40,703 nucleotides of DNA, taken from the NCBI GenBank assembly GCA_021296095.1, contig JAGWBB010000016.1, positions 1 through 40,703 of the forward strand, read 5' to 3'. The position numbers and the translations under genes are program-made. Positions 1-40,703 of this stretch are shown here, piece after piece; the stretch's first letter is position 1, and every line of letters starts with the position of its first letter. The notes beneath the pieces were generated by a model that did no database searches, had not been told where the DNA came from, and was given only the letters and a program-made list of their open reading frames with translations. This DNA comes from Desulfurellaceae bacterium (GTDB taxonomy: Bacteria; Desulfobacterota; Binatia; Bin18).

Positions 1-1
1 C

Positions 2-64
2 AAACGCGCGGTCAGCTTTCTGGGAGCTATCTATCTGGCCGCCTCGGTGATCCTCCTTAACTGA
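2..64 (+). CDS. C-terminal end of a membrane protein (partial)
   Basis: The reading frame open at the left edge gives about 20 residues ending in LAASVILLN before a TGA at 62-64. The segment is hydrophobic and looks like a last transmembrane helix. UbiA-type prenyltransferases end in a similar way, but 20 residues are too few to assign a family. It is reported because the frame is open to the window edge and the following DNA is clearly non-coding. Confidence 0.35.
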   Translation, partial: KRAVSFLGAIYLAASVILLN

Positions 65-183
65 TGACACTCCCTAGGGCCTCAGCCGCAGCGTCAGCTG
101 TTCCGTACTCAGCCTCGGGTGCAGGGGCTCGACGTCGCTAGGTGTCGGGGTCCGGCGTTGCGCAGACTCTCTCGGAACCGACG

Positions 184-292
184 CCGCTCCTGGTCTCCCC
201 GTCCCACACTCCAGGAGCGGAGGCAACACACCGTCCCTTCCCGCGGTGTGTTTACCACCTCCCCGGCCCGGCGGAACCGACCGGGGAGGTGG
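184..292. other. Three consecutive perfect stem-loops
   Basis: Three perfect inverted repeats follow each other with only 2-4 bases between them. CCGCTCCTGG (184-193) pairs with 211-220. AACACACCG (225-233) pairs with 244-252. CCACCTCCCCGG (255-266) pairs with 281-292. The loops are 17, 10 and 14 bases. The block lies between the truncated membrane protein gene and the tetR promoter region, and no convincing gene covers it. It could be a structured RNA, a REP-like cluster or a compound terminator. No T run follows any stem on the plus strand, so a simple intrinsic terminator is unlikely. The rest of 65-410 holds only the repeat and promoter-like sequence listed separately. Confidence 0.6.
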
Positions 293-310
293 CCTCACAC
301 GTCTGAGAAC

Positions 311-330
311 GGCCACAGTGTCACGCTTGC
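311..330 (+). repeat. Left copy of a 20-bp direct repeat flanking tetR
   Basis: GGCCACAGTGTCACGCT plus three more bases recurs at 1030-1049 with one mismatch (19 of 20). This copy lies about 10 bp upstream of a possible -35 box and 80 bp upstream of the tetR start, so it may be an operator for the TetR protein. This is inferred from position only. Confidence 0.5.
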
Positions 331-340
331 TGGCCTCCCG

Positions 341-369
341 TTGAACTCACTTGCCGCCCCCAAAAATAG
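341..369 (+). promoter_or_regulatory. Possible sigma-70 promoter of tetR
   Basis: TTGAAC at 341-346 is separated by 17 bases from AAATAG at 364-369, a reasonable -35 box with a weak -10 box. The spacing and the position 40 bp before the tetR start fit. The -10 match is poor, so this is only a candidate. Confidence 0.3.
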
Positions 370-410
370 CGCGAAAGTGCCACAAGAGAGAGACGAGGAG
401 GAGAAAGAAC

Positions 411-1025
411 ATGGCGGGCCTCTCACACGCCGACCGGTCGGAATTGACGCGCCGGGCCCTGCTCGACGCGGCCCAGGAGTTGTTTGCCGCGCAGGGATAT
501 GCCGCCACCTCGGCCGTAGCGATAGCGCGGCGCGCCAAGCGGACCCAGGGTGCGCTGCAATATCACTTCACCGACAAAGCCACGCTCTTCCAAGCCGTGT
601 ATGCGGAGCAGAATGCGGCGGTGCTCGACTTCATCGTCGAGCGCATGCAGGCCGCGGACGGGGAGCTGTGGCAGCAGACGGTGGTCGCAGCGGACGCCTA
701 TCTGGAAACGGTCACCGACACGCGCCGATTACGCATTTTGTATCTCGATGCCCCGGTCGTGCTGGGCAGGACCGCTCTTCACCGGACCGGGCCGTGGCTC
801 GGCTTGCTCCGCCAACTGTTCGCGCCCCTCCTGGCCACGGGCGTCATCGCGCCGCTGCCGCTCAATCCGTTGATCCATCTGGTCTGGGCGGCCTTATACG
901 AAGCGGGGAACTACGTGGCCTACGCCGCCGATCCGCGCCGGGCGCAGGCCGAGATGCGCACCCTCTTGCTGCGCGCCCTCGACGGACTGCGGCCCAGACC
1001 CGAGAGGCGGCCCGATACCGGCTGA
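411..1025 (+). CDS. TetR/AcrR family transcriptional regulator
   Basis: A 204-residue protein of the usual TetR length. The N-terminal part (about residues 10-60) carries the family DNA-binding domain: an ALLDAAQELFAAQGYAATS helix, then AIARRAKRTQGALQYHFTDKA, the recognition helix followed by the YHF turn. The C-terminal half is a variable ligand-binding and dimerisation domain, so the inducer cannot be predicted. The ATG at 411 is chosen because GAGGAG lies about 9 bases upstream; an in-frame ATG at 351 has no such site and adds 20 basic residues unlike the family. A near-perfect 20-bp repeat flanks the gene on both sides and may be its operator. The next gene downstream is a broken LuxR-type regulator. 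Confidence 0.9.
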   Translation: MAGLSHADRSELTRRALLDAAQELFAAQGYAATSAVAIARRAKRTQGALQYHFTDKATLFQAVYAEQNAAVLDFIVERMQAADGELWQQTVVAADAYLETVTDTRRLRILYLDAPVVLGRTALHRTGPWLGLLRQLFAPLLATGVIAPLPLNPLIHLVWAALYEAGNYVAYAADPRRAQAEMRTLLLRALDGLRPRPERRPDTG

Positions 1026-1029
1026 TACC

Positions 1030-1049
1030 GGCCACAGTGTCACGCTCGC
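1030..1049 (+). repeat. Right copy of the 20-bp direct repeat flanking tetR
   Basis: This copy matches 311-330 at 19 of 20 positions and starts four bases after the tetR stop codon. The core AGTGTC also occurs at 1090-1095, and inverted (GACACT) at 66-71. It could be an operator or one end of a duplicated segment. Confidence 0.5.
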
Positions 1050-1093
1050 ATGCGGGCCAAGCAGGGCCTCGACCGGCCCGGTGACAGGGAGTG

Positions 1094-1115
1094 TCCCGAG
1101 TCACATGACTCGGGA
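1094..1115. promoter_or_regulatory. 9-bp perfect palindrome between two regulator genes
   Basis: TCCCGAGTC (1094-1102) and GACTCGGGA (1107-1115) form a perfect inverted repeat around a 4-base centre. It lies 68 bp after tetR and 160 bp before the LuxR-type pseudogene. The sequence after it on the plus strand has only a short run of T (1126-1131), so it could be either a weak terminator of tetR or a protein-binding site. Confidence 0.45.
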
Positions 1116-1276
1116 TAGGTGTGGAATTTTTACCTGTTTCTACTACATTATGCCTCAGCAGGACCACGTGCAGCAGCCTGGAGATTCTTCCGCGAGATTC
1201 TTCCGCATTGACAGGACTACGCGGCGGGAACGATGTAGGACAGGCGTCATCCACGGGGCTTGCCGGAAGCCGTGCC

Positions 1277-2399
1277 ATGAGCGACCAAGACGCATTCGAC
1301 CGTATTCTCGCGTCCTTACACGACGCCATGCTCGACGATACCCTGTGGCCAGCCACCTCGGCCCTGATTGATGAAGCCTGTGGCGCCAAGGGCAATGCCC
1401 TGCTGGTCGGCGAAGGGCCGAAGCACGCTATCCAGGATCACTTCGTTGGGCTGTCCTACCGGGGGCAGCGCCGCGCAGACTGGGAGCGTGAGTACCTCGA
1501 AATCTATCTTCCCATTGCCGAACACGCGCCGCGTTTCCGACAACTGCCCGACAGCCACCTCGTGCACATCACCGACCTGTACACCGCCCAGGAGTTGCAA
1601 ACCTCACCCACCTACAATGAAGCCTTGTCCAAAGGCGATGCCCAAGACGGCTTGACTGTGCGCCTGGACGGGCCGGGCGGCTCCATCATCTCCTGGAGCC
1701 CCCTGGACCCCGTCACCCCGGGCGGCTGAGGGTCTCAACAGCTCGCCATGATCAAGGGAGTGCTACCCCATCTCCGGCAGTTTGTCCGCGTCCGCCAGGC
1801 GCTGGCCGGCGCCGAGGCGCTGGGGGCGTCCCTGACCGCCCTGCTCGACAACACCCAGATCGGCATCATCCATCTGGACCAGCGCGGCCAATGACCGCGC
1901 CCGAGACCTCCTGCGCCACGGCCAGGGAATGACCGACCAGGGTGGGGTGCTCCGTGCCCAGACGCCGGCGGACCGGCCCCGACTTGCGCGCCTGGTGGCC
2001 GCCGCCTTGCCGACCTCCAGCAGCCCCCCCATCAGCGGAACAACGACGCTCCACCGGGGCGCCCTGCTGCCGCGCTTCGTGGTCCACGTCAAACCCGTGG
2101 GGGGCGGACAGCAGGGCTATGGCGCGCGGCGCGCTGCCGTGCTGGTACTGGTCGCCGAGCCGGGGCGGCCGCCCTGTATCGATCCCGGTCTGGTGGCCGC
2201 CACCCTGGGTCTCACCCCGGGGGAGAGTCAGGTGGCAGTCTGGGTGGCGGAAGGGTGGACGGTGCGCGAGATGGCCGTGGCGACAGGACGCACGGACAAA
2301 GCCATCCGCTGGCACCTGCAGCAGATCTACCACAAACAGGGCATCTCACGGCAGGCGGACTTGGTGCGGCTGGTGCTGTCGCTCGCGACAATCGCCTGA
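1277..2399 (+). pseudogene. LuxR-type (GerE HTH) transcriptional regulator, broken
   Basis: The pieces join into one regulator of about 370 residues. The N-terminal part (from the ATG at 1277, SDQDAFDRILASLHDAML) is a sensor-like region. It stops at an in-frame TGA (1727-1729) after DPVTPGG. The same frame then continues as GSQQLAMIKGVLPHLRQFV up to LDQRGQ and a second TGA at 1892-1894. The rest continues in another frame from about 1884 (AANDRARDLLRHGQG) to 2399, and ends in a LuxR helix-turn-helix (LTPGESQVAVWVAEG, then KAIRWHLQQIYHKQGIS). From memory of related proteins, the first stop replaces a Trp codon, and a small deletion causes the frameshift. Two independent lesions make a functional product unlikely. 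A separate peptide starting at 1929 with only the HTH could still be made. Confidence 0.8.
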
Positions 2400-2414
2400 C
2401 CGGGGTAGTCAGGG

Positions 2415-2494
2415 GCTGGGCCGGCACAATTCTCCGAACGCGGTATTCGGTGCTGGGCCGGCACAATTCTCCGAACGCGGTATTCGGTGCTGGG
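2415..2494 (+). repeat. 37-bp tandem repeat, two full copies plus six bases
   Basis: Units at 2415-2451 and 2452-2488 are identical, and a third begins at 2489 but covers only GCTGGG. Each unit contains the small inverted repeat CCGAA/TTCGG and a GCCGGC palindrome, so each can fold into a hairpin. The block starts 16 bp after the stop of the LuxR-type pseudogene. It has no spacers and so is not a CRISPR array. It resembles REP-like intergenic repeats. Confidence 0.85.
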
Positions 2495-2624
2495 CTGGTC
2501 CCCTGTCCATTCAGCATCGCCTCCCAGCCTTGCCACTGGCGCGATTGAGCCTGGGAGAGGCAGAGGGGGCGCGGCGGCTCTGCCCTGTCTTGCCAAACGG
2601 GGAACAGCGGCAAGAATAGGGGCA

Positions 2625-3536
2625 ATGCCGTTTCAGCCGCTCCGACACGTCACCAGCCATCAACACGCCGAGGACATCTCCCTGCTGCTGCAAAGCCTGG
2701 GTATGGAGGTGCATATTGACGAGCCCACGCCCCAAGCCGGATGGCTGATCTGGGTCGAGAGCGCCCGCTATGACGAGGCTCGACGGGTGTTGGCAGAGGA
2801 GGAGGCCGCAGCGCAGACCCCGGTCGCGGCGGTCCACACCCCGGGGCGATCCGGCGATTTTGCCTGGGTGCTTGGTCTGGTCCTGATCAATATTGCGGCC
2901 TGGGCGATCATGGAGCAGCACGGCGGAACCCACGACCGGCACACCCTGCTGCGCTTTGGCGCCGTATACAGCCCGCTGCTGTACGCCGGGGAGTGGTGGC
3001 GGCTGGTCACCGCCCAGTTCATCCACATCGGTGTGCGCCATCTGTTCGGCAATATGGCCGCGCTGCTGGTGCTGGGCGGCCTGACCGTGCGGATTCTGGG
3101 ACCCGGCCGCCTGCTGTTTGTGTACGTCGTAGCCGGGGGGTGCGGCAATCTGGCCGGTTTTGCCTTTGGCTCGGACACGGCGCTCAAGGCCGGGGCCTCG
3201 GGCGCGATTTTCGGACTGCTCGGCGCGCTGGCGGGCAGCCGACTGCGCCAGCTGCACCGGCAGTCGGCCTCGGCTCGTCCAGCCCGCTTTAAGCCGTGGC
3301 ATATTCTCGCTATGGTTCTGGCCTTGTACGGTTTTATCGGCGGGGTCCAGTACCCGTATACCGATCATATCGCCCATTTTGGCGGCATCCTGGGCGGCAT
3401 GCTGGCCGCCGCCATCCCGACCGCTGCGGAAGACGCGGAGCGGAGGATACAGGCGGGACTCGGGCTGTTGGCCGCCAGCGTGTGCGTGGCGGCCTGGCTG
3501 TGGGCGGTGGTGACAGGGCTGCATGCCACATACTGA
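2625..3536 (+). CDS. Rhomboid family intramembrane serine protease with N-terminal DUF2007-like domain
   Basis: A 303-residue membrane protein. Residues 1-62 resemble the DUF2007 fold (SLLLQSLGMEVHIDEP, then WLIWVESARYDEARRVL), a small cytosolic domain often fused to rhomboids. The rhomboid core follows. The WWRLVTAQFIHIGVRHLFGN segment has the HxxxN motif (H139, N143). The nucleophile is S192 in GASGAIFG and the partner is H251 in HIAHFGGILGG. About six or seven hydrophobic segments lie between residues 78 and 298. It should cut transmembrane substrates within the inner membrane; the substrate is unknown. The ATG at 2625 gives the compact N-terminal domain, though the ribosome site (AGGGG) is close and weak. 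The frame is open upstream to 2487. The end overlaps the start of the next, broken LLM gene by 14 bp. Confidence 0.92.
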   Translation: MPFQPLRHVTSHQHAEDISLLLQSLGMEVHIDEPTPQAGWLIWVESARYDEARRVLAEEEAAAQTPVAAVHTPGRSGDFAWVLGLVLINIAAWAIMEQHGGTHDRHTLLRFGAVYSPLLYAGEWWRLVTAQFIHIGVRHLFGNMAALLVLGGLTVRILGPGRLLFVYVVAGGCGNLAGFAFGSDTALKAGASGAIFGLLGALAGSRLRQLHRQSASARPARFKPWHILAMVLALYGFIGGVQYPYTDHIAHFGGILGGMLAAAIPTAAEDAERRIQAGLGLLAASVCVAAWLWAVVTGLHATY

Positions 3537-4175
3537 ACGGAAAAGAGGAGGATCAGGCGCGGGCGGGGCGTCTGTGTGCGACCGCGCGGCGCTGCGTGAG
3601 GTGGCGATGGCCGCCGAGGCGGAGGGTTACGACTGTATTCTGATCGGCGACCATATCGTGCTGCCGAAGACAATCACCACCCCCTGGCCGTATGAAGAGT
3701 ATAACGACGGCAAACCCAACTATGACATTTACACCCAGATGGAGTGGCTCGACCCGTTTGACACGGTCGCCTTTATGGCCGGGGTGACGGAGAAAGTGCG
3801 GCTGGGCCTGGGGGTGCTGATCGTGCCCTACCGGCATCCCTTTGATGTCGCCCGGCGGGTGGCAACCATCGACATCCTGAGCGGTGGGCGCTTTGTGCCC
3901 GGCACCGGAGTCGGCTGGCTGGCCGAGGAGTTCAAACTGCTGGGCGTGCCGTTCGAGCGGCGGGGCAAACGGACCCGCGAATACATCGCGGTGATGAAGG
4001 CGCTGTGGACCGAGGACAAGCCGCGCTTCTCGGGCGAGTTCGTGCAGCTGGAGGAGGACGTCAACGTGCTGCCGCGGCCCTTGCAAAAACCCCACCCCCC
4101 GATCTGGGTCGGCGGCGAGTCGGTGTATGCCCTGAAACGGGTGGTCGCCTTTGGCGATGGCTGGCATATTGCGCT

Positions 4176-4227
4176 AAAGAGGAAACGCGTTGTCCTTCAG
4201 CATCTATCGGTGAACACGTTTCCTCTT
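4176..4227 (+). mobile_element. Palindromic element, family A, copy 1 (MITE-like)
   Basis: 52 bp with inverted arms: AAGAGGAAACGCGTT at the left pairs with AACACGTTTCCTCTT at the right, with one mismatch. The central 14-15 bases are not palindromic. CGCT flanks it on both sides (4172-4175 and 4228-4231), which looks like a 4-bp target duplication. The element sits inside the LLM oxidoreductase gene. Deleting element plus one CGCT restores the reading frame. No transposase is present, so it would be non-autonomous. Confidence 0.82.
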
Positions 4228-4327
4228 CGCTGACGTTTGAGCAGATTGCGAGCATGCTGGAACAGCTCAAACGCCTGAGCGAAGAGGCCGGCAGAGATTA
4301 TGCATCCCTGGAACTGACCGCCATGAG

Positions 4328-4392
4328 TGAAAAGGCAATCGTGATAACTAACGATATCCAGATGAGATCACGATTGCCTTTTTCCGACGCGA
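4328..4392 (+). mobile_element. Palindromic element, family B, copy 1 (MITE-like)
   Basis: 65 bp between two ATGAG copies (4323-4327 and 4393-4397), a 5-bp target duplication. Its core is a 15-bp perfect hairpin, AAAAGGCAATCGTGA (4330-4344) with TCACGATTGCCTTTT (4368-4382) and a 23-base loop. The A run before and T run after make it look like a bidirectional intrinsic terminator. Removing it with one ATGAG restores the LLM gene frame. Confidence 0.82.
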
Positions 4393-4591
4393 ATGAGCCA
4401 GGACACGATACAGCGCTACCGCGACTTTGGGGTGAAGACCCTGTTTACCGTCCCGCTGAGTCGAGACCCCGACGGCATCGTGCGTGAGGTCCGTGAGTTT
4501 GCCAAAAGGGTGCAGGATGCGGGCTAACAGAATGCGGGCTGGCCGGCCCTACTCGTCACGCCGCAGAATCTGATCCAAAGTAATCAGGAGC

Positions 4592-4612
4592 AGACGCCCG
4601 AATCGGGCGTCT
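4592..4612. terminator. Hairpin between convergent genes
   Basis: AGACGCCCGA and TCGGGCGTCT form a 10-bp stem around a single base, which in practice means an 8-9 bp stem with a 3-5 base loop. It lies between the end of the broken LLM gene (4527) and the end of the minus-strand LLM gene (4618). Neither side has a strong T run, so it may act as a weak two-way terminator. Confidence 0.5.
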
Positions 4613-4617
4613 CGTCT

Positions 4618-5499
4618 CTACAGACTCGCCGACGGAACAACGAGCTTCTCGGCCAGCTTTTCAATCTCGCCCCGAATCTTGCTCGGATCGTCGGCAAAAC
4701 CGCCGACAATCACCTGATCCACCCCGAGATCGCGGTAGCGCTTGATCTGCTCCATCTCCACTGTCGAGCCAAGCCCCGGAGACACCGCAAAGCTTAGCGC
4801 CTCGGGGTCACGGCCGGCGGCTGTGGCGTACTCTTTCATGCGCGGGATCTTTTCCTGAGCGGCCTCGAAGCTCACATTCACCCCAAACCAGCCGTCGCCG
4901 ACCTCACCGACCCGCTTGAGGGCCGGCGTGCTCTCGCCGCCAAAGATAATCGGCGGGTGGGGCTTTTGGACCGGCTTGGGCAGCATGACCGACTTGGGAA
5001 AGCTACAGAATTCACCGTTGAATTCGGGTTCGTCCTCGGTCCACAGCAGCTTCATGGCCTGCAAATACTCGCGGGTGCGCTGGGCGCGGCGCGGCCACGG
5101 CACCCCGACCGCGTCAAACTCCTCGGCCAGCCAGCCGATGCCGACACCAAAATCGAAGCGTCCGCCGGACAGTTTGTCGAGGCTGGCGACCTCCTTGGCC
5201 GTGACCACCGGGTTGCGCTCCGGCACCAGACAGATCCCGGTGCCCAGGCGGATGTTTGTGGTCGTGGCCGCAGCAAACGTCAGGGCCGTGAACGGGTCGA
5301 GGATATCGACCTGAGTTGACATCGGCAGCCGGCCGTCCTGGGAGTACGGATACTGGGAGGCGTACTGGTTGATCAGCACCACATGCTCGGGCGCCCACAA
5401 GGAGTGGAACCCGGCCTGTTCAGCCGTCTGGGCGGTGACCGTCACGTTCTCGGGCTCGGCCCCAATACCAATTCCCACTGCAAAATAGCCAATCTTCAT
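4618..5499 (-). CDS. LLM-class F420-dependent oxidoreductase
   Basis: An intact 293-residue protein of the luciferase-like monooxygenase superfamily, F420-dependent branch (TIGR03619 type). Typical segments are the N-terminal MKIGYFAVGIGIGAEP, then TAEQAGFHSLWAPEHVVL, then RLGTGICLVPERNPVV, then LSGGRFDFGVGIGWLAEEF, then KPHPPIIFGGES. The fold is a TIM barrel that binds F420 (or FMN), usually for hydride transfer to an unknown substrate. An AAAGGGG ribosome site stands about 6 bases before the ATG. It is clearly related to the broken LLM gene facing it (shared GVGWLAEEF and PVQKPHPPI-like segments), so the pair is a duplication in which one copy decayed. Its own 5' side is bounded by a strong hairpin at 5523-5555. 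Confidence 0.92.
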   Translation of the reverse strand: MKIGYFAVGIGIGAEPENVTVTAQTAEQAGFHSLWAPEHVVLINQYASQYPYSQDGRLPMSTQVDILDPFTALTFAAATTTNIRLGTGICLVPERNPVVTAKEVASLDKLSGGRFDFGVGIGWLAEEFDAVGVPWPRRAQRTREYLQAMKLLWTEDEPEFNGEFCSFPKSVMLPKPVQKPHPPIIFGGESTPALKRVGEVGDGWFGVNVSFEAAQEKIPRMKEYATAAGRDPEALSFAVSPGLGSTVEMEQIKRYRDLGVDQVIVGGFADDPSKIRGEIEKLAEKLVVPSASL

Positions 5500-5522
5500 C
5501 GCTGTCCCCTTTCTTCATACAA

Positions 5523-5555
5523 AAAGGCAATCGTGTAGGTACCACGATTGCCTTT
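5523..5555 (-). terminator. Palindromic element family B, copy 2, acting as a terminator
   Basis: AAAGGCAATCGTG (5523-5535) and CACGATTGCCTTT (5543-5555) form a 13-bp perfect stem with a 7-base loop. On the minus strand it begins directly after the stop codon of the ferredoxin:thioredoxin reductase gene and ends in a TTTTT run, so it has the form of an intrinsic terminator. The arms match those of the element inserted at 4328-4392, while the loops are unrelated. No target duplication is clear here. Confidence 0.75.
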
Positions 5556-5954
5556 CTAGGTTTTTTCACGCTTGGCCCGGGCCTCACGTCCCTTGTCCGG
5601 GGTCGGGTCTTTGACCAGCCCGTAAATCTGGCGGCCCTCATGGTCTTCGGGCAGATGCTCGGTAATCGGCACGCCCTCGGGAGTCACAAACAGCAGACAG
5701 TGACAATACTTCCACTGTTTCATCTCGTCGCAGGCGCACACCCACTCGCGGCTGCGCTCGACCTCGGCCTGTTTGTCAGGATAGAAATTGCACGGGCACA
5801 GCGGCCGGCCGACCTGGTCGATATTGCTGGCCAGGCCCATGATGACCGACTCGGTGACCTCCTCATCCGGATGGCGCGAGGTACCCGTCTTGTGAAGATA
5901 CTTCTCCACGTAAATCCGCATCCGCTTGAGGCTTTTTTCCGACGGCTGTTCCAT
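5556..5954 (-). CDS. Ferredoxin:thioredoxin reductase, catalytic (beta) chain
   Basis: 132 residues, near the usual 110-120 for this subunit. The signature cysteines are all present: CPC at 53-55, CAC at 73-75 and CHC at 84-86. In the known enzyme four of these bind a [4Fe-4S] cluster and two form the redox disulfide that reduces thioredoxin with electrons from ferredoxin. The second pair is CAC rather than the classical CPC. The N-terminal helix (KSLKRMRIYVEKYLHKTG) and the VTESVIMGLASN segment also fit the family. No variable (alpha) chain is nearby, as in many non-phototrophs. The gene ends directly at a terminator hairpin. The C-terminal tail (residues 112-132) is charged and probably disordered. 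Confidence 0.9.
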   Translation of the reverse strand: MEQPSEKSLKRMRIYVEKYLHKTGTSRHPDEEVTESVIMGLASNIDQVGRPLCPCNFYPDKQAEVERSREWVCACDEMKQWKYCHCLLFVTPEGVPITEHLPEDHEGRQIYGLVKDPTPDKGREARAKREKT

Positions 5955-5986
5955 ACCGGCGCTCCCTTTCCTCGGCTGGCTGCACG

Positions 5987-6039
5987 AAGAGGAAACGTGT
6001 TCACTAGATTGATGCCGTTGGACAACACGTTTCCTCTTT
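5987..6039 (-). mobile_element. Palindromic element, family A, copy 2
   Basis: Read on the minus strand, this 53-bp sequence matches the element at 4176-4227: the first 20 bases differ at one position and the last 20 (GTGAACACGTTTCCTCTT and neighbours) are the same, while the central 13-15 bases have diverged. It lies between the divergent ferredoxin:thioredoxin reductase and hydroxyacid dehydrogenase genes. No convincing target duplication is visible. Confidence 0.78.
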
Positions 6040-6091
6040 GTCTAGTATTGTCTGTCTGCGGCAAAAGATAAAGAGCGTGAGAGGCAGCGGC

Positions 6092-7081
6092 GTGTCACAA
6101 CCAAAGATTTATGTCACCCGAACCCTTCCCGACCAGGCCCTGGCACTGCTCAGACCGTGCGGGCGGCTGGGGCTGTGGGAGCCGGACGAGGCCGTGCCCC
6201 GCGACACCCTGCTGCACGAGGTCCGGGACACGACCGCCCTGCTCAGCATGGTCACCGACCGGGTTGACGACGAGCTGCTCGATCACGCTCCCCAGCTCCG
6301 CATCGTGGCCAATATGGCGGTCGGCTATGACAATGTGGACGTGGCGGCCCTGAGCCGTCGCGGGGTGCTGCTGACCAACACGCCGGGCGTCCTGACCCAG
6401 ACCACCGCGGATCTCAGCTTTGGCTTGATTCTGGGCATTGCCCGGCGCATTGCCGAGGCCGACCGGTTTGTGCGGGACGGGGGCTGGCAGGCGTGGGGGC
6501 CGCTCTTTTTTGTCGGCCGCGATGTCCACCACGCCACCCTGGGCATCATCGGTCTGGGCCGGATTGGCACCCAGGTCGCCCAGCGGGCCAGGGGTTTTGA
6601 CATGCGGGTGATATACACCAACCGGGGCCGGAATCGGGAGGCCGAACAGCGCCTCGGCTGCGTGCGGGTTGATCTGCCGAGCCTGTTGCGGGAGTCCGAC
6701 TTTGTGAGCGTCCACGCCCCGCTCAGCCCGGACACCCACCACCTGCTGTCGGGCCCGCAGTTTCGGCTGATGAAGAAGACCGCGTTTCTGATCAACGTGG
6801 CACGGGGCGGGCTGGTCGATCAGCGCGCCCTGTATGAGGCGCTACGCGACGGGGAGATTGCCGGGGCCGCGCTCGACGTGACCGACCCGGAGCCGATCCC
6901 TATGGACGACCCCCTGCTGTCGCTCACAAACTGTCTGATCGTACCCCACATCGGCAGCGCCAGTCTGGCCACCCGGACCCGCATGGCCAGCCTGGCGGCC
7001 GAGAACATCACCGCCTTTCTGGCCGGCCAGACACCGCCGACACCGGTCAACCCGGAGGTCTTGACCCCGTCTCAGGGCTGA
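6092..7081 (+). CDS. D-2-hydroxyacid dehydrogenase (glyoxylate/hydroxypyruvate reductase type)
   Basis: 329 residues, the normal length. It is an NAD(P)H-dependent reductase of 2-oxoacids in the cytosol. The substrate domain at both ends flanks the nucleotide domain with GLGRIG at 154-159. The catalytic residues are R238 (NVARGG), E267 (DPEP) and H286 (PHIGSAS). The order and spacing resemble glyoxylate reductases of the GyaR/GRHPR group more than lactate dehydrogenases, but the substrate is not proven. The GTG at 6092 is chosen because AGAGG lies 7 bases upstream and VSQPKIYVTR is the expected first strand; the in-frame ATG at 6038 lies inside a palindromic element. After the stop the same frame goes on into a barrel-protein remnant. 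Confidence 0.92.
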   Translation: MSQPKIYVTRTLPDQALALLRPCGRLGLWEPDEAVPRDTLLHEVRDTTALLSMVTDRVDDELLDHAPQLRIVANMAVGYDNVDVAALSRRGVLLTNTPGVLTQTTADLSFGLILGIARRIAEADRFVRDGGWQAWGPLFFVGRDVHHATLGIIGLGRIGTQVAQRARGFDMRVIYTNRGRNREAEQRLGCVRVDLPSLLRESDFVSVHAPLSPDTHHLLSGPQFRLMKKTAFLINVARGGLVDQRALYEALRDGEIAGAALDVTDPEPIPMDDPLLSLTNCLIVPHIGSASLATRTRMASLAAENITAFLAGQTPPTPVNPEVLTPSQG

Positions 7082-7129
7082 GGGGCCGGGGAGGTCGACT
7101 TCTCCCTCGGCCTGATCTGGTATTTCTGA
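7082..7129 (+). pseudogene. C-terminal remnant of an outer-membrane beta-barrel protein
   Basis: Directly after the dehydrogenase stop, and in the same frame, the DNA encodes EVDFSLGLIWYF and a stop. This is the aromatic-ended last strand of an outer-membrane barrel and closely matches the end of the chimeric gene at 13064-13702 (EVDLSLSLVWYF). No start codon or other strands are present, so it is a fragment left by a deletion or recombination. Confidence 0.6.
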
Positions 7130-7143
7130 GCCGCGTGTGACGC

Positions 7144-7168
7144 AAAAAAGCGGGCGTTGCCGCCCGCT
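7144..7168 (-). terminator. Intrinsic terminator of the selenoprotein operon
   Basis: On the minus strand, GCGGGCG and CGCCCGC form a 7-bp stem with a 4-base loop, followed by six T. It begins 16 bp after the stop codon of the UGSC-type gene. Stem, loop and T run are all typical of a Rho-independent terminator. Confidence 0.88.
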
Positions 7169-7183
7169 GTGTAATGAAGCCGC

Positions 7184-7732
7184 CTATAAGGCTGCGGCGC
7201 GCGCGTCTTCGCTGATCAGCCGGGCCACGATGGTATCCATGACCGCGTCGGCACGAGCCCAGACTTCTTCGTGTGTCAGGGGCACGATGGGATGCGGCAC
7301 CGTCACCACCTCATACGAGGGAACGCCCAGGTTGGTGCACTGCACCTTGGCTGCGGCCACAAATTCGGTGGTGGAAATATTGGCGGTCGGAATTCCCTGC
7401 TCTTCAAAATAGGCCACGTCGTGCGAACTGCACGAAATGCACGAGCCTCAAGAGCTGACCGCTTCGATGAGCCCCTGGCAGCGGGACACAATATCCTGGC
7501 GCGCCTGGGGATTGACGACCCGGGTGGGGGCCGGCTTGGCGTGGCGGACCACCTCGGCCACCCCGTAGCGATCCTTGAGCAGCGTCTCAATGCGATCCAG
7601 AAAGATGTTGCTGTTGGGGAAGCCGATGTCTACCAGCGCCAGGGTGGTGCCCCGCAGGCTGGAGAGACGCGGGGCCAGCGCTTTTTCGGCCTTGCCGCTG
7701 TAACCAATCGGGTCAAGCATGTCGTCTGCCAT
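7184..7732 (-). CDS. UGSC-family selenoprotein (UGA read as selenocysteine)
   Basis: The minus strand gives 94 residues from the ATG at 7732 (AAGGAGGA 5 bases upstream), then an in-frame UGA at 7448-7450, then 87 more residues in the same frame. Reading UGA as Sec gives AVSS-U-GSC-ISCSSHDVAYFEEQG, the U-G-S-C motif of the UGSC (seleno)protein family, with Sec at 95 and Cys at 98. The part after the UGA is conserved-looking protein (ISTTEFVAAAKVQCTNLGVP, then VTVPHPIVPLTHEEV), which argues against a chance stop. A hairpin just after the UGA fits a bacterial SECIS. The N-terminal domain (LALVDIGFPNSNIFLDRIETLL) looks like an alpha/beta redox-type fold. The biochemical role is not known to me. 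It forms an operon with the preceding gene, 22 bp apart. selA, selB, selC and selD are not in the window. Confidence 0.85.
7420..7450 (-). promoter_or_regulatory. Bacterial SECIS-like hairpin with its UGA codon
   Basis: The UGA is at 7448-7450. On the minus strand, CGTGC and GCACG form a stem around the loop AGTTC; the hairpin spans 7420-7434 and the loop begins 19 bases after the UGA. The published bacterial SECIS rule asks for a small apical loop 16-37 bases from the UGA with a G among its first two bases, and both conditions hold. A wider TCGTGC/GCACGA pairing is an alternative fold. Confidence 0.6.
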
Positions 7733-7754
7733 GTCGTTCCTCCTTGTCACAAAG

Positions 7755-8831
7755 CTAGAGTGCTATTTTTTTGCTCACCGGCGTGCTGCCCAGGTCGTCG
7801 GCAACCCAGCCGGGAATGGTGACCGAAAAACGGCCTGCGGTGCCGCCCGCAACGACGACCAAGATCGAGTCCGGCGAGCGGAATTTACGGACACGGTCAT
7901 TGACCACAAAGCCGCCCTTTTCGGCCGCATTCAACAGGCTGGCGCCAAAGCCCTCGCCGCCCTTGTCGCCCGGCCTGAGGTCGTCTATGGCGCGTGTGAC
8001 CTGTTCGTACAGAAACTGCCGCACGTCTGTGCGTGACCAGCCGTCGGCCGCAATGACCTGGGCGTGCTCCGGGCTCAGGACCAGGATTGTATCGCCAAAC
8101 AGCGGATAGTTTTTGTAATTCCACAGACCGCCGCCCATGGTCAGGCCGACCGAGTACATCAGCTGTTCGGCGCTCCGGCTCTGAAAGTCGCTGATCTGCT
8201 GCGGCCCGCCGCCGGCAAACAGGGTGATGGCCGATTCGTCCTGAGTGAAACCCCGCTCGGTATGGAACGGCGGCCAGGGCGAGTCTTCCTCGTTCTCGCC
8301 AATAATCGCGCTGTACTGACCGGGCTGGCCCATGGTCGCCTTGGTCAGCTCATGCGGACGGGCGCCACCGATATTCATGATGGTCAGCCGCAGGGCGCGG
8401 CCGATGGTGGCGTTAGGCCGGAAACCGTGGCCGAGCGCGTTATGCCCACAGTTGAGCCCGATGTGCAGCCGGGCCGGGCCGTTGATAATCGCCCACGGCG
8501 CTGCGGAAAAGAGGGTGACATTCATGCCGTGGGCGCACAGCCGTTCGTCGCACAGGGCTTCGACACCGGCCAGCACGACCGGAAAATACGTCGGCGCACA
8601 GCCGGCCATCACCGCGTTCACCGCCACCCGCTCGACCGTGGCCTCGCCATAGCACGGTCCCAGCACACCGATGAGATCGTCCCTGGCCCGATCCGGCGCG
8701 CCGGCCAGCATGCGTTCCACCCGCTCACGGGTCGGCGGTACGGCCGGCAGGCCATCGGTCACCCCCCGCTCGAATAACTGCTCAATGGGATCATCAGCAA
8801 GCGTCAATGTGTCAGCTGCGGCGGTCGCCAT
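7755..8831 (-). CDS. Conserved protein of unknown function, operon partner of the UGSC selenoprotein
   Basis: 358 residues, with a GGAGGG ribosome site before the ATG. No signal peptide or membrane helix is visible, so it is probably cytosolic. Notable segments are VTDGLPAVPPTRERV near residue 25, LGPCYGEATVERVAVNAVMAGC (residues about 57-78, two cysteines that could be redox-active), NCGHNALGHGFRPNATIGRA and IGENEEDSPWPPFH. I recall proteins with the GPCYGxAT and AVMAGCxPxYxPV pattern standing next to, or fused with, UGSC domains, so the two products probably work together, perhaps as a redox enzyme whose reactive part is the Sec protein. That link is from memory and needs a search. The spacing to the selenoprotein (22 bp) supports one transcript. 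Confidence 0.8.
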   Translation of the reverse strand: MATAAADTLTLADDPIEQLFERGVTDGLPAVPPTRERVERMLAGAPDRARDDLIGVLGPCYGEATVERVAVNAVMAGCAPTYFPVVLAGVEALCDERLCAHGMNVTLFSAAPWAIINGPARLHIGLNCGHNALGHGFRPNATIGRALRLTIMNIGGARPHELTKATMGQPGQYSAIIGENEEDSPWPPFHTERGFTQDESAITLFAGGGPQQISDFQSRSAEQLMYSVGLTMGGGLWNYKNYPLFGDTILVLSPEHAQVIAADGWSRTDVRQFLYEQVTRAIDDLRPGDKGGEGFGASLLNAAEKGGFVVNDRVRKFRSPDSILVVVAGGTAGRFSVTIPGWVADDLGSTPVSKKIAL

Positions 8832-8919
8832 GACGTGCCCTCCGTTGGCGTCGTAGTCTAAGAGCTTGGATCGGGGATTGCAAGCGCGAAAAGTCTATGG
8901 CTACGCAGGCACCTCGCTC

Positions 8920-9316
8920 TCAGGAGATGATGGAAATCCCGTACTGAGAAAATACCGGATCGGTCGTGACCACTGGCAAATTGTGTAGCTGAGCTACGGC
9001 AATAATCATTCGGTCACATGGATCAGCGTGAATAGCGGGTAATTCAGTGGAATGGATGCAGACATCCAAGGTCAACGGCAGCACTTCAATATCGTGATGA
9101 TCAAGGACGGCTGAGAACCAATCTGAGGGCTGAGCCGGGAGGAAAAGCTTATTTTTTTCGGACTTTGATGCCGATTTCAAAACCGCTGATCGCTAAGACA
9201 TAAACCATGGGAGCACTGTCAATGCGTTGCAAGGTCGTTTGCGATAATTTTCCTCCTCCCTGAGCCAACCACAAAAGCGCACAGGTATCGAGGATCAACT
9301 GCTGCTCTCCGGCCAT
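8920..9316 (-). pseudogene. PIN-domain toxin (VapC-like) with a frameshift
   Basis: From the ATG at 9316 the minus strand encodes QQLILDTCALLWLAQ, the first acidic motif of PIN ribonucleases, and runs to GFEIGIKVRKK. The frame then shifts by one at a run of seven T (9152-9158, plus strand), and the rest (LFLPAQPSDWFSAVLDHH, then HADPCDRMIIAVAQLHNLPVVTTD) follows in another frame to 8920. Joined, the protein would be about 130 residues, normal for VapC. The second half carries the conserved Asp of DRMI and the final TTD. The start overlaps the antitoxin gene by 22 bp, typical of such pairs. The lesion lies in a homopolymer, so it may be decay, a sequencing error or slippage. Base composition is visibly less GC-rich than the surrounding genes. 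Confidence 0.8.
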
Positions 9317-9528
9317 TCGTCCTCAGTGAGCGCTTCAGTCGGGTCGTAGTCGATATTGATCTTACTCATCACCGGGTGTGGATTGAGCCGACTTCTCTTA
9401 CGGTGCGGGACCAAGTCAGCCACAGGCTTGCCATTTCGACAGATGTGGATTGCTGTCCCCGTTTCTTCCACCTCGGAGAGCAGAGCCGAGAGCTTTGTTT
9501 TCGCTTCGTGTACACTAACGCTCTTCAC
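9295..9528 (-). CDS. Phd/YefM-type antitoxin of the VapC-like toxin
   Basis: 77 residues starting at a GTG (AGAGAGGT about 7 bases upstream). The beginning VHEAKTKLSALLSEVEETG, then HICRNGKPVADLVPHR, is the classic Phd/YefM DNA-binding dimer fold. The acidic C-terminal tail (YDPTEALTEDEWPESSS) is the toxin-neutralising region. It precedes and overlaps the PIN toxin gene, so the pair is a type II toxin-antitoxin module. Such antitoxins usually repress their own promoter, which would lie just above 9528. As the toxin gene is frameshifted, the antitoxin may now be an orphan. Confidence 0.9.
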   Translation of the reverse strand: MKSVSVHEAKTKLSALLSEVEETGTAIHICRNGKPVADLVPHRKRSRLNPHPVMSKINIDYDPTEALTEDEWPESSS

Positions 9529-9683
9529 ACAACACCTCTCTTTGGACTTCGAGCCTTAGTGTATCGAGCCCGCTTTTGCAAGCGTTACGAGAAGGGCTAT
9601 ATGAGAGCGACACTCATAAGGTCGTCTTCGAGGGAGGCAGACACCCTGACGGGCGAGCCGGAGAGCAGCGAGGAGGCACAAGC

Positions 9684-11949
9684 ATGGTGGAACGCTTGTT
9701 TATAGAGAATGATCGCGTCTTCAATATAGGAAGAGTGGTGGCACTCCTTGCCCTGCTGGCATGCGCCACGCCGTCCGTCGCGCAACAAGCGTTCACAAGC
9801 GGGCCACCAGCCCAGCGGGCATTTGAGGAAATCACCGTCACCGCCCGCAAGCAGGAGCAGCGCGCCTTTGACGTGCCGTTGTCGCTATCCGTGCTGCGGG
9901 GCGAGGGGCTCGACCGGCTGCGCGCCTCGGGCATGGACATCCGTTTTCTGACCAACCGGGCGCCAAGCCTGCAGGTTGAGTCGGGCTCTGGCCGCGTCTC
10001 GCCGCGTTTCTATATTCGCGGCCTAGGCAATACCGACTTCGACATGAACGCCTCCCAGCCGGTTTCGGTCATGCTCGACGGCATTCCGCTGGAGAACCCG
10101 TTCCTCAAGGGCATCCCGATCTTCGATGTCGAACGCGTCGAGGTCTTGCGCGGACCCCAGGGGACGCTGTTCGGACGCAACACGCCGGGCGGCATCCTGA
10201 AGTTCGAGTCGGCCCTCCCGACCTGGGACCTCGAGGGCTACAGCCGGCTGTCGTACGGACGCTTTAACGGCGTCAACTTCGAGGGAGCGGTGTCCGGTCC
10301 GCTGATTCCGTCGGTACCAGCAGCGCGCGCCTCGCTGCTGGTACAGCGCCGGGACGACTGGGTGGACAATAGCTTTACCGACGAGGACGACGCCTTTGCC
10401 GGTTACCGCGAGGTTGCCGGCCGTGTGCAGTTCCTCTGGACGCCGGTCGAGAACTTTTTCGGGCGCTTTAAGGTCCAGGTCCGGGACTTCGACGGTGACG
10501 CGCGGATGTTCCGGGCAAATGTGGTCAGGCAGGGCCGGTCCGACCTGGGTCCGGGTTTCCGGCGCGACAAGGTCTGGCTGGACGGCAAAAACTCGCAGAC
10601 CCTGGGCGAACACGGTTTCTCCGCAGAGATGCAGTACACGCTGGGCGACTCCCGCCTGATCTCGCTGACCGGCGGGGAATGGCTCGACAGCTTCTCGCGC
10701 GGCGACGTGGACGGCGGCTTTGGCGCGGTGTGGAGTCCGCCCAGCGGGCCGGGCCTGATTCCGTTTCCGTCCGAGACGGCCGACGGCGTCTCTGCTCTGC
10801 GCCAACTGACTCAGGAAGTCCGGCTGGAAAGCACGGCCTGGCAGCGCCTGGACTGGCGGGTCGGCTTCTTCTACTTCCACGAGGACATGGAGGCCGAGGG
10901 CTTCAGCTACGACACGCTGGCCGGCAACGAGCAGAACGGCTACATCCGCCAACAGCAGCGCACCGAGGCCTGGGCCGTGTTCGGCGCGGCCACCCTGACG
11001 CTGACCGAGAAGCTTGAGGTGGCCGCCGGCATACGTGTCTCCGAGGACGACAAGCGCTTCAAGGCCGAACGCCTGGTGTCGCCAATCGGCAGCGGTCCGC
11101 TGGGTCCGCTGCGCACAACGGCGCGCGCCCTGGTGCCGAGCTGGGACCTGAGCCTGCGCTACCAAGTGACGCCCGGGATGCAGCCCTATGTGCGCGTTGC
11201 CAGCAGCTTTCGCGCCCCCAGCGTTCAGGGCCGGCTGCTGTTCAGCGACGAGGTGAGCGTGGCCGACACCGAGGACATCATCTCGGTCGAGACCGGCCTC
11301 AAGCTGCGCCTGTGGCAGCAGCGCCTCCACCTCGACGTGGCGGCCTATCACTTCTGGATGCACGATCAGCAACTCACCGCAGCCGGCGGCGGGACCAACG
11401 CCATCCGGCTGCTGAATGCCGAGCGCACTATCGGCCGGGGCGTCGAGGCCGAGGGCTCGCTGAACCTGGGCTACGGCCTGCGTCTGACGGCCGGCATGAG
11501 TTACAACTACACCCGGCTGGACGACTCGGACCTGGCGGTCCAGCCGTTCGGCTCGCCCTGCACGGCTGGACCCGCCCGGCGCAGTTCCCGGCACGGTCTC
11601 TATCGACGGCAACCGTTTGCCCCAGGCGCCGCGCTGGATCGCCAACGCCAGCCTGAGCTATATGCGGCTGCTGCCCGGCGGCTCGGCGCTGCTGTTCTCG
11701 ACCGACTGGGCGTACCGCAGCCGCATCAACTTTTTTCTGTACGAGTCGCGCGAGTACCGTGACAACTACCTGCTTGAGGGCGGCCTGCGCCTGGCCTGGC
11801 TGTCGGCCGAGGGTGGCCTGGAAGTGGCAGCCTTTGGCCGCAACATCCTGAACGACGTGTCGCGGACCGGCGGTATCGACTTCAACAATCTGACCGGCCA
11901 CGTCAACGAGCCGCCGGTCTGGGGCATTGAAACGGTCGTACGCTTTTGA
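9684..11949 (+). pseudogene. TonB-dependent outer-membrane receptor with a late frameshift
   Basis: The protein begins at the ATG at 9684 (AGGAGG 7 bases upstream), has a signal peptide (RVVALLALLACATPSVAQ) and a plug domain (EEITVTARKQEQ, then SPRFYIRGLGNTDFD, then DVERVEVLRGPQGTLFGRN, the family signature). A 22-strand-type barrel follows. The frame is lost near 11560-11585, after FGSPCTAG, and resumes one frame over as VPGTVSIDGNRLPQAPRW, ending with the barrel strand GIETVVRF at 11949. The whole would be about 755 residues, normal for a receptor of siderophores, vitamin B12 or glycans. One lesion late in the barrel may be an assembly error. The first 14 residues (MVERLFIENDRVFN) match the start of the ATPase at 12009 and not a receptor. 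Confidence 0.85.
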
Positions 11950-12008
11950 GTTGCGCCAAGTCCGGGGAATCGCGTATCTGTGGAGAGATACACCAAGGGG
12001 CAGCAACC

Positions 12009-13061
12009 ATGTTGGAACGCTTGAATATACGGAATTATCGCGTCTTCAACGACCTCAAAATCGACCGACTGAGCCGCATTAACCTCATTGCCGGCAAGAA
12101 CAATTCCGGCAAGACCAGCCTGCTTGAGGCAATCTTTCTGCTGGCTGGGGGCGGAAATGCGAAAATGGCGCTGCATTCTCACGGAGTAGGATTATACCTC
12201 GGTTCAAAGACCGGCGAGACCTTGTGGAAACCGATGTTCTCCGAACTGGATATGAGCCGATCCATCGAGATCGTGGGGCATCATAAAACGCTCGGTCAAT
12301 TGACTCTGGAAATCTCTCTGGAACAACCGCGCACCACTGAGATTTCTCTTGATCGTACTGGCGGCGCCTACTCTAACGCCTATTCCGACGCCTACAAAAC
12401 GTATGAATGGACGCTCGTCTTTCAGTACACCGACCCCAATGGTCAACAACCCAAAAGCCACATACGCCAGAAGAAGGATGCGTTTGAGATCGAGCCGATT
12501 CATACTGATTTCGCGTTCGAGGCAATGATTCTCCCCTCAGGAATTGGCGATATCCGGGAAGAGGCCCAACTTCTGGGAAGGTTGAGAAAATACAAACGAG
12601 GTCAGGTGCTCTTGGAAGCCCTTCGAGTCATTGAACCGAGGCTGCAAAGCATTGAGGACAATTCTGCTAGCGGCGCGCCCATGATCTGGGGCGATATCGG
12701 GTTACTCGAACTGATACCCTTGTCGGAAATGGGCGAGGGCATGACCCGAGTCGCCCGGCTTATTTTGGCTATAGCTTCCACGCCCGGCGGTGTAATCTTG
12801 GCGGATGAGATCGAAAACGGCCTGCACCACTCCATCCTGCCCAAAGTCTGGAAAGTCGTCGATACGGCGGCCAAGCAATTTAAGACGCAGGTTTTTGCCA
12901 CTACGCATAGCTTTGAATGTGTAGAAGCGGGGCATAAAGCCCTTGGCGCAGAAGGTTTTCTCCTGCATCGGCTTGAAGCCAACGGCACAGAGAACCGCTG
13001 TGTCACCTATGAGCCCGAGGAAATTGACGTGGCACTTCGACACAACCTGGAGATTCGCTAG
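12009..13061 (+). CDS. AAA-type ATPase of the OLD/RecF-like (AAA_15/AAA_21) group
   Basis: 350 residues. The N-terminus LERLNIRNYRVFNDLKIDRL leads to the Walker A motif GKNNSGKTS at 29-37, and the Walker B motif is in VILADEIENGLHH near 262-272. The SEMGEGMTRVARL segment before it is the ABC-type signature region, and ATTHSFECVEA carries the switch His. It is the cytosolic ABC-like ATPase type found in OLD nucleases and phage-defence pairs. The DUF3226-like gene begins 2 bp after its stop, so the two form an operon. In known ATPase-plus-Toprim pairs (for example PARIS, OLD/Gabija-like systems) the ATPase senses and the Toprim partner acts. That partner is damaged here, so the function is uncertain. 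The base composition is less GC-rich than the core genes, as expected of transferred DNA. Confidence 0.88.
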   Translation: MLERLNIRNYRVFNDLKIDRLSRINLIAGKNNSGKTSLLEAIFLLAGGGNAKMALHSHGVGLYLGSKTGETLWKPMFSELDMSRSIEIVGHHKTLGQLTLEISLEQPRTTEISLDRTGGAYSNAYSDAYKTYEWTLVFQYTDPNGQQPKSHIRQKKDAFEIEPIHTDFAFEAMILPSGIGDIREEAQLLGRLRKYKRGQVLLEALRVIEPRLQSIEDNSASGAPMIWGDIGLLELIPLSEMGEGMTRVARLILAIASTPGGVILADEIENGLHHSILPKVWKVVDTAAKQFKTQVFATTHSFECVEAGHKALGAEGFLLHRLEANGTENRCVTYEPEEIDVALRHNLEIR

Positions 13062-13063
13062 AA

Positions 13064-13702
13064 ATGTCTGAGCCAAGCACGATCGAGTCGAGAATCCAGC
13101 TTCTCGTCGAGGGAAACGACCAGCGCAATTTCTTTGAAGCGTTCATTGACCATCTATCACTTGCGGATATTCAGATTCAGAACTTTGGGGGTGTTACCGA
13201 CCTGCGCCCCTTTCTGTCGATACTTGTGAAGAGGTCGGGATTTCGTGAGACCGTCCAGAGCGTCTGCATCGTTCGAGACGCGGAAACCTCCGCCCAGGCG
13301 GCCTTTCAGAGCGTTCAGTCTTCGCTTGAGAAGGCCGGACTTTCCGTGCTGCGGAAGTGGGCTGGCTCCGACACGAGCGTGTACGCACTGGCTGGTGTCC
13401 GCCGGCTGAGGACCCGCATGAGGATCGCCTATACCGGCTGTCCCTACGCCACTGATCTCTGTCCGCCGGCCGAGTTTGTCTCGGGAGCGGATACCTGGAC
13501 TGAGCATCTCATCGGCTGGACGAGCGGCGTCGGTCTGGAAAAAATGCTTGGACAGAACCTCGCGCTGCGGGGTGAATTTCGTTACGTCGGCTACGAGAAC
13601 CATAGCTGGCTCAGCTTACCCGACGATGGGAAAATCCGGGTTCCGGCGGAAATGGACAGCGACGAGGTAGATCTGTCGTTGAGCTTGGTCTGGTACTTCT
13701 GA
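13064..13702 (+). pseudogene. Chimera: DUF3226 (Toprim-like) N-terminus fused to an outer-membrane barrel C-terminus
   Basis: The open frame encodes 212 residues made of two unrelated parts. Residues 1 to about 94 (ESRIQLLVEGNDQRNFFEAF, then IQNFGGVTDLRPFL, then VCIVRDAETSAQAAFQSVQS) match the start of DUF3226 proteins, which are Toprim-like partners of ATPases. From about residue 97 (near nt 13350) the sequence becomes an outer-membrane porin-type tail: GWTSGVGLEKMLGQNLALRG, EFRYVGYENHSW and the aromatic end EVDLSLSLVWYF. No signal peptide is present, so the barrel part cannot reach the outer membrane, and the rest of the Toprim domain is missing. A recombination joined two genes in frame. 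It is called a pseudogene on these grounds. A functional short Toprim protein is possible but unlikely. Confidence 0.75.
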
Positions 13703-13709
13703 ATCCGGG

Positions 13710-13844
13710 CTACATCGCTTGCCGGCCCTTGAGAATAAGCGAACTACCTACCAGCCCGATCACGATCCCGAGTATGCCATCGACGTACATCATGACCCAG
13801 CCGCCGGCCAGGGCGACGATTGTTCCTAAGACCATCAGATTCAT
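13710..13844 (-). CDS. Small 44-residue membrane protein
   Basis: The minus strand from the ATG at 13844 (GAGAGG 5 bases upstream) to the TAG at 13710-13712 encodes 44 residues with two hydrophobic segments, VLGTIVALAGGWVMMYV and ILGIVIGLVGSSLILKG, and a basic end. It would be a small inner-membrane hairpin protein. I do not recognise the family. The good ribosome site and the clear membrane pattern support a real gene. It is convergent with the chimeric gene before it, 7 bp apart. Confidence 0.6.
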   Translation of the reverse strand: MNLMVLGTIVALAGGWVMMYVDGILGIVIGLVGSSLILKGRQAM

Positions 13845-13953
13845 GCGTGCCTCTCAGAGCCAAGCCTCAGGCCCCCATCCCTTTACTCCACAGTAAGGTG
13901 TTCAACGATCCGCCCTGCTCATAGTGACAGCCACGCGCCTTCTCTGACAACAC

Positions 13954-14037
13954 CTAGGAGACAAGCGTATCGTATTCAGCGCGAGTACCGATCCAGAACC
14001 AAGTGATATCGCCTGCTTCTTCGATTCCTAGAATATC
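13954..14037 (-). pseudogene. C-terminal remnant of a RelE/ParE-type toxin
   Basis: Directly after the antitoxin stop codon, and in its frame, the minus strand encodes LGIEEAGDITWFWIGTRAE, then YDTLVS and a stop. This is the typical end of RelE-superfamily mRNA-interferase-like toxins (WFWIGTHxEYDxLI). The first two thirds of the toxin are gone, so this is the scar of a deletion. The stretch 13845-13953 contains no recognisable gene. Confidence 0.65.
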
Positions 14038-14238
14038 TCAAAGCTCCCGGGCCTTCCCCGTCGCAAACTCCGCGCGAGCCTCGTCGATGAGGCGTTCCAG
14101 CTTTCCGGTACGGGCGTCGGCCTCAATCTGTTTGTCCCACAGCTTGTGGTCGAGATCGATAAACCAAGTCCGAAACTTGGCCAAGTCTTCTGGCGATAGG
14201 TGCAATACCTGTTGCTCAAGCCGTTCAAGTTCGCTCAT
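14038..14238 (-). CDS. Antitoxin-like protein of a RelE-type module
   Basis: 66 residues: SELERLEQQVLHLSPEDLAK, then FRTWFIDLDHKLWDKQIEAD, then LERLIDEARAEFATGKAREL. This helical protein is common directly upstream of RelE-like toxins and is taken to be the antitoxin. A GAGGTG ribosome site lies before the ATG at 14238. Its toxin remains only as the last 25 or so residues. The antitoxin alone may persist as a harmless relic or protect against related toxins. The response regulator gene starts its own unit on the same strand 28 bp upstream of it. Confidence 0.8.
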   Translation of the reverse strand: MSELERLEQQVLHLSPEDLAKFRTWFIDLDHKLWDKQIEADARTGKLERLIDEARAEFATGKAREL

Positions 14239-14265
14239 GTTTCACACCTCACCTGTGGTCGTTCT

Positions 14266-15642
14266 TCATAGCGCCTGCGCCCCACGCTGAATCTCGATCC
14301 CATATTTCTCAATCTTGCGATACAGGCGCTGCCGGTCAATGCCGAGCAGTCGCGCCGCCTCGTTCTTATTGCCCCGACTCTTGCCCAGGGCGGCGGCGAT
14401 GAGGCTCTTTTCCATCTCTTCCAGGCTCGGCAGCCGGGCCTCAGCCTGAAACGGGGGCGGTGCCTCGTGCAAGCCGGCAATCGGCTCCGGCAAGTCGCCA
14501 AGCCCAATCTCGTGCCCCGGACACAGCGCAAACAAACGCTCGATCACGTTCTGCAACTCCCGAATGTTGCCGGGCCAGGCATAGGCTTGCAGCTTGGCCA
14601 GCGCCTGGGGCGCAATCGTTTTGGGCTCGACCTTGTAGGCCGCACTGAACGCGGCAATGAAATGGTCGATCAAGAGCGGAATATCCTCACTCCGCTGGCG
14701 TAAGGGCGGCAGATGGATGGGGATCACGTTCAGCCGATAGAACAGGTCTTCCCGGAACGCGCCGTCTTCGACCGCCTGGGACAGGTCGCGGTTGCTGGCC
14801 GCAATAATCCGCACATCGACGCTGACCGGTTTGCTGGCGCCGAGCGGGGAGACCTCGCGCTCCTGGATGGCGCGCAGAAACTTGACCTGCAGGGCGAGCG
14901 GGATCTCGGCGATTTCGTCCAGGAACAGGGTTCCGTCGTGGGCGGCTTGAAACACCCCGTTGTGATCGGCAATCGCGCCGGTAAAGGCGCCCCGGCGGTG
15001 CCCGAAGAGCTGACTGTCGAGCAGGGTCTCTGACATCGCCCCGCAGTTGAGGGCTACAAACGGCTGGGCGGCCAAGGGCCCCTTTTGGTGGATTGTGCGG
15101 GCCACCAGCTCCTTGCCGGTGCCACTCTCGCCAGTGATCACGACCGTGCTCTTGTTGGTGCTGACCGCCTGAATCACCGCGTAGATGTCCCGCATGACCG
15201 GACTCTGACCGATCAGCTCGCCAAACTTCTTATACGCCCAGACCTCGCGTCGCAGCTGGCTGACCTCTTGCTGCAAGCGTCTGGTTTCGAGCAGCTTCTC
15301 GACCTTGATGAGCAGCGCGTCCGGGTTACACGGTTTGGTCAGATAGTCGGCCGCCCCGCACTGCATGGCCTCGACCGCGCTCTCAATAGTCCCGTGTCCG
15401 GTCAGAACAATGACGGCACAGCCCCGCTCCTCAATATTCATGCGGCGCAGCAGCTGCATGCCGTCCATGACCGGCATTTTCAGGTCGGTGATGACAATGT
15501 CGAACGGGCCGGCGTCGAGTTGGCGCAGCGCCTCGCGGCCGTTGCCCGCAGTGCTGACCACATAGCCCCGGCGCTGCAGAATCCTGGCCTGGGTTTTGGC
15601 CATGTTGATTTCGTCTTCAACCAACAGGACTCGGGCAGACAT
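14266..15642 (-). CDS. Sigma-54-dependent response regulator (NtrC family)
   Basis: 458 residues with the three NtrC-type domains. The receiver (1-120) has the acidic pair E9/D10, the phosphorylated D53 in [11 protein letters not shown] and K103. The AAA+ domain (about 140-380) has Walker A GESGTGKE at 171-178, the sigma-54 contact loop GAFTGA at 218-223 and Walker B LFLDEI at 239-244. A Fis-type helix-turn-helix ends the protein ([20 protein letters not shown]). It activates sigma-54 promoters when phosphorylated. The histidine kinase gene lies 36 bp upstream on the same strand and is its obvious partner. Targets are unknown, and I saw no convincing -24/-12 promoter in the window. The intact GAFTGA loop means activation competence is kept. 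Confidence 0.95.
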
Positions 15643-15678
15643 GGCAGTCCTGGCCCCCTCTGCTCCCCGTCTCCGGCC

Positions 15679-16965
15679 CTAGGTCGCACCTGCGGCCGGA
15701 AGTTTGTGGCTGGGGGAGATGATGGCGTCCTGGTGACACGGGCAGGGCAGGTCGATCAGAAAAGTCGTACCCCGCTCCGGCTCACTCTGGACGGTGATAT
15801 TGCCCCGGTAGCGCTTGAGCACCGAATGCACGACCGATAGGCCCAGACCCGTGCCCTGGCCCGGCTCCTTGGTGGTGAAAAACGGGTTGAAGATATCCTT
15901 AAGGTGCTCCCGGGCGATGCCGACTCCGGTATCGCCAAATTCGATCCGGACTTGCGTGGGGTCGTGTCGCTGGGTGCGAACCCGGAGTTGTCCGCCCCGG
16001 GGCATGGCCTGAACGGCGTTGGTGATCAGGTTCAAAAACACCTGCCGCAGGGCATTCTGGTTGGCAAAACACGTCCCCACCTCGCCCCACGCGGTCTGGA
16101 CGGTGACCTGATGGTTGGCCAGGTATTTCTGCATCAGCTGGAGCGTCTTGCGCAGCAGATCGTTCAGATCAACCGCCTCCAACTCGGTGCCGCTGTCGCG
16201 CGAAAACTCCAGCAGGTTGGTGATGATTTCCTGGGCGCGGGCGATTTCTTCCTTGGCAATCTGAAGGTCTTCGCCGATTTCGGGCTTGTCGGTATCGACA
16301 ATCTGGCCCAGATCGTAGATCGCGTTCAGGATAATGCCCAGCGGATTCCGAATCTCGTGCGCGATCCCGGCCGCCAGCTGACCGATCGCCGCCATCTTTT
16401 CCGACTGGATGAGCTGGCTCTCCAGCCGTTTATGGGTTTCCTGCTCGTTGCGCAGGGCTTCCTCGTGGGCCTCAACAAAAAAATCGGTGATATGCAGGAT
16501 GCGCTCGGAGAATTCCTGATCCAGCAGGCTGGCCAGCTCGGCCAGGCGTTTGCGATCCGCGGCATAGGCCGTCTGCAAGCGTTCGAGCAGCAACAGCCGG
16601 ATCTTCATCTGCCCGGATAAAAATCGGGAAGCGGGCGAGTGCGAGATGAACCCGTGCCGGGCGTGCTGGTAGAGATAGGCGTAGGTCTCGGTGTTGGACG
16701 GATCTTCGATATGCGTGGCCCAACGCGCCAGGGCGTCGTACATATTCCGGGAGATCTCCGGCATCAGGCTGGCCTGAATATCAAACACCGGCGCGATGCG
16801 CGCCGTCCATTCCGAGACGACCTCGGCCGCGTGGCTGCGGATGAAGGCCGCCAGCTCGGTCCGCAGCGGGTTGCGTCGGCGCGGCCAGGGGATCAGCGCA
16901 CAGCCGCGCATATAGTTTGCAATCCGTCGCAGGTGGGCTGCGAGTGGCTGTTCAAAAAGCGGCAC
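15679..16965 (-). CDS. Soluble sensor histidine kinase, partner of the NtrC-type regulator
   Basis: 428 residues from the GTG at 16965, chosen because AAGGAG lies 6 bases upstream; the frame is open to 17097 but that part would overlap the sigma-factor leader region and is basic and unlike the family. There is no membrane helix, so the signal is cytosolic. Residues 30-160 form a helical sensor region (RsbRD-like or globin-like in pattern, [18 protein letters not shown]). A coiled stretch precedes the H box [15 protein letters not shown] with H203. The ATP domain has [22 protein letters not shown] and [12 protein letters not shown], all intact. It should phosphorylate D53 of the next gene product. 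The gene pair faces away from the sigma-factor operon, with a shared 155-bp upstream region. Confidence 0.93.
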
Positions 16966-17120
16966 ACCGGACTCCTTTTTCCTCTCCCCTAGCGCCTCCG
17001 GAGGGGTGAAACAAGCCCTTGACGGCTCTTCATTTTCTGGCCTGTCCTGGCTATGCTGAGCGGCCCTCGGTTGCCGAGACGACCGAAGTCGGCGCAACCT
17101 CGTGCGCGCATAGATGTTTG

Positions 17121-17720
17121 ATGAAGCACCACACGCATTCTGTTGGGGAGGACCCCGATGTGCAGCTCATGCTGCGCTTTCAGAATGGAGACATGCAGGC
17201 ATTCGATGCCCTCTTCCAGAAATATGCTCCGGCGCTCGTCAACTTTGCGGCCCAGTTCCTCGGCAATCGCGCCCGGGCCGAGGAAATTGCCCAGGACGTG
17301 CTGCTCAGAGTCTACGGCCAGCGGGACCGCTATCAACCCACCGCCAAGTTTTCGACCTGGCTGTTCAAGATTGCCCAGAATCATTGTCTCAACGAGGTGC
17401 GCAGGCGAGAGTACAAGCTGCGGCGTGAACCGCTTGATCCGCAGGAGGGGCAGCCCGAGCCGAACCTGCCGAGTCCGCAGGCAGGCCCCGAGCAGGTCTT
17501 GGAGGGAGAAGAGCTAGCAGCTAGAATACGCGGGATATTGCTCGCAATGCCAGACAATCAACGGACGGCGATTTTGCTCAGCCGCCAGGAAGGGATGTCC
17601 TACCAAGAGGTCGCCACAGTCATCGGGTGCACCCAGAAGGCTGTCAAAAGCCTGGTTTTTCGCGCCACCCAACGCCTCAGGGCAGGACTCCAGGACATAA
17701 TGGACGAGGATGAAGCCTAG
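17121..17720 (+). CDS. ECF-type RNA polymerase sigma factor
   Basis: 199 residues from the ATG at 17121. Region 2 spans about 20-95 (DALFQKYAPALVNFAAQFLG, AEEIAQDVLLRVY, FSTWLFKIAQNHCLNEVRRRE), and region 4 spans about 140-190 (LLAMPDNQRTAILLSRQEG, MSYQEVATVIGCTQKAVKS). Region 3 is absent, as in group IV sigma factors. It would direct polymerase to a small regulon, probably including its own promoter. The next gene overlaps its end by 11 bp and encodes a single-helix membrane protein, the usual anti-sigma arrangement. The frame is open upstream to 17019, but the sequence before 17121 does not resemble the family. No clear ECF promoter could be assigned in the divergent region 16966-17120. Confidence 0.93.
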   Translation: MKHHTHSVGEDPDVQLMLRFQNGDMQAFDALFQKYAPALVNFAAQFLGNRARAEEIAQDVLLRVYGQRDRYQPTAKFSTWLFKIAQNHCLNEVRRREYKLRREPLDPQEGQPEPNLPSPQAGPEQVLEGEELAARIRGILLAMPDNQRTAILLSRQEGMSYQEVATVIGCTQKAVKSLVFRATQRLRAGLQDIMDEDEA

Positions 17721-18507
17721 CCGAGAAACCCAGGTCACGCCGGAGCTGGTGGCCTATCTTGACGGCGAACTCTCGGAGCGGGACCACAGGCGGGTTGCCG
17801 CAGCCGTGGGAGACTCCATGCCCCTGCGGGAGGAAGCCACCCGTTTTGCGCGGGTAGGCGCTGTGGTCGCCGGGCTGGAGCGGGTCGCCCCGTCCGCAGA
17901 CTTTGCCGCCACTTTTCGGCGACGGCTTGAGCGTGAGGGCCGGCTTGAGCCCGAGTCGCGGCTCGACCGCTGGCGCCGAGCATGGTCCGCATGGCAAGCC
18001 GGAACAGGCTGGAGACTGGACACTCGGGACTGGACGCCGGTCTTGGTGCCGGTCGCCAGCCTGCTCATTATTCTGGCGACCCTGTTCTCGGGCACACTCT
18101 CGTCGATGCCCTCTCCCCAGCTGACCCGGTCGGAGCGGATTCTGGCTCAGACGGAGGCGATGCGCGCGAGGGCTGTCCTGGCGGACGACTCATCCCGCCT
18201 TCCTCCCCCGTCCGAGCCTCGGCCCCAGTCAGAGCGGATTCCGACTCAGGTGGTGGAAAACGCGGCTTTTTTCCGTGACTACTGGCTCACCGCGCGCCTG
18301 GAGCGCTGGACCCATTTTGAGGACATCATGCGCACCCGGGTTCCGCGCCGTCCCGACAGCCTGACCCAGGAGCAGCTGCCCCCCCCGCTCATTGAGAACC
18401 CCAGCTTTTTTATGCATTATCAGATTCTGCGCCGGATGGAGCAGTTTCGGCATTTTGAATCCGTCCAGAGTCTGCCGTTTGATCGGGCAGACCAACGGCA
18501 AGGCTGA
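17710..18507 (+). CDS. Anti-sigma factor-like membrane protein with a duplicated C-terminal segment
   Basis: 265 residues, translationally coupled to the sigma gene (11-bp overlap). Residues 1-45 (VTPELVAYLDGELSERDHRRV) resemble the start of anti-sigma proteins such as RseA/ChrR-type zinc-less forms; there is no HxxxCxxC zinc motif. One membrane helix lies at about 111-128 (VLVPVASLLIILATLFSG). The part outside the membrane is Pro-rich and contains two similar segments, 181-206 (VVENAAFFRDYWLTARLERW) and 227-252 (LIENPSFFMHYQILRRMEQF), an internal duplication. The outer region could sense a periplasmic signal or bind the DUF3106 protein encoded next. The role is inferred from position and topology. 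Confidence 0.8.
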   Translation: MKPSRETQVTPELVAYLDGELSERDHRRVAAAVGDSMPLREEATRFARVGAVVAGLERVAPSADFAATFRRRLEREGRLEPESRLDRWRRAWSAWQAGTGWRLDTRDWTPVLVPVASLLIILATLFSGTLSSMPSPQLTRSERILAQTEAMRARAVLADDSSRLPPPSEPRPQSERIPTQVVENAAFFRDYWLTARLERWTHFEDIMRTRVPRRPDSLTQEQLPPPLIENPSFFMHYQILRRMEQFRHFESVQSLPFDRADQRQG

Positions 18508-18528
18508 GCACTCGAGCGAGGAACAGGT

Positions 18529-18894
18529 ATGGAGTCTCCACACATCATCCGAGGCGTCGTGGCCGGCGCGCTGCCGCTCATCCTGACGCTGGCCTGTTGG
18601 CCGGGACGAGCCGCAGCGGACGACGATTCTTTCCGACTCAGCCCGGTTGACCAGGGCTGGGAGGAGATGTCGCCGACTGAGCGGGAACGAGCCCTGAGGA
18701 ACTTTCGGCGCTTCGAGCAGCTGCCCGAAGACCGCAAACAAGACCTGCAAGAGGCGTATGACGCCTGGCAGCAGCTGCCCGCGGCAGAGCGTGAGCGCCT
18801 TCGACACAACTATCGGCGCTACCGCGAAATGAATTCCTACGAAAAAGAAGAATTCCGCCTCAAGTACAGGCACTGGCAGTCGCAGCGGCGCTGA
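18529..18894 (+). CDS. Secreted DUF3106 protein
   Basis: 121 residues with a signal peptide (GALPLILTLACWPGRAAA) and a mature part made of charged helical repeats: MSPTERERALRNFRRFEQLP, then EDRKQDLQEAYDAWQQLP, then AAERERLRHNYRRYREM. The pattern of RNFRRFxQLPxxR matches DUF3106, a periplasmic family of unknown function that often lies downstream of ECF sigma and anti-sigma genes. The 21-bp gap and same strand put it in that operon. The repeated amphipathic helices suggest a periplasmic sensor or binding partner, possibly like the CpxP/Spy-type helical proteins, but this is only an analogy. Confidence 0.85.
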   Translation: MESPHIIRGVVAGALPLILTLACWPGRAAADDDSFRLSPVDQGWEEMSPTERERALRNFRRFEQLPEDRKQDLQEAYDAWQQLPAAERERLRHNYRRYREMNSYEKEEFRLKYRHWQSQRR

Positions 18895-18988
18895 CCGCCC
18901 CCGCCTGCCCCTGTTTCCCATCGTTCTATCACTCTCACCTGTCTGTGACCCTTTCTTCGGTCGGGTTTGACCGCTAGGATGGGCGGCT

Positions 18989-21900
18989 ATGGCCTCTTCA
19001 GACCCTGCTCTTCCTCCTGTATCTCCGCTTGCCCAGGACCTGCTGTGCCTGCTGTCCGAGCGCATCCTGCTGTTCGACGGGGCGATGGGCACCTCGATCC
19101 AAGACCGCCACCCCGATGCCGCCGCGTTTGGCGGACCTGACTACGAGGGCTGTAACGAACACCTGGTACTCACCGCTCCGCACCTCATTACCGATATCCA
19201 TGTCGGGTTTCTCGAAGCCGGCTCCGACATTATTGAGACGAATACCTTTGGCGCAACCCGCGTCGTCCTGGCCGAATACGGGCTTGAGGGCACTGCCACA
19301 GAGATCAACCGGGCTGCGGCCGAAATCGCCCGGCAGGCGGCCGACCGCTATAGCACGCCGGCCAAACCCCGCTTTGTGGCCGGCTCCATGGGCCCGACAA
19401 CGAAGACGATCTCGGTGACCGGCGGGGTGACGTTTGCCGAGATGCGGGCCGCGTATGCCGAACAGGCCGAGGGGCTCGTACGCGGCCGGGCTGACCTGCT
19501 CATCCTTGAGACCGCCCAAGACGCGCTCAACCTGAAGGCCGGTCTGCTCGGCATTGATGACGCGTTCTCCACGCTCGGCCTACAGGTGCCGGTGGTTGTG
19601 TGCGGCACAATCGAAACCATGGGCACCACCCTGGCCGGTCAGGGCGTTGAGGCGCTGTACGTCTCGTTGGCCCACAGAGAGCTGCTGGCCATGGGTCTCA
19701 ACTGCGCGACCGGCCCGGACTTCATGACCGACCATCTGCGCAGCCTGTCCGAGCTGTCCCGCTTTCCGGTCATGTGCATGCCGAACGCGGGTCTGCCAGA
19801 TGAAGACGGACACTACAACGAATCCCCCCAGCTGCTGAGCGCCAAGCTGGAACGCTTTGTCGATCAGGGCTGGGTCAACATGATCGGCGGCTGCTGCGGC
19901 ACCACCCCGGCCCATCTGCGGCTCCTGGCCGACATGCTTGACAGCAAGAAGCCGCGCCAGCACCGCCCGCCACGCCGCAGCGTTGTGTGCGGTCTCGAAC
20001 CGCTGGTGATCGACGAAGACAAGCGGCCGGTCCTGGTCGGAGAACGGACCAACGTGATTGGCTCGCGGAAATTCAAACGCCTGATCAGCGACGGGGCGTT
20101 TGAAGAGGCGTCCGAGATTGGACGGCGGCAGGTCCGGGGCGGCGCCCAGGTGCTTGACGTGTGTCTGGCCGACCCCGACCGCGAAGAACAGCAGGACATG
20201 ACGACCTTTCTGGACATCCTGGTCAAAAAGGTCAAAGCCCCGCTGATGATCGACTCGACCGATGCGCGGGTCATCGAGGCCGCGCTTGAGCGCTGCCAGG
20301 GCAAGGCGATCATCAACTCGATCAACCTCGAAGACGGTGAGGAGCGCTTTCAACACATCGTCCCGCTGCTCAAACGCTACGGCGCGGCCGTGGTCGTCGG
20401 CTGTATTGACGAAGACCCGGTTCAGGGCATGGCGGTCACCCGCCAGCGCAAGCTCGATATCGCCCGGCGCAGCTACGAGCTGCTGACCCGGCAGTACGGC
20501 CTGGACCCGGAAGACCTGATCTTCGATCCGCTGGTGTTTCCGCTCGGCACCGGCGACCGCAACTATATTGGTGCGGGGCAGGAAACGGTCGAGGGCGTGC
20601 GGCTGATCAAAGACGCTCTTCCCGCCTGCAAAACCATCCTCGGCATCAGCAATGTCTCCTTTGGCCTACCGCCGGCCGGCCGTGAGGTGCTGAACTCGGT
20701 CTTTTTGTACGACTGTGTCAAAGCCGGCCTGGATATGGCGATCGTCAATAGCGAAAAGCTGGAGCGCTACGCCTCAATTCCAGAAGAAGAACGCCGGCTG
20801 TCAGAGGACCTGATCTACTGGCGGGGCGCCGATCCGGTGGCGGCCTTTGCCGACCATTTCCGGCAGCGCAAAACAAGCCCAAAGGCGGAGATGGGCAGAG
20901 ACCTGCCGCTCGACGAACGCCTGGCGCGCTATATCGTTGAGGGCTCCAAAGACGGGCTGATCAACGACCTGAACGAGGCGCTCCAAGACCGCCAACCGCT
21001 CGATATCATCAACGGCCCGCTCATGGCCGGCATGGATGAGGTCGGCCGCCTGTTCAATAACAACGAACTCATTGTGGCCGAGGTGTTGCAGAGCGCCGAG
21101 TCGATGAAGGCTGCGGTCGCCCACCTTGAGCCGTTCATGGAAAAAGCGGCTGAGGCGCTCAAAGGCACGGTCATGCTGGCGACGGTCAAGGGTGACGTGC
21201 ACGATATCGGCAAGAACCTGGTTGAGATCATCCTGGGCAACAACGGCTATCGGGTCGTCAATCTGGGCATTAAGGTCGCCCCGGAAACCCTGATTGCGGC
21301 TCACCGGGAACATCGGCCCGATATCATCGGCCTGTCCGGTCTGCTGGTCAAATCCGCCCAGCAGATGGTGGTGACGGCCCAGGATCTGCACAACGCGGGC
21401 GTGCGCTGCCCGATTCTGGTTGGCGGGGCCGCCCTGACCGCCCGGTTTACCGCCAACAAAATCGCCCCCGAGTACGAGGAGTTGGTGTGTTATGCCAACG
21501 ACGCGATGAACGGGCTCGATCTGGCCAACCAGCTGCTCGACCCCGACAAACGCCCTCACCTGGTCCGAAAAATCGCGGCCGAACGGAAACGGTTGGCGCG
21601 ACCGACGGCCGAGCCGGCACGCGTCGCCAGCAACGGACAGTCGGCGCCGCAAACGTCGTCGGTGACCCATGCCCAGCCCATACCCAGTCCGCCAGACCTG
21701 CGTGTGCACGTGATTGAGGATCACGACCTGGAAGAGATTTTCACCTATATCAACCCGACCATGCTGTACGGCAAACACCTGGGCCTCAAGGGCAACCTCG
21801 ACACCCTGCTCGAACAGCAGGATGACAAGGCCGTGGCGCTACACGCCCAGGTGCGCGCCCTGCAGGATCGCGTGGTGGCGAAAAACCTGATGCGCGCCAA

Positions 21901-22519
21901 GGCGGTCTATAAGTTCTTTCCGGCCCAGTCTGAGGGCAATACGCTGCTGGTGTACAACGCGGCCGGCAGTCAGGTGGTCGAGACCTTCACGTTTCCGCGC
22001 CAGCTGCACGGCCAGGGGCTGTGTCTGAGCGATTTTGTGGCCCCACGAACCGCCGGCCGGATGGATTATATTGCGCTCTTTGCGCTGACCTGCGGCGGCG
22101 GCATCCGTGTGCTGTCGGAGGGCTACAAACAGGCCGGGCAGTATTTCGCCTCACACGCCGTGCAAGCCCTGGCGATTGAGAGCGCCGAGGGGTTTGCCGA
22201 ACTCCTGCACCGGCGCCTGCGCGAAATGTGGGGCTTTGCCGACCCGGCCGACCTGAGCATGCGCGACCGCTTCAAGGCCCGCTATCGGGGGGTGCGGGTC
22301 AGCTTCGGCTATCCGGCCTGCCCACGTTTGGAAGACCAGCGCATCCTGTTTCGGCTCTTGCCCACAGACAGTATCGGCCTCCAGCTGACCGAAGGCTGCA
22401 TGATGGAGCCGGAGGCGTCGGTGTCGGCCCTCGTGTTCCACCATCCCCAGGCGCGCTATTTCAGTATCCTGGAAGACGAGCTGAGTGCCTTCGAGCAGCG
22501 GCTGAGCGCCGTCGATTGA
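18989..22519 (+). CDS. metH: Cobalamin-dependent methionine synthase
   Basis: 1176 residues, near the usual 1200-1230. It methylates homocysteine to methionine with methyl-tetrahydrofolate and B12 in the cytosol. The homocysteine domain (about 15-330) has FDGAMGTSIQ and the zinc cysteines in GLNCATGP and IGGCCGTTP. The folate domain (about 350-610) begins with LVGERTNVIGSRKFKRLI. The B12 domain (about 650-890) carries DVHDIG at 736-741, whose H738 is the lower cobalt ligand. The C-terminal activation domain (about 920-1176) has the RAKAVYKFFPA segment and binds S-adenosylmethionine for reductive reactivation. All four modules are intact. A Pro- and Ala-rich linker at 875-915 is longer than usual. 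The 94-bp upstream region shows no cobalamin or SAM riboswitch that I can recognise. The gene stands alone. Confidence 0.97.
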   Translation: MASSDPALPPVSPLAQDLLCLLSERILLFDGAMGTSIQDRHPDAAAFGGPDYEGCNEHLVLTAPHLITDIHVGFLEAGSDIIETNTFGATRVVLAEYGLEGTATEINRAAAEIARQAADRYSTPAKPRFVAGSMGPTTKTISVTGGVTFAEMRAAYAEQAEGLVRGRADLLILETAQDALNLKAGLLGIDDAFSTLGLQVPVVVCGTIETMGTTLAGQGVEALYVSLAHRELLAMGLNCATGPDFMTDHLRSLSELSRFPVMCMPNAGLPDEDGHYNESPQLLSAKLERFVDQGWVNMIGGCCGTTPAHLRLLADMLDSKKPRQHRPPRRSVVCGLEPLVIDEDKRPVLVGERTNVIGSRKFKRLISDGAFEEASEIGRRQVRGGAQVLDVCLADPDREEQQDMTTFLDILVKKVKAPLMIDSTDARVIEAALERCQGKAIINSINLEDGEERFQHIVPLLKRYGAAVVVGCIDEDPVQGMAVTRQRKLDIARRSYELLTRQYGLDPEDLIFDPLVFPLGTGDRNYIGAGQETVEGVRLIKDALPACKTILGISNVSFGLPPAGREVLNSVFLYDCVKAGLDMAIVNSEKLERYASIPEEERRLSEDLIYWRGADPVAAFADHFRQRKTSPKAEMGRDLPLDERLARYIVEGSKDGLINDLNEALQDRQPLDIINGPLMAGMDEVGRLFNNNELIVAEVLQSAESMKAAVAHLEPFMEKAAEALKGTVMLATVKGDVHDIGKNLVEIILGNNGYRVVNLGIKVAPETLIAAHREHRPDIIGLSGLLVKSAQQMVVTAQDLHNAGVRCPILVGGAALTARFTANKIAPEYEELVCYANDAMNGLDLANQLLDPDKRPHLVRKIAAERKRLARPTAEPARVASNGQSAPQTSSVTHAQPIPSPPDLRVHVIEDHDLEEIFTYINPTMLYGKHLGLKGNLDTLLEQQDDKAVALHAQVRALQDRVVAKNLMRAKAVYKFFPAQSEGNTLLVYNAAGSQVVETFTFPRQLHGQGLCLSDFVAPRTAGRMDYIALFALTCGGGIRVLSEGYKQAGQYFASHAVQALAIESAEGFAELLHRRLREMWGFADPADLSMRDRFKARYRGVRVSFGYPACPRLEDQRILFRLLPTDSIGLQLTEGCMMEPEASVSALVFHHPQARYFSILEDELSAFEQRLSAVD

Positions 22520-22581
22520 CACACGCGGCACCAGCCCTCGTACCGCGTTGAGATGGTTGACACCCGGGACCTTTGGCATAC

Positions 22582-22782
22582 CTAGACAGCTACCTCAACT
22601 TCTCTCGTTTCCGCGCCTTCAAGCTGCTCCGCCACAACAGCAAGATATTCACGGATAGCGTCGGCAATATTCCTGAGAGCCTCTTCTTCTTCGGTGGTTC
22701 CTTGGGAAACGCATCCTGGCAGCCCAGGGACCCAGACACTGATTCCTTCTTCTGATCGGTGAAAGGCGACTGTGTATTTCAT
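22582..22782 (-). CDS. HicB-family antitoxin-like protein
   Basis: 66 residues: YTVAFHRSEEGISVWVPGLP, GCVSQGTTEEEEALRNIADA, then a helical end. This is the partly degraded RNase H-like fold of HicB proteins, with a GGAGG ribosome site before the ATG. No HicA toxin follows in the 62 bp before metH ends on the other strand, so it is an orphan. Such solitary HicB proteins are common. It lacks an extended C-terminal DNA-binding domain, so self-regulation is doubtful. Confidence 0.85.
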   Translation of the reverse strand: MKYTVAFHRSEEGISVWVPGLPGCVSQGTTEEEEALRNIADAIREYLAVVAEQLEGAETREVEVAV

Positions 22783-22882
22783 CTCGGGTCAACCTCCATA
22801 CGCTTTGCATCAGCGAACAGACTCTGAAGTGCTAAAGGAGTTCAGCTCGCCAGAAAGTATCGAAGAGTTCGACCGTATTCGC

Positions 22883-23119
22883 TTAAGGAGCCGCTTCCAG
22901 GGCCAGCAGTTTCTTTTCAACCGATTTCGGAAAATCGACGAACGCAAAGAGACTCTTGTGGTACAGATAGTCCTCGCCACTCTCATCAACAATACGGACC
23001 AAGTCATCCCGAGCGGCTGCCTCATCTGTAATGATTCGGTAGACTTTACCGGGGATAAGCGACACCTGGTAGTCGGCGTTGTCCAAACACAGGGCAAAGC
23101 GTTTTTTCGGTTGTCTCAT
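22883..23119 (-). CDS. Small conserved protein of unknown function (78 residues)
   Basis: The protein runs RFALCLDNADYQVSLIPGKV, YRIITDEAAARDDLVRIVDE, SGEDYLYHKSLFAFVDFP and a short helical end. I recall similar small beta-rich proteins (CxxNxDYxASLxxxKxY, then DESGEDYLYP) annotated as hypothetical in many metagenomic genomes. The pattern suggests an SH3-like or small beta-barrel fold. Its ATG overlaps the stop of the upstream 41-residue gene in an ATGA arrangement, so the two are translationally coupled. They may be an uncharacterised toxin-antitoxin-like pair, but nothing in the sequence proves it. Confidence 0.75.
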   Translation of the reverse strand: MRQPKKRFALCLDNADYQVSLIPGKVYRIITDEAAARDDLVRIVDESGEDYLYHKSLFAFVDFPKSVEKKLLALEAAP

Positions 23120-23241
23120 GATTCGTCCAAGTAGCGTTTAATCTTCATGTCTCTCTTGCCGATACCGTGCGCCTCATACCAGTGCAACTCTACCTTACGG
23201 ACAGCGCCATTGGGAAGACGTACTCGGGCGATGCCCTTCAA
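23116..23241 (-). CDS. Short conserved protein upstream of and coupled to the 78-residue gene
   Basis: From a TTG at 23241 the minus strand encodes 41 residues: LKGIARVRLPNGAVRKVELH, then WYEAHGIGKRDMKIKRYLDE and S. The RLPNG-xRxxELHWYEAHGIG pattern is one I recall from small proteins next to the 78-residue family. An in-frame TAG stands two codons above the TTG, and no good ribosome site is seen, so the start is uncertain and the N-terminus may be truncated. The stop overlaps the next ATG by 4 bases. Confidence 0.55.
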   Translation of the reverse strand: MKGIARVRLPNGAVRKVELHWYEAHGIGKRDMKIKRYLDES

Positions 23242-23337
23242 CCTTCCCTAGGCTGATCCTTACCACCAGTATATCCTGAGAGTCGCGTCAGTGCCGCAAC
23301 ATGAGGCTGCCCGAGCATGGAGCGGCTGCGCCTTCTC

Positions 23338-23366
23338 TTGACAAAGCCCAGCCACCCGACTAGTCA
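23338..23366 (+). promoter_or_regulatory. Possible promoter of the CoA-metabolism operon
   Basis: TTGACA at 23338-23343 is a perfect -35 box; 17 bases later stands TAGTCA (23361-23366), a weak -10 box. It lies 29 bp before the ATG of the alpha/beta hydrolase gene, with GAGAGG as ribosome site between. The rest of the 153-bp gap before that gene shows nothing else that I recognise. Confidence 0.4.
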
Positions 23367-23394
23367 GGGGGCAGTTTTTTCCTGAGAGGGGCAT

Positions 23395-24192
23395 ATGCCA
23401 ACAAAATACGTTGAGGTGGACGGCTACGCGGTCCATTATTTTCATACCGGCCAGACAACCCTGCCCCCGGTCGTTCCGGATGTCAGCCGGGGCAAACTGA
23501 TCGTGTATATTCACGGGGCGGGCAGCAACGGACATTTTGCCCACAAACTGCTCGATGTCCTGTCGGCCCAGCACAGCCCGCTGTCCTTTGATTTTCCGGC
23601 CCACGGCCGTTCGAGCGGCATCGACAGCCTGGGCAGTATCACAGCCTATAGCGATTTCACCTACAGTTTATGGAAAACGCTCGGCGTGCGACCGGCCGTG
23701 TTGATGGGCCACTCGATGGGCGGGGCGATTGCCCTGGACCTGGCCGTGCGTCACCCCGAGATGGTCGATGGGCTGATCCTGACCTGTACGGCCGCCACCT
23801 TCAACATTCCGGACGAGCGGGTTGAGACCTGGGCGCAGGTCATGAAGGGCCGTCAGCCCCAGCCGTTTACCAAAGATTCCTGCTCGCCCAAGACGCCCCA
23901 GGACATTGTCCAGCAGGGCTGGATGGAGCAGATCAAGACCGACCCGCGCGTCCGTCACTTCGACCTGGTGGCCTGCCAACAGGTCGATCTGCGGCCCAGG
24001 CTGGGTGAGATCAAGACCCCGACCCTGGTGCTGGCCGGCCAGGACGATAGCGCCACGCCGGTCGCCCAGAGCGAAGAGCTGCGCGACCAGATTCCCGGTG
24101 CCCAGCTCAGCGTGATCGAAGCCGCCGGCCACTGGCTGCCCATCGAACAGCCCCAGGCAGCCTGCGATGCCATTCAGGCATTTTTCGGCTGA
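23395..24192 (+). CDS. Alpha/beta-fold hydrolase
   Basis: 265 residues of the classical hydrolase fold. The oxyanion segment is VYIHGAGSNG (37-46), the nucleophile elbow GHSMGG has S107, the acid is D217 or D218 in LAGQDDSATPV and the base is H246 in AAGHWLPIEQP. A short helical cap lies between residues 135 and 195. It is cytosolic and should cut an ester, thioester or C-C bond; the substrate cannot be read from the sequence. GAGAGG precedes the ATG. It is the first gene of an operon with a thiolase-like protein, DUF35, PHP and two MaoC-fold genes, so a role in acyl-CoA or aromatic-acid breakdown is plausible. Confidence 0.92.
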   Translation: MPTKYVEVDGYAVHYFHTGQTTLPPVVPDVSRGKLIVYIHGAGSNGHFAHKLLDVLSAQHSPLSFDFPAHGRSSGIDSLGSITAYSDFTYSLWKTLGVRPAVLMGHSMGGAIALDLAVRHPEMVDGLILTCTAATFNIPDERVETWAQVMKGRQPQPFTKDSCSPKTPQDIVQQGWMEQIKTDPRVRHFDLVACQQVDLRPRLGEIKTPTLVLAGQDDSATPVAQSEELRDQIPGAQLSVIEAAGHWLPIEQPQAACDAIQAFFG

Positions 24193-24212
24193 TCGGGAAA
24201 AGAGGACGAATC

Positions 24213-25361
24213 ATGAGCATTACAGGAAAAACCGCGGTCGCCGGCGTGTACGAGCATCCGCTCCGCTGGGCGCCGCAGAAAACCCAGTACCAGATCATGG
24301 CCGAGAGCGCCCGCGGCGCGCTGGACGACGCCGGCCTGACGCTGAAAGATGTCGATGGCCTGTTTACCTCCGGGGTGAGCGGGATGGGCATCGTCTCCCT
24401 GGCCGAACACCTGAATCTGAACCCCGATTATCTGGACTCCAATTCCATCGGCGGCTCGTCTTTTGTGTCGCACACCGCCCATGCAGCCGCCGCCATTGCG
24501 GCCGGCTACTGCACCGTCGGCCTCATCCTGTACGGCAGCAAATGGTCGTCCGACCGGTTTGCGATCGGCACCGCCGGAGGCGGAGCCGGCGATCCGCCCG
24601 ACCAGCACGAAAACAGCTTTGGGCCGACCACGGTCGGGGCGTATGCCCTGGTTGCACAGCGACATATGCACGAATTCGGGACAACCAGCGAGCAGCTGGC
24701 TGAAATCGCGGTGGTCACCAGACAGCACGCCTCGCTCAACCCCCGGGCCAAGTTCCGCGATCCGATCACCGTCGAGGACGTGATGAAATCGCGCCTGGTG
24801 TCGTCTCCGCTGCACCTGCTGGACTGCTGCATGATCTCGGACGGTGGGGGCGCGATTGTGGTCACCTCGGCCGAACGCGCCCGCGACCTCAGAAAGAAAC
24901 CCGTCTACATCCAGGGGGCGGCCGAAGCCTGCTATCACACCAGCGCCGGCCTGCGGGACCTGACCGATGCGGCGGCCAAACAGTCCGGCCCCAAGGCTCT
25001 GCAGCGGGCGGGCGTGACGCACAAAGACATCGACATGGCGATGGTTTACGACTCGTTCACCATCACCGTGTGCGTCACCCTGGAAAGCCTGGGCTTCTGC
25101 GGCAAGGGCGAGGGTGGCGCGTTCATCCAGAATGGCCGGATCGGGCTGGGCGGTGAGCTGCCGATCAACACCGACGGCGGCGGCCTGTCGTCCAACCATC
25201 CCGGCATGCGTGGCATTTTTCTGGTCATCGAAGCCACCAAACAGCTGCGCGGCGAGTGTGCAGAGCGCCAGGTCCCAAACTGTCAGCTAGCGTTCTGCCA
25301 CGGCACCGGCGGAACCCTGGGGCTGCGCCACAGCGGCGCCAGCCTGGTGTTGGGCGTGTAA
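24213..25361 (+). CDS. Thiolase-like protein (SCP2-thiolase/Ltp2 type) lacking the usual nucleophilic Cys
   Basis: 382 residues with the thiolase fold: TAVAGVYEHPLR at the start, SARGALDDAGLTLKDVDGLF, then SNSIGGSSFVSHTAHAAAAI where true thiolases have the reactive Cys. Here the site is Gly-Gly-Ser-Ser, so Claisen cleavage by the normal mechanism is unlikely. The C-terminal part has FCHGTGGTLGLRHSGA, the binding loop of the second half. In steroid-degrading actinobacteria, Ltp2-type proteins of this kind are retro-aldolases that need a DUF35 partner, and a DUF35 gene follows 13 bp later. An aldolase role on a beta-hydroxyacyl-CoA is inferred. The protein is cytosolic. Confidence 0.88.
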   Translation: MSITGKTAVAGVYEHPLRWAPQKTQYQIMAESARGALDDAGLTLKDVDGLFTSGVSGMGIVSLAEHLNLNPDYLDSNSIGGSSFVSHTAHAAAAIAAGYCTVGLILYGSKWSSDRFAIGTAGGGAGDPPDQHENSFGPTTVGAYALVAQRHMHEFGTTSEQLAEIAVVTRQHASLNPRAKFRDPITVEDVMKSRLVSSPLHLLDCCMISDGGGAIVVTSAERARDLRKKPVYIQGAAEACYHTSAGLRDLTDAAAKQSGPKALQRAGVTHKDIDMAMVYDSFTITVCVTLESLGFCGKGEGGAFIQNGRIGLGGELPINTDGGGLSSNHPGMRGIFLVIEATKQLRGECAERQVPNCQLAFCHGTGGTLGLRHSGASLVLGV

Positions 25362-25374
25362 GGGAGCATACCGA

Positions 25375-25794
25375 ATGGCTGAAGAAAAAAAATACCGCAA
25401 ACCGCTGCCTCGCCTCGACGAGGAAAACCGCCCCTTCTGGGAAGCCTGCGCCCGGCACGAACTCTACGTACAGAAATGCCGCAGCTGTGGCACGGTTTTT
25501 TATTACCCGCGGGCGTTTTGTCCCGAAGACCTGTCCACCGACCTGGAGTGGCTCAAATGCAGCGGCCGGGGCACCGTCTACACCTATACGGCAACCTACC
25601 AGAATCAGAGCGCCGGCTTCCGTAACAGCCTGCCCTACATCATGGCCTACGTGGAGCTTGAAGAGGGCGTGCGCATGCTGACCAATATTGTTGACTGTAC
25701 GCCGGAAGAGGTCAGCATCGGCATGCCGGTCGAGGTCACCTTTGAGGACGCCACGCCGGAGATTTCCATTCCGCTGTTCCGTCCGGTCCGCTGA
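25375..25794 (+). CDS. Zn-ribbon and OB-fold protein (DUF35), partner of the thiolase-like protein
   Basis: 139 residues. The N-terminal helix (RPFWEACARHELYVQKC) leads into a rubredoxin-like zinc ribbon, CRSCGTVFYYPRAFCPED, with only three of the usual four Cys; the fourth position is Glu or Asp. An OB fold follows (GRGTVYTYTATYQNQSAGF, YIMAYVELEEGVRMLTNIVD). DUF35 proteins bind and activate thiolase-fold aldolases or MaoC hydratases on CoA substrates. The gene is 13 bp after the thiolase-like gene, which supports a complex. After it, 133 bp without a gene contain no clear signal. Confidence 0.9.
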   Translation: MAEEKKYRKPLPRLDEENRPFWEACARHELYVQKCRSCGTVFYYPRAFCPEDLSTDLEWLKCSGRGTVYTYTATYQNQSAGFRNSLPYIMAYVELEEGVRMLTNIVDCTPEEVSIGMPVEVTFEDATPEISIPLFRPVR

Positions 25795-25927
25795 GCACAC
25801 AGCCCACCCGTGGGTGCCGACGCACGGCGCCCGCGTCCATTGCCAGACCGGCGGAGTTCTGGCACTATAAGCGCCGATATCGACCAAAAGCCGAGCCGTT
25901 CGGCAGGCTATTTAGGGCAGATACACT

Positions 25928-26596
25928 ATGGCACGTATTCTCGATCTCCATTCGCACTCCGAAGCCTCCGACGACAGCCGCGCCCCAGTTGAGGCCTACC
26001 TGAAATGGCTGGCCCGCAAACGTGAAGAGCGCCCCATCGACGGCCTGGTCTTGACCGAGCACCGTAAATTCGATTCCGCCAGCGACTACCGCGCCCTCGA
26101 AGACAAATACGGCCTGCTCATCCTCAAAGCCTCCGAGGTCGAGACCGAGTACGGCCATATTCTGGTCTACGGGGTGAACGACGACATCCTCAAGCACTTC
26201 GATTTTTCCAACGTCCGGCTGCCGGCCCAGCACGTCATCACCGAGGTGACCCGGATGGGCGGCATCGCCATGCCGTGTCATCCCGGTCGGCCGACCATCG
26301 GCCTGATCGAACACTACGAAAAACGGCCCCCGCTCGAAGGGGTGTGTGGCGTTGAAGCCCTCAACGGCGGCAGCAAAAAAGGCGAGAACGAGCGGGTGGC
26401 CGAGTTGATCGACCACTACGGCTACCACGCCTTTGGTGGCAGCGACTCGCATCTGGTGAGCTTTATCGGCATCTGCGCCACCGAATTTGATCGCGACATC
26501 AGTTCGACCGAAGATCTGGTCGACGCGCTGCGTGGCGGAGGCTACCGACCGCTGGACTTTCGGGTGCGCAGAGCCCAGGCTTCAAACGCAGCCTAA
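25928..26596 (+). CDS. PHP-domain metal-dependent phosphoesterase
   Basis: 222 residues with the PHP metal ligands in order: LDLHSHSEASDDS (H8, H10 and the acidic D15), LTEHRKF (H about 46), the Glu in KASEVETEYGH, the His in AMPCHPGRP and the final FGGSDSHLV. The set is complete, so the protein is probably an active phosphatase or phosphodiesterase with two or three metals, in the cytosol. It is shorter than the TrpH/YciV type and lacks a polymerase domain. It sits between DUF35 and the MaoC genes (11 bp before the first), an odd companion for CoA enzymes, so it might act on a nucleotide-containing intermediate. The substrate is unknown. Confidence 0.9.
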   Translation: MARILDLHSHSEASDDSRAPVEAYLKWLARKREERPIDGLVLTEHRKFDSASDYRALEDKYGLLILKASEVETEYGHILVYGVNDDILKHFDFSNVRLPAQHVITEVTRMGGIAMPCHPGRPTIGLIEHYEKRPPLEGVCGVEALNGGSKKGENERVAELIDHYGYHAFGGSDSHLVSFIGICATEFDRDISSTEDLVDALRGGGYRPLDFRVRRAQASNAA

Positions 26597-26607
26597 AGGA
26601 TACGACC

Positions 26608-27051
26608 ATGGCACTCGACTTCGACCGTTCCATCCTGGGGGCCGTCTTTGATGAGACCTCCTTCGCCCCCATCACCACACAGGAAATCCTGGACTTTGCC
26701 GCCGCCCTGGGCGAGACCAACCCGCTGTATACCGACGAAGCTGCGGCGGCCGAGGGTCCGTATGGCGGTCTGGTTGCGCCGCCGACCTTTCTGACCAAGC
26801 TGCGGCCGAATAAAATGACGCCCGAGAATATGCCCAAGTTCGGCAAATTCGGCTTTGACGGCGGCAGAGACCTCGATGTGTTTGCGCCGGTCCGACCCGG
26901 CGACAGCCTGACGATGGTCAGCAAGATCCACGACATCTATGAAAAAACCGGGCGCAGCGGCAGCATGTATTTCATCGTCCTGCGCAATGAGGTCAGTAAT
27001 CAGAACGGTAAAAAAGTGGCCGTCATTGACCATAGGATCATGCAGCGATGA
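26608..27051 (+). CDS. MaoC-like dehydratase, FAS1-like N-terminal half
   Basis: 147 residues with a single hot-dog domain: TQEILDFAAALGETNPLYTD, AAAAEGPYGGLVAPPTFLTK, then VRPGDSLTMVSKIHDIYEKT. The segment GETNPLYTD corresponds to the hydratase motif GDxNPxHxD, but the His is Tyr, as in the non-catalytic halves of two-part hydratases. It should pair with the next gene product (4-bp ATGA overlap) to form a heteromeric enoyl-CoA hydratase, like ChsH1/ChsH2 of steroid degradation. It is cytosolic. Confidence 0.88.
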   Translation: MALDFDRSILGAVFDETSFAPITTQEILDFAAALGETNPLYTDEAAAAEGPYGGLVAPPTFLTKLRPNKMTPENMPKFGKFGFDGGRDLDVFAPVRPGDSLTMVSKIHDIYEKTGRSGSMYFIVLRNEVSNQNGKKVAVIDHRIMQR

Positions 27052-27470
27052 GCAGTCTCTACTTTGAAGATGTCGAAGAGGGCGACGAGTTCCCGACCCT
27101 GGACATGTTTCTGACCAAAGACCAGGTCCGTCGCTATGCGCGGACCGCCAATATGGATTTCCCCCGCTTCACCGACGACGAGGGCGCCCGCAAGGAGGGT
27201 CTGCCCGGCATGATTGCACCCGGCGTGATGAGTATGGGCCTGCTGGCGCGGATGATCAGCGACTGGAACCCCGCCGCCCGCATTACCCGCATCGGCACGA
27301 CCTTCCGCAGCCCGGTCTTGCCCGACAAGAATATCCACCTGTGCGGAGCGGTCACCCAAAAAGACGAACAGACCCATACCGCTGAGTGCGATATCTGGAT
27401 GGAAAACGACGACGGTGAACGCTGGGTGATCGGGACGGCGACCGTTGCTTTGCCGACCAAATCGGCCTGA
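27048..27470 (+). CDS. MaoC-like dehydratase, second half
   Basis: 140 residues with a hot-dog fold: YFEDVEEGDEFPTLDMFLTK, then TANMDFPRFTDDEGARKEGL, PGMIAPGVMSMGLLARMISD and FRSPVLPDKNIHLCGAVTQK. It is translationally coupled to the preceding hot-dog gene and should be the partner subunit. In the usual hydratase motif GDxNPxHxD this half carries the Asp and His. Here the region reads MDFPRFTDD, so the Asp is kept but the His is replaced. Either the dyad is built differently or the pair binds rather than hydrates CoA esters. Last gene of the operon; 74 bp follow before mlaA. Confidence 0.88.
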   Translation: MSSLYFEDVEEGDEFPTLDMFLTKDQVRRYARTANMDFPRFTDDEGARKEGLPGMIAPGVMSMGLLARMISDWNPAARITRIGTTFRSPVLPDKNIHLCGAVTQKDEQTHTAECDIWMENDDGERWVIGTATVALPTKSA

Positions 27471-27544
27471 TGCTCCTCCCCTACTTGTCTGCGTCCGAAC
27501 GTACTCTATCCTGGGAGAGAGGAAAGAGAGAGGGAGGCCCTCAC

Positions 27545-28288
27545 ATGATCAGTCGAATCGTTCTTCGGTCCCTCGTAGCGCTAAGCCTGTGCCTGGCCGT
27601 GGGCTGGCCGACACCGGTTCGGGCGCAGCTCGACGCCGGCCTTGGCGACTCCCTGGACACCCCCGTCGAGGTGTACAAGGATTCTCGGCTTGAAACGTTC
27701 AACGAAGCCATGTTTGACGTCAACCTGTGGCTGGATGAGAAGCTTATGCGCCCGGTGGCCAGGGGCTACACCAAAGTCGTTCCCGAGGAAGCCCGCCTGG
27801 GCGCGCAGCGCTTCTTGCTCAACCTGGGCGTTTTGCCCCGTGTCGCCAACAGCCTGTTTCAGTTCAAGTTTCGCGGTGCGGCGCGGGAGGTAAGCCGCTT
27901 CATGCTCAATTCCACGCTGGGCGGACTCGGCCTTTTTGATGTGGCCAAGAACCAGTTCGGGATTCTGGAGAGCAACGAAGACTTCGGCCAGACACTGGGC
28001 CATTACGGCGTCGAAGGCGGCGCCTATCTCGTCCTGCCGTTTCTGGGTCCGTCAACCGTCCGTGACACCGTCGGCTTTGTGATTGACGGGGCGATGGACC
28101 CCAAACAGTATATCCTGTCCGGCACGCACAACCTTGCGATCAGCAGCGGCACGACCGTCAGCAACGCCGTCAACGAACGCTCCTTGAACCTGGAGCTGTT
28201 TGAACAGGTTGACCGCTTCTCGCTGGACCTCTACAGCGCCGCCCAGGACTTCTACCTGCAGCGCCGAGAGCAGCAGATTGAGGAATAG
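27545..28288 (+). CDS. mlaA: MlaA/VacJ-family outer-membrane lipid transport protein
   Basis: 247 residues with a Sec signal peptide (IVLRSLVALSLCLAVGWPTP, cut after VRA). The ATG at 27545 is chosen for GGGAGG 7-8 bases upstream. The family core is present: FNEAMFDVNLWLDEKLMRPV, AQRFLLNLGVLPRVANSLFQ, NEDFGQTLGHYGVEGGAYLV and LPFLGPSTVRDTVG. MlaA removes mislocalised phospholipids from the outer leaflet of the outer membrane and passes them to MlaC. In E. coli it is a lipoprotein; here the only Cys in the signal region (C16 in LSLC) has Leu before it, so it does not form a lipobox. The mlaC-like gene follows 6 bp later. The MlaBDEF transporter is not in the window; an RND protein takes the third place. 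Confidence 0.92.
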   Translation: MISRIVLRSLVALSLCLAVGWPTPVRAQLDAGLGDSLDTPVEVYKDSRLETFNEAMFDVNLWLDEKLMRPVARGYTKVVPEEARLGAQRFLLNLGVLPRVANSLFQFKFRGAAREVSRFMLNSTLGGLGLFDVAKNQFGILESNEDFGQTLGHYGVEGGAYLVLPFLGPSTVRDTVGFVIDGAMDPKQYILSGTHNLAISSGTTVSNAVNERSLNLELFEQVDRFSLDLYSAAQDFYLQRREQQIEE

Positions 28289-28294
28289 CGCGGC

Positions 28295-28933
28295 ATGCCA
28301 TATCGCCGAGAGACTGCCCGAGAAACTGACATGGAGTTGCGCCGCCGTCCGGCCCGGGTCTGGATGGGCCTCAGCCTGGGTCTGGTGCTGGCCTGTGCCG
28401 GACTGGCTCGGGCCGAGACCCCGACCCAGATGACGCAACAGCTGATTGAGTCCATCATCGCCTGTAGCGAGACGAACGGCGCCCAGTCGAGCGGCTGTGA
28501 TATCGAAAAGATTGAGGCGCATCTGGCCCTGGCCCAGCTCGCGCGTTGGCTGATGGGCCCCTACTGGCAGGATTTGGGCCAGGAAAAACAGCGCGATTTC
28601 GCCGCCCTCCTGGCGCGCCTGTTGCGCGATATCGCCTACCCGCGAGCCGCCGAGTTCTTATCCAGCAACCAGATCGTGTACGGTCAGAACCATGTTGAGG
28701 GTCAGGAAGCCGTTGTTGAAACCTCGCTCGTCAACGCCGAAGAAGGACAGGTCGCGATCAAATACCGCCTCCACCTCATCGACGACAGGTGGAAGGTCTG
28801 GGACGTGCATCTCGACGGGGTGAGCATGGCCGGCAACCTGCGCAAACAGGTCCAGTCCATCATGGCCCGCAGATCCTACGAGGAACTGGTCGAGCGTATG
28901 CAGAGCAAACTCACATGGGACGGTCCTCAATAG
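28295..28933 (+). CDS. MlaC/HpnM-family periplasmic lipid-binding protein
   Basis: 212 residues with a signal peptide (ARVWMGLSLGLVLACAGLAR, cut near ARAE). The mature part resembles MlaC (Ttg2D): TQMTQQLIESIIACSETNG, ARWLMGPYWQDLGQEKQRDF, AALLARLLRDIAYPRAAEF and IDDRWKVWDVHLDGVSM. Such proteins carry a phospholipid, or in the HpnM case perhaps a hopanoid, across the periplasm. The ATG at 28295 has AGGA about 9 bases upstream; an in-frame ATG at 28331 would give a more usual signal peptide of 23 residues before the core, so the start is not settled. It lies between the mlaA and RND genes with gaps of 6 and 7 bp, so the three act together. Confidence 0.9.
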   Translation: MPYRRETARETDMELRRRPARVWMGLSLGLVLACAGLARAETPTQMTQQLIESIIACSETNGAQSSGCDIEKIEAHLALAQLARWLMGPYWQDLGQEKQRDFAALLARLLRDIAYPRAAEFLSSNQIVYGQNHVEGQEAVVETSLVNAEEGQVAIKYRLHLIDDRWKVWDVHLDGVSMAGNLRKQVQSIMARRSYEELVERMQSKLTWDGPQ

Positions 28934-28940
28934 GCGCCAG

Positions 28941-31877
28941 GTGGAGAACCGCGTGCCTGTGTCCGTCCCTCCCTCCCCCTCTCCTCCATCGCACCTGAGC
29001 CGGGAGCAGCGCGCCCTGTACGCCCTGGCCCGGCTGACCACAACCTATCCGGTCACGCTTCTGGTCGCGTGTCTGGTCCTGGTCGGGGTGGCGCTGAGCT
29101 ATACCGCAGCCCATCTGGAGTTTGTCACCGGTCGCAACGACCTCATCGACAGCGACAAACCGTATATCAAGCTGGAGGAGCAATACACCCAGGAATTTGG
29201 CAGTGTTGACCAGTTCTTCGTTGTTGTCGAACCGCAGGATATCGCCCAGGGCAAAGCCTTTGTGGCTCGGCTGGGCGAGCTGCTGGTCCGCGAGACGGCC
29301 TATATCGAAGAGGTCTTCTACCAGATTGACACCACCTCGCTCGACGGCAAAAAGCTCCTCTACCTGCCCAGCCAGGATCTGCACAGCCTCTTCGACGATT
29401 TGTCCGGCTCGCGTGAGTTGGTCCACGAAATCACCACCACCCCAGGCCTGAATACCCTGTTTGAGGCCATCAACCATCAAATTGCCGAAGCAACCGTCTC
29501 ACACCTGGTCGGTGGACTCTTCGACTTCGCTCCCTCCGAAGAGGAACCGCTCGGAGATGACCCTGGCCGGGCGTCTGCCCCTCAGCCCGGTCTTTTTGAC
29601 TCTGACCTCCAGGACCCACCGAGCAGTGAGGAAGCGCAGGATGCTGCGGACGAGGCCCCGGCACCGCAGATCGGTTTTCTCAACTCCCTGCTGCACGAGA
29701 TGGACCAGGCGCTCAGCAACCCGGCCCACCGCTACCGTTCGCCGTGGGAAGAGTTTTTTGGCGACACCCAGGAGTTGTCGGACGAGGGCTTCCTGGTGTC
29801 CGGCAACCGCCGGTTTCTTTTCATGCTGGTCCAACCCGCCGAGCCCGAGGAGGCCGGCCTGACCGAGCTGCAAGACGCTATTGTGACGATCCGGCAAATT
29901 ATTCACGAGTTGCGCCCCGAATTTCCCGGGCTGGACGCCGGGCTGACCGGCATCGAGGTGCTTGACACCGATGAGATGACCAGCGCCCAGAGCGACGCGC
30001 CGGCCGCCACCCTGGCCACCACCCTGGGCATCGGCCTGCTGTACCTGGGTTTTTTCCAGCGTATCCGGCATCCGGTGCTCATCCTGTCCTCGCTACTGGT
30101 CGGGCTATGCTGGACCATGGGTTTTGTCACCCTGGCGGTCGGTCACCTGACGATCATCAGCGTGTTTGTGGCGCCCCTGCTGCTGGGTCTGGCCGACGAT
30201 TTCGGGGTCCACTTCATGACCCGCTACGAGGAAGAGCGTGGCGCCGGCAGAGACCCGGTTGCCGCCCTGCACCAGGTCTATATTCATACCGGGCCGAGTA
30301 TTATTGCCGGGGCGTGCACGACCGCGCTGGCCTTTGCCGCCATCATGCTGGCCGATTTTCGGGGCATGCAGGAACTCGGCCTGATGTCCAGCGTGGGCAT
30401 TCTGCTGGCCCTGCTGGCCATGTTCAGCTTTCTCCCGGCTCTGATCGTGGTGGTCGAACGCGTCCGGCCCTGGCGCGTCCGGCCCGCCCGAGCCGGCTTC
30501 CTGAGCGCCGGCTTTGCCGCCCTGGGCAGGCTGATAGAGCGCCGGCGGCGGCCGGTGTTAGCGCTGGCCGGTCTGCTGACCTTGGCATCCCTGGTCGCCC
30601 TGCCGACCGTGCGGTTTGACTACGACCTGCTCAATCTGCAAGCCCACGGCACGCCATCGGTGGAGTGGGAGCGACGCATCATTGCCCACTCGGAACGCGC
30701 GTCCTGGAACGCCCTGGCCACAGCCACCAGCCCCCAGGCAGCCGTGCAGAAAGCCGCCGCCTTTGAAGCCCTGCCAGTTGTCGAAACGGTTGAGAGCGTG
30801 GCCTCGTTCATTCCCGCCGGACAGGACCAGCGGCTGCCCCTGGTCCGCGCCCTGCAACCTCTATTGGCCGACCTGCCGCCAACCCTGGCGGCTACCCAGC
30901 CGGTTGCGGTGCCGGCCCTGCGACGTTCCCTGGACCAGATTCGGTTCAAGGTCCGGGAAAGCAACGAAGACTGGGACCCTGAAAAAAGGCCCACCGAGAG
31001 TGAGCTGAGCACAGCCCGCGCCCGGCTGAAAACCATTGTCGGCCAGTTGCAAGACCTGCCCGAGGACGAGACCCGAGCCGCGCTCAGCCGGTTCCAGGCC
31101 GATCTGTTTCAGGATTTTGCCGATGTCTGGAGCCTGCTGCGCAACAATATCCAACCGGCGGGTCCGATTACCATGGCCGATATTCCGCCCCAGCTCAAAA
31201 AACGCTTTGTCAGCCGCACCGAAGACAAGTTCCTGCTCCAGATCTATCCCAAACACAATATCCGTGAGCAGCACGCGCTCGAAGCCTTTATCCGCCAGCT
31301 GCGCGAGCTTGACCCGGATGTCACCGGCTCGCCGGTCATCGGCTACGAGTCGATTCGGGCCATGCAGCAAGGCTATATCGAGGCCGCGATATACGCCCTG
31401 ATCGCCATTGTGCTCGTCACCTTCGGCACCCTGCGGCGCGTCACCGATACCCTGCTGGCCCTCCTGCCGCTGGGACTCGGCATGATCTGGGCCGCCGGCC
31501 TGATGTGGCTGTGCAAGTTGCAGTTCAACGTGGCCAACCTGGTCGCCGCCCCGCTCATCATCGGCATCGGGATCGAAAACGGCATTCACCTCGTCCACCG
31601 TTTTCGAGAGGACGACCGGATGACACCGGCCAGCCTGGTCGCGGGCAGCACCGGCCAGGCCGTGGCCCTGTTTTCGCTGACCACCATGGTTGGCTTCGGC
31701 AGCCTGATGATCGCCAAATACTATGGCGTTTTCAGCATGGGCTTGCTACTCTCGCTGGCGGTCGGCAGCGTCCTGGTCGCCTCTCTGGTTGTGCTGCCCA
31801 TGCTGCTCTTCCGTCCGGCACACCAGACAGCGGTGGCGGGAGAAAGCTGTCGCGGCCGGGTCGAGGCCGAGGGGTGA
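28941..31877 (+). CDS. RND/MMPL-family lipid transporter, HpnN-like
   Basis: 978 residues with the RND plan: one helix at about 30-55, a large periplasmic domain, helices at about 345-520, a second periplasmic domain and helices at about 810-960. Typical sequences are FVTGRNDLIDSDKPYIKLEE at the first loop, LGLADDFGVHFMTRYEEERG in the first helix bundle and IGIGIENGIHLVHRFREDDR in the second. The two LGLADDFGVHF and IGIGIENGIHL motifs are the duplicated MMPL signature; Asp of the first is the proton-relay candidate, the second has Glu. It starts at a GTG 7 bp after the mlaC-like gene. HpnN proteins move hopanoids to the outer membrane together with an HpnM (MlaC-type) carrier. The cargo here could be a hopanoid or other lipid. 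A Pro- and Asp-rich insert at about 200-240 is unusual. Confidence 0.9.
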   Translation: MENRVPVSVPPSPSPPSHLSREQRALYALARLTTTYPVTLLVACLVLVGVALSYTAAHLEFVTGRNDLIDSDKPYIKLEEQYTQEFGSVDQFFVVVEPQDIAQGKAFVARLGELLVRETAYIEEVFYQIDTTSLDGKKLLYLPSQDLHSLFDDLSGSRELVHEITTTPGLNTLFEAINHQIAEATVSHLVGGLFDFAPSEEEPLGDDPGRASAPQPGLFDSDLQDPPSSEEAQDAADEAPAPQIGFLNSLLHEMDQALSNPAHRYRSPWEEFFGDTQELSDEGFLVSGNRRFLFMLVQPAEPEEAGLTELQDAIVTIRQIIHELRPEFPGLDAGLTGIEVLDTDEMTSAQSDAPAATLATTLGIGLLYLGFFQRIRHPVLILSSLLVGLCWTMGFVTLAVGHLTIISVFVAPLLLGLADDFGVHFMTRYEEERGAGRDPVAALHQVYIHTGPSIIAGACTTALAFAAIMLADFRGMQELGLMSSVGILLALLAMFSFLPALIVVVERVRPWRVRPARAGFLSAGFAALGRLIERRRRPVLALAGLLTLASLVALPTVRFDYDLLNLQAHGTPSVEWERRIIAHSERASWNALATATSPQAAVQKAAAFEALPVVETVESVASFIPAGQDQRLPLVRALQPLLADLPPTLAATQPVAVPALRRSLDQIRFKVRESNEDWDPEKRPTESELSTARARLKTIVGQLQDLPEDETRAALSRFQADLFQDFADVWSLLRNNIQPAGPITMADIPPQLKKRFVSRTEDKFLLQIYPKHNIREQHALEAFIRQLRELDPDVTGSPVIGYESIRAMQQGYIEAAIYALIAIVLVTFGTLRRVTDTLLALLPLGLGMIWAAGLMWLCKLQFNVANLVAAPLIIGIGIENGIHLVHRFREDDRMTPASLVAGSTGQAVALFSLTTMVGFGSLMIAKYYGVFSMGLLLSLAVGSVLVASLVVLPMLLFRPAHQTAVAGESCRGRVEAEG

Positions 31878-31888
31878 AACCGAACGCC

Positions 31889-32374
31889 ATGATGACTGGA
31901 ACCGACTTTCTCAGCGTGCTGCGGGCCGAGGGCTTCGATTTTTTCACTGGCGTGCCCTGCTCGCTGGTCAAAAGCCTCATTGCCCGCCTGGAAGACGGGG
32001 GTGGGTATATTCCCGAAACCCGCGAAGACGCTGCGGTCGGCCTGGCGGCCGGGGCCTATATGGCCGGCAAACAGCCGGTCGTGATTATGCAGAATTCGGC
32101 CCTGGGGGTGTGCCTCAACGCCCTGGCCTCGCTGAGCCTGATCTACGATCTGCCGTGTCTGCTGCTCGTGACCTGGCGTGGCTATCAGGGCAAGGACGCG
32201 CCCGAACATCTCATCATGGGCGATATCTCCCCCCGTTTATTCGAAACCGTCGGCATTCCGCATCAGGTGTTGAACGCCGAGACCGCCACGCAGGTCGTGG
32301 GCTGGGCCGCCCAGACGCTGCGCCAGACCAAAAAACCGGTCGCCCTGCTCCTCCCTCCGGGGGTGCTGGCGTGA
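31889..32374 (+). CDS. Phosphonopyruvate (or sulfopyruvate) decarboxylase, alpha subunit (ThDP PYR domain)
   Basis: 161 residues from the ATG at 31889. It is the N-terminal, pyrimidine-binding half of the decarboxylase: FLSVLRAEGFDFFTGVPCSL, VKSLIARL, ETREDAAVGLAAGAYMAGKQ and VVIMQNSALGVCLNALASLS. The Glu of TREDAAVG is the residue that activates thiamine diphosphate. The split into two short genes is like sulfopyruvate decarboxylase ComD/ComE, but the following aminotransferase and nucleotidyltransferase point to phosphonopyruvate. An in-frame GTG at 31874 overlaps the stop of the RND gene and has GAGG 7 bases upstream, so it is an alternative start. It overlaps the beta-subunit gene by 4 bases. 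The product would turn phosphonopyruvate to phosphonoacetaldehyde. Confidence 0.88.
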   Translation: MMTGTDFLSVLRAEGFDFFTGVPCSLVKSLIARLEDGGGYIPETREDAAVGLAAGAYMAGKQPVVIMQNSALGVCLNALASLSLIYDLPCLLLVTWRGYQGKDAPEHLIMGDISPRLFETVGIPHQVLNAETATQVVGWAAQTLRQTKKPVALLLPPGVLA

Positions 32375-32934
32375 AACTGGCAGACGCCTTGGGGGTGGTG
32401 ATTCCCCTGTTGCACGACGAACTGCTCGTGCACGCCAACGGCTTTATTTCGCGCGAGTCCTTCAACCTCGACGACCGACCGGGCAACTTCTACATGATCG
32501 GCTCAATGGGGCTGGCCTCGTCCATCGGGCTGGGCCTGGCCCTCAACCGCCCCGAGCGGCGGATTGTGGTCTTTGACGGCGACGGCAATGTGCTGATGAA
32601 CATGGGCTCCCTGGCGCTCATTGGCGCCACCCAACCGTCCAACCTGGTCCATATCGTTTTCGACAACGAAGCCTACGGCTCAACCGGCAATCAACGCACT
32701 ATCTCGGGCCAGGTCGCCCTGGACGACATCGCCCGCTCCAGCGGTTACCGCCACGTCGGCCGGGTTAAAACGCTGAGCGATCTCAAAGCCGCGGCAGGCG
32801 AAGTGCTTGGCCAGGCCGGTCCCGCGTTTCTGCTCATCAAGATCGAACCCGACTGGCAGGAACGCAAAATCGGCCGGATCGGCCACGAACCGCCACAGAT
32901 TGCGCGGCGGTTTATGGAGGCGGTGCAAAAATGA
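32371..32934 (+). CDS. Phosphonopyruvate (or sulfopyruvate) decarboxylase, beta subunit (ThDP PP domain)
   Basis: 187 residues starting at a GTG in the GTGA overlap with the alpha gene. It contains the diphosphate-binding motif: VVFDGDGNVLMNMGSLALIG, then VHIVFDNEAYGSTGNQRTIS, with the GDG...N pattern needed for Mg2+ and thiamine diphosphate. MIGSMGLASSIGLGLALN precedes it. The two subunits form one active enzyme in the cytosol. The STGNQ segment matches both ComE and phosphonopyruvate decarboxylases (Fom2/Ppd), so the substrate is decided by context. The protein has a normal length for a single PP domain and ends in a charged helix. A 96-bp AT-richer spacer with a simple repeat follows. Confidence 0.9.
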   Translation: MKLADALGVVIPLLHDELLVHANGFISRESFNLDDRPGNFYMIGSMGLASSIGLGLALNRPERRIVVFDGDGNVLMNMGSLALIGATQPSNLVHIVFDNEAYGSTGNQRTISGQVALDDIARSSGYRHVGRVKTLSDLKAAAGEVLGQAGPAFLLIKIEPDWQERKIGRIGHEPPQIARRFMEAVQK

Positions 32935-32982
32935 AGAAAAGGCAAAGAGCAAATGGCAGACAAGCAAGAATACGGTTTTCAG

Positions 32983-33022
32983 TTTTGACTTTTGAGCTTT
33001 GAGCTTTGAGCTTTGACTTTTG
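32983..33022 (+). repeat. Short simple repeat in the decarboxylase-aminotransferase spacer
   Basis: The 40 bases consist of CTTTGAG-like words of 7-8 bases (GAGCTTT three times, flanked by TTTTGACTTTTG on both sides). It is much less GC-rich than the genes around it. Read on the other strand it would encode the SKLKAQSSKLKA pattern that turns up as spurious protein in many genomes. It is a tandem simple-sequence block of unknown effect. Confidence 0.75.
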
Positions 33023-33030
33023 CATTCCCC

Positions 33031-34104
33031 ATGCAACCCATCCTTCTCAACCCCGGCCCGGTCAACGTCTCCCCGCGCGTCCAACAGGCGCTGCTTCGGG
33101 GCGACCTGTGCCACCGCGAAGCAGAATTCTCGGACCTGCTGGACGCTCTCCGCACCAAGCTCCTGAGCGCCTTTGCTCCCCAGGACTATACCTCGGTCGT
33201 CCTCGGCGGTTCGGGCACCTCGGCGGTCGAAGCGATGGTGTCCTCAGCCCTGCCCCAGGGAAAAAAACTCCTGGTCATCAACAACGGCGTCTACGGCGAG
33301 CGCATGCTGCGCATGGCCACCGCCCACAGGATACCGAGCGTGGAACTGCGCTCCGACTGGACCGAGCCGCCCGACATCGGCCAGATCGAAGCCCGGCTTG
33401 AGGCCGACCCGTCTATCGGCGGGGTAGCCCTGGTCCATCACGAGACCACCACCGGCCTGCTGAACCCCGTGTCCGCAATCGGAGCCCTGACCAGACGAAT
33501 GGGCCGTGTCTTCCTGCTCGATGCGGTCAGCGCCCTGGCGGGCGAAGATCTTGACCTCGTTCGTGACCAGGTCGATATATGCGCCTGCACGGCCAACAAA
33601 TGCGTGCAGGGCCTGCCCGGCGTGGCCTTTGTCCTGGTTCGGACGGCCCTCATGCGGGCGATGCAAGACCACCCGGCCAGCTCGCTGTCGCTGCACCTGC
33701 CCGTCCACTGGCAGGCCCAGGAACGCCACAGCGTCGCCTTTACCCCGCCGGTCCAAGCCTGCTACGCCCTCGACGCCGCCCTCGATGAGCTACTGGAGGA
33801 AAGCGTAGCGGCGCGGGTCGAGCGCTACCGCGCGGCCGCGCAACTGCTGCGGACGGGCTTCAGCCGTCTGGGGCTGCGCTTTGTGTTGCCGCCCGCGCTG
33901 CGGGTCAACTCGCTGACCGCCCTGTTCCTGCCCGAAGGGATGGACTACCACGACCTGCACGATCAGCTCAAACAGCGTGGGTTCGTCATCTACGAGGGCC
34001 AGGGCCGGCTCCAGACCGGCATCTTCCGGGTCGCCAACATGGGCCATCTGAGCCTGGACGACTTTCGCCGTTTCCTGGACAGCCTCGAAGAGGTTCTGGG
34101 CTAG
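33031..34104 (+). CDS. 2-Aminoethylphosphonate--pyruvate transaminase (PhnW-like)
   Basis: 357 residues, class V aminotransferase fold, PLP-dependent. The start LLNPGPVNVSPRVQQALLRG, DLCHREAEF is the substrate-phosphonate region. The PLP-binding Lys is K190 in ICACTANKCVQGLPGVAFVL, matching the SANKCIQGVPGF motif of PhnW proteins. FLLDAVSALAGEDLDL holds the cofactor-contacting Asp. In the biosynthetic direction it would convert phosphonoacetaldehyde to 2-aminoethylphosphonate, directly after the decarboxylase. Serine or alanine glyoxylate transaminases of the same fold are alternatives, but the neighbours favour AEP. The ATG at 33031 is used as the start; the in-frame leader from 33013 consists of repeat sequence. 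No strong ribosome site is visible. Confidence 0.88.
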   Translation: MQPILLNPGPVNVSPRVQQALLRGDLCHREAEFSDLLDALRTKLLSAFAPQDYTSVVLGGSGTSAVEAMVSSALPQGKKLLVINNGVYGERMLRMATAHRIPSVELRSDWTEPPDIGQIEARLEADPSIGGVALVHHETTTGLLNPVSAIGALTRRMGRVFLLDAVSALAGEDLDLVRDQVDICACTANKCVQGLPGVAFVLVRTALMRAMQDHPASSLSLHLPVHWQAQERHSVAFTPPVQACYALDAALDELLEESVAARVERYRAAAQLLRTGFSRLGLRFVLPPALRVNSLTALFLPEGMDYHDLHDQLKQRGFVIYEGQGRLQTGIFRVANMGHLSLDDFRRFLDSLEEVLG

Positions 34105-34191
34105 AATTCTCAGCCGCCTTGGCTCCTGGAGACAAGCGCGATAGTCTGGGGACCGCCTCAGCCTGAACGGGCCGAAGAGGATTGAAACGCC

Positions 34192-34953
34192 ATGAAAGCC
34201 ATCATTCTCGCCGCCGGCATCGGCAAACGCTTCACCCCCCCTTCTCCCCCCCAGTCGGAGGGGAAGGGAGGGGGGCTGCCCAAGTGCCTGATCGAAATCC
34301 AGGGCCAGACCCTCTTGGAGCGGACCCTTTCCGCCCTTGGCGCGGCTGGGGTTGACCGAGCGGTGGTGGTCATCGGCTATCGGGGCGAGATGGTCGAGGA
34401 CAGGATTGGGACGCGCTGCGGCGGGGTCCAGGTCTCGTATATCACCAATCCCCGCTACGACCGGGGGGCGATCCTGTCGCTATGGAGCGCCCGTGAGGAA
34501 TTTGACGACGACCTCCTGATCATGGACGCCGATGTCCTGTTCCCGACCGCCATGCTGCGCCGGCTGATTGCGTCGCCCCAGCCAAACTGCTTTCTGCTCG
34601 ACACCAGCGCCAGCAATACCGGAGAAGAACAAATGCTGCTGACCCGGGGCGGGCGGGTGCTGACGATTATCCGGGGCGGGTCCGGGGATTACGATCTGAT
34701 TGGCGAGTCCATCGGCTTTCTCAAGCTCGGCCGGTCTGACGCGCCGCTCCTGCGGACCATCCTGGACGACCATATCGCCCGCGGCCAGGACACCATCGAG
34801 CATGAAGAGGTCTACCCGATCTTTCTCCGCCAGCGCTTTGTCGGCTTTGAACGGGTCGAAGATCTGCCCTGGATAGAGATAGATTTTCCCCAGGATCTGG
34901 AGCGGGCCGAGCGGGAAGTGTTGCCGCGTATTGTGGCCCTCGATCAGTCCTAG
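34192..34953 (+). CDS. Nucleotidyltransferase, probable CTP:phosphonate cytidylyltransferase
   Basis: 253 residues. The N-terminus AIILAAGIGKRF, then GLPKCLIEIQGQTLLERTL is the sugar-nucleotidyltransferase signature, with the loop between the two parts lengthened by a palindromic insertion. LLIMDADVLFPTAMLRRLIA holds the metal-binding Asp pair (MDAD), and DLPWIEIDFPQDLERAE is the conserved end. Such enzymes next to aminoethylphosphonate genes (PntC-like) attach CMP to AEP so it can be transferred to a lipid or glycan. The length and the EIDFPQDLE end fit that group, but the sugar-phosphate type cannot be excluded. GAGGA precedes the ATG at about 10 bases. It is followed by a glycosyltransferase, which may use or modify the acceptor. 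Confidence 0.85.
   Translation: MKAIILAAGIGKRFTPPSPPQSEGKGGGLPKCLIEIQGQTLLERTLSALGAAGVDRAVVVIGYRGEMVEDRIGTRCGGVQVSYITNPRYDRGAILSLWSAREEFDDDLLIMDADVLFPTAMLRRLIASPQPNCFLLDTSASNTGEEQMLLTRGGRVLTIIRGGSGDYDLIGESIGFLKLGRSDAPLLRTILDDHIARGQDTIEHEEVYPIFLRQRFVGFERVEDLPWIEIDFPQDLERAEREVLPRIVALDQS
34235..34276 (+). repeat. C/G-run palindrome inserted in frame in the nucleotidyltransferase gene
   Basis: CCCCCCCTTCTCCCCCC on the left is nearly complementary to GGAGGGGAAGGGAGGGGGG on the right with the short centre AGTC, so the block forms a strong imperfect hairpin. It adds about a dozen residues, TPPSPPQSEGKGGG, between GIGKRF and LPKCL, where the family has a short loop. It keeps the frame. It resembles the known C-run/G-run palindromic repeats that invade coding genes. 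Confidence 0.65.
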
Positions 34954-34996
34954 ACCGATCTCCGTGCGGCTTCCCGTCGCCACACAGCTGTTCGTG

Positions 34997-36760
34997 ATGT
35001 CCAATCGAACGAAAACCGATCACGAATATCTTTTGCTCCCCTCCACCCTCGCTCCCCTCACCCGCCTGTCCCCACCAGTGCTGGCCGGCCTGTTCGTGCT
35101 CGTGGCCGGCCTTATCTTCCTGTGGCGGCTGGGCGAAGGACCGATTTACCGGACCATGGAAGGCCGGGAAGCCCTGGTCATGCAGGAGATGCTGCGCACC
35201 GGCAACTGGGTGCTGCCCCTGCGCAACGGGGAAACCATCCCCTCCAAGCCGCCCCTGTTGCACTGGCTGGGTGCCGGCGTAGCCCTGCTAAGCGGCGGGA
35301 TGTCGGAATGGGCCGCCCGCTTTCCGGGCGCCGTGTTTTCGGCCCTGAGCGTCGGCCTGACCTGTTTGCTCGGCTGTCGGCTGGCCAACCGTGAGGTCGG
35401 CATCCTGGCCGCCCTGCTCGTCCTCACCACGCCGCTGTGTGTCGAAATGGCCCGCGAGGCCTGGGTCGATCCGGCCCTGGCCTTTTTTGTGCTGGCCGCC
35501 CTGAGCAGTTTCGCCTGCATGTATGAAGCCGACGAGTGGCGGGGCTGGCGCAGTCTGGCCTTTGGCCTGTCTCTGGCCGGCGCCTGCCTCAGCAAGGGAC
35601 CGGTCGGCATCATCCTGCCCAGCGTCGTGATTGGACTCTATCTCGCAGCCCAGGGCCAACTGTCGCGCATCCGCCAGCTGCTCAGCCCGAGCACCGTCGT
35701 GGTGGGCGTCGGCCTGCCCCTGAGCTGGTACGTGCTGGCACTCGACCAGGAGGGCTGGGCCTTCTTTCAGAAGCAGCTGCTCCAGGAAAACGTCCTGCGC
35801 TTCACCTCCGGGTCGGGCAAACGGATTCCCTCTTCGGCCTTTTTTTTCCCGCCCTTCGTGCTGGGCGGCCTACCCTGGAGCCTGCTGTTCGGCTTTGGCC
35901 TGTGGCACTTTGCCCGCCAGGCACCCATCCGTGAGAAGGGGGTGCTGGCCCTGCTGTGGTGGCTGGCGATCATCGCCTTTTTTTCGGTCGCGGCGGGCAA
36001 GCGGGACGTGTATCTGCTACCCCTGTATCCGGCCATGGCCCTGTTTGCTGCGGAATGGGGCTGGGCACGGGTTCCCGGCCGGGCGGACTCGCTTCCCCGG
36101 TGGCTGGGAACGGGCCTTGTCCTGGCCGCCCTCGGCCTCAGCCTGGCGATAGTGTTGGCTGCGGTCGCAACCGCGCTCGGCAGCCTCAGCATTGACTCGG
36201 CCGCCGTGGACTCGGTGTTTGGCGACGCTAAGTGGAAAAGTGTGGCTCCGTTTCTCCGCTTTGTGGATGAGCAGCCGGTGTATGGAACGGCTCTGCTCGT
36301 CGCCCTGTGCGGGTGTGGGCTGGGCGCGGTCCGGGCCGCCACCCAGGGCCGCTGGCAGAACGCGCTGTGGCTGGTGCTGGGTCTGCTGCTGCTGGTGACC
36401 GCCGGCCTGTATCCGTTTACCCGGGCCTACGCCAAAGAGTTCAAGGCCCTGACCGGATTTGCCGCTCAGATCAGTCGGACTGTTGGGATTGAGCAGCCGC
36501 TGTTCTTTTACACCCCCCAGCCCTACTCGTCGGAGTTTGATGAATTCTCCCAGGTCTATTTTTACCTGAACCGTTCGGTTCCCCTGGCCCGGTGTGCCGA
36601 ACAGGGCGACTTTTCGCGCTGCCCGCCGGGCTATTATGTGCTCCGTGAGCGACACTGGCGGCCGATTCAAGCCACGCCCGACAGCCACCTGATCCTGGAC
36701 AGTCGAAACGGCTCAGGACCGGATGCACGGCCCCATCTGGTCCTGGTTCGCCGGGATTAA
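34997..36760 (+). CDS. ArnT-like family 39 glycosyltransferase (integral membrane)
   Basis: 587 residues with 11-13 membrane segments and the family opening: MEGREALVMQEMLRTGNWVL, PLRNGETIPSKPPLLHWLGA. The Glu in MEGREA is the equivalent of the catalytic acid of the first periplasmic loop of the ArnT/PMT fold, and the KPP(L/Y)L motif follows. The enzyme uses polyprenyl-linked sugars at the periplasmic side. The C-terminal domain (about 470-587) is soluble and should face the periplasm. The ATG at 34997 is used; the open frame reaches 34931 but begins inside the preceding gene. It may add a sugar to the same lipid or glycan that receives the phosphonate. The acceptor is not known. Confidence 0.9.
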   Translation: MSNRTKTDHEYLLLPSTLAPLTRLSPPVLAGLFVLVAGLIFLWRLGEGPIYRTMEGREALVMQEMLRTGNWVLPLRNGETIPSKPPLLHWLGAGVALLSGGMSEWAARFPGAVFSALSVGLTCLLGCRLANREVGILAALLVLTTPLCVEMAREAWVDPALAFFVLAALSSFACMYEADEWRGWRSLAFGLSLAGACLSKGPVGIILPSVVIGLYLAAQGQLSRIRQLLSPSTVVVGVGLPLSWYVLALDQEGWAFFQKQLLQENVLRFTSGSGKRIPSSAFFFPPFVLGGLPWSLLFGFGLWHFARQAPIREKGVLALLWWLAIIAFFSVAAGKRDVYLLPLYPAMALFAAEWGWARVPGRADSLPRWLGTGLVLAALGLSLAIVLAAVATALGSLSIDSAAVDSVFGDAKWKSVAPFLRFVDEQPVYGTALLVALCGCGLGAVRAATQGRWQNALWLVLGLLLLVTAGLYPFTRAYAKEFKALTGFAAQISRTVGIEQPLFFYTPQPYSSEFDEFSQVYFYLNRSVPLARCAEQGDFSRCPPGYYVLRERHWRPIQATPDSHLILDSRNGSGPDARPHLVLVRRD

Positions 36761-36775
36761 TAGAAGGAGCGAGTG

Positions 36776-36868
36776 ATGAGTCTCAATGAATGGGTGGCGC
36801 TTATCGGTGGGCTGGCTCTGCTCGGTGGTCTCGTCCTGTTCTTCTGGAAAGCTGTTCATTACAACTGA
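36776..36868 (+). CDS. Small 30-residue membrane peptide
   Basis: ATG at 36776 with AAGGAG exactly 6 bases upstream, 15 bp after the glycosyltransferase stop. It encodes SLNEWVALIGGLALLGGLVL, then FFWKAVHYN. A short polar start, one hydrophobic helix and a basic end fit a single-pass inner-membrane peptide, possibly a subunit of the enzyme before it. The ribosome site is among the best in the window, so I consider the gene real. No family is recognised. Confidence 0.7.
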   Translation: MSLNEWVALIGGLALLGGLVLFFWKAVHYN

Positions 36869-36921
36869 GCCAGCCCATATATTCGCACCTACCTTTCTGC
36901 GGCCACGGGCCGACAGGACCA

Positions 36922-39521
36922 TCAGGGAACAATCACGAAGTTCTGGAGTGACTCTTCCCACCGAATCCTGGTTTCCTCGCCCGGGCGGGGGAAGTCCGAG
37001 AGAGTAAACGTGCCACTGACACCCCGTAAGACCTCGGTCCCAAGCGTCGTCACCCGCATCGTAGTCCGGGCAAACTCCACCCCATCGGCCAGCGCCCGAA
37101 TCGTGTGCTCCCCATTCCCCAGAATGTTCCAGTTCATCGGCATGCTGAAGCCGTTGTTACTGTCTCCGCAGATCGGCTGGGTATCTGCTCGGGGCGTGCC
37201 GTAGGCCGCCGGCACTGGAGTCCCGGCCAACTCAATGACGATTTCTTGCGCTTCACACGCCCAGCCGTAGATGAGCCCAATGCCGCTCTGGAAGGAGTTT
37301 GGGGCGGGACCCTCCAGGGTCGCTCGTGGTGCCGGTGGGGGCTGTGCGGTCTCGAAATCTGACGAGTACACCGCCACATCATCAATATACCAACCGTCGG
37401 CGGTCTCAGTGGCGTCGGTCGTCATGGAGAAGGACAACTGTATTGACTGCCCAACGAAAGGAGTCAGGTCAAGACAAACCTGCTGCCACGTAGAATACTT
37501 ACCGTACAAGTGCCGACCTCCCTGTTCTTCCCACGTATCCGCACAAGGCCCCTGTCGCCACTGCCCCACTCGTACCGATGCCAGAAGACCAGGGTTGCGG
37601 ATTCGACCTCGGTCAGATCAATCCGCGGAGAGAAAAGGTCAGCCAATACATTATTGTGATAATTGCCACCGGGACTATCCGTCCAAGCATGAGACCCACT
37701 CTGGGAAGAAGCTGTCGTCAGAGCCCAGGGATAAGGGTTCAAAGAACAGTCGTCCCGCTCTGGGAGGGTACAAGAAGAAGGCCACCAACCCTCCGTGCCA
37801 CTCTCCATATCGTCTTCAAACAGGTTGTCATTGATGCCGGCCTGGATCACCGTCAATATCCGTCCGGCGATGGTGAGCGTGCCAGTCCGGGCGTTAAGGC
37901 TGGGATTTGCTGCGACCGCGTAGCGGACCCGCCCATTGCCACTGCCGCTACCAGCGATGACCGTGATCCATGGGCTATTGCTCGTGGCGCCCCACCTACA
38001 CTCACTCGGAGCCACGACCGCTACGCTGGCGTTCCCAGCCCCGCCCCTCAGCAACTGGCGTGTGGACGAGAGCGCCTCGGCACAGACCGTATACGCGATG
38101 GTCACTTGGAAGCCGGTGGCGTGTTCCGCATCAACCGAGACCCGGAGCCCATTGGCGAGGTCGGTAAAGGTCTCACCCACCGTCCACATCGCTCCTTCGT
38201 CGTTCGGGTCGCCGTTGTTATCCACGTCTACCACCTGGGCTAGTCGGTCTTCGCGTGTGGTATCGACTTTATGGATGACAATCGCTTCGTCCGGGATTTC
38301 CTCATCGTAGCCGGCAAACAGACGCGCTTCGACCGTGTAGAAGTCGGTCGGCGAGTTGCCGATGGGAATCTGAGCCATCAGATAGCCGTCAGAGCCGGGC
38401 TGGGCCAGCCGTTCGAGGGTAATCGTACGGGTGCTGTTGCGGGGAGCCACATACTTCCGGTCCGGCGGAATCCATCCCAGGAAGTCCTTGTGGTAGGCGA
38501 TGGTATGGACGCCGACATAGCCATAACGGGAAATAGGGAAACGAGACAGGCCCCCGCTCATGACATCCCAGCCAGAGTCATAGGTGGTGGGACTATATAT
38601 GGGATCATCTTGCCCATAGGGGCCGGAGGAATGCAGCAAGCCAAATGTATGGCCCATCTCGTGGGCTATAACATTCTGGCTATCCCCCCTCCTTCCAATA
38701 GTTGTGACACCATAGAACTGCTCTTGTCCATCCTTCGTCAAACGATAACTCGGGCCAAGGGTGGCAAACCCGCCGACAAGTATATCCCCGTTAAGTATCA
38801 GGTTGATCCGCATCGCCGGCGGCAATGCAATCTTCTCGCAGTCTTTCGACATCACGATCTTCGTCCCCGTCCCCGTCTTGGTCGTACATATAATACGAGC
38901 GGGGCCGGGGCAGGTTATACCAGCCCACCACAATACTGCCGCTCAGGTCGGGAATGTTCCCGTCAGAGACTTCGTTCCAGTAGTGCCCCAGAGCGGGATA
39001 AATTGATCCAAACAGGTCCTCATAGTAGCTGACCGAATGCGGGGTAAAATCTGTGGCATCGGCAAACCGGCACAGTATGGTCACCCATGCCTGCGAGCCG
39101 GTGACCGTTTCCTGAGAAGGTGCTTGAAGCGCCTGATACGCTCCGTCAGGCGTCGTTCTCTTACTCTCCGACGAGTCGAGCCGGATGGAATAGACCCACA
39201 ACTGCGCTGGGGCGTTAGGTCCGACCGCCTCCCACTCTCCTACCACCGTCACCCGCTTGCGGCTCAAGGCTACCGGGCCGCCCAACGGCCGCATGAGTTC
39301 AGCCTCAATCAAGAGTTCATGCCGCTCGCCCGAGTCTTCGGTCAACGTGTAAGTGGTTTCCGCAGCCCGCCGGACTCAGTTGGGTAATCCGCAACCGTTA
39401 TAGTGAACCAGCCGGTGAGGGTCTGCGGCTGGGCTGCGACCGGCTGAGCGGACAGCGCCCACGCTCCAAAAAGAAGCACGACTCCCCAGACCCGACAGGA
39501 TAATGCCCAAATTTGTGTCAT
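36922..39521 (-). pseudogene. Secreted metzincin protease (M6/M11-like) with three frameshifts
   Basis: The pieces join into one secreted protein of about 860 residues. From the ATG at 39521 there is a signal peptide (VWGVVLLFGAWALSAQPVAA). Frame changes occur near 39360, near 38810 and near 37530. The catalytic part has HEMGHTFGLLH, the full HExxHxxGxxH zinc motif of metzincins, and the Met-turn WDVMSGG. A BACON/Ig-like domain follows (RGGAGNASVAVVAPSECRWG, then WITVIAGSGSGNGRV), then an immune-inhibitor-A-type beta domain with DGWYIDDVAVYSSDFE, and last a module shared with the next gene (SGIGLIYGWACE, then CGDSNNGFSMPMNWNILG). Three lesions point to decay, but low-quality sequence cannot be excluded. 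The base composition is lower in GC than the core genes. Confidence 0.78.
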
Positions 39522-39545
39522 AAGGTTCCCAGCGAGGGCAACCCG

Positions 39546-40637
39546 TCAATTGATCTCGGTGACCACGAACCGTTGTTGGGAAACGTCCCACTCCACTGTG
39601 GCGCTCTGGCCTGGGGCCGGGAATTCCGGGACGGTCTCCATCCACATCCCTGTTAGGAATTCTTCCCCAAGTGCCAACACAGAGAAGTTGTGCGACGCCA
39701 CTTCTTCGCCATTTTGAATGAGGTGGATGCTCGCCTCTCCGGCGGGCAGCAGGTTCCAGTTCATGGTCGCGCTGAACCCGTTGAGGGTATCGCCACAGGT
39801 GGACTCGGTATCGCCCCGCGGGGTCCGCGTTCCCAGTGGAACGGTGCTGAGCACCTCCCCAGCGGCGTTGCGGAACTCCGCCGCCAGTTCTCCACCCAGA
39901 CACGACCAGCCGGAGATGACCCCGATGCCGCTCATCGTTGAGCCCTCATCAGGCACCTCGATGGTCACATCATTCGCCGGTAGCTCGTATTCGGGATCGG
40001 TGAGTGTGGTCGTCGCCATTCCTGTATAGGTGCTGCTCGTTCGCTGCATGGCCCGACCGCTGGCCAGGTCATACTCTGTCTCCTCAATGGTGACTGTTGC
40101 TACTGTTTCACTGGTCTCCATTCCGACATCCGACATCGTTGTATAAGTATAGAAGGCAGTATACGTGCAACCGACTTTGATAGGATAGTATTCGGTGCCC
40201 GCGTCCGTTGTCAGCGGCCCTTCAAAGCACGAGTAGGGGACGCAGCTTACTGAGGTGCCCGGGAGGTCAACAGTGTAAGTCAGGTCTGTGTCTTCTCCTA
40301 GGCAGTCTGTATAACTGTAGTTATATGAGCCATATGCCCAGATGAATGCCGAGGCGGGGTCACACACCCCCTCCACATCTGCGGCAGGCGGCTCTGCCAG
40401 TCCGAGATACTGACTTGTCCCTGCGGAGTTGCACGTCCTTGAGCCAAAGACGCTGTCTACACCCATATCGATCCCACGGAATGAGGACACAGGATTGGCG
40501 GCAAAGGTATCAAGATTCCATTCAAAAACAAAAGATGCTCTTCCAGCGCCCCTGCTCGTAATTGTCGATTCGGAGTCGTCCTCCTGAGCCCATGCTGGGG
40601 CGGGTCCCGCCAGAAGGCAGAAGACACTAGAAGCGGT
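39546..40637 (-). pseudogene. Secreted protein with the same C-terminal module, start removed by an IS
   Basis: The frame runs from the IS border (about 40637) to 39546. Upstream of the first internal start (GTG at 40490) it encodes ASSVFCLLAGPAPAWA, the hydrophobic part and cleavage site of a signal peptide, then QEDDSESTITSRGAG. No start codon of its own remains, as the IS end begins just before. The middle is rich in Ser, Thr and Tyr (for example YNYSYTDCLGEDTDLTYTVD). The end, SGIGVISGWSCLG, then PRGDTESTCGDTLNGFSATM and NWNLLPAGEASIHLIQNGEE, repeats the C-terminal module of the protease downstream. No catalytic motif was found, so it may be a binding or adhesion protein. The 24-bp gap to the protease start suggests one transcript originally. 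Confidence 0.7.
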
Positions 40638-40638
40638 C

Positions 40639-40703
40639 TCAAAAATATTGGCGCAGCAGGATGACGATGCAAGCGAGATGCACGAAGCCGAGATAGTTCG
40701 CGG
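40639..40703 (-). mobile_element. End of an IS5-like insertion sequence: transposase C-terminus
   Basis: At the right edge the minus strand encodes ANYLGFVHLACIVILLRQYF and a TGA at 40639-40641. The pattern NYLxFxxLAxIxxxLR is the usual end of IS5-family DDE transposases. The sequence directly after the stop (TGAGACCGCTTCTAG) is a likely inverted-repeat end, as GAGACC is common in the family. The rest of the element lies outside the window. It cut the signal peptide region of the secreted protein gene. Confidence 0.7.

Follow-up and report, generated by a model that had tools for sequence, protein, structure and literature searches.

GrdB and PrdB are among the described selenoproteins closest to the locus presented here. 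GrdB, with GrdF and GrdH, represents component B of glycine, sarcosine and betaine reductase, and PrdB is the small Sec-bearing subunit of D-proline reductase. In both, the selenolate is thought to attack an amino-acid carbon activated by the pyruvoyl group of the other subunit, after which neighbouring thiols take over. The UGSC family, to which the selenoprotein of the locus belongs, received its name in 2008 or before (PMC2398784). Few selenoprotein families in aquatic microbes are commoner than this one (PMC2398784, PMC9402790), which was given as uncharacterised in 2026 (PMC13188914). The 2008 paper counted 255 family members with Sec and 21 with Cys and suggested a thioredoxin-like fold (PMC2398784); Sec encoded by UAG also occurs in the family (PMC5330540). 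The 2008 report further describes UGSC fused to a domain named Unknown_1, with a conserved Cys and a small distribution (PMC2398784).

The window, i.e. the whole stretch of 40,703 nucleotides from a Desulfurellaceae bacterium that was analysed, carries two adjoining genes on its minus strand. The upstream one is an open reading frame for a partner protein of 358 aa (7755..8831; start 8831, stop 7755); it is read before the gene of the UGSC-family selenoprotein, which gives 182 aa by UGA readthrough (7184..7732), and the intergenic gap is 22 nt. The translation of 7732..7184, MADDML...EAVSS-U-GSCISCSSHDVAYFEE...AAL*, contains a single UGA (7450..7448), predicted to encode selenocysteine U95 of a U-G-S-C-x-x-C motif that reads U-G-S-C-I-S-C in this protein. 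Shine-Dalgarno-like sequences precede both ATGs on the minus strand (GGAGG at 8839..8843 for the partner, AGGAGG at 7739..7744 for UGSC), and an intrinsic-terminator-like hairpin with a T tail follows the UGSC gene on the same strand (7149..7168). A plus-strand reading of 7184-7732 was rejected, as it contains stops and is without homology. The sequence-only reading had placed the in-frame UGA at 7448-7450 correctly and had noted the further Cys after U-G-S-C, good ribosome sites and the terminator; its two-gene unit also stands, to which the strand, left unstated there, and the order (partner first, UGSC second) are added here.

Assignment to the UGSC family, as proposed from the letters alone, is borne out by curated models: the product scored 145.1 bits with the Pfam model PF24696 (cut-off 25) and 128.6 bits with the NCBIfam model NF041046 (cut-off 125), and it shares motif, Sec codon and length with the family (Zhang and Gladyshev 2008). 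The PF24696 match covers residues 4-172 and lies on both sides of the UGA. Relative to the homologue at locus L043, dN/dS was 0.125 before the UGA and 0.079 after it; by this sequence measure, purifying selection after the UGA is as strong as before it. The codon at the U95 site was TGA in all 106 homologues with a readable site, which come from genomes and metagenome-assembled genomes (MAGs) of many bacterial phyla. In an alignment of 97 sequences U95 and C98 are invariant, and the later C101 is found in 78%. UGSC copies with another codon at this site are few and reside in distant genomes, the replacements including Ser, Gly-like and Asn-like residues. One genome of the phylum (G033; loci L183, L185, L187-L192, L194-L198) contains 16 UGSC copies, most of them fused to a partner; several of these copies are without the Sec codon, some also without the motif Cys, and L198 has two consecutive TGA at the Sec site.

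A bacterial SECIS-like hairpin follows the UGA (7418..7436, minus strand; loop AGUUC), in which, numbered from the U of the UGA, positions +15..+21 pair with +27..+33. Taken as a single sequence its folding energy is unexceptional (z -1.14; a fold this stable was reached by 29 of 200 shuffles). Across 42 sequences the seven-pair stem was paired at 88.8%, with 23 double-change cells versus 4.9 +/- 1.9 after shuffling; the pairing vanished when the stem position was slid, and the loop reads AGUKU across homologues, G being present in it. Because the stem partly overlaps conserved Cys and His codons, the absolute pairing is partly protein-driven, and the informative part of the signal is the compensatory changes. 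The genome to which the window belongs (4.32 Mb, 185 contigs) contains selA adjoining the gene for tRNA-Sec (selC) and selB adjoining selD, the latter with a TGA of its own. Two other tRNA-Sec matches barely above the gathering score (G000:C57:5240-5327 and G000:C10:32371-32456) are probably ordinary long-arm tRNAs.

A chance origin of the UGA-readthrough pattern is excluded, and we predict from sequence, with near certainty, that the 182-aa product is a selenoprotein. Most of what had been claimed for the reading frame holds: protein-like continuity is present on both sides of the UGA, and the sel genes for which a genome search had been proposed were found. The hairpin, put forward as a SECIS element, is upheld by its covariation, not by its stability in this one sequence. 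Cys in place of U, expected in homologues, did not appear in the near ones, which are Sec-invariant. None of the outcomes named in advance as speaking against a selenoprotein (a genome without sel genes, homologues ending at the UGA, conservation lost after it) occurred.

Among the 97 UGSC members, the NCBIfam models of GrdB, GrdF, GrdH and PrdB were the only others to recur, those of GrdF and GrdB matching 40-43 members (best E 5.6e-6). When UGSC was compared by hhalign with 28 GrdB/PrdB-like proteins, each translated past its own UGA, P was 2e-9 over UGSC residues 75-174, with U aligned on U; with the motif masked P was 4.2e-6, and reversed controls gave 0.02-0.5. The link is limited to about 90 residues of UGSC. 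Of the GrdB/PrdB family models considered (PF07355, TIGR01917, TIGR04483), PF07355 gave no match and TIGR01917 14.2 bits against a cut-off of 602. By profile comparison, UGSC is a distant homologue of only the Sec-bearing C-terminal part of GrdB/PrdB. PF07355 proteins cut at the UGA gave a false-negative hhalign result because the Pfam model ends there, and readthrough restores the match. That model (GRDB) stops just 5' of the UGA and does not include the Sec end; when the PF07355 loci L151-L180 were read on, 28 of 28 continued through the TGA into U-G-T-C-T-R-C, U-P-V-C or U-G-I-C. The genome of the window itself encodes two PrdB-like proteins (G000:C56:11425-11784, L174, and G000:C17:4622-4978), the first of which runs through a TGA (LVPVUPVCHQSVGL) and is likely another selenoprotein.

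The UGSC pair resembles the two reductase systems to different extents. In GrdB-type proteins the homologous Sec domain carries U-G-T-C-T-R-C where UGSC has U-G-S-C-T-S-C, and it is preceded by a 350-residue N-terminal part that UGSC lacks; GrdA or GrdC were not noticed beside the UGSC pair. D-proline reductase has the same layout as the pair, namely a small Sec subunit with a homologous Sec domain and a separate larger subunit. That larger subunit, PrdA, is a pyruvoyl proprotein, of which the UGSC partner gave no sign in a comparison run against GrdE. Kinship of the partner to the pyruvoyl subunit GrdE was rejected (P 0.57); the partner being without GrdE similarity, substrate activation must differ from that in GrdB/PrdB.

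The partner has at least 567 relatives; no Pfam or NCBIfam family was found for it when 100 members were scanned, and no sequence relative was found in the PDB. In the window's own genome there are seven UGSC genes, all with TGA, and seven partner genes, one beside each and always in the same order. Identity among these partners is 34-61%, which indicates an old diversification, not recent duplication. UGSC and partner adjoin in nearly all of 80 named loci, and in-frame UGSC-partner fusions occur in other genomes of the phylum. A mirror-tree comparison of 90 loci gave a pairwise-distance correlation of r 0.92, not reached in any of 999 permutations, a value to which shared species history contributes, although paralogues from one genome are among the loci. 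The predicted model of a natural fusion (L144) had pLDDT 94.7 and pTM 0.94, the latter giving a confident relative placement of the UGSC and partner parts. It is very likely that the pair forms a physical two-subunit unit. Like the partner, Unknown_1 is fused to UGSC, and judging from the fusions seen here the two are very probably the same domain.

The arrangement varies at some loci. L044:1-7655 holds two complete pairs in tandem, and L115:7053-8121 has one partner followed by two tandem UGSC genes. Partner copies with no detectable UGSC nearby were seen at some Poribacteria (L101, L109, L111, L113, L119, L120) and Rokubacteria loci (L048, L058), and the Poribacteria homologues are shortened in their C-terminal part. 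These lone partners may function by themselves or together with a UGSC gene farther away.

Within the fusion model, the UGSC domain matched Rossmann, flavodoxin and receiver-type alpha/beta folds (Z 8-11), the Rossmann-like match being unspecific. The Sec of this homologue lies between strand 87-93 and the next helix (96-111), at the helix start. No thioredoxin fold was among the matches listed for the fusion model, which in itself is no proof of absence, and a thioredoxin-like fold for UGSC is unlikely on the modelled structure. These results bear on the reading of UGSC as a thiol/selenol redox protein of the thioredoxin or peroxiredoxin kind, with the partner as its client or reductant, a reading that agrees with the UxxC motif, the invariant Cys and the fold suggested earlier (PMC2398784). 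We consider it improbable: the confident fusion model is Rossmann/flavodoxin-like, homology points to GrdB/PrdB, and the partner is diverse and paralogous. Further, thioredoxin-type families mostly retain many Cys homologues, whereas UGSC is nearly always a Sec protein, both in the published counts given above and in the 106 of 106 sites read here.

Modelled alone with AlphaFold2 (pLDDT 93.2, pTM 0.92), the partner had a single Foldseek match below 0.001, the fumarate hydratase alpha structure 7xky_A (E 4.2e-4), followed by cyclic amide hydrolases. The superposition on 7xky_A gave a TM score of 0.25 and an rmsd of 17 A, and VIA-align Z values were at most 4.5, with about 4 for the fumarase fold. 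Fumarase alpha, cyclic amide hydrolases and chorismate mutase appeared as weak fold matches of the partner in the Foldseek and VIA-align comparisons, none of them convincing. Invariant Asn, Arg, Glu and Thr residues are numerous in the protein (N72, N117, N140, R145, E179, T106/T107), and it has one invariant Cys. It is doubtful, given these low structural scores, that the partner is the enzyme, distantly related to class I fumarase alpha or the cyclic amide hydrolases, and that UGSC merely regulates, matures or protects it. The Foldseek ranking and the partners found without UGSC nearby speak for such a role; a single invariant Cys leaves no ligands for a fumarase-type cluster, and the strictly invariant Sec fits a catalytic function of UGSC itself.

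Of the 80 named loci, 15 have selB and selA as the nearest recurrent neighbours of the pair, and at most of the linked loci scanned tRNA-Sec sits between selA/selB and the pair. A sixteenth linked locus (L122) has tRNA-Sec beside the pair, which brings the total to 16 loci, all proteobacterial and divided between two separate clades; some of them also include selD. Alphaproteobacteria typically have the genes in the order selA, selB, tRNA-Sec, partner, UGSC; MAGs or genomes of Rhodoferax, Pseudomonas and Rubrivivax have partner, UGSC, selA, selB. The sel-linked loci require three changes on the partner tree, at least two of them forced by well-supported branches, so two groups probably gained or retained the linkage. 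Each of the 16 sel-linked genomes has exactly one UGSC gene, with TGA, and no in-frame TGA was found in their formate-dehydrogenase-like proteins. Fifteen of them have selD, TGA-bearing in one, and two gave weak PrdB-like matches. Among the few selenoprotein families covered, UGSC appears to be a main selenoprotein of these genomes and perhaps the sole one in several.

Besides the sel genes, the recurrent neighbours were scattered catabolic ORFs, named by eye as CoA-transferase-like, LLM-like, SDR-like, ABC transporter and thiolase-like, which gave no clue to the substrate; metal or selenium transport genes were absent from among them. A role in selenium or heavy-metal handling instead of carbon metabolism, with the 16 cases of linkage to selA, selB and tRNA-Sec reflecting selenium supply, is very unlikely in view of the multiple diverged pairs per genome away from sel genes, the GrdB/PrdB kinship and this lack of transport genes.

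We regard a two-subunit selenoenzyme with a selenolate-nucleophile mechanism like that of GrdB/PrdB as the probable reading of the pair, in which sense the redox enzyme proposed by the sequence-only reading is made more specific. In such an enzyme the invariant residues of the partner would bind and polarise the substrate in place of a pyruvoyl subunit. The U95 selenolate would attack the activated carbon and displace a leaving group, as is thought for GrdB/PrdB, and the invariant C98, sometimes C101, would cleave the resulting seleno-ether or selenyl adduct. The Se-S bond so formed may then be reduced by a general thiol system, and the diverged pairs within one genome would serve different substrates. 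Against this mechanism counts that many UGSC hosts are probably aerobic, whereas GrdB and PrdB function in anaerobes. So do the short reach of the GrdB/PrdB homology, the lack of GrdE similarity in the partner, the unspecific Rossmann-like match and the few partner copies seen without a UGSC nearby.

The kind of system is already known: both the UGSC family and the UGSC/Unknown_1 fusion predate this analysis (PMC2398784), and "undescribed", as the pair had been called, applies only to its other aspects. No statement on GrdB/PrdB kinship, systematic pairing, multiple paralogous pairs or sel linkage was found in the literature searched, in which subscription papers are underrepresented. New here are the near-constant partner, the GrdB/PrdB kinship with the Rossmann-like fold, and the sel-gene linkage in proteobacteria.

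More tentatively, the pair may represent a widespread selenium-dependent reductive or lyase family that combines a GrdB/PrdB-type Sec domain with a large subunit of new fold and has diversified by substrate inside individual genomes (seven pairs in this one, as many as 16 UGSC copies in another), some proteobacteria possibly holding a Sec-machinery cassette chiefly for making the UGSC enzyme. The GrdB/PrdB kinship, the near-obligate partner and the sel linkage provide a first concrete handle on UGSC function, as they show which two proteins to co-express, which residues to mutate and in which organisms deleting the pair, or selB, should give a single clear phenotype. If it is true that some proteobacteria keep the Sec apparatus mainly for the UGSC enzyme, this would bear on the retention of selenocysteine under aerobic conditions.
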